34,991 nt of DNA from Candidatus Aquidulcis sp. (lineage in GTDB: Bacteria > Chloroflexota > Anaerolineae > Anaerolineales > UBA4823). Where the stretch lies: contig DYIZ01000020.1 in the NCBI GenBank assembly GCA_020723385.1, forward strand, positions 1 through 34,991, given 5' to 3'. The notes under the pieces were generated by a model that was not told where the DNA came from, did not search any database, and saw nothing but the letters and a program-made list of their open reading frames with translations. Numbering within the stretch: position 1 is the stretch's first letter; every line of letters starts with the position of its first letter. A program made the translations under genes and the position numbers. Positions 1-34,991 of this stretch are shown here, piece after piece.

Positions 1-2
1 AG

Positions 3-1109
3 TCTGTCGCCGACTCGATCGAGCGCTGGCTGCCGGAGCACCCCGACGCGACCGCCGCCGTGCTGGTGCCGCGCAACTGGCGCGGTTACGAGCTGTCCGA
101 GGCCCTCAAAAAACGCAAGATCGAGCCGGTGGAGATGCTCGGCAGCACCATCGCCACCCGCATGGCCTCGGGCGCGCTGGCGAACGTGCTGCAATACCTG
201 TCCGACCCGCAGTCGGCCAGCAAGCTCTCGACGGCATATCGGGTGTGGCGGCGCGCCGTGCGCGACGACGACAGCGATCAGGCCGACGAGACCAGGGCCA
301 TCGTCGAGCGGGCGGCGACCCTGATCCGAAAATGCCCGCGCCTCGAAGATTATCTCTGCCCCCGTCTGGGGCGCGACTGGCTGGAAGCGCTGGGCCTGGC
401 CGACGAGAGCGCGGCGGTCTACGATGAGCTGGCCGCCTTCCGGGATTTGGCGCAGCGCTGGCAGGGCGCCACCCTCCTGCCGATTGACCAGGTGGTGCTG
501 ACCCTTTCCCAGGATTTGTTCGCTTCCCCCACCGACCTGGCGATTGCCCACAAGCTGGCGGTCTTGCTGCGCCGGGCTGGCGAGGCCCACCAGGATTGGC
601 GTATGCCCGAAATGACCGAGGAAATTGCCGTCATCGCCCGCAACGAGCGCCGCTTCCTGGGCTTCAGCGAAGACGACAGCGGCTTCGACCCTGACAAATA
701 CAAAGGCCGGGTGGTCATCTCGACCATCCACAAAGCCAAGGGACTGGAGTGGGATCGGGTCTACCTGATGTCGGTCAACAACTACGATTTCCCCTCCGGG
801 ATGGAATACGACCGTTACATCTCGGAGAAATGGTTCGTGCGCGACAGCCTGAACCTGGAAGCCGAAGCGATGGCGCAGCTCGAAGCCGCCTTCTCGACCG
901 ACGCCTACGCGTGGTACGAGGAAGGCCAGCCCACCCGCCAGGCCCGCCAGGATTACGTCGCCGAGCGGGTGCGCCTGTTGTACGTCGGCATCACCCGCGC
1001 CCGCAAAGAATTGATCATCACCTGGAACACCGGCCGCGACGGCTCCCAGCAGCCCGCCCTACCCCTGGTAGCGCTGCAATCGTTCTGGGAGGCTAACCAG
1101 TCTCAATAG
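3..1109 (+). CDS. UvrD/Rep-type superfamily I helicase, C-terminal part (5' end outside window)
   Basis: The frame is open from the left edge and ends with TAG at 1107-1109, so only about 368 C-terminal residues are visible. Two helicase signatures of the UvrD/PcrA/Rep family can be read: motif V as TIHKAKGLEWD at about nt 721-753 and motif VI as LLYVGITRARKEL at about nt 973-1011. The Walker A and B motifs must lie upstream of the window. The family unwinds duplex DNA 3' to 5' using ATP in repair and recombination. The next gene is a PD-(D/E)XK nuclease on the same strand 130 nt away, so a helicase-nuclease partnership of the RecB/AddAB kind is possible but inferred. A GTG at nt 60 lies in frame, but the coding frame clearly continues upstream of it, so it is not the start. 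Confidence 0.9.
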   Translation, partial: SVADSIERWLPEHPDATAAVLVPRNWRGYELSEALKKRKIEPVEMLGSTIATRMASGALANVLQYLSDPQSASKLSTAYRVWRRAVRDDDSDQADETRAIVERAATLIRKCPRLEDYLCPRLGRDWLEALGLADESAAVYDELAAFRDLAQRWQGATLLPIDQVVLTLSQDLFASPTDLAIAHKLAVLLRRAGEAHQDWRMPEMTEEIAVIARNERRFLGFSEDDSGFDPDKYKGRVVISTIHKAKGLEWDRVYLMSVNNYDFPSGMEYDRYISEKWFVRDSLNLEAEAMAQLEAAFSTDAYAWYEEGQPTRQARQDYVAERVRLLYVGITRARKELIITWNTGRDGSQQPALPLVALQSFWEANQSQ

Positions 1110-1129
1110 ACGATAATTTCACGCTCTAA

Positions 1130-1190
1130 GGGGACGAAAGTCCCCGCTCCCGCCGGATGATAATCCGGCGGGAGCAACTTGTGATTTACT
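1130..1190 (+). repeat. Palindromic repeat, family A copy 1 (intergenic)
   Basis: This gap element has two hairpins. The first is GGGGACGAAAGTCCCC at 1130-1145. The second has 12-bp arms (1147-1158 and 1163-1174) around a GATA loop, and is followed by a conserved tail CAACTTGTGATTTACT at 1175-1190. The same order of parts, with the same loop and tail, recurs on the minus strand at 32494-32576. There it lies inside a cytochrome reading frame. The rest of this gap (1191-1239) is a tract with repeated ATTCGT words and no recognisable promoter. Confidence 0.75.
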
Positions 1191-1239
1191 GTATACAATT
1201 CGTGCCATTCGTCCATTCGTGCTATTCGTGTTTGATTTT

Positions 1240-2151
1240 ATGGATAATCAGCCATCTCCCTCATCCAACCGCCTGTCGCAATTGCAGTTCAGCCAGGCCA
1301 GCCTGCAAGATTACGTAGACTGCCGCCGCCGCTTTCAACTGCGCTACCTGCTCAAAGTGGCCTGGCCTGCCCTCGAAGCCGAGCCGGTGCTGGAAAATGA
1401 GCGCGCCATGCAGCAGGGCGCGCTCTTCCACCGCCTCGTCCAGCAGCATCTGCTGGGCATCCCCGCCGAGCGGCTCACCCCGTTGGCCAAAGGCGACGAT
1501 CTCAGCCGCTGGTGGCAGAATTTCCTCCAGTTTGATAACCTGTCAGGTTTACTAAACCTGACAGGTTTGGCGCGCTACCCGGAGATCACCCTCGCCGCGC
1601 CGCTGGATTCTTATCGGTTGGTCGCCAAGTACGATCTGATCTTGATCTCCCCCGATGGCCGCGCCACCATTTACGATTGGAAAACCTCCGCCAAACGCCC
1701 GAAGCGTGAGTGGCTCCTGCCCCGCCTACAAACCCGCGTCTACCCCTACCTGCTCTCCCTGGCCGGCGGCTTCCTCCGCTCCCCTCTCCCGGAATCGGGA
1801 GATGGCGGCGAGACAGAACGTCGCTCAGGGGTGAGGGGCTTTCCTCCCTCCCAAATCGAGATGATCTACTGGTTCGCCGAATCCCCCACCGATCCCGAAC
1901 GCATCGTCTACAGCGCCGACCAATACCAAAGAGACGACCAATACCTGAAATCCCTCGCAGCCGAGATCGCCAGCCTGGGCGGCGACGACTTCCACCTGAC
2001 CTCCGACGAGAAGCGCTGCCGCTTTTGCACTTACCGCTCGCTCTGTAACCGCGGCGTCAAAGCAGGCAACGTGAGCGACGCTGAAGACTCCGAGCCTGAG
2101 ATCGAGGCCGTTGATTTCGACTTCGATCAAATCGCAGAAATTGCTTTCTAA
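1240..2151 (+). CDS. PD-(D/E)XK nuclease family protein with Fe-S cysteine signature
   Basis: This is a 303-residue protein starting at ATG 1240; a GTG at 1219 is in frame but lies in a repetitive tract. RecB/AddB/Cas4-type nuclease features are visible: an early cysteine (C28, in DYVDCRRRF), a helix with GALFHRLV, YDLILI then IYDWKTS (the D-x-K catalytic core), QTRVYPYLLSL, and C-x2-C-x5-C at residues 260-269. Four such cysteines bind a 4Fe-4S cluster in AddB- and Cas4-like nucleases. It probably degrades or trims DNA ends together with the upstream helicase; that partnership is inferred from position. Two stretches look inserted: residues about 100-110 are encoded by a perfect palindrome (1537-1567), and residues about 181-200 by a GC-rich dyad (about 1781-1838). 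No cas genes or CRISPR array are nearby, so a Cas4 role is unsupported. Confidence 0.85.
   Translation: MDNQPSPSSNRLSQLQFSQASLQDYVDCRRRFQLRYLLKVAWPALEAEPVLENERAMQQGALFHRLVQQHLLGIPAERLTPLAKGDDLSRWWQNFLQFDNLSGLLNLTGLARYPEITLAAPLDSYRLVAKYDLILISPDGRATIYDWKTSAKRPKREWLLPRLQTRVYPYLLSLAGGFLRSPLPESGDGGETERRSGVRGFPPSQIEMIYWFAESPTDPERIVYSADQYQRDDQYLKSLAAEIASLGGDDFHLTSDEKRCRFCTYRSLCNRGVKAGNVSDAEDSEPEIEAVDFDFDQIAEIAF
1537..1567. repeat. CCTGACAGG palindrome inside the nuclease reading frame (family B)
   Basis: Perfect 14-bp arms AACCTGTCAGGTTT (1537-1550) and AAACCTGACAGGTT (1554-1567) are separated by a 3-nt loop. The element is read in frame and contributes about ten residues (NLSGLLNLTG) between two conserved parts of the nuclease. 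Related CAGACCT-n-AGGTTT elements occur at 4624-4658, 8021-8116 and, with a variant core, 13302-13328. Confidence 0.8.
1781..1838. repeat. Second in-frame GC-rich dyad element in the nuclease gene
   Basis: CCCCTCTCCC at about 1781 is mirrored imperfectly by GGGGTGAGGGG about 45 nt later. Smaller internal hairpins lie between them (CCCG/CGGG and GCGA/TCGC). It encodes a low-complexity Gly/Arg/Glu-rich segment between the QTRVYPYLLSL motif and the following strand, where related nucleases normally have a short turn. That it is an insertion is inferred; no second copy was found in the window. Confidence 0.45.
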
Positions 2152-2180
2152 AGTGACCGCCGACCATGGTGTTGTCTCTG

Positions 2181-2294
2181 GTTCCCACGCTCTGCGTGGG
2201 AACTCCTGCGCAGGGGAGTATGGGTTTGTATTCCCAACCAAATGCGACGCAGAGCGTCGCGGATCCTCGTCCCCACGCAGAGCGTGGGAACGAG
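2181..2294. repeat. Cluster of CCCACGC-GCGTGGG palindromes
   Basis: This lies in the gap before recJ. GTTCCCACGC/GCGTGGGAAC has perfect 10-bp arms at 2181-2203. A second, inverted version (13-bp arms, one mismatch) spans 2266-2294. Between them is GCGACGC-AGA-GCGTCGC at 2244-2260. The loops TCT and AGA show that the two outer units are the same element in opposite orientations, forming a composite of about 115 bp. No gene or promoter is evident in it. Confidence 0.75.
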
Positions 2295-2300
2295 CAAAAA

Positions 2301-2328
2301 GCTGAACGCTGACCGTTGAAAGCTGACC
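2301..2328. repeat. Heptameric GCTGANC tandem repeat before recJ
   Basis: Four 7-nt units (GCTGAAC, GCTGACC, GTTGAAA, GCTGACC) end five bases before the recJ ATG at 2334. The same heptamer occurs six times at 31311-31352, inside the second nonaheme cytochrome gene. An in-frame TTG at 2316 lies within it and could be mistaken for a start. Confidence 0.7.
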
Positions 2329-2333
2329 GCTTT

Positions 2334-4652
2334 ATGAGACCCTGGCTCGAACCCCATGCGATTGCTGTCCCCGAGGAGTTAACTGCCTCCGTGGGCGGGC
2401 ATCCCCTTGTGGCGCAGACTCTTGCCCGGCGCGGATTCGCCACCTCCGCCGCGGCGCGCGCGTTCATCGCCCCCGGCTATTTCACTCCCAGCCTGCCCGA
2501 CGATCTGCCCGGCATGTCTGCTGCCGCCGAGCGGGTGGCGCGTGCCATCCGGCAGCGTGAACCCATCTGTGTGTGGGGCGATTTCGACGTGGATGGGCAG
2601 ACTTCCACCACCGTGCTTGTTCAGACGCTGCGTGAGTTGGGTGCAGACGTCAGCTTTCATATCCCGGTGCGGGAGCGTGAATCACACGGCGTCAACCTGC
2701 CCGTGCTGGAGCAGGTGATCGCCGCCGGAGCGCGGCTGATCCTGACCTGCGACACGGGCATCGCCGCCCACGATGCGGTGGATTTCGCCCGCTCGAAGGG
2801 CGTGGATTTCGTCATCACCGACCATCACGACCTGCCGCCCACCCTGCCCGACGCTGAAGCGGTGGTCAATCCGAAGTTATTGCCATCTTCTCATTCCCTC
2901 AGCACCCTCCCCGGTGTGGGCGTAGCCTACAAACTCGCCGAAGCCCTCTGCAATCTCCTTCACCCTGTCCACTTTCAACCTTCAACCCTCCACGACCTGG
3001 CCGCCCTCGGCATCGTCGCCGATGTGGCGATTCAGACCGGCGAGGCGCGCTATCTCGTCCAGCGCGGGCTGGAAGCGCTGCGCCGGGCTGAGCGGGTTGG
3101 GCTGAAAGCGGTGATGGAGGCCGCCGAGCTGAATCCAGCCTGGCTGACCGAGACCCACATCGGCTTCGTGTTGGGGCCGCGCCTCAACGCCCTGGGGCGT
3201 CTGTCCGATGCCAATGTGAGCGTGGAATTGCTGACCACGCAGGATGTCGGCCGGGCGCGGGTGATCGCCGCCAGCCTCGAGGGCCTGAACGCGCAGCGCC
3301 AACTGCTCACCAGCCAGGTTTTTCAGGCCGCCCAGTCGCAGATCGAGCGCGACCCCGCGCTGATCGAGGCGCCGGCGCTGGTGCTGGCAAACCCGGCCTG
3401 GCCCGCCGGGGTGATCGGCATCGTCGCCAGCCGGCTGGTGGAGCGCTACCATCGCCCGGTCGTGCTGATCGCCAACCCGCCGGGACGGGCGGCGCGCGGC
3501 TCGGCGCGTTCGATTGAGGGGGTCAACATCACGGCTGCCATTGCCGAGCAGCGAGACTTGCTGCTGAATTTCGGCGGCCACCCGATGGCTGCCGGGTTGT
3601 CGCTCGACGCGGAGCGCATCCCGGATTTCCGGCGCGGGCTGGCGCGTTCGGTCGAGCGGATGGCGGGCAATGTGCAGGCTGAGTCTGCTCTGCAGGTTGA
3701 CGGCTACGTGGCCCTGCCGGAGCTGTCCTTGGAGCTGGTCGAAGACCTGGGGCGGCTGGCCCCCTTTGGCCCAGGCAATCCTCCCCTGGTTTTGGCGGCC
3801 CGCAATATCGTGTTGAAAAGTCACGCCACTATCGGCCGGGGCAACGAGCATTTGCAGCTCATCGTCGAGGATGAGTCGGGCAACACCCGCAAGGTGCTGT
3901 GGTGGCAGGGGGCGGGCTACCCGCTGCCGCAGGGCCGCTTCGACCTGGCGTTCACCGTTCATGCCAGCGATTACCGCGGTCAGCGGGATGTGCAGGTCGA
4001 GTTTGTGGATGCGCGCCTGCTCGAAGCGCCGGTGGAAGCGGCCGCGCCTCCCGCTATCGAGGTGGTGGATTACCGCCAGCAGCCACAGCCGGCGGCGGTG
4101 CTTCAGCGGTTGGCGGCCGAAGGTGACAGTCAAGTGTGGTGCGAGGCCGATGCGACCGCGAAGCTGGCCGCGATGGGCATCGCCGGAAGCCAGCGCCAGG
4201 CGCTCTCGCCCGCCAGGGCGCTGGCAATCTGGACGACTCCGCCGGGGCCGGGCGAGCTGCGCGCGGCCATCGAGCGCGTCTCGCCACAGGTGATCTACGT
4301 TTTTGGGGTTGATCCTGAAGCGACCGGGGTGGAGCCGTTCTTGAAGCGGCTGGCGGGGCTGGTGAAATATGCATTGAACGCGCAGCAGGGCCGTGTATCA
4401 CTGACTGGCCTGGCTGCGGCGACCGGGCAGCTCGAAGCGTCTGTGAGACTGGGTCTGCAATGGCTGGCCGGGCGCGGGCATGTGACGATTGTCTCCGAAA
4501 AAGAAGGCGCTCTCGAATTGGCCGGGGGGACCCGGTCCTCCGAGAGCGACCTGGACGCGGTAGCGGCGCAGCTTGCGGCGCTGCTGGCCGAAGTGGCGGC
4601 TTACCGGGCGTATTTCCATAAATCAGACCTCACAGGTTTTAAAAACCTGTGA
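2334..4652 (+). CDS. recJ: Single-stranded-DNA-specific exonuclease RecJ
   Basis: RecJ degrades single-stranded DNA 5' to 3' in recombinational and mismatch repair. The 772-residue protein shows the DHH phosphoesterase motifs: DFDVDG at 83-88, CDTGI at about 140, DHH at 163-165, and the DHHA1 motif GGH at 414-416. An OB-fold-like region follows, starting near APFGPGNPP. All metal-binding motifs are intact. Beyond the usual length of about 570 residues there is an extra C-terminal domain of roughly 200 residues that I cannot name. The start was taken as ATG 2334; the upstream TTG 2316 lies in a heptameric repeat, and neither start has a clear Shine-Dalgarno. The last nine residues and the TGA stop are encoded by a perfect palindrome (4624-4658), so the present C-terminus appears to be repeat-derived. 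Confidence 0.95.
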   Translation: MRPWLEPHAIAVPEELTASVGGHPLVAQTLARRGFATSAAARAFIAPGYFTPSLPDDLPGMSAAAERVARAIRQREPICVWGDFDVDGQTSTTVLVQTLRELGADVSFHIPVRERESHGVNLPVLEQVIAAGARLILTCDTGIAAHDAVDFARSKGVDFVITDHHDLPPTLPDAEAVVNPKLLPSSHSLSTLPGVGVAYKLAEALCNLLHPVHFQPSTLHDLAALGIVADVAIQTGEARYLVQRGLEALRRAERVGLKAVMEAAELNPAWLTETHIGFVLGPRLNALGRLSDANVSVELLTTQDVGRARVIAASLEGLNAQRQLLTSQVFQAAQSQIERDPALIEAPALVLANPAWPAGVIGIVASRLVERYHRPVVLIANPPGRAARGSARSIEGVNITAAIAEQRDLLLNFGGHPMAAGLSLDAERIPDFRRGLARSVERMAGNVQAESALQVDGYVALPELSLELVEDLGRLAPFGPGNPPLVLAARNIVLKSHATIGRGNEHLQLIVEDESGNTRKVLWWQGAGYPLPQGRFDLAFTVHASDYRGQRDVQVEFVDARLLEAPVEAAAPPAIEVVDYRQQPQPAAVLQRLAAEGDSQVWCEADATAKLAAMGIAGSQRQALSPARALAIWTTPPGPGELRAAIERVSPQVIYVFGVDPEATGVEPFLKRLAGLVKYALNAQQGRVSLTGLAAATGQLEASVRLGLQWLAGRGHVTIVSEKEGALELAGGTRSSESDLDAVAAQLAALLAEVAAYRAYFHKSDLTGFKNL

Positions 4653-4658
4653 GGTCTG
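4624..4658. repeat. Perfect palindrome spanning the recJ stop codon (family B)
   Basis: CAGACCTCACAGGTTTT (4624-4640) is followed directly by its exact complement AAAAACCTGTGAGGTCTG (4641-4658). The recJ stop TGA (4650-4652) lies in the right arm. The long stem could slow or stop transcription, but there is no following T-tract. It shares the CAGACCT-n-AGGTTT layout with the other family B copies. Confidence 0.8.
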
Positions 4659-4671
4659 TCGGCTTAGTATT

Positions 4672-4819
4672 TATCCGAAAATTCGTCTGATCGTCATTGC
4701 GAGCGTTTTTAGCGAAGCAATCTCAGCCTCGCTAATGTAAGGATTGCTTCGTCGCAAAGGCGGGTAAAGAACACCCGGCGCTCCTCGCAATGACAGCTTT
4801 GCTCCAGAATTTTCGGATA
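4672..4819. mobile_element. MITE-like element of 148 bp with 13-bp terminal inverted repeats
   Basis: Perfect terminal repeats TATCCGAAAATTC (4672-4684) and GAATTTTCGGATA (4807-4819) enclose two nested dyads: GTCATTGCGAG (4693-4703) with CTCGCAATGAC (4784-4794), and CGAAGCAATC (4713-4722) with GATTGCTTCG (4742-4751). There is no coding capacity. The nested-palindrome layout is that of a non-autonomous miniature element. It fills the gap between the convergent recJ and the next minus-strand gene. No clear target-site duplication is visible. Confidence 0.7.
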
Positions 4820-4828
4820 GGTTCTTAG

Positions 4829-5866
4829 TTATTGTGTCGAGCCAAAGGTGGGGGTTTGCGCCCGGCGGCGCTCATCTACCGCATTGACGAATTTGGCGCG
4901 ATCCTGATTCCATAATTTGACCAATTCATCGGAATATCCGGCGACCACCCCTGGCGCAGAAGTAAAAATCATCTCCAAAATCTGATGGACATCGGCCTCT
5001 TTGCCGGTGATGATGGTTGTTTTACCGAACCGGTCATAAATGTTTGCAGCAAAAGTTTTACCCGTCGGAATGCCATTGGTGCGGTGCTGGGTTACCTGTT
5101 TGTAGCACCAAATCATGTCACGGTAAGGCACGGCTTGCAAACCGTTGACGGTGCTGACCAGCCAGCGGCGGGTGAAAAAGTTCTTTTTCCCCACTTGCTG
5201 GCGGCCCATTGCCATATCCGAGTCGATTTCTCCGGTCACGGCATCAATCGAGCCGAAACGCGCCAGCTTTTTGAGCGCGGGATGCGCGTGGGGAGCGGCA
5301 AAGCGATACAGCGCAAGCCCCACCCCGCCGAGTGATAACAACCCAACCAGCGCCCCGACGCCCAACCCGAAGTAACCGCTGGCTAGAAAATTCCCTGCAT
5401 CCAGCATGGCGGGCAGGAAAGCGCCTTTCAGGTCGGGCATTTCTCGTTCCAGCTCGGCGATGACCTCATCCTGAACATCGGAGGGGATATTGATCAAGGC
5501 GCCCGTGATGAGATTCCCGATTTCCGACTGGTCGGTTTTGACTAATAGCAGACGATCATCAACCAGTAAGGCGTGATAGTATGCCTCGATTGTCTCTGTG
5601 CCGGAGTCGGAGGTGCTGACGTAGGTATAACCGGTGTCGGCGTGATCATCGCCTTCGACGACCACATAATATTCGAAACGGCTCGTCTCATTGGTGGTCG
5701 CCAGCAATTCGGCGCGGTCGAGCGGGAACGGGCCGAAAACGGCGTTGTACAGGTAGCGTGTCCCGGCGATCAAGCCGATGAAAACCAGCAGCAATCCAGC
5801 CAGGCTAACCAGCAATAAGTTCAGATTCAGCCGGCGAATCACCGATGCGATAAAACTATTTGACAT
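4829..5866 (-). CDS. Membrane protein of unknown function
   Basis: This 345-residue protein starts at ATG 5866, preceded by GGAGG six bases upstream. One membrane segment lies near residues 17-38 and a second near 165-187. Between them is an extracytoplasmic loop of about 125 residues rich in acidic and aromatic residues. After the second segment comes a cytoplasmic region of about 155 residues containing FFTRRWLVSTVNG and YRDMIWCYKQ, with hydrophobic beta-like stretches. I do not recognise the family. It is transcribed divergently from the cNMP-binding histidine kinase, with a plausible promoter between them. No catalytic motif is evident. Confidence 0.8.
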   Translation of the reverse strand: MSNSFIASVIRRLNLNLLLVSLAGLLLVFIGLIAGTRYLYNAVFGPFPLDRAELLATTNETSRFEYYVVVEGDDHADTGYTYVSTSDSGTETIEAYYHALLVDDRLLLVKTDQSEIGNLITGALINIPSDVQDEVIAELEREMPDLKGAFLPAMLDAGNFLASGYFGLGVGALVGLLSLGGVGLALYRFAAPHAHPALKKLARFGSIDAVTGEIDSDMAMGRQQVGKKNFFTRRWLVSTVNGLQAVPYRDMIWCYKQVTQHRTNGIPTGKTFAANIYDRFGKTTIITGKEADVHQILEMIFTSAPGVVAGYSDELVKLWNQDRAKFVNAVDERRRAQTPTFGSTQ

Positions 5867-5896
5867 GACGGCCTCCAGTCAGGTGGGATGGACGGA

Positions 5897-5924
5897 ATTA
5901 TACGGCAAAATGGCGTTGTGAAAA
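5897..5924 (-). promoter_or_regulatory. Candidate sigma-70 promoter for the unknown membrane protein
   Basis: On the minus strand, TATAAT (5902-5897) is preceded by TTTTCA (5924-5919) with a 16-nt spacer. The start codon lies about 30 nt downstream. The -10 is perfect and the -35 matches four of six consensus bases. Confidence 0.5.
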
Positions 5925-5966
5925 GGTAATATGTCTCACCTGCCCCCGCTTGTGCTAAAATCATAT

Positions 5967-5990
5967 TGTCACCCTGTCACCCTGTCACGC
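5967..5990. repeat. Three tandem TGTCACCC-type octamers
   Basis: TGTCACCC (5967-5974) is repeated at 5975-5982 and, with one change, at 5983-5990, just upstream of the kinase gene at 6010. It could be an iteron-like binding site or merely a small tandem repeat; nothing else shows a function. Confidence 0.5.
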
Positions 5991-6009
5991 TTCCATCCCG
6001 GAGTATCCC

Positions 6010-7266
6010 ATGCCCCCTCAAATCCTCGCTCCCCAAGAATTGCAGGCTTTACTGGCCGGTTACGAGCAGCCCAGTCAGGCATCTGACACCCCCTTCGATT
6101 CTCCTTTCCTGCGCCTGTTCGTCTCCACCGACCGCTCGCGGCTGAGCCAATTTTTCACCGAGCGCACCTGTATTCCCGGCGAGATCATCTTTCGTGAAAA
6201 CCAGGCCGGCGACACGATGTATCTCATCTGGTCGGGACGTGTGGCGGTGCTCAAGGGCGATTTGCAAGCTCCGGTGGTGCTCGGATACCGCAGCGCGGGC
6301 GAGATCATCGGTGAGATGGCGGTGCTCGATAACCTCCCCCGCTCTGCATCCGTGGTCGCCCTGACCGCGCTGCGTTTGTTCGGCCTCACCCGGGAGAAGT
6401 TTCAGCAGCTTCTCAATGCCACCCCCTCGGCCAGTTGGCTGGTGATGTCGCTGCTCAGCGCGCGTCTTCGTAAATCCGATGACATTCGCAGCCGCGGGGA
6501 GGTCAGCGAGAAGCAGCTGCTGGGCAAGGTGACTGAATTGCAAACCGAGAAGCATCGCTTGGAAGAAGCCCAACGCCTCATGCAGGAGACCTCCGATCTC
6601 ATCATCCACGATTTACGCAACCCGCTCGGCGCGATCACCATATCCATCAAAATGCTGGCGATGACCCTGCCTCCCGAAGTCTTGCAGCAGAATCAGGAAT
6701 TGATAGACATCGCCGACTCGTCTGCAGATCGGATGATGCGGCTGGTCAATAACCTGCTGGAAGTTTCGCGCATGGAAGCCGGCGAATCCCCCCTCATCCT
6801 GTCGGAGTTCGATTTGCAGGGCCTGATCGGCGACGTGGCCGCCCGGGCCGCGCTTCTCGACCAGAAAGGGACTGACCTGCAGAGCAAGGTTGCCCCCAAA
6901 CTGCCAATGATCGTGGCCGACCGGGATAAGATCGAGCGGGTGCTGACCAACCTCGTTGATAACGCCCTCAAGTATGTGCCCGCTAAAGGACGCATCGTCA
7001 TCACGGCCAGGCCGGAAGGCGATTTGGTGCGCCTCAGCGTTACGGATAACGGGCCGGGTATTGCGCCCGAGGAGCGTGAGCGCATTTTTGCCCGCTTCAC
7101 CCAAACGGCCACCGAAAAAGCCCGCCGGCGCGGCTTCGGCCTGGGGTTATCGTATTGCAAGCTGGCAGTCGAGGCGCACGGCGGCAAGATCTGGGTCGAG
7201 GCGGGCGAGGGCGGCGTGGGCAGCCGGTTTGTCTTTACCCTGCCGGTCAAGCCGCCTGCGGGCTGA
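6010..7266 (+). CDS. Sensor histidine kinase with N-terminal cyclic-nucleotide-binding domain
   Basis: This is a soluble 418-residue protein with no membrane segment. Residues about 33-145 form a cNMP-binding (Crp-type) beta-roll, with GEIIGEMAVLDNLPRSASVV as the phosphate-binding cassette. A coiled linker (about 155-195) leads to a HisKA domain with phospho-acceptor His200 in LIIHDLRNPLGA. The HATPase domain has its N box (NLVDNALKY), G1 box (VTDNGPGIAP) and G2 box (GFGLGLSYCK). It should autophosphorylate in response to a cyclic nucleotide or another ligand of the beta-roll. No response regulator is adjacent. A cNMP-binding protein and a class III cyclase lie 1.3-6 kb downstream, which suggests a shared second messenger, but that is inference. 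The start is ATG 6010, with a weak GGAG ahead. Confidence 0.92.
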   Translation: MPPQILAPQELQALLAGYEQPSQASDTPFDSPFLRLFVSTDRSRLSQFFTERTCIPGEIIFRENQAGDTMYLIWSGRVAVLKGDLQAPVVLGYRSAGEIIGEMAVLDNLPRSASVVALTALRLFGLTREKFQQLLNATPSASWLVMSLLSARLRKSDDIRSRGEVSEKQLLGKVTELQTEKHRLEEAQRLMQETSDLIIHDLRNPLGAITISIKMLAMTLPPEVLQQNQELIDIADSSADRMMRLVNNLLEVSRMEAGESPLILSEFDLQGLIGDVAARAALLDQKGTDLQSKVAPKLPMIVADRDKIERVLTNLVDNALKYVPAKGRIVITARPEGDLVRLSVTDNGPGIAPEERERIFARFTQTATEKARRRGFGLGLSYCKLAVEAHGGKIWVEAGEGGVGSRFVFTLPVKPPAG

Positions 7267-7381
7267 GCCGCTGATTTCGGGAGACACTTTTGGGGCGCGA
7301 TTGGCGACTGTAAAGGGTGATGGATCAACATAAATTCTGTTAGCCCCTCCTTTGAGACACAAAGACAGAGATTTGATCACC

Positions 7382-7918
7382 ATGAAATTGGGAATACAAC
7401 AACGTCAATGGCTCCTCCTTTTTCTCGTCTTACTGCTGCCGCTGTTGCTGAATGCGGTGGCAATCTGGTGGAAAATTGGAACAGTTGGAACACTGCAATT
7501 GCTTCGTGGCACATATCAACCTTCCAATCCCAATCTGCCTGTTGCATCCCTGCCCGCTATTCTCTCAGAGTTACTGCTCAATGTCGCCCTGTTGGGGTTA
7601 CTATCTTGGCTGGCCATCTTTGTGTCGAACATGGCATTTTTTCAGAAGCAAGGGTTGATCGTCAAGGGTCTTGAAACTCTGCTGATGGTTTTGTTGATCG
7701 CCAAAGTCTTTGAAGTAGCTTCCGGTCTTTTCATGCCGTTTGCATGGTTGCCCGAATTCTATGACCAAATTGGGATTCCCGTATCTCCTTTCGTGGCAGC
7801 TTGGAGTCGCTGGTTCATTTTTCCTGCGACAGCTATAATCTTATTCGTTGTTCTAACTCTGTCGAGGAAAAAGAGTCTGGAAGGCAAAGGGATCAGAAAA
7901 ACCGCGAATGCCGTATGA
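7382..7918 (+). CDS. Small polytopic membrane protein, unknown function
   Basis: This 178-residue protein has about four hydrophobic segments, near residues 10-30, 60-82, 95-118 and 138-160. The tail is short and basic. The ATG at 7382 was preferred over an in-frame TTG at 7352 because the residues between are hydrophilic and neither has a strong Shine-Dalgarno. Base composition is more AT-rich than the neighbours, as is common for membrane proteins or recently acquired genes. No family motif was recognised. It lies 115 nt after the histidine kinase; the gap shows no convincing promoter or terminator. Confidence 0.7.
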   Translation: MKLGIQQRQWLLLFLVLLLPLLLNAVAIWWKIGTVGTLQLLRGTYQPSNPNLPVASLPAILSELLLNVALLGLLSWLAIFVSNMAFFQKQGLIVKGLETLLMVLLIAKVFEVASGLFMPFAWLPEFYDQIGIPVSPFVAAWSRWFIFPATAIILFVVLTLSRKKSLEGKGIRKTANAV

Positions 7919-7932
7919 GTAAAACCTGCCTA

Positions 7933-8008
7933 ATTATGGTCGGCGGGGCGGTTCCCCCCCCCGCCGCCACTCCCGAGCCGGACGTGAAACTTTCGCTTCA
8001 TCCGGCTC
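7933..8008 (-). other. Group II intron 3' remnant (domains V and VI)
   Basis: On the minus strand, 8008-7975 folds as a canonical 34-nt domain V. An 8-bp lower stem begins GAGCCGGA and pairs with TCCGGCTC, and carries the AGC catalytic triad. Then come a 6-bp upper stem, a GAAA tetraloop and a 2-nt CG bulge, all in the standard positions. Downstream, a GC-rich hairpin (about 7969-7941) fits domain VI. An unpaired A at 7940 is a candidate branch point, seven bases before an AT end at about 7933. No reverse transcriptase or maturase frame and no domains I-IV can be found upstream; that space holds family B repeats instead. I read it as a dead, 5'-truncated intron. Confidence 0.7.
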
Positions 8009-8020
8009 TTCAAATAATAA

Positions 8021-8116
8021 AGACCTGACAGGTTTCCAAATGCTCTTTGCAGGCCAATGTCAAGGCCAGTGAAAACGATTTTTCCAGTAAAGCGCCCGAT
8101 GAAACCTGTCAGGTCT
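8021..8116. repeat. Family B inverted repeat pair flanking 66 bp
   Basis: AGACCTGACAGGTTT (8021-8035) and its exact complement AAACCTGTCAGGTCT (8102-8116) bound a 96-bp segment with no coding evidence. The arms match the CAGACCT-n-AGGTTT family seen at 1537, 4624 and 13302. The element sits directly upstream of the intron domain V, where the rest of the intron should be. Confidence 0.7.
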
Positions 8117-8203
8117 GGCGCTTCGACTGAGATGGAATGCACCCAAGTGATATGAGTCTCGTCTGCCCTGCCGCCGCTGTTGAGCCAAACCGTTGTCTGG
8201 ATT

Positions 8204-8219
8204 GCAGGCTTCAGCCTGC
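8204..8219. repeat. GCAGGCT-TC-AGCCTGC palindrome
   Basis: A small hairpin with 7-bp arms lies in the 600-bp non-coding gap between 7919 and 8523. It is a typical short extragenic palindrome with no visible role. Confidence 0.55.
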
Positions 8220-8235
8220 CAGCATTTGCGAACTG

Positions 8236-8464
8236 AGGAATGAGAATTAAATAAGTGTCCACTTCTTTTATGGCCGCCAACGGCATCGGATGAAGGCAAA
8301 GCTGCGCTTTGCACGACGCCTAAAGCTCCAGAAAACCCGCTAAAGCGGGTTGTGAACGGCATTTCGAACCCGCTTTAGCGGGTTTTAGGCAGTCTCAGCC
8401 GCCGATTTCAATCGGCGGCGTTGGCGGCTGAACGAGACCGGACAGTTATTTAATTCCTGTTCCT
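8236..8464. mobile_element. MITE-like element of about 229 bp with 25-bp imperfect terminal repeats
   Basis: The left end (8236-8260, AGGAA then GAATTAAATAAGTGTCC) and right end (8440-8464, GGACAGTTATTTAATTC then CTGTTCCT) are inverted copies with four mismatches in 25. Inside are two copies of AACCCGCT-AAGCGGGTT-type palindromes (8334-8386) and the hairpin GCCGCCGAT-TTC-ATCGGCGGC (about 8399-8419). There is no transposase frame, so it would be non-autonomous. It ends about 60 bp before the cNMP-binding protein gene and may influence its transcription. Confidence 0.6.
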
Positions 8465-8523
8465 AAAGTCCGCACTCCGGTTGTTCAAATAGGTAATCAA
8501 AGTGGGTTCAAGGACATACAACC

Positions 8524-9291
8524 ATGCAAACCCCTGATCCAAAAAACATCAGCCGTTTGAGGCATGTGCCTCTATTTCAGCACCTGCCCGATGAAGCCCT
8601 GGCCGAGCTGGCCGAAAATGTGACCCCGGTGCATTGGGAAAAGGACACCGTCGTCTATCGCAAAGGCGACCCCGGCGATTCGTTGTTCATCATCCTCGGT
8701 GGGTGGGTCAAGATCGTCACCGAAGACGCGCGCGGCGAGGAGCTGGTGCTCAATCACTGCGGGCCGGGGCAGGCCATCGGCGACGTGGCGCTCATTGACG
8801 GCGAGCCGCGCTCGGCCAGCGTGGTCGCCCTGCTGCCGGTCAACGCCCTCGAGCTGACCCGCGACGCCTTTATTGACGCGCTCACCCGCCAGCCGCAGTT
8901 GGGCTTTCACATCATGCGCGGCCTGTCGGCGCGCATCCGCTTGTCCACCACCTATATCGAGAAAGCCATCGAGTGGAGTCACGCCGTCGGCCAGGGCGAC
9001 TACAGCTTTATGGAGCAGCTCGACGCCGAGCACAAAACCGTCGTCACCATGAGCCGTTCCGACGAAGCCCGCGTGGGCGAATTTCTCTCGGCGTTCTTCC
9101 GCATGGTGGAGGGGGTCAAAGCCCGTGAAGACGAGTTGCGCGCCCAGCTTCGCCAGCTCACTATCCAGATTGACGAAGACCGGCGCAAGCGGGATGTCGA
9201 GGAGATCAAGAAGAGCGATTTCTTCCAGGGATTGAAATCGGCCACCCAGCGCTTGCGCAAGCAGCGCGAAGACAACGAACAGGAGCCGTAA
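8524..9291 (+). CDS. Cyclic-nucleotide-binding protein with C-terminal coiled coil
   Basis: This is a 255-residue protein. Residues about 15-130 form a cNMP-binding beta-roll with the cassette GQAIGDVALIDGEPRSASVV, in which the Arg-Ser pair that contacts the cyclic phosphate is retained. Unlike Crp/Fnr it has no helix-turn-helix. From about residue 185 it is highly charged and predicted to form a coiled coil (AREDELRAQLRQLT onward). It therefore probably acts by protein contact rather than DNA binding. It lies 3 nt upstream of the cyclase gene, and its last codons contain that gene's Shine-Dalgarno, so the two are co-expressed. It may sense or feed back on the cyclase product; this is inferred. 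Confidence 0.88.
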   Translation: MQTPDPKNISRLRHVPLFQHLPDEALAELAENVTPVHWEKDTVVYRKGDPGDSLFIILGGWVKIVTEDARGEELVLNHCGPGQAIGDVALIDGEPRSASVVALLPVNALELTRDAFIDALTRQPQLGFHIMRGLSARIRLSTTYIEKAIEWSHAVGQGDYSFMEQLDAEHKTVVTMSRSDEARVGEFLSAFFRMVEGVKAREDELRAQLRQLTIQIDEDRRKRDVEEIKKSDFFQGLKSATQRLRKQREDNEQEP

Positions 9292-9294
9292 CTT

Positions 9295-12200
9295 ATGTCC
9301 ACGCTTGCCACCCTCGCCAGTTACCTGCCGCCCCCGCTGGCGGCGCGCATCCTCCGGGATCCCCAGCGCCCCTACCTCGGCGGCAGCCGCACGTACCCGG
9401 CCGCGGTGCTCTTCGCCGACCTGGCAAAATTCACCCCGCTCACCGAGACGTTCTGCCGAGCCGGCCCCTCCGGTGTGGAAGGCCTCACCCAACTGCTCAA
9501 CACTTATTTCACCGCCCTCATCGAAGAGACCGACCGCTGGGGCGGCGTGGTAGGAAAATTCGCCGGCGACGCCATGACGGTTTTCTTCACCGGCGAGGGT
9601 GCGCCCCTGCGGGCGGCGGCCTGCGCGCAGGCGGTGCTGCAAAAAAGCCAGGCCTTCGACCGCGTGCCGACCCCGGCGGGCGAGGCCGCGCTGCAAATGA
9701 AACTGGGGCTGGCTTTTGGCGACGTGCTGGAAGTGATCGTCGGCGATGACTGGCGCGCCGAGTTCATCTTTGCCGGGACTCCGCTGGATGCCGCCGCGCA
9801 GGCCGAGCATCACGCCTCGCCCTCCCAGATCGTGTTGGACGCTTCGATCCAGGCTGCGCTGCCCTCTGGGAGCGTGACCCTGTCGCCGATTGGCGAGGGG
9901 TTCGCCATTCTCGATGATGTCGCTGTCCCGGCGGCGCCTATCCCGCTCCCCCCGCTCGAGATCGGAGATGCCCAGGGGGCCGAGGATGCCCTGCGCCCCT
10001 TCCTCCCCCGCCAGGCTTATGAGCGGGTGCGGCTGGGCCTGTCGGCCTTCGTCAACGAGCACCGCCAGGTGACAACGCTCTTCGTCAGCTTCGAGGGGAT
10101 TGATTACACCGCTCCCCAGGCGGCCCGCCAGCTCGGCGATTATTTGCAACCCTTCTTCATAATTGTCGCCCGGTTCGAGGGGGCCATTCGCCAGATCGAG
10201 ATGGGCGACAAGGGCAGCAAGGTGATCGTCGTCTTCGGCGCGCCGGCGGCGCACGAGAACGACCCCGAGCGCGCCCTGCTGTGCGCACTGGCCTTGCAGG
10301 CGCTGGCAAACAACCGGGAGGAGATCAGCGCCCAGAAGATCGGCGTGACCACCGGGTTGGTGTTCGCCGGTAACCTGGGCGCGCCGCACCGCCAGGAATA
10401 CGCTGCCATCGGGGATGTGGTCAACCTGTCGGCGCGGCTGATGCAGGCGGCGGCTGCGGGGCAAATCCTGGCCGATTCTGCCACGCGTCACGCCGCGCCC
10501 CCGACGTTCACCTGGCAGGCGCTCCCGCCGATGACGCTCAAAGGCAAGAGCCAGCCGGTGGAGGTGTTCGCGCTGGCCCGGCAGATGCACCGCAAGGCCC
10601 ATCTGCTGCCCGAAACGCGCTACGCGCTGCCGATGGTTGGCCGTCAATCGGAAATGGCGCAAATTACCGCCCGCCTCGAGCGGGTGATCGCCAGCGGTCA
10701 GGGCAGCGCGGCGGGCATCAGCGCCGAAGCCGGGATGGGCAAGACCCGCCTGGCCGCCGAAGTCATTCAGAAGGCGTTGGCGCTCGGTTTCCAGGGTTTC
10801 GCCGGCAACGGGATGAGCCACGGCGTCACTACACCCTACCTGGCCTGGCGGCCCGTGGTGCGGGGATTGCTGGATCTCGACGAGGAATCCCCGCTCGCCG
10901 GGCAGACCGATGCCGTGAGGGCTTTGCTGGCCTCGATTGACCCGTTTTTAGCGGAGCGCCTGCCGTTGATCGGCGATGTGCTCGGGGTGGAGCTGCCCGA
11001 TACGGTCACCACTGCCGCCTTCGACGCCGATTTGCGGCGGCAAAGCCTGTTCGGTCTCATTGGGGACGTGATTCGCTTCCGGGCATCCCAGAATCCCTTG
11101 CTCCTGGTGATCGAGGACGCTCACTGGCTGGATGAGCTTTCACGGGAGTTGGCCCGCTCGGCGGCGGCTGTCATCGCCAACCGGCCGGTCTTCTTCCTCA
11201 CCGTTTACCGCCCGCCCGAGGATTCAGGCCGCGCTGCGGGGTCTGAAGGTCTATGGGCTTCTCCGCCACCCTATTTCGACGAGTTCCGCCTGCCGCCTTT
11301 CTCGCTGGCGGAGACCCGCGAGCTCATCGGGTTGAAACTGGGGGACCTGCGTCTGCAGCAGCCGTTGCTCGAAAAGATCGAGCAGTTGTCGCAGGGTAAT
11401 CCTTTTTTCCTCGATGAGCTGGTCAACCTGGTTCAATCACGCGCCGCCAGCGGCCAGGCGGTGGATGACCTTTCCATGCCCGATTCGATCCAAACCCTCA
11501 TCGTCAGTCGTCTCGACCAACTGGCCGAAAGCGAGAAGATGACGCTGCGCGTGGCGAGCGTGATCGGGTCGTTGTTCCGCAACCGCTGGCTGCTGGCGAT
11601 CTACCCTGGCGAAATCCAGGAGCAGTTGCTGCTGCGTGACCTGGAACACATCAGCTCGGCAGGCATGATTGTGGTGGACCGGCCAGCCCCCGAGCTGGAA
11701 TACCTGTTTCGCCACGCGGTGATGCAGGAGGTGATTTACGGGACGCTGTCGTTCGCCAACCGGCGCATGCTCCATGAGCGGGTAGCTGATTACCTGGAGC
11801 GGGCTTACGGCGATGATATCGGTCCGTGGTACGGCATTTTGGCGTATCATTTTGCGCGCGCCGGGCAGGCGGCGAAAGAATGCCTTTACGTGCGGCTGGC
11901 GGCGCGGCAGTCGGCGCGGCAGTCGGCGTTCCGGCAGGCGTTCGATTTCTACGGGATGGCGATTGCGCTGATGACGGCGCACGCGTTGGGCAGCCCGGAG
12001 GAATTATTCGACCTGCGGGTGGCTTACTTCGATGTGGGGGAGGTTCTGGGGGAGCTTGATCTGCTCCGGGAGGATGCGGCAGCCCTGGGGGCGCTGTCTC
12101 CTCAGGTGGACGCGCCCCGCCAGGTTCAGGCGCTCATCATGCAGGGCATCGCCGGTATGCATGTAGGCCTGATGGACGAGGGCCGCAATCTCATGGAGCA

Positions 12201-13317
12201 AGCTATCGCTCAGGCGGAAGCGGCCGGCGACCGGGATGGGCTGGCGCGGGCTTTGTTCGAATTGGCGGGTTATTATTTCGACCGCGCCGAATACGATCTG
12301 GTCAAGCGCACGCTGCGCCGGATGACCGAGATGGCTGGCGACAATGCGCCTGTTTTGCAGTCGAAGGCGCAGCGCATCTTGGGATGGGTCTATTATGACG
12401 AAGCCAATTATGACCTGGCTGAACAGTCCTGGCTGGCCGCTCTGGAGGACAGCCGAAGGCGCAGTAATAAACCGGGCGAGGCCACCACGCTTTCGAACCT
12501 GGGGGCGTTGTTTGGCACCCGTGACGAAGTCGAGAAAGGCATCGGCTACCTCGAACGCGGGCTGGCGCTCTCGATCCAGTTGGGCTACAAAGTGGGGGAA
12601 ATGTCGGCCTGGCGGATGCTTGCTGATTTTTTGATGACGATTGGCGCGTACGAGCGCGCTTGGGAGTGTACGGAACGATGCATCGAGCTGTCGCACCAGC
12701 TTTCGGAGAATTTGTATGGGCTGGCGTATGCCTGGTCGCGGCAGGCGGTGATCCTGCTCGAAACCGGCGCAGACATTGCCCAGGCCGAGGCGGCGGCGCG
12801 GCGGGCATTGGAGCGTGTGGAGCCGTCACCGGGGCAGGAGTTGAAGGGCTGGGTGTGGTTTGCGTTTGCGGAGGTAATGGCAGCCAAGGACGATAAGGCG
12901 GCTGCCCGGCAGGCTTATGAAGAATCGCTGCGCGTGCGCCGTGAGATGGGCCAGATTGATATGATGATCCCCACGCTGGCCGGCCTGGCCGAAATATGCC
13001 TGCGCCAGGGAGACCTGGATGCGGCGCGGCAGCGCACCGATGAGATGCTGGTTTTGGCGTTCCCGCCGGATGGAGGCAAGCGCGATAACCTGCGGGCCTG
13101 TTTTGCGGCTTATCTCGTGTTGCTGGCAGCCGGGGAGATGGAACGCGCCAGGGATTATTTGCACCAGGCTTACGAGATGGTCCGGCAGAACCAGGCGCGG
13201 CTGCAAAACGAGGCTTACCGGCAGAGTTTCGTCGAGCGGGTCAGCCTGAACCGGCAGATCATCGCCGCGTATCGGGATGAGTTTGGGTTTGCCCCCGAAG
13301 CCCCCAGGGATTTGTGA
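9295..13317 (+). CDS. Soluble-adenylyl-cyclase-like protein: two class III cyclase domains, AAA-type ATPase, TPR region
   Basis: This is a 1340-residue protein. Domain 1 (about 35-200) carries both metal aspartates: D42 in LFADLAKF and D92 in GKFAGDAMTVFF. Its transition-state Asn/Arg positions are not conserved (GTPLDAAAQAE). Domain 2 (about 265-425) has lost the first metal aspartate (LFVSFEG) but keeps GDKGSKVIVVFG (D305, K306) and GDVVNLSARL (N377, R381). The two halves thus complement each other, as in mammalian C1/C2 and soluble cyclase. A P-loop NTPase follows (AEAGMGKTRL, K483; Walker B LLLVIEDAHWLDE), then TPR-like helical repeats from about 830 to 1300. The predicted reaction is ATP to cAMP. 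AGGAG stands nine bases before ATG 9295. The C-terminal residues and the stop fall in a palindrome (13302-13328). Confidence 0.9.
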   Translation: MSTLATLASYLPPPLAARILRDPQRPYLGGSRTYPAAVLFADLAKFTPLTETFCRAGPSGVEGLTQLLNTYFTALIEETDRWGGVVGKFAGDAMTVFFTGEGAPLRAAACAQAVLQKSQAFDRVPTPAGEAALQMKLGLAFGDVLEVIVGDDWRAEFIFAGTPLDAAAQAEHHASPSQIVLDASIQAALPSGSVTLSPIGEGFAILDDVAVPAAPIPLPPLEIGDAQGAEDALRPFLPRQAYERVRLGLSAFVNEHRQVTTLFVSFEGIDYTAPQAARQLGDYLQPFFIIVARFEGAIRQIEMGDKGSKVIVVFGAPAAHENDPERALLCALALQALANNREEISAQKIGVTTGLVFAGNLGAPHRQEYAAIGDVVNLSARLMQAAAAGQILADSATRHAAPPTFTWQALPPMTLKGKSQPVEVFALARQMHRKAHLLPETRYALPMVGRQSEMAQITARLERVIASGQGSAAGISAEAGMGKTRLAAEVIQKALALGFQGFAGNGMSHGVTTPYLAWRPVVRGLLDLDEESPLAGQTDAVRALLASIDPFLAERLPLIGDVLGVELPDTVTTAAFDADLRRQSLFGLIGDVIRFRASQNPLLLVIEDAHWLDELSRELARSAAAVIANRPVFFLTVYRPPEDSGRAAGSEGLWASPPPYFDEFRLPPFSLAETRELIGLKLGDLRLQQPLLEKIEQLSQGNPFFLDELVNLVQSRAASGQAVDDLSMPDSIQTLIVSRLDQLAESEKMTLRVASVIGSLFRNRWLLAIYPGEIQEQLLLRDLEHISSAGMIVVDRPAPELEYLFRHAVMQEVIYGTLSFANRRMLHERVADYLERAYGDDIGPWYGILAYHFARAGQAAKECLYVRLAARQSARQSAFRQAFDFYGMAIALMTAHALGSPEELFDLRVAYFDVGEVLGELDLLREDAAALGALSPQVDAPRQVQALIMQGIAGMHVGLMDEGRNLMEQAIAQAEAAGDRDGLARALFELAGYYFDRAEYDLVKRTLRRMTEMAGDNAPVLQSKAQRILGWVYYDEANYDLAEQSWLAALEDSRRRSNKPGEATTLSNLGALFGTRDEVEKGIGYLERGLALSIQLGYKVGEMSAWRMLADFLMTIGAYERAWECTERCIELSHQLSENLYGLAYAWSRQAVILLETGADIAQAEAAARRALERVEPSPGQELKGWVWFAFAEVMAAKDDKAAARQAYEESLRVRREMGQIDMMIPTLAGLAEICLRQGDLDAARQRTDEMLVLAFPPDGGKRDNLRACFAAYLVLLAAGEMERARDYLHQAYEMVRQNQARLQNEAYRQSFVERVSLNRQIIAAYRDEFGFAPEAPRDL

Positions 13318-13328
13318 AACCCCTGGGG
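13302..13328. repeat. Palindrome over the cyclase stop codon (family B-like)
   Basis: CCCCAGGGATTT (13302-13313) and AAACCCCTGGGG (13317-13328) pair in 11 of 12 positions around a GTG loop. The stop TGA is 13315-13317. Its minus-strand form CAGACCCCAGGGGTTT has the same layout as family B, CAGACC-core-GGTTT. It may also act as a transcription-slowing hairpin. Confidence 0.65.
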
Positions 13329-13380
13329 TCTGCCGGATGCGGTGTTATACTTGCAATCATCCCAACTGCGAGGCGATCCG

Positions 13381-14019
13381 ATGAGCCATCCTCCTATCAA
13401 TCACAGCGACATCCCCATTCGATTGTTCAAATCCGATTTTCTGGAGTTCTTCACCCACATCAGCCCGGTGGTCGTGACGATCATCTGGCTGCCGGTGGCG
13501 GGCGTCTTCCTGGCGCGGGCCATCCTGGCGCACACGGATACCGCTTTCCCGGTTTACATCCCGGCGGGATTTGTGATCGGCATGTTCCTGTGGACGCTGT
13601 CGGAATACAGCCTGCACCGCTGGTTGTTCCATTTCCGACCGCGCAACGCCTGGCAGGAGCGGGTGACTTTTCTCTTCCACGGCATCCACCACGCCCAACC
13701 GCAGTTGAAGACGCGGCTGGTGATGCCCCCGGCGGTCAGCATCCCGCTGGCGGTGATTTTCTACGGGTTGTGCTGGCTGATCGCCGGGAAGCTGTTCGGC
13801 CTGCCCCATTGGGTTGACCCGCTGGCTGCCGGATTGACGTTGGGTTATTTGATCTACGATCTGACGCATTACGCCACACACCATTTCCCGATGAAGTGGG
13901 GGTATCTCAAATTCCTGCGGCGCTATCACATGCTGCATCACTTCAAGACCCCCGATGCGCGTTATGGGGTCACCTCGCCGCTGTGGGATTGGGTTTTCAG
14001 GACAATGACCGAGGGTTGA
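13381..14019 (+). CDS. Fatty acid hydroxylase / sterol desaturase superfamily protein
   Basis: This is a 212-residue integral membrane di-iron enzyme of the fatty-acid 2-hydroxylase type. All histidine clusters are present: HRWLFH (HX4H), HGIHH (HX2HH), HYATHH and HMLHH. They lie between about four membrane segments. The family uses O2 to hydroxylate or desaturate lipids at the membrane; the length and cluster order fit 2-hydroxylation of acyl chains, but the substrate cannot be told from sequence. The start ATG 13381 has GAGG upstream; an in-frame ATG at 13342 precedes it without support. It requires oxygen, so the organism probably meets oxygen at times. Confidence 0.88.
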   Translation: MSHPPINHSDIPIRLFKSDFLEFFTHISPVVVTIIWLPVAGVFLARAILAHTDTAFPVYIPAGFVIGMFLWTLSEYSLHRWLFHFRPRNAWQERVTFLFHGIHHAQPQLKTRLVMPPAVSIPLAVIFYGLCWLIAGKLFGLPHWVDPLAAGLTLGYLIYDLTHYATHHFPMKWGYLKFLRRYHMLHHFKTPDARYGVTSPLWDWVFRTMTEG

Positions 14020-14038
14020 TTCTGGGATAGGTATGGAC

Positions 14039-14077
14039 AAAAAAAGACACGGGCAGCGCGGTTAGCGCTGCCCGTGT
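14039..14077 (-). terminator. Intrinsic terminator of the XRE-cytochrome-NifX unit
   Basis: Perfect 13-bp arms ACACGGGCAGCGC (14047-14059) and GCGCTGCCCGTGT (14065-14077) enclose a 5-nt loop. On the minus strand the stem is followed by seven T residues (14045-14039). It sits 28 nt past the minus-strand stop at 14105, and the stem can also serve the convergent plus-strand hydroxylase gene. Confidence 0.85.
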
Positions 14078-14104
14078 GTTAGTCTATTCTCTGTTTGCGA
14101 TGTA

Positions 14105-14500
14105 TTAATGCAGCCGTTCTGGGTGATCTACGATCTGCCCTGAAAGATAAGCCTGGATTGCCTCGTCAATTGAAGCGATGCCGGTGACGATGGGGCGGAT
14201 GCCGAGCGATTTCATGCTCGCATAAGCGCCCATCCCCATGCCTCGGCAGAGCAGAGCTTCACAATCGGCGATTGTTTGCGCCATACGAGAGTGGCGGTCC
14301 TGGGAGGCAGGATCGAAGCCATGGGGTTGCCCGTGCCCCTCGGTGTGAGGCTGGTCGGCGAAGTGGTTGTGACCCAGCTTGTCGCGCCTCTCTCGCTTTA
14401 CGATTTTCCCGTCTTCCACAGTAGCGACGAGATAATAGGGGGCGCGGCCAAAGTGTTGGCTGATGGTTTTTTCATCATCCGTGATTACGGCAATCTTCAT
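14105..14500 (-). CDS. NifX/NifB-type dinitrogenase iron-molybdenum cofactor family protein
   Basis: This small soluble protein has 131 residues, with the family start MKIAVITDD and the conserved CEALLCRGMGMGAYASM segment followed by GIRPIVTG. In NifX, NafY and NifB C-termini this fold binds iron-sulfur or FeMo-cofactor precursors; stand-alone copies are widespread in non-fixers and have unknown roles. A histidine-rich loop at about residues 43-70 suggests metal binding. The start is ATG 14500, which overlaps the stop of the upstream triheme cytochrome (ATGA), rather than a more distal TTG. No nif genes are seen in the window, so a nitrogenase role is unlikely; metal or redox sensing with the neighbouring cytochrome is a guess. 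Confidence 0.85.
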   Translation of the reverse strand: MKIAVITDDEKTISQHFGRAPYYLVATVEDGKIVKRERRDKLGHNHFADQPHTEGHGQPHGFDPASQDRHSRMAQTIADCEALLCRGMGMGAYASMKSLGIRPIVTGIASIDEAIQAYLSGQIVDHPERLH

Positions 14501-15063
14501 CGAACATTCTCTTTGCGTCGGGATAAGCAATCCGCTTTGTAGCAGCGAATGCCAAAGATAACCAATCCAATGCCCGCCAATCCCAAAAGGGACAAGCCAG
14601 CTATCCGCAGGGGTTGAATTCTTTCAGGTGGAAAGAGGTCTGATTGGGAATTGGGTTCAGCAGCCGGCGGGACATAGGTGGGCAATGTCAAAGGGGTAGG
14701 ATTGATACCGCCCATAGCAGCGAATTTTTCGATACGGGAAGGATAATCTGCGGGATGGCAGCTCTGGCAAATTTCATCGCCGCCCTCCAACGGGTTGGCA
14801 ATGAGTCCCTGGTGAGCGCCGGTTTGGTCGGGAGCGCTCTCTGTTCCCGCGTGACAGTCGGTGCACTGCGCTTGCGTGCCACACATACAGCACCATTTCC
14901 CCGTATCGTAATTCAAGTACAGATTTTCATGGCAGGCGCGGCAGGAATCATCGGCGGCGAGGGCTTTAACTTGGGCGTTAGCCGGAAGAGTAGCCAAGCT
15001 CAATATCAGTAACCCGCCCAAAGTCGAAAGCGATATCAAGATGAAAAATTGTGATCGGTTCAT
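14497..15063 (-). CDS. Triheme c-type cytochrome, membrane anchored
   Basis: This is a 188-residue protein with an N-terminal signal peptide (residues about 1-30, ending ANAQ). It has three CxxCH haem motifs (CRACH, CTDCH, CQSCH) and a C-terminal membrane segment near residues 153-172 followed by a basic tail. An additional Cys pair (CCMCG) lies between haem motifs 1 and 2 and could bind a metal or form disulfides. AGGAGG sits five bases before the ATG. The gene lies 24 nt after the XRE-cupin regulator and overlaps the NifX-like gene by 4 nt, so all three are one unit. It probably carries electrons on the outer face of the membrane; its partner is unknown. Confidence 0.85.
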   Translation of the reverse strand: MNRSQFFILISLSTLGGLLILSLATLPANAQVKALAADDSCRACHENLYLNYDTGKWCCMCGTQAQCTDCHAGTESAPDQTGAHQGLIANPLEGGDEICQSCHPADYPSRIEKFAAMGGINPTPLTLPTYVPPAAEPNSQSDLFPPERIQPLRIAGLSLLGLAGIGLVIFGIRCYKADCLSRRKENVR

Positions 15064-15087
15064 TTTGTCCTCCTGATTTGCGATACC

Positions 15088-15777
15088 TTACTCGCTTTCA
15101 TTGGCCTGGACGAAATGCCTTTCGGTGGGCTGGTCGTTTTCATCGGTTGGGCAGATGATCAACAGCGCGCGGGCTGCGATAGTGCCTGAATTGCTCCAGC
15201 GGTGAGGAAGATGCGCTTCGAAAATCAGGCTGTCTCCCGGCTCCAGGAGAAATGTTTTGTCCTCGACATCGTATTGGAGGTACCCGTCGAGGCAATAAAT
15301 GAATTCATGGCCGGTATGGACGATGCGGTCTGGGCCGCTGTCCGTTTGTGGTTTCAAAGTCACCAGTAGAGGCTGGCCGCCCCGCAGGGTTAACCCGGAT
15401 CCCAGGTCTTCTATGGTTCCGTAAGTGAAAACTGCACATGGGCTTTGACCTGCTTTCTGGAAAACCATATTTTTGCGGGGATGTTTGACTTCGAAGAATG
15501 CCGTGATCGGCAGCTCCAGCGCGCCAGCAATCCGTTGGAGGGTGCTGACACTTGGGGATGTTTTGCCGTTCTCGATCAGGCTGAGTGTGTTGACGTTGAG
15601 GCCACTTAATTCGGCCAGGCTCCTGATAGATATTTCTCGTTCGGTTCGTATCTCTCGGATCCGGCGGCCTACGTCTACGTTCGACGATGGATCGGGTTGT
15701 GCAGATTGCACGATCGTCGGTGCAATTGCTTTCTGTCGTTGGCGGTTGTGTTGATGCGTTTCGGTGTGGTCGGCCAT
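15088..15777 (-). CDS. XRE-family transcriptional regulator with C-terminal cupin domain
   Basis: This is a 229-residue protein. Residues about 38-95 form an XRE helix-turn-helix (GRRIREIRTEREISIRSLAE, then NVNTLSLIENGKTSPS). Residues about 135-210 form a Cupin_2 barrel (HTGHEFIYCLDG, LEPGDSLIFEAHLPHRW). The layout is that of small-molecule-responsive regulators such as PuuR or SutR types; the ligand is not predictable. It is first in a unit with the triheme cytochrome and NifX-like protein, and probably controls its own promoter. A near-consensus promoter lies upstream, with a small palindrome over its -10. No clear Shine-Dalgarno precedes the ATG. Confidence 0.9.
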   Translation of the reverse strand: MADHTETHQHNRQRQKAIAPTIVQSAQPDPSSNVDVGRRIREIRTEREISIRSLAELSGLNVNTLSLIENGKTSPSVSTLQRIAGALELPITAFFEVKHPRKNMVFQKAGQSPCAVFTYGTIEDLGSGLTLRGGQPLLVTLKPQTDSGPDRIVHTGHEFIYCLDGYLQYDVEDKTFLLEPGDSLIFEAHLPHRWSNSGTIAARALLIICPTDENDQPTERHFVQANESE

Positions 15778-15818
15778 ATTGTGTGGGCTGGGGGTTGGTT
15801 AATTATTTGATATGCGCT

Positions 15819-15854
15819 AACTAATATTATAGTTGAATATTGCGGTTAAGTCAA
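15819..15854 (-). promoter_or_regulatory. Sigma-70 promoter and possible operator for the XRE-cupin unit
   Basis: On the minus strand, TTGACT (15854-15849) and TATAAT (15831-15826) are separated by exactly 17 nt. The predicted leader is about 42 nt. A palindrome AACTA-N6-TAGTT (15819-15834) covers the -10 and could be an operator for the regulator it drives. Confidence 0.75.
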
Positions 15855-15919
15855 TTAATGCGAACAATAAATTAGTCGTGTTTTGAGCCATCAATTCCTG
15901 CCCCGGGTTTAACCATTAA

Positions 15920-15947
15920 CCGCCGGGACGATTTTCCGTCCCGGCGG
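15920..15947 (-). terminator. GC-rich hairpin after the DUF2202 gene
   Basis: Perfect 11-bp arms CCGCCGGGACG and CGTCCCGGCGG surround a 6-nt loop, 35 nt past the DUF2202 stop. There is no strong T-tract after it, so termination is plausible but not certain. Confidence 0.55.
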
Positions 15948-15981
15948 CTTGAATTGCCTATCTCGAGTAAATATCGGGTTA

Positions 15982-16920
15982 TTACGGCTGGCGATTGCCC
16001 TGGCCGCCGCCTGGCCCGCCGCGTCCATTACCGTTACCGCCCGCCGCGCTGAGAATAGCTTGATAATCCTCCAGGCTCAGGTATTGTGGCTGGTAAGTTT
16101 CGCCGGTTTGAGTCAGCAGCGTGTTAGCGAAGGCGCGCAGGTGATTGCCGGAACCGTTCAGCAGGTTGGTGTACACCTGGATAATGTCGGCATTGTCGGT
16201 TTGCGCCAGGCGGGTGCGCAGGTCGAGAATGTCAATCTCTTCGATAGCTCCGCCCACTTTGAGCGCATCGGCCAGCGACTGGCTGCCCTGGGCGACCAGC
16301 TCATTGTAGAGGGTCTGCAAATCCGGGTTGGTGAAGACACCCACTTCGGACTGAGCCGGGTCGGGCAAGCCGTAGCGCTCGAGCAGCACAGCGATAGCGT
16401 CGGTATGGCTCTGCTCGCTGCTGGCGATATTGCCGAAGACAGGCAGATTCCAGGTTGCATTGAGAGTGATGTAAACATCGTGAGCCAGTTTTTCTTCTTC
16501 CCGCATGAAGAGCAAGCCTTCGGCTTCTTCGGCGCTCAATCCGGCGGGGTCAGCAGGCGGCAGTGCGGCGTACTCAGCCGCGTTCCCAGCCGGATTTCCT
16601 GCCGCGCCCTGCGGGTTTCCAGTCGCTCCCTGGCCGTAGCCTTGGTCACCGGTTTGGGGATCATCTTCGGGGGTGAGACCAGCCTCGGAGGTTTGATCTC
16701 CGCCGCGGTAACCCTGTCCATAGCTTTGGGTTGTGCCGTCACCAACGGGGGCGATACTGGTATTGTCGTCCAGGATAGCAGCCGTCTGATGTGATACGCC
16801 TTCGGAGTTATTATTCTCGGTTTTAGCCAGAGTGCGGCTGACTGCGCCTACCAGGAGCACGATTGACAAACCGGCAAGCAGGGTGATGACGAAGATTTTG
16901 GTAAAGATATTCTTGAACAT
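15982..16920 (-). CDS. DUF2202 ferritin-like protein, exported
   Basis: This is a 312-residue protein with an N-terminal hydrophobic signal or anchor (about residues 8-30). A low-complexity Gly/Gln-rich linker runs from about 60 to 120. The DUF2202 domain follows (about 128-295): EEAEGLLFMREEEKLAHDVY, then SSEQSHTDAI and a second helical pair. The Glu and His spacing resembles a ferritin-like four-helix bundle, but metal binding is unproven. The tail is Gly/Asn/Arg-rich. AAGGAAG precedes ATG 16920. It follows the DUF4405 gene by 25 nt and is probably co-transcribed. The domain's function is unknown. Confidence 0.88.
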   Translation of the reverse strand: MFKNIFTKIFVITLLAGLSIVLLVGAVSRTLAKTENNNSEGVSHQTAAILDDNTSIAPVGDGTTQSYGQGYRGGDQTSEAGLTPEDDPQTGDQGYGQGATGNPQGAAGNPAGNAAEYAALPPADPAGLSAEEAEGLLFMREEEKLAHDVYITLNATWNLPVFGNIASSEQSHTDAIAVLLERYGLPDPAQSEVGVFTNPDLQTLYNELVAQGSQSLADALKVGGAIEEIDILDLRTRLAQTDNADIIQVYTNLLNGSGNHLRAFANTLLTQTGETYQPQYLSLEDYQAILSAAGGNGNGRGGPGGGQGNRQP

Positions 16921-16945
16921 GGTTTTCTTCCTTTTGTGTGGTGTG

Positions 16946-17572
16946 TTAGATGTTTGTTGATGATTTTGATTGGACGGCAGCCGGCGAGACCGTGCCTGCC
17001 AGTGATTTGACTATCTTGCTAGTCACGTTGATTGCCCAGCGCCAGTGGATGGCGAAGTGGATGCCGGCCGCGGCGATCATGGTGACGCCGGCCCAGGTGT
17101 GGACGAGATCCCAGGTGGTGCGGGAGAACAGCAGCATGGGATCAGCCACCCCGCGGCCCCCCGGAACGAACAGAAAATACACGCCGCTGATGGCGGTCAG
17201 CAAGCCGCTCAAGCCGACCACGAGATTGAGGATCAAATTCCAGCGTCCGCGGGAGTTCATGCACCCACATTGGCCGGTAAGCTCCTTGAAGGTGCGGCGG
17301 GTCATGTTGACGACCCACGGCCAGTGCAGCGCCAGGTGGATGAGTGCGATGACGATCATCGCCACACCGCCCCAGGTGTGCAGATCATCCCAGGTTTCGC
17401 GCTCGAACAAAATTTGGATCCCGTACTTGGGATTGCGTCCGCCGCGGAAACCGCTGACGGGAAAATACAGGAAGTAAATCCCCGAAAGCGCTGCAACGAC
17501 GGCGCTGATGAACAAACCGGCGTCAATCAGCCAGTTGCGGCGAGTTTGGGGAGAAACGGATGGTTTCGACAT
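16946..17572 (-). CDS. Duplicated DUF4405 membrane protein (cytochrome b-like)
   Basis: This is a 208-residue protein with four membrane segments arranged as two copies of a DUF4405 module (about residues 8-95 and 105-195). Each module ends with the same motif: a tryptophan, then HTW in one helix, and H-x3-HW in the next (IHLALHWPW, IHFAIHWRW). These paired histidines suggest b-haem ligation in the membrane. Two cysteines (QCGC) lie between the modules. The start ATG 17572 has AAGGA upstream; in-frame codons further upstream lack support. With the DUF2202 gene it forms a two-gene unit of unknown function, possibly linked to the surrounding redox genes. Confidence 0.85.
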   Translation of the reverse strand: MSKPSVSPQTRRNWLIDAGLFISAVVAALSGIYFLYFPVSGFRGGRNPKYGIQILFERETWDDLHTWGGVAMIVIALIHLALHWPWVVNMTRRTFKELTGQCGCMNSRGRWNLILNLVVGLSGLLTAISGVYFLFVPGGRGVADPMLLFSRTTWDLVHTWAGVTMIAAAGIHFAIHWRWAINVTSKIVKSLAGTVSPAAVQSKSSTNI

Positions 17573-17723
17573 CGGTGATTTTCCTTTCAAAGGCTGTGGT
17601 TTCAAGGCCATTGCCTGAGAGTCTGAATTTATTGATGGCCTGATGATACCGGAGAGGTGTGAACAACGTATGAACTTCATGTCGAGATTGTCTGAAGGTT
17701 TCCCCCAAGAGTTGTGTATTTAC

Positions 17724-17774
17724 GCACAAAGAGAGTTCGCCTGGGGCTATGCCCCAGGCGAACTCTCTTTGTGC
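17724..17774. terminator. Perfect 24-bp inverted repeat after the YeeE-rhodanese gene
   Basis: The arms 17724-17747 and 17751-17774 are exact complements around a 3-nt TAT loop, starting GCACAAAGAGAGTTCGCC. It lies 26 nt past the stop of the YeeE-rhodanese gene, at the end of the sulfur operon, and before the start of the DUF4405 gene. There is no T-run, but so stable a stem should end or process the transcript. Confidence 0.65.
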
Positions 17775-17799
17775 GGTATTCAGTTCTCTACCAGCGGGA

Positions 17800-19080
17800 T
17801 TATCCGCACCCGCCGCCGCTGACGCTGCGTTTGAGTTGCAGCTTGATCTTGGGAGTGTACTCCAACTCCCATTCGTGCGGACTGGGAGCGGCGGCCTCGT
17901 AGTTATCGCCGAGCGCCGCCGGGAAGGTATACCCCAGCCGATCATTGGATGGAGCCGCCGGGGTGGGGGTGATCTCCGGCTCCTCGGCGGCGAAAATCTG
18001 GATCCAGTTGTTGATACCGCCTTCAAGGATGTACGCATTCGTCACACTTTCGGCCATCAGCAGCTTCCAGGCTTCGGTGGCGGCTGCCTCGTCGTTGCTC
18101 ATCAGTACGTAAACGGTGTTTTGGGTCGTTTCTGCTTTTAGCTTTGGGGTGGCGGCCTTGATCTCGGCCAGCGGGATGTGCTGCGCGCCGTGGAGATGGA
18201 ACAGGTTGTAATCCGCCTCGCTGCGCACGTCAATCATCACCAGGCTGAGGCTGTCGTCGCCCATGGTGGTAAGCAGCTCTCCGGGGTGAATCTGCACCTC
18301 GCGGTTGGCGAGAATCTCGTCCGGGGTGAGCTGGATCGTCTGTTCTTCGACTGTTCGGTTGATGACCAGCCGGGCGTACTTCTCGGCGGTTGTCGGCTGG
18401 CCGATGAGGATCACCGCCAGCGCGCCGATGAGCAGCAGCCCCGCCCCAGCGTAGCGCAGCTTCGGCTCTTTCTTGATGTCGCGCTTGCCGATCAGCCGTT
18501 CGAGCTGTTCGCCCCCCCAGAACATGAATAATGCCATCAGCACGACCAGCAAGACGACGACGCCGGTCGGCAGGTTGAAGGCGTCCATCAGGGTCACGCG
18601 GCCATAGTAGCCGCTGGTATTCCACCACTGCCAGATGGGATCAACCGTCTCGCCGAAGGCCCAAATCCCGACGAGGGCTCCGAGCACGAAGACGATGCCG
18701 TCAATCTTCAAAGTGACGGCTGACACCAGCGAGGTGCCTGGGCAGAACCCGCCGACGATGAAACCGACCCCCATGATGAGGCCGCCCACGATGCCCGGCC
18801 ACAGGTAGGTCTCAGGCACGTAAACCAGGTTGAAATCCAGGATACCAATAGCCGATGAGAGGAAAATCAGCACCATGGCGGTGACGATGGCCGTGAACAT
18901 CACCTTGAGCACGGTCAGGTTTTTGAAATAGAACTGCGCGGCCAATATCTTCGAGTTGCCAAAACCGGAGATTTCTAGCACGTAGCCAAAGCCAAACCCG
19001 ATGAGGCCAAAGACAAGATACGTCCACCAGTTTTGTGACAGCGGCTGCGTGAATGCTTCCAGGGGAAATATGGGGTTCAT
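17800..19080 (-). CDS. YeeE/YedE-type sulfur transporter fused to a rhodanese-like domain
   Basis: This is a 426-residue protein. Residues about 15-165 form the YeeE/YedE membrane unit with the cysteine motif GGFCPGTSL used in thiosulfate import. Two more membrane segments follow (about 185-205 and 222-242). Then comes a rhodanese fold: VMIDVRSEADYN, VYVLMSNDEAAAT and YILEGGINNW. Where rhodaneses have the catalytic Cys, this one has Met327, so sulfur transfer there is unlikely. The extreme C-terminus is SGGGCG, with one accessible cysteine. A ten-residue Pro/Thr/Glu linker separates this tail from the fold. ATG 19080 is chosen over ATG 19083 because AAGGAGG then stands six bases away. It follows the shorter YeeE gene by a few bases and closes the sulfur operon. 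Confidence 0.85.
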   Translation of the reverse strand: MNPIFPLEAFTQPLSQNWWTYLVFGLIGFGFGYVLEISGFGNSKILAAQFYFKNLTVLKVMFTAIVTAMVLIFLSSAIGILDFNLVYVPETYLWPGIVGGLIMGVGFIVGGFCPGTSLVSAVTLKIDGIVFVLGALVGIWAFGETVDPIWQWWNTSGYYGRVTLMDAFNLPTGVVVLLVVLMALFMFWGGEQLERLIGKRDIKKEPKLRYAGAGLLLIGALAVILIGQPTTAEKYARLVINRTVEEQTIQLTPDEILANREVQIHPGELLTTMGDDSLSLVMIDVRSEADYNLFHLHGAQHIPLAEIKAATPKLKAETTQNTVYVLMSNDEAAATEAWKLLMAESVTNAYILEGGINNWIQIFAAEEPEITPTPAAPSNDRLGYTFPAALGDNYEAAAPSPHEWELEYTPKIKLQLKRSVSGGGCG

Positions 19081-19091
19081 CATAAGCCTCC

Positions 19092-19682
19092 TTAGTTCCA
19101 GAATTTGCGCAGGAAATAGGCCAGCGCGTAGGCCCCGGCGAAGATGCACATCATCAGCGCCCACGACCCGGCGGAAAGCGTCGCCCCGCCGGAGAGCGCC
19201 TGCCCCGAGGTGCAGCCACGCGCCATCCTGGCCCCGTAAGCGAAGATCGCCCCGCCGATGAAGGCCATGATCAGCCGCGTGCGGTTCGAGATGCGCGGCC
19301 CTTTGTTGATTTCGAGCTTCGTGCGGTGATTGAGCAAGCCGGCAATAGCTCCACCCAGGGCAGCGCCGATGACCACCGGGACGCTCCAATCATCGAGCGG
19401 ATTCTTTGCCCCGCCAGCCATTTTGAGCAGGTAGGGTGTCTGGTCAATGTGCCCGGGGGCGACCAGATCTTCCCCGGCGGCGATGATGCGGTTCAACCCG
19501 CCCGACGCGCCCAGGCCATTGCGGGTGATCAGGAAGGCCAGGAAGAGCACGATGCCGAGCATTACCCCGCCCAGGTAAGGGTGAACATAGGGTTTTGCCG
19601 GGCGGGTGAAAAAGGTTTTTAACAGGTTGCCAGGCTGAAGGTTGAAGGTTCTCTTGGGTTTGGCAGGAGCAGCGGTAGTCAT
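19092..19682 (-). CDS. YeeE/YedE family membrane protein (half-size sulfur transporter)
   Basis: This is a 196-residue protein with four to five membrane segments and the family signature MARGCTSGQALSGGATL, whose cysteine corresponds to a thiosulfate-contacting residue in YeeE. Full-length YeeE carries two such pseudo-repeats. Here each repeat is a separate gene, so this protein and the next (17800-19080) probably assemble into one channel. The N-terminus (residues 1-35) is basic and cytoplasmic. AAGGAG lies about six bases before ATG 19682. It is the fourth gene of the putative operon beginning at the ArsR gene. Confidence 0.9.
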   Translation of the reverse strand: MTTAAPAKPKRTFNLQPGNLLKTFFTRPAKPYVHPYLGGVMLGIVLFLAFLITRNGLGASGGLNRIIAAGEDLVAPGHIDQTPYLLKMAGGAKNPLDDWSVPVVIGAALGGAIAGLLNHRTKLEINKGPRISNRTRLIMAFIGGAIFAYGARMARGCTSGQALSGGATLSAGSWALMMCIFAGAYALAYFLRKFWN

Positions 19683-19743
19683 GGGGGTCTCCTTTTTTAT
19701 ACCTTACGAGTGAATTTCATTATTTGTAAGAAAGATTGAGAGT

Positions 19744-19806
19744 CCGCTAATCTTCGCTAATCGGCGCTAATCTTCAAGAAATTCGCGAAGATTAGCGTGG
19801 ATTGGC
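19744..19806. repeat. CGCTAATC repeat cluster overlapping a cytochrome stop codon
   Basis: CGCTAATC occurs three times in direct order (19745, 19755 and 19765). CGCTAATCTTC (19765-19775) is mirrored by GAAGATTAGCG (19787-19797). The stop of the heptaheme cytochrome and its final codons (ANPR) are read from this element on the minus strand. Confidence 0.7.
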
Positions 19807-22557
19807 GGATTCATTCATGGCGGGCGCAGGCTCGCCGGGGGTGTGAACCTCCACTTCATCCCAGCCGTTCATCATGGCTTCGATGGCGCCCAGCGGCTTG
19901 TGGCCGGTGGTGGTCAGGTAAACGTGCCCAACGATGAAGGCGGCAAACGTCCAGGCGATCAGGCTGTGGAAGGGGGCCAGGAAGGGCAGGCCGCCGAACA
20001 GGTTGGCGATCTGCGGCCATTTCTCCACGCTCCACATCAGCGCGCCGGTGAGGATTTGCAGCGGCAGTAGCACGTTCAGGATGCCGAAGTATGTTGCCTG
20101 CTGCAAGGGGTTCATCTTCTTCTCGCGGGTCTTCTCGAAGGGGTGCGGGCCGCCTTTGAAGATGCCTTGCAGGTAGAACTTGGCCTGCACGATGGCCTGG
20201 TCGAAGAACCCGTAGGGGCGCGGGATGAACTGCTGGATTTCACCGCTCACAAGATGGTAGAACAGCGAAAGCGCCGCATTGATCACCAGCAGCACTGCCA
20301 GCACGTTGTGAATGATGACCACGTAGCGGAAGCTGAAGAAGCCGAAGATGTCCGGCCGGTGGATGATCAGCCCGGTGAAGAGCAGCAGCACAATGGCAAA
20401 AGTTTGTAACCAGTGCCAGAAACGCTCATACACCGCGTACAAGTACACTTTCTTCACCTGCGGTTTGTGGTGCGGGGAACGCAGCGCCATGTAAAAGCGC
20501 AGCCCGCCGTGTCCCGCCACACCCAGCAGCACGCCGACGAAGAACAGCGCCCCAAACCCATCTATCCATCCGACGCGGCTGTGGCCGAAGATGTACAGCC
20601 TTTGATCCTTCGTCGTGGGCTGGTAATATAGCGCGTTCCCTTCTGTGTACAGGCTGCCCTCGGTGACGGTGTTGGCATCCTGCACGAATTCCGGCATCAC
20701 ATCGCCGGGAACGTAGGAGGCCAGCTCGATGGGCTGTGTAACGCGTGACGCGTCGTTGTGGCAGGCCTGGCAATCTTGAACAGCCCACTCGCCGCGTGTG
20801 ACGTTGTGATTGATGCTGTAGGGCTGGATTTCACCAACGATGTGGGGATTTGCCAACCCGAGGGCGGCCAGCCGCCCGGAGATCAATGCCTGCTTGGCGG
20901 GGGTGTTGATGACCAGCTCGCCGCCGTCGAGGGTTCCATCCCCGTTGGCGTCGAACAGCTCGAGGATTTCCGGCGCATAAGCGTCGTCTACCAGCCAGGC
21001 GGCCTGCAAATCGGCCAGGGCAACCGGGCGCGGCCCGTTGGCGCTGTCGTACACCCAGTACCACGCGGCGACCAGGTTGTACGGAGCCAGCATGGCGTCG
21101 CCATACATGGCGGCGCCGTCAACGTTTTGCCGTGAGAGCAGCACGGGCTGGTAGCCGGTGACGAGATCGTTGAGCGTGCCTGTGGGCGCGCCGCCGTCAG
21201 CGCCTTCGACGCCGCGGCACTCGCTGCGCGGCTGGCCGTCAGCCTGAAGCACAGTCCAGTCGTACTGCTGGACGGCGGGAGCGTACAATTCAGGGATGTG
21301 GCAGGATTCGCAGGCGACCTCTTGCATGTGCTGTTCGGCGTATGGCAGCCAATCGTGAGTGCTGGCTGCATCGTGGCAAGAGTCGCAGCGGCGCATGGTC
21401 GCTTTTGTTTCGGGGGCAACGGTGAATTGGGCGGACTGCCCGCGCGCCAGGTTGTGATCCGGCATTTGCAGGTACTCGCCGATCTCCAGCCGCCGGGGGT
21501 CGAACGACAGGTGTTCGAGCTGGCTCTCGGTATCAGCCTGGTAATAGGCGGGGTTATTGAGTGAATAATGGCAGTCGGTGCATTTGAGGCCGCGCTCGGC
21601 GTGAATGTCCCACGAGCGAGCCAAATCTTCTTTATCAGAGAGATTCACCCCGGAATTGGAAATCTTCTGGGCAGCGATGACCTGCCCGGTGGTGGCGGTC
21701 TGCCACTCATCCAGGGCGCAGCCGGTGACGACCAGCGGCGTCTCGGGGTCGGTGTGAACAACGCCGTGACATTGGGCGCAGTTTTCGTTGGTGGGATCCT
21801 GGATAGCTACGAATTCAGCCGCCAGCTTGCCGTCAGCATCGAAGGCAGCCGCGTTCCACTGCCAACCGCTGTCCGACGCCTCGACGATCCCCGTCCCATC
21901 CAGGGTTGCCGTGTTTGCCCAGCCGAACTGCCCGGATTGGATGGCTTCCACGCGGGCGGTATTGTTGGGCTGGGTGAGATGGCACAAGAAACAGTCCATC
22001 TCCATCACGCCGGATTGCTGCCAGTCCCAGCCTGCGGAGGCGGGGTCGCCCTCCGTGAGCGGCGATCCCGTGCGGCTGGCGACTGCCGGACCGCCTCCCA
22101 CCACGCGGGCGGCGAAGGTCATCAACCAATCGGCGGTGCTCAGGTCGAGACGCTCATCACCTTCCGCGGAGAGATAGCGGTAGGTCAGCGGGTTCCATTT
22201 GCCGAACAACCCGTTGGATTGATCCCATGGACGCCCGCCTTCGACCGCGCCGGGCGCGGTGAAATCAGTCAGCCCGAGATCGCTGTGGAAGCTGTGGGAG
22301 GCGATGAAGGTTGTATCGTGGCACTCCCCGCAGGTTTTCATGGTCGAGACAGGCTGGCCGCTGTCGAGCACGTTATTGCCGGCGGCATCCAGCAGGGCGA
22401 ACTGCGGGTGGATGGGCGAGGCTTGGTCAGCAGGCGCAGTATTGCGCGAAGCCAGGGCGCTGCCAGCAATCAAGCCAGTTCCTGCAATCAGCAGAAGCAG
22501 GCCCAAAGTAAGAATGTACTTACGGAAAGAGTGATTTGGCATAAGGGTATCGTCCAT
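19792..22557 (-). CDS. Heptaheme c-type cytochrome fused to a cytochrome b membrane domain
   Basis: This is a 921-residue protein. A signal segment (about 12-35) is followed by an extracytoplasmic part with seven CxxCH motifs: CGECH at 76, then CFLCH, CAQCH, CTDCH, CDSCH, CESCH, and CQACH at 596. A calcium-loop-like DANGDGTLDGGEL lies near 534-546. From about 640 to 900 there are five to six membrane segments resembling the b-type cytochrome of thiosulfate reductase, formate dehydrogenase or Ni-Fe hydrogenase (YERFWHWLQTF; IIHNVLAV; FHSLIAWTFAAFIVGHVY). Histidines in these helices would bind b haems. It could pass electrons between the quinone pool and the octaheme protein encoded 71 nt upstream. 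ATG 22557 follows an AAGGGA. Which direction electrons flow is not shown. Confidence 0.88.
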   Translation of the reverse strand: MDDTLMPNHSFRKYILTLGLLLLIAGTGLIAGSALASRNTAPADQASPIHPQFALLDAAGNNVLDSGQPVSTMKTCGECHDTTFIASHSFHSDLGLTDFTAPGAVEGGRPWDQSNGLFGKWNPLTYRYLSAEGDERLDLSTADWLMTFAARVVGGGPAVASRTGSPLTEGDPASAGWDWQQSGVMEMDCFLCHLTQPNNTARVEAIQSGQFGWANTATLDGTGIVEASDSGWQWNAAAFDADGKLAAEFVAIQDPTNENCAQCHGVVHTDPETPLVVTGCALDEWQTATTGQVIAAQKISNSGVNLSDKEDLARSWDIHAERGLKCTDCHYSLNNPAYYQADTESQLEHLSFDPRRLEIGEYLQMPDHNLARGQSAQFTVAPETKATMRRCDSCHDAASTHDWLPYAEQHMQEVACESCHIPELYAPAVQQYDWTVLQADGQPRSECRGVEGADGGAPTGTLNDLVTGYQPVLLSRQNVDGAAMYGDAMLAPYNLVAAWYWVYDSANGPRPVALADLQAAWLVDDAYAPEILELFDANGDGTLDGGELVINTPAKQALISGRLAALGLANPHIVGEIQPYSINHNVTRGEWAVQDCQACHNDASRVTQPIELASYVPGDVMPEFVQDANTVTEGSLYTEGNALYYQPTTKDQRLYIFGHSRVGWIDGFGALFFVGVLLGVAGHGGLRFYMALRSPHHKPQVKKVYLYAVYERFWHWLQTFAIVLLLFTGLIIHRPDIFGFFSFRYVVIIHNVLAVLLVINAALSLFYHLVSGEIQQFIPRPYGFFDQAIVQAKFYLQGIFKGGPHPFEKTREKKMNPLQQATYFGILNVLLPLQILTGALMWSVEKWPQIANLFGGLPFLAPFHSLIAWTFAAFIVGHVYLTTTGHKPLGAIEAMMNGWDEVEVHTPGEPAPAMNESANPR

Positions 22558-22563
22558 GAAGGT

Positions 22564-22622
22564 TCCCTTATCCCCTATCCCTTTTCCCCTCAATCAAAGG
22601 GATAGGGGATAGGGGATAAGGG
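22564..22622. repeat. GGGGATA heptamer repeats forming an imperfect palindrome
   Basis: CCCTTATCCCCTATCCC (from 22565) is mirrored by a run of GGGATAGGGGATA units up to about 22622 that has one extra 7-nt unit. It lies in the 71-nt gap between the octaheme and heptaheme genes and supplies the weak AAGGGA ribosome site of the latter. Confidence 0.6.
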
Positions 22623-22628
22623 GGTGGG

Positions 22629-24071
22629 TCATTTGTTGTCAAACCGCCCGCCCCATTCCATCGGGTCGCCGGGGTAGCCGAGGGCTTTCCAGTCCAGGCG
22701 GCTTTCCGCGCCGTGGCAATTATTGCACTGCAAGGCGTTTTCTTTGGGCTGAACCATGTGGGTGGTGGGCCAGTACATCCAGGTTTCGGCAAAGCCGTAC
22801 TGCCCGCTATATTTCAGGCCGGTGACCGCCTCGGCCAGCCGGAAGGCGTTGTCCCAGTCGAAATTGGTCCAGTAGCCATTGTCGCCGGCGGTGATGGGCT
22901 GAAGCAGGTAGTTGTACACCGTATCGTAGGGTTGCTTGGCGATGTGCAGCTTGAACGGGAAAATCTTGGCCGTGGGGTCGTTGATGTCGCCGGCGGGTTT
23001 GTTGATGTACGTGGGCTGGGTGGGGTCAATCGTGTCGCCGAGCAGGTAGCGGTAAGACAGGTTGCCGTTGAACCACAGATAAGTGGGGGCAAAGTTTTTG
23101 TCGTAAACGAAGTTGCCTTTGATCTTCAGGTAGGTGTAGTGATCGTCGGGGAGGTCTTGCCCTGCAGTTGACCAATCCCAGAAGACTTTGGTGGGGTCTT
23201 CGACCGCCATGGCCGGGATGTGGCAGGTCTGGCAGGCGACAGTCTGGGTGTGGTTATTGATGCGTTGGTCGTCGTGCGGCGCAGCGGCATGGCAGTCGGT
23301 GCAGGCAACCTGCTCTTGGGGGGCAATCGTCATATTGTCGGCGACCATGCGGCCTTTGATTTGATGATCCTCAGCCTGGTGGCAGTCGGTGCACAGGAAA
23401 TCCTGCCCGCCCATGTGGACGTCCAGGTTTTCGGTGGGGAAATACAGACTTTCGTCCAAATCGCCATGTTTGACGCCATTGCCGCCGCCGCCATCGAAGT
23501 GACACTTGCCGCAGTTGTCACGCGTGGGGGCGCGCACGGATTTTGCTGCAGCCAGCAGGTCAATGCCGGGTGCGGGGTTGCCGTATTCGCCTTTGGCGTA
23601 GGCGCTCGTATCGGCGTGGCAGACCAGGCAGTCCACGTTGAGTGCGTTGCTGAAATCGTACTCGGCGCCTTCCTGCCAGCCGTAGCCGGTGTGGCAGGTC
23701 ATGCACTTCTTCTGGTTGCCCTGGGAGCCGATGCAGAAGTTGTTGATCTGATTGATCTTGCCGATGGTGACCGGCTCGTCCCGCCAGGCAACCTCGAAGG
23801 GCTGAGATTCCCATGTCCAGTGGGTGGTGGCCATGACATCCTGCGCCGCCTGGGGGTGGCAATCCAGACAGGCCTGCGTCACCTGCTGGGGAGTATCGAG
23901 CGGCCCCTTGATGATATCGGCGTGAGAAGTGTGAACGGCGCGTTCTGGAACTTCAGCCCAGGGATCGTCTTGAGCCTGGGCAGCTTTGGGCCAGAAAATG
24001 GCGATAGGGATGATGATGACGGCCAGGGTGACGCCGAGGCCAATCAACCAGACTGGGAGGAATTTTTTCAT
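22629..24071 (-). CDS. Octaheme c-type cytochrome, tetrathionate reductase family (OTR)
   Basis: This is a 480-residue protein with a signal anchor (about residues 5-33, AQA then QDD). Eight CxxCH motifs run from CLDCH (C68) through CMTCHTGYGW, CLVCH, CGKCH, two CTDCH and CQTCH to CNNCH (C449). The order, the INNFCI segment and the length match the octaheme tetrathionate reductase family known from Shewanella, which reduces tetrathionate and also nitrite or hydroxylamine in vitro. It acts outside the cytoplasmic membrane. The start ATG 24071 overlaps the ArsR stop (ATGA), with GGAGAG ahead. The sulfur transporters downstream support a sulfur-oxyanion role, but nitrogen substrates cannot be excluded. 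Confidence 0.9.
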   Translation of the reverse strand: MKKFLPVWLIGLGVTLAVIIIPIAIFWPKAAQAQDDPWAEVPERAVHTSHADIIKGPLDTPQQVTQACLDCHPQAAQDVMATTHWTWESQPFEVAWRDEPVTIGKINQINNFCIGSQGNQKKCMTCHTGYGWQEGAEYDFSNALNVDCLVCHADTSAYAKGEYGNPAPGIDLLAAAKSVRAPTRDNCGKCHFDGGGGNGVKHGDLDESLYFPTENLDVHMGGQDFLCTDCHQAEDHQIKGRMVADNMTIAPQEQVACTDCHAAAPHDDQRINNHTQTVACQTCHIPAMAVEDPTKVFWDWSTAGQDLPDDHYTYLKIKGNFVYDKNFAPTYLWFNGNLSYRYLLGDTIDPTQPTYINKPAGDINDPTAKIFPFKLHIAKQPYDTVYNYLLQPITAGDNGYWTNFDWDNAFRLAEAVTGLKYSGQYGFAETWMYWPTTHMVQPKENALQCNNCHGAESRLDWKALGYPGDPMEWGGRFDNK

Positions 24072-24409
24072 ACCGTTGACTCTCCAACTAACGATGCTCG
24101 ATGGTTGATGCTGTCACGCATGACAGCGCGTAACAAATTGAGCGCTTCGATGAGGCGTGTATCGCTCAAGCTGTATTCAACGTTCATGCCCTGGCGTTCG
24201 GCGTTGACCAGGCCGCGCTCACGCAGTAATTTGAGGTGACGTGATGTTGCTGGCTGGCTGATCCCAATGGTTGCGGCGAGATCGTTGACCGTGTAAGGAT
24301 GCTCAGAAAGGGCGTATAACAACAAAATCCGCCGGGGATCTGCCAGCGCGGAGCAGATGTCGGCGTGAAGTTGGGTGACTTCCTGTGAGAGGGAAGACGC
24401 GATGTCCAT
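24068..24409 (-). CDS. ArsR-family winged-helix regulator
   Basis: This is a 113-residue protein. Helix-turn-helix residues about 38-62 read VNDLAATIGISQPATSRHLK, followed by the wing (GLVNAERQGMNVEYSL). The family represses its operon and releases DNA on metal, oxidant or sulfide signals. Only one cysteine is present (C18), so the two-cysteine per/polysulfide switch of SqrR/BigR and the classic metal Cys box are both absent. Its gene overlaps the octaheme cytochrome gene by 4 nt, and it heads the sulfur operon. AT-rich dyads upstream (24425-24447 and 24489-24519) are candidate operators. Confidence 0.9.
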   Translation of the reverse strand: MDIASSLSQEVTQLHADICSALADPRRILLLYALSEHPYTVNDLAATIGISQPATSRHLKLLRERGLVNAERQGMNVEYSLSDTRLIEALNLLRAVMRDSINHRASLVGESTV

Positions 24410-24424
24410 AACTTGCTACCTTAT

Positions 24425-24447
24425 GCGAATATGTGAATATATTGAAC
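24425..24447 (-). promoter_or_regulatory. AT-rich repeat before arsR, candidate operator
   Basis: GCGAATATGTGAATATATTGAAC contains GAATAT twice and an AATATATT core, 16-38 nt upstream of the ArsR start. The position and base content fit an ArsR-type operator overlapping the promoter; no good -35 is visible. Confidence 0.35.
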
Positions 24448-24488
24448 TACGGAAATTTTAGCAGGCTTCAAGGGATGACGCAATCGTA

Positions 24489-24519
24489 ACAAATGTCACA
24501 ACGGCAATATGACATTTGT
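24489..24519. promoter_or_regulatory. Perfect 10-bp dyad upstream of the sulfur operon
   Basis: ACAAATGTCA (24489-24498) and TGACATTTGT (24510-24519) are exact inverted repeats separated by 11 nt. They lie 80-110 nt upstream of the ArsR start and are not followed by a T-tract. The half-site spacing of two helical turns suggests a dimeric regulator site rather than a terminator. Confidence 0.55.
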
Positions 24520-24540
24520 CGGATGCTGCCCCATCTTGGA

Positions 24541-24579
24541 ATAAAAAAAGGAGGCGGATAGTAGCTCTCCGCCTCCTTT
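24541..24579 (-). terminator. Intrinsic terminator of the decaheme lipoprotein gene
   Basis: The 12-bp arms AAAGGAGGCGGA (24547-24558) and TCCGCCTCCTTT (24568-24579) enclose a 9-nt loop. On the minus strand the stem runs into seven T residues (24549-24543). It lies 20 nt past the stop at 24599. Confidence 0.88.
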
Positions 24580-24598
24580 CGGGTGTAGAAATTTTGGG

Positions 24599-26878
24599 TT
24601 ACGGCCGGGTGTAGCCGGTGATGTCACCGCCCAGATCTTCGATTGAGTCAATCAGGAACTGGATGACATACATCGGGTTGTGAACGAACGCACCGGGGTC
24701 TTTCTGACTGTATTGGTAGTTGAACGCGGCCTTGAGCAGGCGCGGGGTGAAGGCGTTGAAACCGACAAAAGCGCCTTTATCATTGACGTCCGCTTTTCCA
24801 TCGCCATCCGCATCAAGCAAGAAGTAAGGATAGGTAGCAGGATCGTACACAATCCCAACCTGCGCTGTGGTTGAGGCGTAGGCCTGGATTTGGGCGTACA
24901 GCGCCTCGCTCAGAGTAGCGATTTCGCCAGCAACGCCCTCGGTTACATCCCCGTCGCCATCCCAATCCGTTGTGTCGGTCGAGTAGCGAATATCCTCGAG
25001 CGCACTGTCGCCGTGGCAGACTGCGCAGGATTCCAGTTTAGGCTCGAGTTTGTGAACATCGTGGCAGTCAGTGCATTTGTTGATTGGGGCTTCGTCATTC
25101 GGCCCGTGCAGATTGACGCCAGCGTAGGTTTTGCCATCATACTCGTAGGCGCCCTTGACTTCCGTGCCGAAGATGGTCGCACCGGCAGCAAAGTAGTGGA
25201 TGTTCTTGAAGCTGATCTTCGAGTCAACCGTGTCGAGGTCTTTTCCGGCGAGAGCTGCATTGACACTGGCAGTGGATTCGCGCCCCTGGTGGCAGAGCAA
25301 GCACAGGTTGGCGTCATCAGCTACGAATTTACCATCCGCATCCTTACCGCCGTAACTCACCGTCTTGCCGCTGGGGAAAACAACGGATGCAACTGTGTAA
25401 CGGGCGGGCCATTCGCCAGCCGGGTCATGGCAGGTGGTGCATTGGAAACCGTTGCTGGGCTCCATCGCGCCGACGCCGGTGGTCAGGGTGGTGCCGTTGG
25501 ATGAAACAACGGTGGTGCCGCCGTTCTTCATAAACTCGGGCAAACCGCCCGCGGTGTGGCACTTCACACAGCGGTAGGGAACTTCACCGTCAGCGTCCCA
25601 ATCACGGAACGGCATGGTGTTGCCAGCAAAGTGACCGGCATCATCGCGAACCAACGCGCTCACATCACCGCCTAAATCTTCGATCGAGTCATGCAGAAGT
25701 TGTACGATGTATTTATTGCCGTGGGCAAACGCGCCGGGGTCCTTGAGGGAAACCTGGTAGTTAAAGGCCGCTTTCAGCAGGCGCACCGTCCAAGTTGTGA
25801 AGCGCACAGAGGCGCCCTCGGCGTTCTGGTCGGGTACACCATCACCATCCGCATCGGCGAAGAAGTACGGATAAGCGGCTACATCATAAACCAGGCCAAC
25901 ACCGGTCTTTTCTTTGGCATATACCTGCATTTGGGCATACAGAATTTCTTGCAGGCCCTGGATTTCGTAGAACATGCCTTCTTCGGTATCGCCATCGCCA
26001 TCGTAGTCCATGAGGGATGACACTTCGCGGACGTTCTTGAGATCCTCGACGGACGCCACATCCGTATGGCACACAGCACACTCATCAACTTTCACTTCCA
26101 GGCTGTGCGAATCGTGGCAGCCGATGCAGGTGTCGTAGCCCGCCACGTGATCGTGCTTGGCGTCGTACAGTTTATCGGCATACTCATAGCCACCTTTAAC
26201 CTCGTTGCCGTACAAAGTGGCGGCAGCGGCAAAGTAGTGGATATTGAGGAAACCGAAGTTGGATGTGTTCCCCTGGGCATCTGTGATTGGAGCGACAACG
26301 ATATCAAAGTCGGTCACAGCAAACTTCTCGATCTGGGCATCCACTTGCACTTTGGATGCGCGACCTTGGTGGCAGTTCATACAACGAGCTTCGCCGCCGA
26401 GGCCGGTGATCTCGATTCCCGATGGGAAGGTCACACTCGAAAGAGTCTGCGTGGCGCTGTTATGGCAGGCTGCGCACTCGACAACGGTGCCAATGGGCGC
26501 ATCCGCGTCAACTTTGCCAGCCTCGCTGCCATCGGCGCCCAGAAAATCTTGATACCCGGTGGTGCTGTGGCACTTGGCGCAGGTGGCGGGGACAGTTTTT
26601 GTTTCAGTGTCATTCCAATCGTTGAAGGCCATCGCGGTTTTGTCAGCGTGGCCTGATCCGGCCCACAGGGCCTCATTGGGCACATCCTTGACCTCTGGTT
26701 CTGGGCATGTCGGGCAGGTCGGACAGGGCGCGGCTGTAGGACAGGGCGCCAGGGTCGGCGCTGGTGGAGGGGTGGGGCATGTCGGGCAAGGGGTCGAAGT
26801 CGCCGTACCACAGGCGGCCAGCAACCCAGTGATGCCCAACAACACCAGACCACCCAAAATCAGATATTTGTATTTCAT
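24599..26878 (-). CDS. Decaheme c-type cytochrome lipoprotein made of two pentaheme modules
   Basis: This is a 759-residue protein. A lipoprotein signal ends in LLAAC (C23). A stalk (about 30-62) with six cysteines in Cys-Pro pairs (CPTCP, APCPTAAPCPTCPTCP) follows. Two homologous modules come next, with haem motifs in the same order: CAKCH (about 100), CAACH, CMNCH, CIGCH, CAVCH; then CVKCH (437), CTTCH, CLLCH, CTDCH, CAVCH. The repeat period is about 337 residues. Each module also has two Asp/Gly calcium-type loops (DYDGDGDTEEG and DADGDGVPD; DWDGDGDVTEG and DADGDGKAD) and ends LIDSIEDLGGD or similar. It is probably a surface electron conduit. ATG 26878 has AAGGAGA six bases upstream. It is monocistronic, with its own terminator. 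Confidence 0.9.
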   Translation of the reverse strand: MKYKYLILGGLVLLGITGLLAACGTATSTPCPTCPTPPPAPTLAPCPTAAPCPTCPTCPEPEVKDVPNEALWAGSGHADKTAMAFNDWNDTETKTVPATCAKCHSTTGYQDFLGADGSEAGKVDADAPIGTVVECAACHNSATQTLSSVTFPSGIEITGLGGEARCMNCHQGRASKVQVDAQIEKFAVTDFDIVVAPITDAQGNTSNFGFLNIHYFAAAATLYGNEVKGGYEYADKLYDAKHDHVAGYDTCIGCHDSHSLEVKVDECAVCHTDVASVEDLKNVREVSSLMDYDGDGDTEEGMFYEIQGLQEILYAQMQVYAKEKTGVGLVYDVAAYPYFFADADGDGVPDQNAEGASVRFTTWTVRLLKAAFNYQVSLKDPGAFAHGNKYIVQLLHDSIEDLGGDVSALVRDDAGHFAGNTMPFRDWDADGEVPYRCVKCHTAGGLPEFMKNGGTTVVSSNGTTLTTGVGAMEPSNGFQCTTCHDPAGEWPARYTVASVVFPSGKTVSYGGKDADGKFVADDANLCLLCHQGRESTASVNAALAGKDLDTVDSKISFKNIHYFAAGATIFGTEVKGAYEYDGKTYAGVNLHGPNDEAPINKCTDCHDVHKLEPKLESCAVCHGDSALEDIRYSTDTTDWDGDGDVTEGVAGEIATLSEALYAQIQAYASTTAQVGIVYDPATYPYFLLDADGDGKADVNDKGAFVGFNAFTPRLLKAAFNYQYSQKDPGAFVHNPMYVIQFLIDSIEDLGGDITGYTRP

Positions 26879-27064
26879 AACATTCTCCTTGGTGACGAAA
26901 TACTTGAAGGTCGTAATTGGGTGGGATAGGGACACTCGCTGATTCTGTCTTTGGTGATCATCCTCCTTGTTTGAAAATCCCCCAGCGGTTCGATCGGGGG
27001 TGATTAAGGCATTTTGGGTGTTCTGTCCTAATCTCTTATAGTGCGAGTAGGGTAATCGCCCTAT

Positions 27065-27092
27065 ATTATATCATAAGATTAACCATAGGTTA
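27065..27092 (-). promoter_or_regulatory. Candidate regulated promoter of the decaheme gene
   Basis: On the minus strand, TATAAT (27070-27065) lacks a consensus -35. Where one is expected, the dyad TAACC-TAT-GGTTA (27092-27080) is found. A weak -35 with an overlapping dyad suggests an activator-dependent promoter. A similar dyad occurs at 34767-34782 before the nonaheme operon. The leader to ATG 26878 would be about 180 nt. The remaining gap sequence (26879-27160) shows no gene. Confidence 0.4.
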
Positions 27093-27161
27093 GTAGGATA
27101 TGTAACCAGGGTGAGTGCTAAAAGTCATATTTGTGGACGCCGTACCATTGGGGAAATAAGC

Positions 27162-27184
27162 CTCTCCCGCCGAAGACGGGAGAG
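27162..27184. repeat. CTCTCCCG-CGGGAGAG hairpin
   Basis: The 8-bp arms (27162-27169 and 27177-27184) surround a 7-nt loop in the gap between the decaheme gene and the small membrane protein gene. It is close to the terminator at 27193-27228 and may be an extra stop or a short palindromic repeat. Confidence 0.5.
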
Positions 27185-27192
27185 CCGGAAAT

Positions 27193-27228
27193 AAAAAAAT
27201 CACCAGGTCTGCAAAAGACCTGGTGATT
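27193..27228 (-). terminator. Intrinsic terminator after the small membrane protein gene
   Basis: The 13-bp arms AATCACCAGGTCT (27198-27210) and AGACCTGGTGATT (27216-27228) enclose a 5-nt loop. The minus-strand transcript ends in a T-run (27199-27193). It lies 77 nt past the stop at 27305. Confidence 0.85.
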
Positions 27229-27304
27229 ATGACGCCGGTTGTGGTGACTTACGCCGAGGGTTAATATCTGGGGCGCAGGTTTTAATCCAGAAATCCGGCA
27301 GGCT

Positions 27305-27595
27305 TTACTTCTCTTCGTTCGTTCCTCTGGATTTCCCAGTTTGGCGGGCGAAGATCAGGATCGTCAAAAAAACCACCTGTCCGACGATCATTCCGATCAC
27401 TTCCGGTAATCTTTCGGAAAGCTCGAGAATCCAACCGCGCCCGCCGGTCGAGGTAATTTGATCGAACCTGGCGAGTGCGCCGGTGATGCTGCTGAAATGA
27501 TCGGTGATGTAAGCAGAGCCAGATAACGCCAGTGCTGTGAACGGCACAGCCAGCAGCAATGTCCAGAAAACGGCAGCAACTTGAACTTTGCGCAT
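27305..27595 (-). CDS. Small two-TM membrane protein, unknown function
   Basis: This is a 96-residue protein. The first hydrophobic segment (about 6-26) may be a signal anchor; the second is near 65-85. The loop between is about 40 residues (ITDHFSSITGALARFDQI). The short C-terminal tail is charged. GGAGG stands five bases before ATG 27595, which decides this start over an in-frame ATG 18 nt upstream. It lies between two intrinsic terminators, so it is transcribed on its own. No family was recognised; the setting suggests a role near the cytochromes, but nothing in it binds haem. Confidence 0.7.
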   Translation of the reverse strand: MRKVQVAAVFWTLLLAVPFTALALSGSAYITDHFSSITGALARFDQITSTGGRGWILELSERLPEVIGMIVGQVVFLTILIFARQTGKSRGTNEEK

Positions 27596-27631
27596 GATAT
27601 CCTCCGTTTGCAATCTCTGCTATTAGCATAT

Positions 27632-27664
27632 AAAAAAATCCCCCCGCCGTCAATAGGCGGGGGG
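27632..27664 (-). terminator. Intrinsic terminator of the nonaheme/two-component operon
   Basis: The 9-bp arms CCCCCCGCC (27640-27648) and GGCGGGGGG (27656-27664) enclose a 7-nt loop. On the minus strand they are followed by A and then seven T residues (27638-27632). It lies 34 nt past the response regulator stop at 27698. Confidence 0.88.
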
Positions 27665-27697
27665 TGTCATCATTATCTTAGTGTAATCTTACCACCT

Positions 27698-28351
27698 TCA
27701 GGGGGTTATCAAACCCTTTCGGATAGCATATTTGACCAACTCGCTGCGACTGTGCAGCCCGAGTTTGCGCATCAGATTTTCTCGGTGCCGCGCCACGGTA
27801 TGTTTGCTGATCGAGAAGGCTCCAGCGATATCTTCATTGGAGCGTCCCTCCGCCAGGGAGGCAAGCACTTCCTGCTCGCGGGGAGTCAGCCCATCCATGG
27901 TAGCCCGTGCGGCTTCGTCGCTGGCCCGGCTCAAGAAATCGCTCACCAGATGCTTCGCCAAAGTTGGGTAGATATAAACTTCACCCCGGAAAACAGCCCA
28001 AATGGCGTTGATCAGATCGTCGGGAGCAGCCCGTTTTGGCACGTACCCAGACGCGCCAGCTTGCAGCATCTCGAAGAAATACTGCTCGTCCTCGTGAATT
28101 GTCAGGGCGATCACAGCGATTTTGGGGTTGATCTGCTTGAGGCGGCGCGTGGCTTCGATGCCGGAGATGTCGGGCAAGGTAATATCCATGATGACGATAT
28201 CTGGTGAGATAGTGCGCGCCATTTCGAGCGAATCCAGCCCACTATCCGCCTCTCCGACGATCTTCATTTCGGGCTGGCTTTCCAAGAGCATCCGCAAACC
28301 CGTTCTCACCACCTGATGATCGTCTACCAATAATAGCTTGATTTCTGCCAT
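27698..28351 (-). CDS. NarL/FixJ-class response regulator
   Basis: This is a 217-residue protein. The receiver domain (about 4-120) has the acidic pair DD (10-11), phospho-acceptor D56 in IVIMDITLPD, and the conserved Lys in GYVPKRAAP. The LuxR-type helix-turn-helix (about 150-210) reads LTPREQEVLASLAEGRSNED then SKHTVARHRENLMRKL. It is the last gene of the cytochrome operon and lies 3 nt after the histidine kinase; its GGAGG ribosome site sits in the end of the kinase gene. It should activate or repress transcription when phosphorylated by that kinase. Candidate sites are the TAACC-n-GGTTA-type dyads at 27080-27092 and 34767-34782 (inferred). Confidence 0.93.
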   Translation of the reverse strand: MAEIKLLLVDDHQVVRTGLRMLLESQPEMKIVGEADSGLDSLEMARTISPDIVIMDITLPDISGIEATRRLKQINPKIAVIALTIHEDEQYFFEMLQAGASGYVPKRAAPDDLINAIWAVFRGEVYIYPTLAKHLVSDFLSRASDEAARATMDGLTPREQEVLASLAEGRSNEDIAGAFSISKHTVARHRENLMRKLGLHSRSELVKYAIRKGLITP

Positions 28352-28354
28352 ACA

Positions 28355-29827
28355 CTAACCTCCGGGTTTCACTGGAACGCTTACCTCTACCGAGGTGCCT
28401 TGTTGAGAAGAAGATCGTATTTCGCACTCACCGCCAACCAGCTCGGCGCGCTCGATCATGCCTAACAAACCCCAACAGGGCTGGTCGGATTTCTTGCTCA
28501 AAATTTCATCGCAATCGAAGCCTTGACCATTATCTTTCACAATGAGCTTTACACTGTTTTCACAATAAGTGAGCTGGATCGTAGCCTGGTCTGCCCCGGA
28601 ATGCCGGACAATATTGGTGATGGCTTCCTGGGTGATGCGGTAAAGCACCATCTTCGATTCTTCGCTCATTTCGATGGCGGTCCCCTGGTTTTCGACCGTC
28701 ACCTTGACCCCGAAGCGATTTTGCATCTCGCTGGCATACCAGCGCAGTGCGGCCAAAAGCCCTAACTCATCCAATTGTGGTGGATGTAGACCGGTGACCA
28801 GGTTCTTCAAGCTCAGTAATCCGTCATTAACAAGCGACTTTAAATGGGCAGCTTGACGGATGGCTTTCTGGGGATTGGTCGTTGTATTCTCAGAAATACC
28901 GCTCAGACCCATGCCCAGCGCGGTTAAAGTCTGACCGATCTCGTCGTGCAGCTCGCGGGCGATGCGCTGTCGCTCGGATTCTTGAGCCTTGACGGTCAGG
29001 TGAAGGAGTTCGCCGCGCAAAGCCTCCAGCCGGCGTTTTTCGGCGGCTTGGGCTTCGCGCAGCCCGCCAATTTGCCGCCGCGTCTCCTCGGCAAAGACCC
29101 GCATCGAGAGGATGATGAACACGGCTGCCATGCAGGCCATCGCCCCCCGAAAAGCCTGGATAGGGAAACCAAACCAGTGGACGAAAGCATCGGCATTCAG
29201 ATACACCGATGGGAAGATGGTGCTTGGCGAGGCGAACAACTGCCCGATCCCGCCATAGAGGGCAAAAGCCACGGCTGCTAAGGTCACATCCCGCCCAAAG
29301 GTTTTCATCCCGGCTGCGTAGAATTTTCGCTGCTGGAGGATCAGCCCCCAGGCAGTCAACGCAGCCCCAGGGATTGCCAGTGAATAACGGGTATACACAT
29401 CTGCAGCGATGGTCGCGTGGGTACGGGAAGACTGGGTTAACATTACCCAAACCAGCCCAGCGCCCCAAATGCAAACGACGGCCAGCATCAAGCCCCATTT
29501 CAACCGAGCGCGGGTTGGCCCGGCGATCAGCCGCGCGCCAAAGGCCAGCAGCATCATAAAGGATGCCGCCAACAGGATCACTCGCAGCGGTCCAACCCAG
29601 GCAAAAGTCGTCTCGCCAGTGATATGACCGTGAATAAGCAAGAACATCTCCACCCACTCGTGGCTGCCATGCACCAGCCCAAACGCTGCAAGCGGACGCA
29701 GCGCCTGGGCGAAATCCAGTTGCGAGGCATGACCCACTTCCAGCATGATCGCCAGGCCCATGCTAAAGAAAGACAGGCCGTAAAAGAAGTACACGGTGAT
29801 GATGTTCTGCTCGAAGAACTCGGTCAT
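28355..29827 (-). CDS. Membrane histidine kinase of the NarX/LiaS (HisKA_3) class
   Basis: This is a 490-residue protein. The N-terminal half (about 1-245) has seven hydrophobic segments with short loops and no large periplasmic domain, so it senses something in or near the membrane. Histidines and tryptophans (LVHGSHEWVEMFLLIHGH) lie in the second loop and could bind a metal or haem. A coiled linker leads to HisKA_3 with phospho-acceptor His294 in RQRIARELHDEIGQTLTAL. The HATPase follows (EEAITNIVRHSGA-type N box read as QEAITNIVRHSG, then VKDNGQGFD and WGLLGM). Its ATG 29827 is 4 nt past the stop of the cytochrome b-c fusion gene. Being encoded with cytochromes suggests it monitors respiration or the quinone pool. 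Confidence 0.9.
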   Translation of the reverse strand: MTEFFEQNIITVYFFYGLSFFSMGLAIMLEVGHASQLDFAQALRPLAAFGLVHGSHEWVEMFLLIHGHITGETTFAWVGPLRVILLAASFMMLLAFGARLIAGPTRARLKWGLMLAVVCIWGAGLVWVMLTQSSRTHATIAADVYTRYSLAIPGAALTAWGLILQQRKFYAAGMKTFGRDVTLAAVAFALYGGIGQLFASPSTIFPSVYLNADAFVHWFGFPIQAFRGAMACMAAVFIILSMRVFAEETRRQIGGLREAQAAEKRRLEALRGELLHLTVKAQESERQRIARELHDEIGQTLTALGMGLSGISENTTTNPQKAIRQAAHLKSLVNDGLLSLKNLVTGLHPPQLDELGLLAALRWYASEMQNRFGVKVTVENQGTAIEMSEESKMVLYRITQEAITNIVRHSGADQATIQLTYCENSVKLIVKDNGQGFDCDEILSKKSDQPCWGLLGMIERAELVGGECEIRSSSQQGTSVEVSVPVKPGG

Positions 29828-29831
29828 TCGT

Positions 29832-31013
29832 TTATTTCTCAGGCGCGCCGGCTCGAATCCAGGCAATGACAGCTTGTAATTCTTCGGGCGTTAACTGGCC
29901 GGGATGCCCGCCTTGGCTCTGGATTTGCACCAGAACGCTGGTATCCGGGTTGTTCGGCGCGATCGCCGGGCCAGTTTTGCCACCTTTCAGCGCATCCGCG
30001 TAGGTTGCCAGCGTCAGCCCACCGACTTTGGTCACGCCATGACAGGCGCCGCACCGATTGCGGAACAAAGCCGTGTATTTCCCATCCCAGGTGTCAGCGC
30101 CTACCGGGCGGTTAGGATCCAGCGTTGGGGTGACGGTGGGCGTGGGGCGCGGCGTGGGGGTGATGGGCACGAAGACTTCGGCGGTTTCGGCGCGCGGGAT
30201 GGTGGTCAGCGCAGTATTCTCGATGGTCAAAAATTGCACCAGCCCGAAACTCAGCACGCCGGTAATGACGAGCGCCACGGGGAAGTAAATGATCTGTCTG
30301 CGGCGCAGCACCTGCGGTGGGATGGGCTGGGGCACGCTCGATTCGATCTCGGCCAACTCAGCCGGATGCTCGTGTTCCATCTCCTCACGCGTCATTTTGC
30401 CGGTGAACATGCTTTTGTTGAGATGTTTGATGTGGACGCTGTAGAAGTGCCACAGGATGATCGCCAGCACTGCCAGGATGGCCTCGCCCCCGTGGGCTGC
30501 TTTGGCCGCCGGGATAGCCTCGCCCGGCAGGAGACGCGTGGTAGAGATGGGGTTCCACATCATAAAGCCGGTGATCGCCATCACGACTGTGCCCCAAACC
30601 AGAGCGAAGTATTCCATCTTCTCGACATAGGAATAGCGCCCATAGTAGGCGCGGTGTTTGCGCAGGCCAACGTAGTAGGCCACATCTTCGAGCAGATGTT
30701 TGAAATCGTCAATCCAGGGCGCCATGCTCAGTTTTACCCGCAGCACGAGCACGCGATACAGCACATCCAGAACATGATAGATGCCGACCGCCATGAGCAC
30801 AATAGCCGCGATATGGTGAATCTGTCGGGTGGACTCGATCCCCCCCAACAGGCGCAAGATGAACAGGCTGATCGGCGAGTCGATGAATTTTTGGATCAAA
30901 CCGGTCACACCCAGAGTGGTGAACGATAGGATCAGCAGGGCGTGTCCGATGCGCTGGAAAATGTCGAAGCGCACGTAGGTTTTTTCCGGCGAGGTAACGG
31001 ATTTTTCAGTCAT
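29832..31013 (-). CDS. Cytochrome b fused to a C-terminal monoheme cytochrome c
   Basis: This is a 393-residue protein. Residues about 15-215 form a formate-dehydrogenase-gamma or b561-like membrane domain with histidine-bearing helices (RIGHALLILSF, QIHHIAAIVLM, WHFYSVHIKHLNKSMFTG). A fifth segment (about 240-260) leads through a Pro/Thr-rich linker (TPTPRPTPTVTPTLDPN) to a cytochrome c domain with CGACH near 317. The distal Met expected in class I cytochromes c is missing: the site reads HPGQLTPEEL. The b domain is a paralogue of the protein encoded at 32598-33341, which lacks the c domain. The GAGGAGG ribosome site and ATG lie in an 8-nt overlap (ATGACTGA) with the nonaheme gene. It likely links quinones to the nonaheme protein. 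Confidence 0.9.
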   Translation of the reverse strand: MTEKSVTSPEKTYVRFDIFQRIGHALLILSFTTLGVTGLIQKFIDSPISLFILRLLGGIESTRQIHHIAAIVLMAVGIYHVLDVLYRVLVLRVKLSMAPWIDDFKHLLEDVAYYVGLRKHRAYYGRYSYVEKMEYFALVWGTVVMAITGFMMWNPISTTRLLPGEAIPAAKAAHGGEAILAVLAIILWHFYSVHIKHLNKSMFTGKMTREEMEHEHPAELAEIESSVPQPIPPQVLRRRQIIYFPVALVITGVLSFGLVQFLTIENTALTTIPRAETAEVFVPITPTPRPTPTVTPTLDPNRPVGADTWDGKYTALFRNRCGACHGVTKVGGLTLATYADALKGGKTGPAIAPNNPDTSVLVQIQSQGGHPGQLTPEELQAVIAWIRAGAPEK

Positions 31014-32598
31014 CGGTCACCTCCTCATCGGATTGAGGGGCTTCTGGCGGTGTGTTTTCACCGGTTGTAGGTGCTTCCTCGGTTTCTGCCGTTTCTTCGC
31101 CGGGTTCGAGAGATTCTGAAGATGTGCTCTCGCCGGTTGTCGGTGACTCAACGGGTTCGGATTCCGCCGTCTCCTCAACGTTCTCAGTGACTTCTGGGGC
31201 AATGGCCTCGCCGGCGGCTGGCGGCTCGACGGGTTTTGCCTCCTCCCCGGTTTCTAGCAACTCCTCGACTGCTGGAGCGGTCTCCATTGTTTCCTCGCTC
31301 GTCACTGGTGGCTGATCGCTGACTGCTGACCGCTGAGCGCTGACTGCTGGCTGCTTCCGAAACCGGTTGATCATCAAGCGCATGAAATCCAACGCCACCA
31401 GCACGGCCATCCCGCCCAGCACACCGGGGATGAAGAATTTGTAGAACAGGTTGACGTAATACACTACGGGGTATTTCTCGGGCGAGGGAATATAGTGTGA
31501 CAGCCAGGCGGTGGGGAAGTCGGCGGTAGCGTCGGGATGGCACACCTGGCAGCGTTTCAATAAGTTTTCTTTGACCTGTAACCCCTTCTGTGGATCGTCG
31601 GGGCGGGTGATGTCGTGGACGCCGTGACAATCGTAGCATACGGGTTTGTTGGTCTCGGCATCGGGCGACTCTTTCTCGAACATGACCACCGTCGTGCCGT
31701 GGAAATCGGAAACATAGGTGCTCAGAACCTGGGTGGAAATGTTATATTTACCCATCCGTTGGGGATCGGTGTGGCACCTGGCGCAAATATTGGGCGACTT
31801 AAGGCGAAAAGCTGCGGTGGTGGGGTCTTCTATGCTGTGAACCCCGTGGCAGTCAATGCAGGTAGGCACGTCGGGGTTGCCTTCTCCAACGAGCGCCTCG
31901 CCGTGGACGCTGGTGAGGTATTTTTCGTAGATGGTGTTGTGACATTGGGCGCAGGTCTGCGGGATCCACTGGCGTGCTTCCGGTAACAACGCATGGGTTA
32001 CAGGATCGGTGAGCTGCTGGACGTTGTGGGCTGTGTGGCAATCGGTGCAGACCGCGGCCTCGCGCTCCCCCCGCGCCTGGGCCGCCTGGTGGACGCTGTC
32101 TTTGACGCTCTCAGCCTCGCCGGCATGGCAGCGGGCGCATACCTGGTTCAATTGGAGAGTCACATCGCGCAAGTCGGCGGCAGAGAAAGCCGGGTGAGGA
32201 AACTCGCCAACGGTGGTATGACATTGAACGCAGGCATAGCCTTTTTGCCCGTGGATGGAACCCGCGTGAGCCAGCGGGTCCACAAACAGGTCGAGGGTAT
32301 CGCCGTTGTCGAGCGTCAGGCTCTGCCCTGGCAGGCCGTGGCATCCCAGGCAGTAGTCATCTCCGATAGACATTGGCGACATGGGGGTGGGAGATGCCGC
32401 CTGCGATTGCGGGGCGGCCGCAGTGGGCATTGCCAGCGCCAGCCCGGCGACCAGCAGCAAAGCGGCCATTACCAACCCGATCAAGAAGTGTCTCAGTAGA
32501 TCACAATTTGCTCCCACCGGATGACGCGGTTGCGAGCAACCGACATCCGGCGGCTTAAGCGTGGACTTTCGTCCACTCAAAGCGAAAAAGTGGGGCAT
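31006..32598 (-). CDS. Nonaheme c-type cytochrome 2, with acidic C-terminal tail
   Basis: This is a 530-residue protein. There are nine CxxCH motifs from CLGCH (C83) to CQVCH, in the same order and with the same GVH-type followers as the paralogue at 33338-34453. A membrane segment near 385-408 follows. Residues 8-35 are read from a family A palindromic element (32494-32576) placed between the start and the signal helix. Residues about 416-430 are read from a heptameric repeat (31311-31352). The last 100 residues form a Glu/Thr/Pro-rich acidic tail with repeated PTTGE words that the paralogue lacks. ATG 32598 has AGGAGG nine bases upstream and shares one base with the preceding stop (TAATG), so this start is well supported despite the odd N-terminus. 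Confidence 0.88.
   Translation of the reverse strand: MPHFFALSGRKSTLKPPDVGCSQPRHPVGANCDLLRHFLIGLVMAALLLVAGLALAMPTAAAPQSQAASPTPMSPMSIGDDYCLGCHGLPGQSLTLDNGDTLDLFVDPLAHAGSIHGQKGYACVQCHTTVGEFPHPAFSAADLRDVTLQLNQVCARCHAGEAESVKDSVHQAAQARGEREAAVCTDCHTAHNVQQLTDPVTHALLPEARQWIPQTCAQCHNTIYEKYLTSVHGEALVGEGNPDVPTCIDCHGVHSIEDPTTAAFRLKSPNICARCHTDPQRMGKYNISTQVLSTYVSDFHGTTVVMFEKESPDAETNKPVCYDCHGVHDITRPDDPQKGLQVKENLLKRCQVCHPDATADFPTAWLSHYIPSPEKYPVVYYVNLFYKFFIPGVLGGMAVLVALDFMRLMINRFRKQPAVSAQRSAVSDQPPVTSEETMETAPAVEELLETGEEAKPVEPPAAGEAIAPEVTENVEETAESEPVESPTTGESTSSESLEPGEETAETEEAPTTGENTPPEAPQSDEEVTDD
31311..31352. repeat. Six heptamers GCTGANC inside the nonaheme cytochrome 2 gene
   Basis: The six 7-nt units are GCTGATC, GCTGACT, GCTGACC, GCTGAGC, GCTGACT and GCTGGCT. 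Because 7 is not a multiple of 3, three units give a seven-residue period, seen as AVSAQRS then AVSDQPP. The same heptamer family lies at 2301-2328 before recJ. Confidence 0.75.
32494..32576 (-). repeat. Palindromic repeat, family A copy 2 (inside a coding region)
   Basis: Read on the minus strand it contains GTGGACGAAAGTCCAC, a stem CCGCCGGATG with CATCCGGTGG that carries an inner CGGTTG-CAACCG hairpin, and the tail GGGAGCAAATTGTGATCTACTG in pieces matching copy 1 at 1130-1190. The stem is longer than in copy 1. It has no stop in the reading frame used by the nonaheme cytochrome 2. Confidence 0.75.
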
Positions 32599-33341
32599 TA
32601 CTGGCTGCCTCCTGTGGGGGCGTCGCCGGATTTTTCACCGGTCAGGCGCTCGTGTTCTTTGGCGTGATAGGCGCGCATCTCGTTCTCGCTCAACCGCCCG
32701 GTGAAGATGCTGAGATTCAACCGCTCGATGTGAACGTGGTAGAAGTGAAAGATCACCACGAACACCACGCCAACGATAGCTTCTGTACTGTGGGCCAGCT
32801 TGGCCGCCGGGATGATGCTGCCCGGCAGGAAGCGGGTGAAGAACTCCGGGAACCAGATGATCAGCCCGCTGACGAGCATGATGCCGATATTGAAGACGAT
32901 GAACCAATAGGTAAATTTCTGCTCGAAGTTGAACTTGCCAAAGGCTGGCTTGGTTTTGCGCAGGAAGAGCAGGTAGAGTACCATCTGCCCGGCGTCGCGC
33001 ACATCCTGCCCGGTGGGGAGCATATCCCCCGGCAGCCTGCGCCGCGACAGCAGCCATAAAGCTCTGCCGACGTGGAAGGCCACTTCGAGTATGAGCACGA
33101 TGGCGGCGAGGTAGTGGAACCCTTGCACCATCCCTAGCCGCTCAGGCGTGGCGAGTATTTGTTGGCTCCACTCGGCGGCGCGGTATTTTTGGGGCAGCCC
33201 GGTCAACACCAGCACCGCCACGCTCAGGAACAGAATCAGGTGTTCCCAGCGCTGCCCGGCAGTGAAGCGCTTGAAGAGGCGTTCGATATGGATACCCTGG
33301 GCAGCAGATGATGCGGCTTTTTTCTGGTTTTTGGCGCTCAT
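32598..33341 (-). CDS. Cytochrome b (formate dehydrogenase gamma / b561-like) subunit
   Basis: This is a 247-residue protein with four to five membrane segments. Histidine-bearing helices include RWEHLILFLSVAVL, GFHYLAAIVLILEVAFHVGR and VIFHFYHVHIERLNLSIFTG. These are typical of di-haem quinone-linked cytochromes b. It is the partner-type paralogue of the b domain at 29832-31013. ATG 33341 has GGAGGA upstream and overlaps the preceding nonaheme gene stop by 4 nt (ATGA); the longer open frame upstream is out-of-frame shadow of that gene. It should move electrons between menaquinone and the nonaheme cytochrome encoded just before it; the direction is unknown. Confidence 0.92.
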   Translation of the reverse strand: MSAKNQKKAASSAAQGIHIERLFKRFTAGQRWEHLILFLSVAVLVLTGLPQKYRAAEWSQQILATPERLGMVQGFHYLAAIVLILEVAFHVGRALWLLSRRRLPGDMLPTGQDVRDAGQMVLYLLFLRKTKPAFGKFNFEQKFTYWFIVFNIGIMLVSGLIIWFPEFFTRFLPGSIIPAAKLAHSTEAIVGVVFVVIFHFYHVHIERLNLSIFTGRLSENEMRAYHAKEHERLTGEKSGDAPTGGSQ

Positions 33342-34453
33342 GGCAGGTTCCTCCGGATGCGGTCCACAGTAGCCCGGATGATTTGCAAAACCACATACAG
33401 GATGGACGCCCACAGCACCACCGGCGCGAAGGAGGCGTAAAACGCCTGGGTATAGAAAACGAACGGGGTGCGCTTCAGGCTGACTTCGTTGTGGCCTGTC
33501 CAGGCTGCTGTCCAGTTCGACCCGGCGGCGGGGTGGCATGTGTGGCAGGTCGCCAGCAGGTTTGCCGGGTTGACGTGCGAGGCCGGGTCGCTGGTTTTGC
33601 GGATGTCGTGGACGCCGTGGCAATCGGTGCAGACCGCGCTGTCGTGCCAGATCGTTGGCCAGCGGGATTTGTAAACGGCCACGTCCACGCCATGCCATGA
33701 GAGCTGGTAGATGTCATAGACGTTGGCCGGCAAGCCGTATTTGTCCATCAATTGCTGGTCGGCGTGGCAGCCGGCGCACAGCTCCGGGGTTTGCACGCGG
33801 AATTGGGCTGTGCGCGGATCCTGAATATTGTGGACGCCGTGGCAATCGGTGCAAACCGGCACGTCGGGGTTGTCGTCGCCGAGCAATGCCGCGCCGTGAA
33901 CGCTCTCTTTGTACGCTTCGACGATGGCGTTGTGACACTGCCCACAGGTTTCGGAGATGTGGGCGCGCGGCTCGTTGGGCGGGCGAACATCGTGCGCCCC
34001 GTGGCAGTCGGTACACACGGGAGCGTTCAGGTTGCCCTCGCCAGCCACCGTTGCGTGAACGCTGTCGAGCGTTTTCTCGTAATTGCCGGGGTGACATTTC
34101 TGGCAGGCCAGGTACAAATCCCGGCTAAATTCGCGCCGGGTTTGGGCCGCGACCTCCGGGTGTGGGTAGGTGGTGATGCCGGTGTGACAGGCTTCGCATT
34201 CGATGCCGGCATGGCTGTGAATGGACTGCGCCAGTGTGTCAGGTGAAAGATACAGCGGCAAAGTCTCACCGCTCGGCAATGTGCGGGATAACTGTGGATC
34301 ATTCCCGTGGCAAGACAGGCAGTATTTCTCGGTCTCCTGCCTGGATACAGTGTCGGCGCGGGCGGGCGCCGCTGGGGAGAGGCAAATCAGCAGAGTGATC
34401 GCGCCCCCCAGGATCAACGCCGGCCAAAGCCAACTGATATCTGGCTTAGTCAT
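33338..34453 (-). CDS. Nonaheme c-type cytochrome 1, membrane anchored
   Basis: This is a 371-residue protein. A signal peptide (about 1-33, ending ARA) is followed by nine CxxCH motifs: CLSCH (C45), CEACH, CQKCH, CTDCH, CGQCH, CTDCH, CAGCH, CTDCH, CHTCH. Repeated SVHG and CHGVH words supply extra histidine ligands. A C-terminal membrane segment (about 335-358) and a short basic tail end the protein. The motif order matches nonaheme cytochrome 2, so the two cytochrome c/b pairs arose by duplication. The start overlaps the small membrane protein gene by 8 nt (ATGACTAA). It resembles NrfB/NapC-type and multihaem 'doubled CXXCH' proteins in general, without a close named match I can claim. Confidence 0.9.
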   Translation of the reverse strand: MTKPDISWLWPALILGGAITLLICLSPAAPARADTVSRQETEKYCLSCHGNDPQLSRTLPSGETLPLYLSPDTLAQSIHSHAGIECEACHTGITTYPHPEVAAQTRREFSRDLYLACQKCHPGNYEKTLDSVHATVAGEGNLNAPVCTDCHGAHDVRPPNEPRAHISETCGQCHNAIVEAYKESVHGAALLGDDNPDVPVCTDCHGVHNIQDPRTAQFRVQTPELCAGCHADQQLMDKYGLPANVYDIYQLSWHGVDVAVYKSRWPTIWHDSAVCTDCHGVHDIRKTSDPASHVNPANLLATCHTCHPAAGSNWTAAWTGHNEVSLKRTPFVFYTQAFYASFAPVVLWASILYVVLQIIRATVDRIRRNLP

Positions 34454-34637
34454 GGGTCAACCCTCCTTCCCCCGGAGTATGGTGATTCTCAGCGCCTGCT
34501 GTCTCTTCGGGCGTTTTTGCCACAAGCCCCAGCCGGCGCAATAGATAAGAAATGCCAAATAAAACCAACAGGGGGACGAGACACCTTGCGATAAACAACA
34601 AGGTGACGATGATGGGATTGGTGCTGATGTCATCCAT
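34446..34637 (-). CDS. Small single-TM protein, first gene of the nonaheme operon
   Basis: This is a 63-residue protein. A hydrophobic segment (about 10-32) is followed by a short basic patch (LLRRLGL) and a hydrophilic His/Glu-rich tail (ENHHTPGEGG). GGAGGA lies eight bases before ATG 34637; two in-frame ATGs further upstream lack a ribosome site. It overlaps nonaheme gene 1 by 8 nt and is thus translated together with it. It may be a small accessory subunit of the cytochrome complex; no family was recognised. Confidence 0.65.
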   Translation of the reverse strand: MDDISTNPIIVTLLFIARCLVPLLVLFGISYLLRRLGLVAKTPEETAGAENHHTPGEGGLTHD

Positions 34638-34766
34638 AGCGGCTATCCTCCGCATAATAAACCCACGAGAATGCACCATACGCAGACCCTAAAGGTTTTT
34701 AATGCAAAACAGGGCGCTGATTTGGCAATAACCTCGTTGCTTGAAATGTTTTGCCGTTGGCCAAAG

Positions 34767-34782
34767 ATAACCTATTGGGTAT
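34767..34782. promoter_or_regulatory. Dyad upstream of the nonaheme operon, candidate regulator site
   Basis: ATAACCTATTGGGTAT is nearly palindromic (12 of 16 positions) and lies about 130 nt before the first operon start. It resembles TAACC-TAT-GGTTA at 27080-27092 before the decaheme gene. NarL-class regulators bind TACCCAT-like half-sites, and a TACCC half-site is present here on the minus strand. I see no clear -10/-35 pair in 34638-34910. Confidence 0.35.
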
Positions 34783-34837
34783 CGGCTAGAAGAACCTAAA
34801 CCAGTATACCGAATTTCGCCCAAACCTTCAAACGATT

Positions 34838-34871
34838 GCGAAGCATGGCCGGGCCAGGAGCCATGCTTCGC
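34838..34871 (-). terminator. Hairpin after the gene entering from the right edge
   Basis: Perfect 12-bp arms GCGAAGCATGGC (34838-34849) and GCCATGCTTCGC (34860-34871) enclose a 10-nt loop, 40 nt past the minus-strand stop at 34911. A smaller palindrome GGTCTACC-AGT-GGTAGACC lies at 34888-34906. The T-tract is poor (CAATCGTTTG), so terminator function is plausible only. Confidence 0.5.
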
Positions 34872-34910
34872 GGTTACGGAGCTGTTTGGTCTACCAGTGG
34901 TAGACCGGAA

Positions 34911-34991
34911 TCAATGACCCTGGTTGTTATTGAACAATGGCAAGAACCGCACGCCGAGGGTGATCATCATCAGCGCGTAACCAATAATCCC
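34911..34991 (-). CDS. C-terminal 26 residues of a membrane protein (gene runs off the right edge)
   Basis: The minus strand is open from the window edge to TGA at 34913-34911. It reads a hydrophobic helix (GYALMMITLGVRFLPLF) and a short polar end (NNNQGH). The frame, helix character and following hairpin support a real gene end. The family cannot be told from this fragment. It is probably transcribed in the same direction as, but separately from, the nonaheme operon. Confidence 0.55.
   Translation of the reverse strand, partial: GIIGYALMMITLGVRFLPLFNNNQGH

Follow-up and report, generated by a model that had tools for sequence, protein, structure and literature searches.

A MITE-like palindromic element that is probably read through as an N-terminal extension of a nine-haem cytochrome in a Chloroflexota genome

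Introduction

Several families of short mobile repeats have been found inside bacterial reading frames. Enterobacterial repeats of the ERIC type (RU-1, RU-2, and RU-3) are MITE-like, measure 103-168 bp, and contain open frames that are fused to genes. Rickettsia palindromic elements (RPE) are mobile palindromes of approximately 100-150 bp, which occur in frame in unrelated genes and encode a conserved peptide (PMC10969869). QMITEs of Coxiella, which are MITEs bearing TIRs, contribute extra residues to genes as annotated, in some cases in frame and in the middle of an ORF (PMC5896051). GTAG- and CGTC-tagged REPs are short palindromes, some of which are intragenic and some of which lie at the NH2 terminus of an ORF (PMC3733652).

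A preliminary description of a Chloroflexota contig had likened a palindromic element at the N-terminus of a multihaem cytochrome to RPE. This likeness was found to be apt: two further copies of the element also lay in frame within genes, and both were read in the element frame used in the cytochrome.

Results

Genomic Setting of the Cytochrome Gene

The window, i.e., the whole stretch of DNA that was analyzed, covered positions 1-34,991 of contig 92, which is 56,987 bp long. The contig belongs to an Anaerolineales draft genome of 6.43 Mb (239 contigs, 95.6% complete). The cytochrome gene encoded 530 amino acids with matches to cytochrome c7/c3, and a count of nine CXXCH motifs agreed with its earlier designation as a nonaheme protein. 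Genes for a b561-type membrane cytochrome and for another multihaem cytochrome were located 5' of it.

31006..32598, reverse strand: exported multihaem cytochrome c with nine CXXCH motifs, with the element at its N-terminus
32598..33341, reverse strand: upstream b561-type membrane cytochrome, with a C-terminal GSQ*-ATG arrangement common to relatives
32608..32613, reverse strand: Shine-Dalgarno (SD) sequence AGGAGG, conserved in element-free orthologues
32596..32598, reverse strand: ATG start codon, which overlaps with the cytochrome b stop codon TAA as TAATG

The start codon proposed previously was upheld by the upstream AGGAGG, the TAATG overlap with the cytochrome b stop codon, and the open frame.

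Anatomy of the Window Copies

32494..32584, reverse strand: MITE copy with certain family homology (CGCTTTGAG...CTACTG), encoding cytochrome residues 6-35
32585..32603, reverse strand: putative left end CAGTAATGCCCCACTTTTT, resembling the left terminal repeat CAGTRGAT..., in which CAGTAATG also belongs to the conserved host start region
32494..32513, reverse strand: right terminal inverted repeat GAGCAAATTGTGATCTACTG
32489..32493, reverse strand: AGACA beside the right end, fitting four of the five letters of the target consensus AGNCT
32561..32576, reverse strand: hairpin GTGGACGAAAGTCCAC
32514..32553, reverse strand: hairpin CCGCCGGATG...CATCCGGTGG, with CGGTTGCTCGCAACCG nested at 32527-32542

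An 83-bp element spanning residues 8-35 had originally been described. An element was indeed present, but the interval 32494-32576 was incomplete, as the family motif CGCTC-N-AAG continued upstream as CGCTTTGAG (32576-32584). Nor is the N-terminal MPHFFAL, previously regarded as host sequence, clearly of host origin: residues 6-7 were derived from the element, and CAGTAATG in the start region is ancestral. By family homology, the element certainly accounts for residues 6-35 of the predicted protein and possibly for residues 2-35.

While the right end of the copy was exact (...TTGTGATCTACTG followed by AGACA, i.e., CTACTG/AGACA), the left target duplicate was missing, the left terminal repeat was poor, and a clean insertion event was not visible. 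The 19 bases CAGTAATGCCCCACTTTTT weakly resembled a worn left terminal repeat, with 1.7-6% of random 5' parts scoring equally. In addition, CAGTAATG was recognized as ancestral host sequence, since element-free relatives carried GGAGGAAGCCAGTAATG at this position. The left boundary of the copy is thus bracketed, on sequence grounds, between 32584 and 32603. A deletion between the matching CAGTA of the host and CAGTA of the terminal repeat may have removed the first host codons together with the left target duplicate, which would fit both the repeat-like left end and the ancestral CAGTAATG.

A sibling copy near the start of the window had been reported as intergenic, at 1130-1190, and as sharing the same hairpin.

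1104..1191, forward strand: sibling element without the inner hairpin, whose CAATAG end closes the UvrD_C gene (60-1109) with a stop codon at 1107-1109

This copy is real and spans 1104-1191, but it lacks the inner CGGTTGC...GCAACCG hairpin and is not purely intergenic, since the preceding UvrD-type gene ends in a stop codon contributed by the left end of the copy.

The Element Family

The repetitive nature of the element, which had been proposed from two copies, was substantiated by a BLAST search of the genome with a 101-bp query. At E<0.01, this search returned 15 matches besides the query, with identities of 82-89% over 72-86 bp among the best. With ten copies as the basis of a covariance model, approximately 45 distinct places were recovered in the same genome (E<0.01). 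Full-length copies measured 88-127 bp, and often 109 bp. Many copies carried inverted repeats CAGTRGATCACA / CAGTRGATGAAAA at both ends, with a terminal repeat consensus beginning CAGTRGAT.... Placed in register, the copies were composed, from left to right, of CAGTRGATCACA or CAGTRGATGAAAAT as the left end, CGCTC-N-AAG, a hairpin of the GGACGAAAGTCC type, a further hairpin CCGCCGGAT...ATCCGGCGG, the letters GAGCAA, and finally the right terminal inverted repeat ...ATCYACTG.

Both flanks could be scored in 16 copies, and in nine of these the 5-bp flanks were identical (AGTAT, AATTT, ATACT, AGACT, ATAAT, AGTCT twice, AGCCT, and AGGTT). Random re-pairing of flanks gave a mean of 1.2 identical pairs and never reached nine in 20,000 trials. 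The first and fifth bases of the duplications were nearly always A and T, respectively, with a target consensus near AGNCT. The combination of terminal inverted repeats and target-site duplications argues that the element is MITE-like and more than a palindrome. Short, multi-copy, and without a transposase gene, it is best classified, from these sequence features, as a non-autonomous MITE-like transposable element of approximately 90-130 bp. No Rfam family matched positions 30900-34600 above the gathering score.

Most copies were intergenic and without a common type of neighboring gene; three of the approximately 45 were located inside genes. Neither BLAST nor the covariance model detected a copy of the main family in 60 MAGs of the same family and order (G001-G060), and the window copy, used as a BLAST query, had no match in the other 399 of 400 genomes sampled from the order. 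For a second subfamily, the sole match elsewhere in the order was 20 bp long. This distribution indicates that the main family is private to one genome among those sampled. A search of the genome for pairs of terminal repeats and for DDE_Tnp_1 genes revealed no end pair around a transposase, and four PF01609 places were without element-type ends. An autonomous partner may be missing from the MAG.

In copies L095, L105, L107, L112, and L114, a CGGTTGC...GCAACCG hairpin was nested in the loop of either main hairpin, giving the impression of palindromes inserted within other palindromes. A different core, with TTCGACTRCGCTCA repeats, was observed between the same CAGTAGATGAAAATTT ends at L179:1026-1146 (G000:C140) and L183:1837-1957 (G000:C98), and the C140 copy of this type was flanked by AGGTT target duplicates. 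Several cores may be mobilized by one transposase. At G000:C43:4597-4837 (L139), two copies were present in direct orientation, approximately 60 bp apart. A 15-bp match in a MurA-like reading frame (C98:53405) was dismissed as chance.

Comparison With Element-Free Orthologues

Orthologues of the cytochrome in 12 other genomes contained neither the repeat nor a homologous N-terminal stretch. In orthologues located after the same cytb gene, GGAGGAAGCCAGTAATG was followed directly by a short n-region and the signal helix, as exemplified by MQRRKAVLWFLIGN in G031. The n-regions of the orthologues comprised 3-7 residues (n=12; G009 = 21), as compared with 36 in the window cytochrome, and the G009 case suggests that the length of the n-region is loosely constrained. 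The AGGAGG...CAGTAATG start was shared by the element-free orthologues. The occurrence of WFLIGNIILALVALAV in G031 further indicated that the signal helix of the window cytochrome is the old host helix. Arg36 and His37 precede this helix (FLIGLVMAALLLVAGLALA), a net charge of +3 was retained in the n-region, and an AXA site that would fit normal cleavage lies at approximately residue 60.

A precise empty site was not found among the genomes compared, in which the closest orthologue showed approximately 67% identity. A contig scan with the cytochrome as query gave a distant Anaerolineales relative as its sole match and no closer empty site.

Other Copies Inside Reading Frames

An in-frame copy at G000:C71:8723-8822 (L120, reverse strand) lay close to the C-terminal end of a protein with approximately 1,250 amino acids. 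Four homologues lacked an insert of approximately 48 residues containing SGRKSTPEPPDAGCAQPRRPAGTNG, and the sequence on both sides of it was conserved. Judged by this alignment, C71 illustrates coding insertion more cleanly than does the window copy. The second copy, at G000:C56:1878-1986 (L121, reverse strand), encoded SGRSGAEQPASTSQPPDCHPAEANTNLL in frame in a fused lactate-utilization-type protein, in the variable linker from the LutB-like part to the C-terminal LUD domain.

The element frame was identical in the three unrelated genes of the window, C71, and C56. A full-length element of 109 bp plus its 5-bp duplication adds 114 bp, i.e., 38 codons, a multiple of three. This same-frame reading is suggestive of a coding strategy, although other frames of the subfamily were also often open, so that agreement among three cases is not proof. 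Differences between copies were not enriched at third codon positions and thus gave no sign of protein-level selection on the peptide; selection on the peptide was therefore not retained as an explanation. Three other apparent N-terminal copies in long ORFs were not accepted as coding, since each had a better start downstream of the element: C63 an ATG before a RecA-like domain, C98:21328 an ATG directly before a hydrophobic signal-like stretch, and C117 an ATG with SD.

Translation Through the Element

The reading frame was open through the whole element into the cytochrome, with SGRKSTLKPPDVGCSQPRHPVGANCDLL as the element-frame peptide of the window copy and STLKPPDVGCSQPR as an example of an element-encoded peptide within residues 11-35. 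Translation across the element has good support from the sequence, but is not proven. The element might instead be a non-coding 5' leader, with translation starting at CTG35, at TTG codons, or at an ATG within the helix of the signal. Many repeat extensions at the N-termini of annotated ORFs were indeed interpreted as leader sequence in a survey of REPs, which also noted that N-termini decorated with RPE-1 are expressed in R. conorii (PMC3733652), and several non-ATG codons and one ATG were available in frame 3' of the window element. None of these downstream candidates (CTG, TTG, or Met within the signal helix) had an SD sequence, however, and a start there would deprive the signal of most of its charged n-region. 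Moreover, element-free orthologues use the same SD sequence and ATG as those located 5' of the element, which makes a start downstream of the element, the objection raised in the preliminary description itself, unlikely.

Discussion

The results as a whole are best explained, with good though not complete confidence, by insertion of a MITE-like element behind the start codon and its read-through as a tolerated extension of the n-region. The originally suggested in-frame jump between start codon and signal helix is supported by orthologues that lack the repeat and by the conserved start signals. According to this proposal, the element inserted immediately 3' of the cytochrome start codon, where the stop-free frame of its subfamily and the net gain of 114 bp (38 codons) would have made the insertion readable straight through. 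The ribosome would start at the ancestral SD sequence and ATG, read approximately 30-34 element residues, and continue into the original RHFLIGLVMAALLL signal helix, so that the added stretch would extend the n-region, the positively charged part of the signal peptide. A trans-acting enzyme presumably carried out the transposition, and the left target duplicate may have been lost afterwards in a small rearrangement.

In Sec export, the signal n-region normally remains cytoplasmic and is discarded with the signal peptide. Because export removes this region, the insertion should not alter the mature nine-haem protein and would be tolerated for this reason. The element is therefore likely a tolerated passenger in the cytochrome, a proposal presupposing that the element is translated in the organism, that the extended signal is cleaved, and that the insertion is neutral.

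Alternatively, the element may have been put to use, either by hairpins that tune translation of the cytochrome or RNA stability or by a longer n-region that alters the export route. The window region, folded as RNA, is very stable (-52.3 kcal/mol, z -4.2), and its hairpins start approximately 23 nt 3' of the ATG. However, all copies fold in this way because they are palindromic, a selection signal was not detected, and the intergenic location of most copies, without a common gene type, also speaks against such a role, which is very unlikely. A repeat-mediated false join in the 239-contig MAG could account for the missing left target duplicate, as MAG assemblies fail at repeats. Such a misassembly is extremely unlikely in view of the flanks (the cytb stop codon and ATG on one side, signal helix and cytochrome on the other), which are arranged and overlap as they do in several relatives.

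Beyond the cytochrome, insertion followed by read-through can tentatively be extended to a coding selfish element in Chloroflexota, i.e., a frame-neutral MITE subfamily (114 bp, stop-free) that, like RPEs, spreads into permissive gene sites, such as a signal n-region, an inter-domain linker, and a surface loop; this extension is possible rather than probable. Being confined to a single species, such an element would have been caught at an early stage. Even without this extension, the locus would represent a recent, lineage-private case of mobile DNA turned protein outside the Proteobacteria, involving three independent proteins in the same frame. The cytochrome suggests why such insertions survive: because it is discarded on export, a signal n-region would offer a free landing zone.

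In comparison with known systems, the family resembles RPEs in its in-frame insertion in several unrelated protein genes (three in this genome). It differs from them in its unrelated phylum, in the low share of copies in genes (3 of approximately 45), and in its clear target duplications. The likeness is one of kind only. In contrast to RU-1, RU-2, and RU-3, which have other ends and in which the repeat is part of the predicted signal sequence itself, the window element extends the n-region before a retained host helix. Coxiella QMITEs differ from it in sequence, host, and ends. GTAG- and CGTC-tagged REPs are palindromes of 20-40 bp with an unpaired tag at one end, whereas the family described here has inverted repeats at both ends, 5-bp duplications, and a length of approximately 90-127 bp. 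The element is, in this comparison, an RPE/ERIC-like coding MITE, of a kind already known, that is lineage-private and occurs in a new phylum setting.
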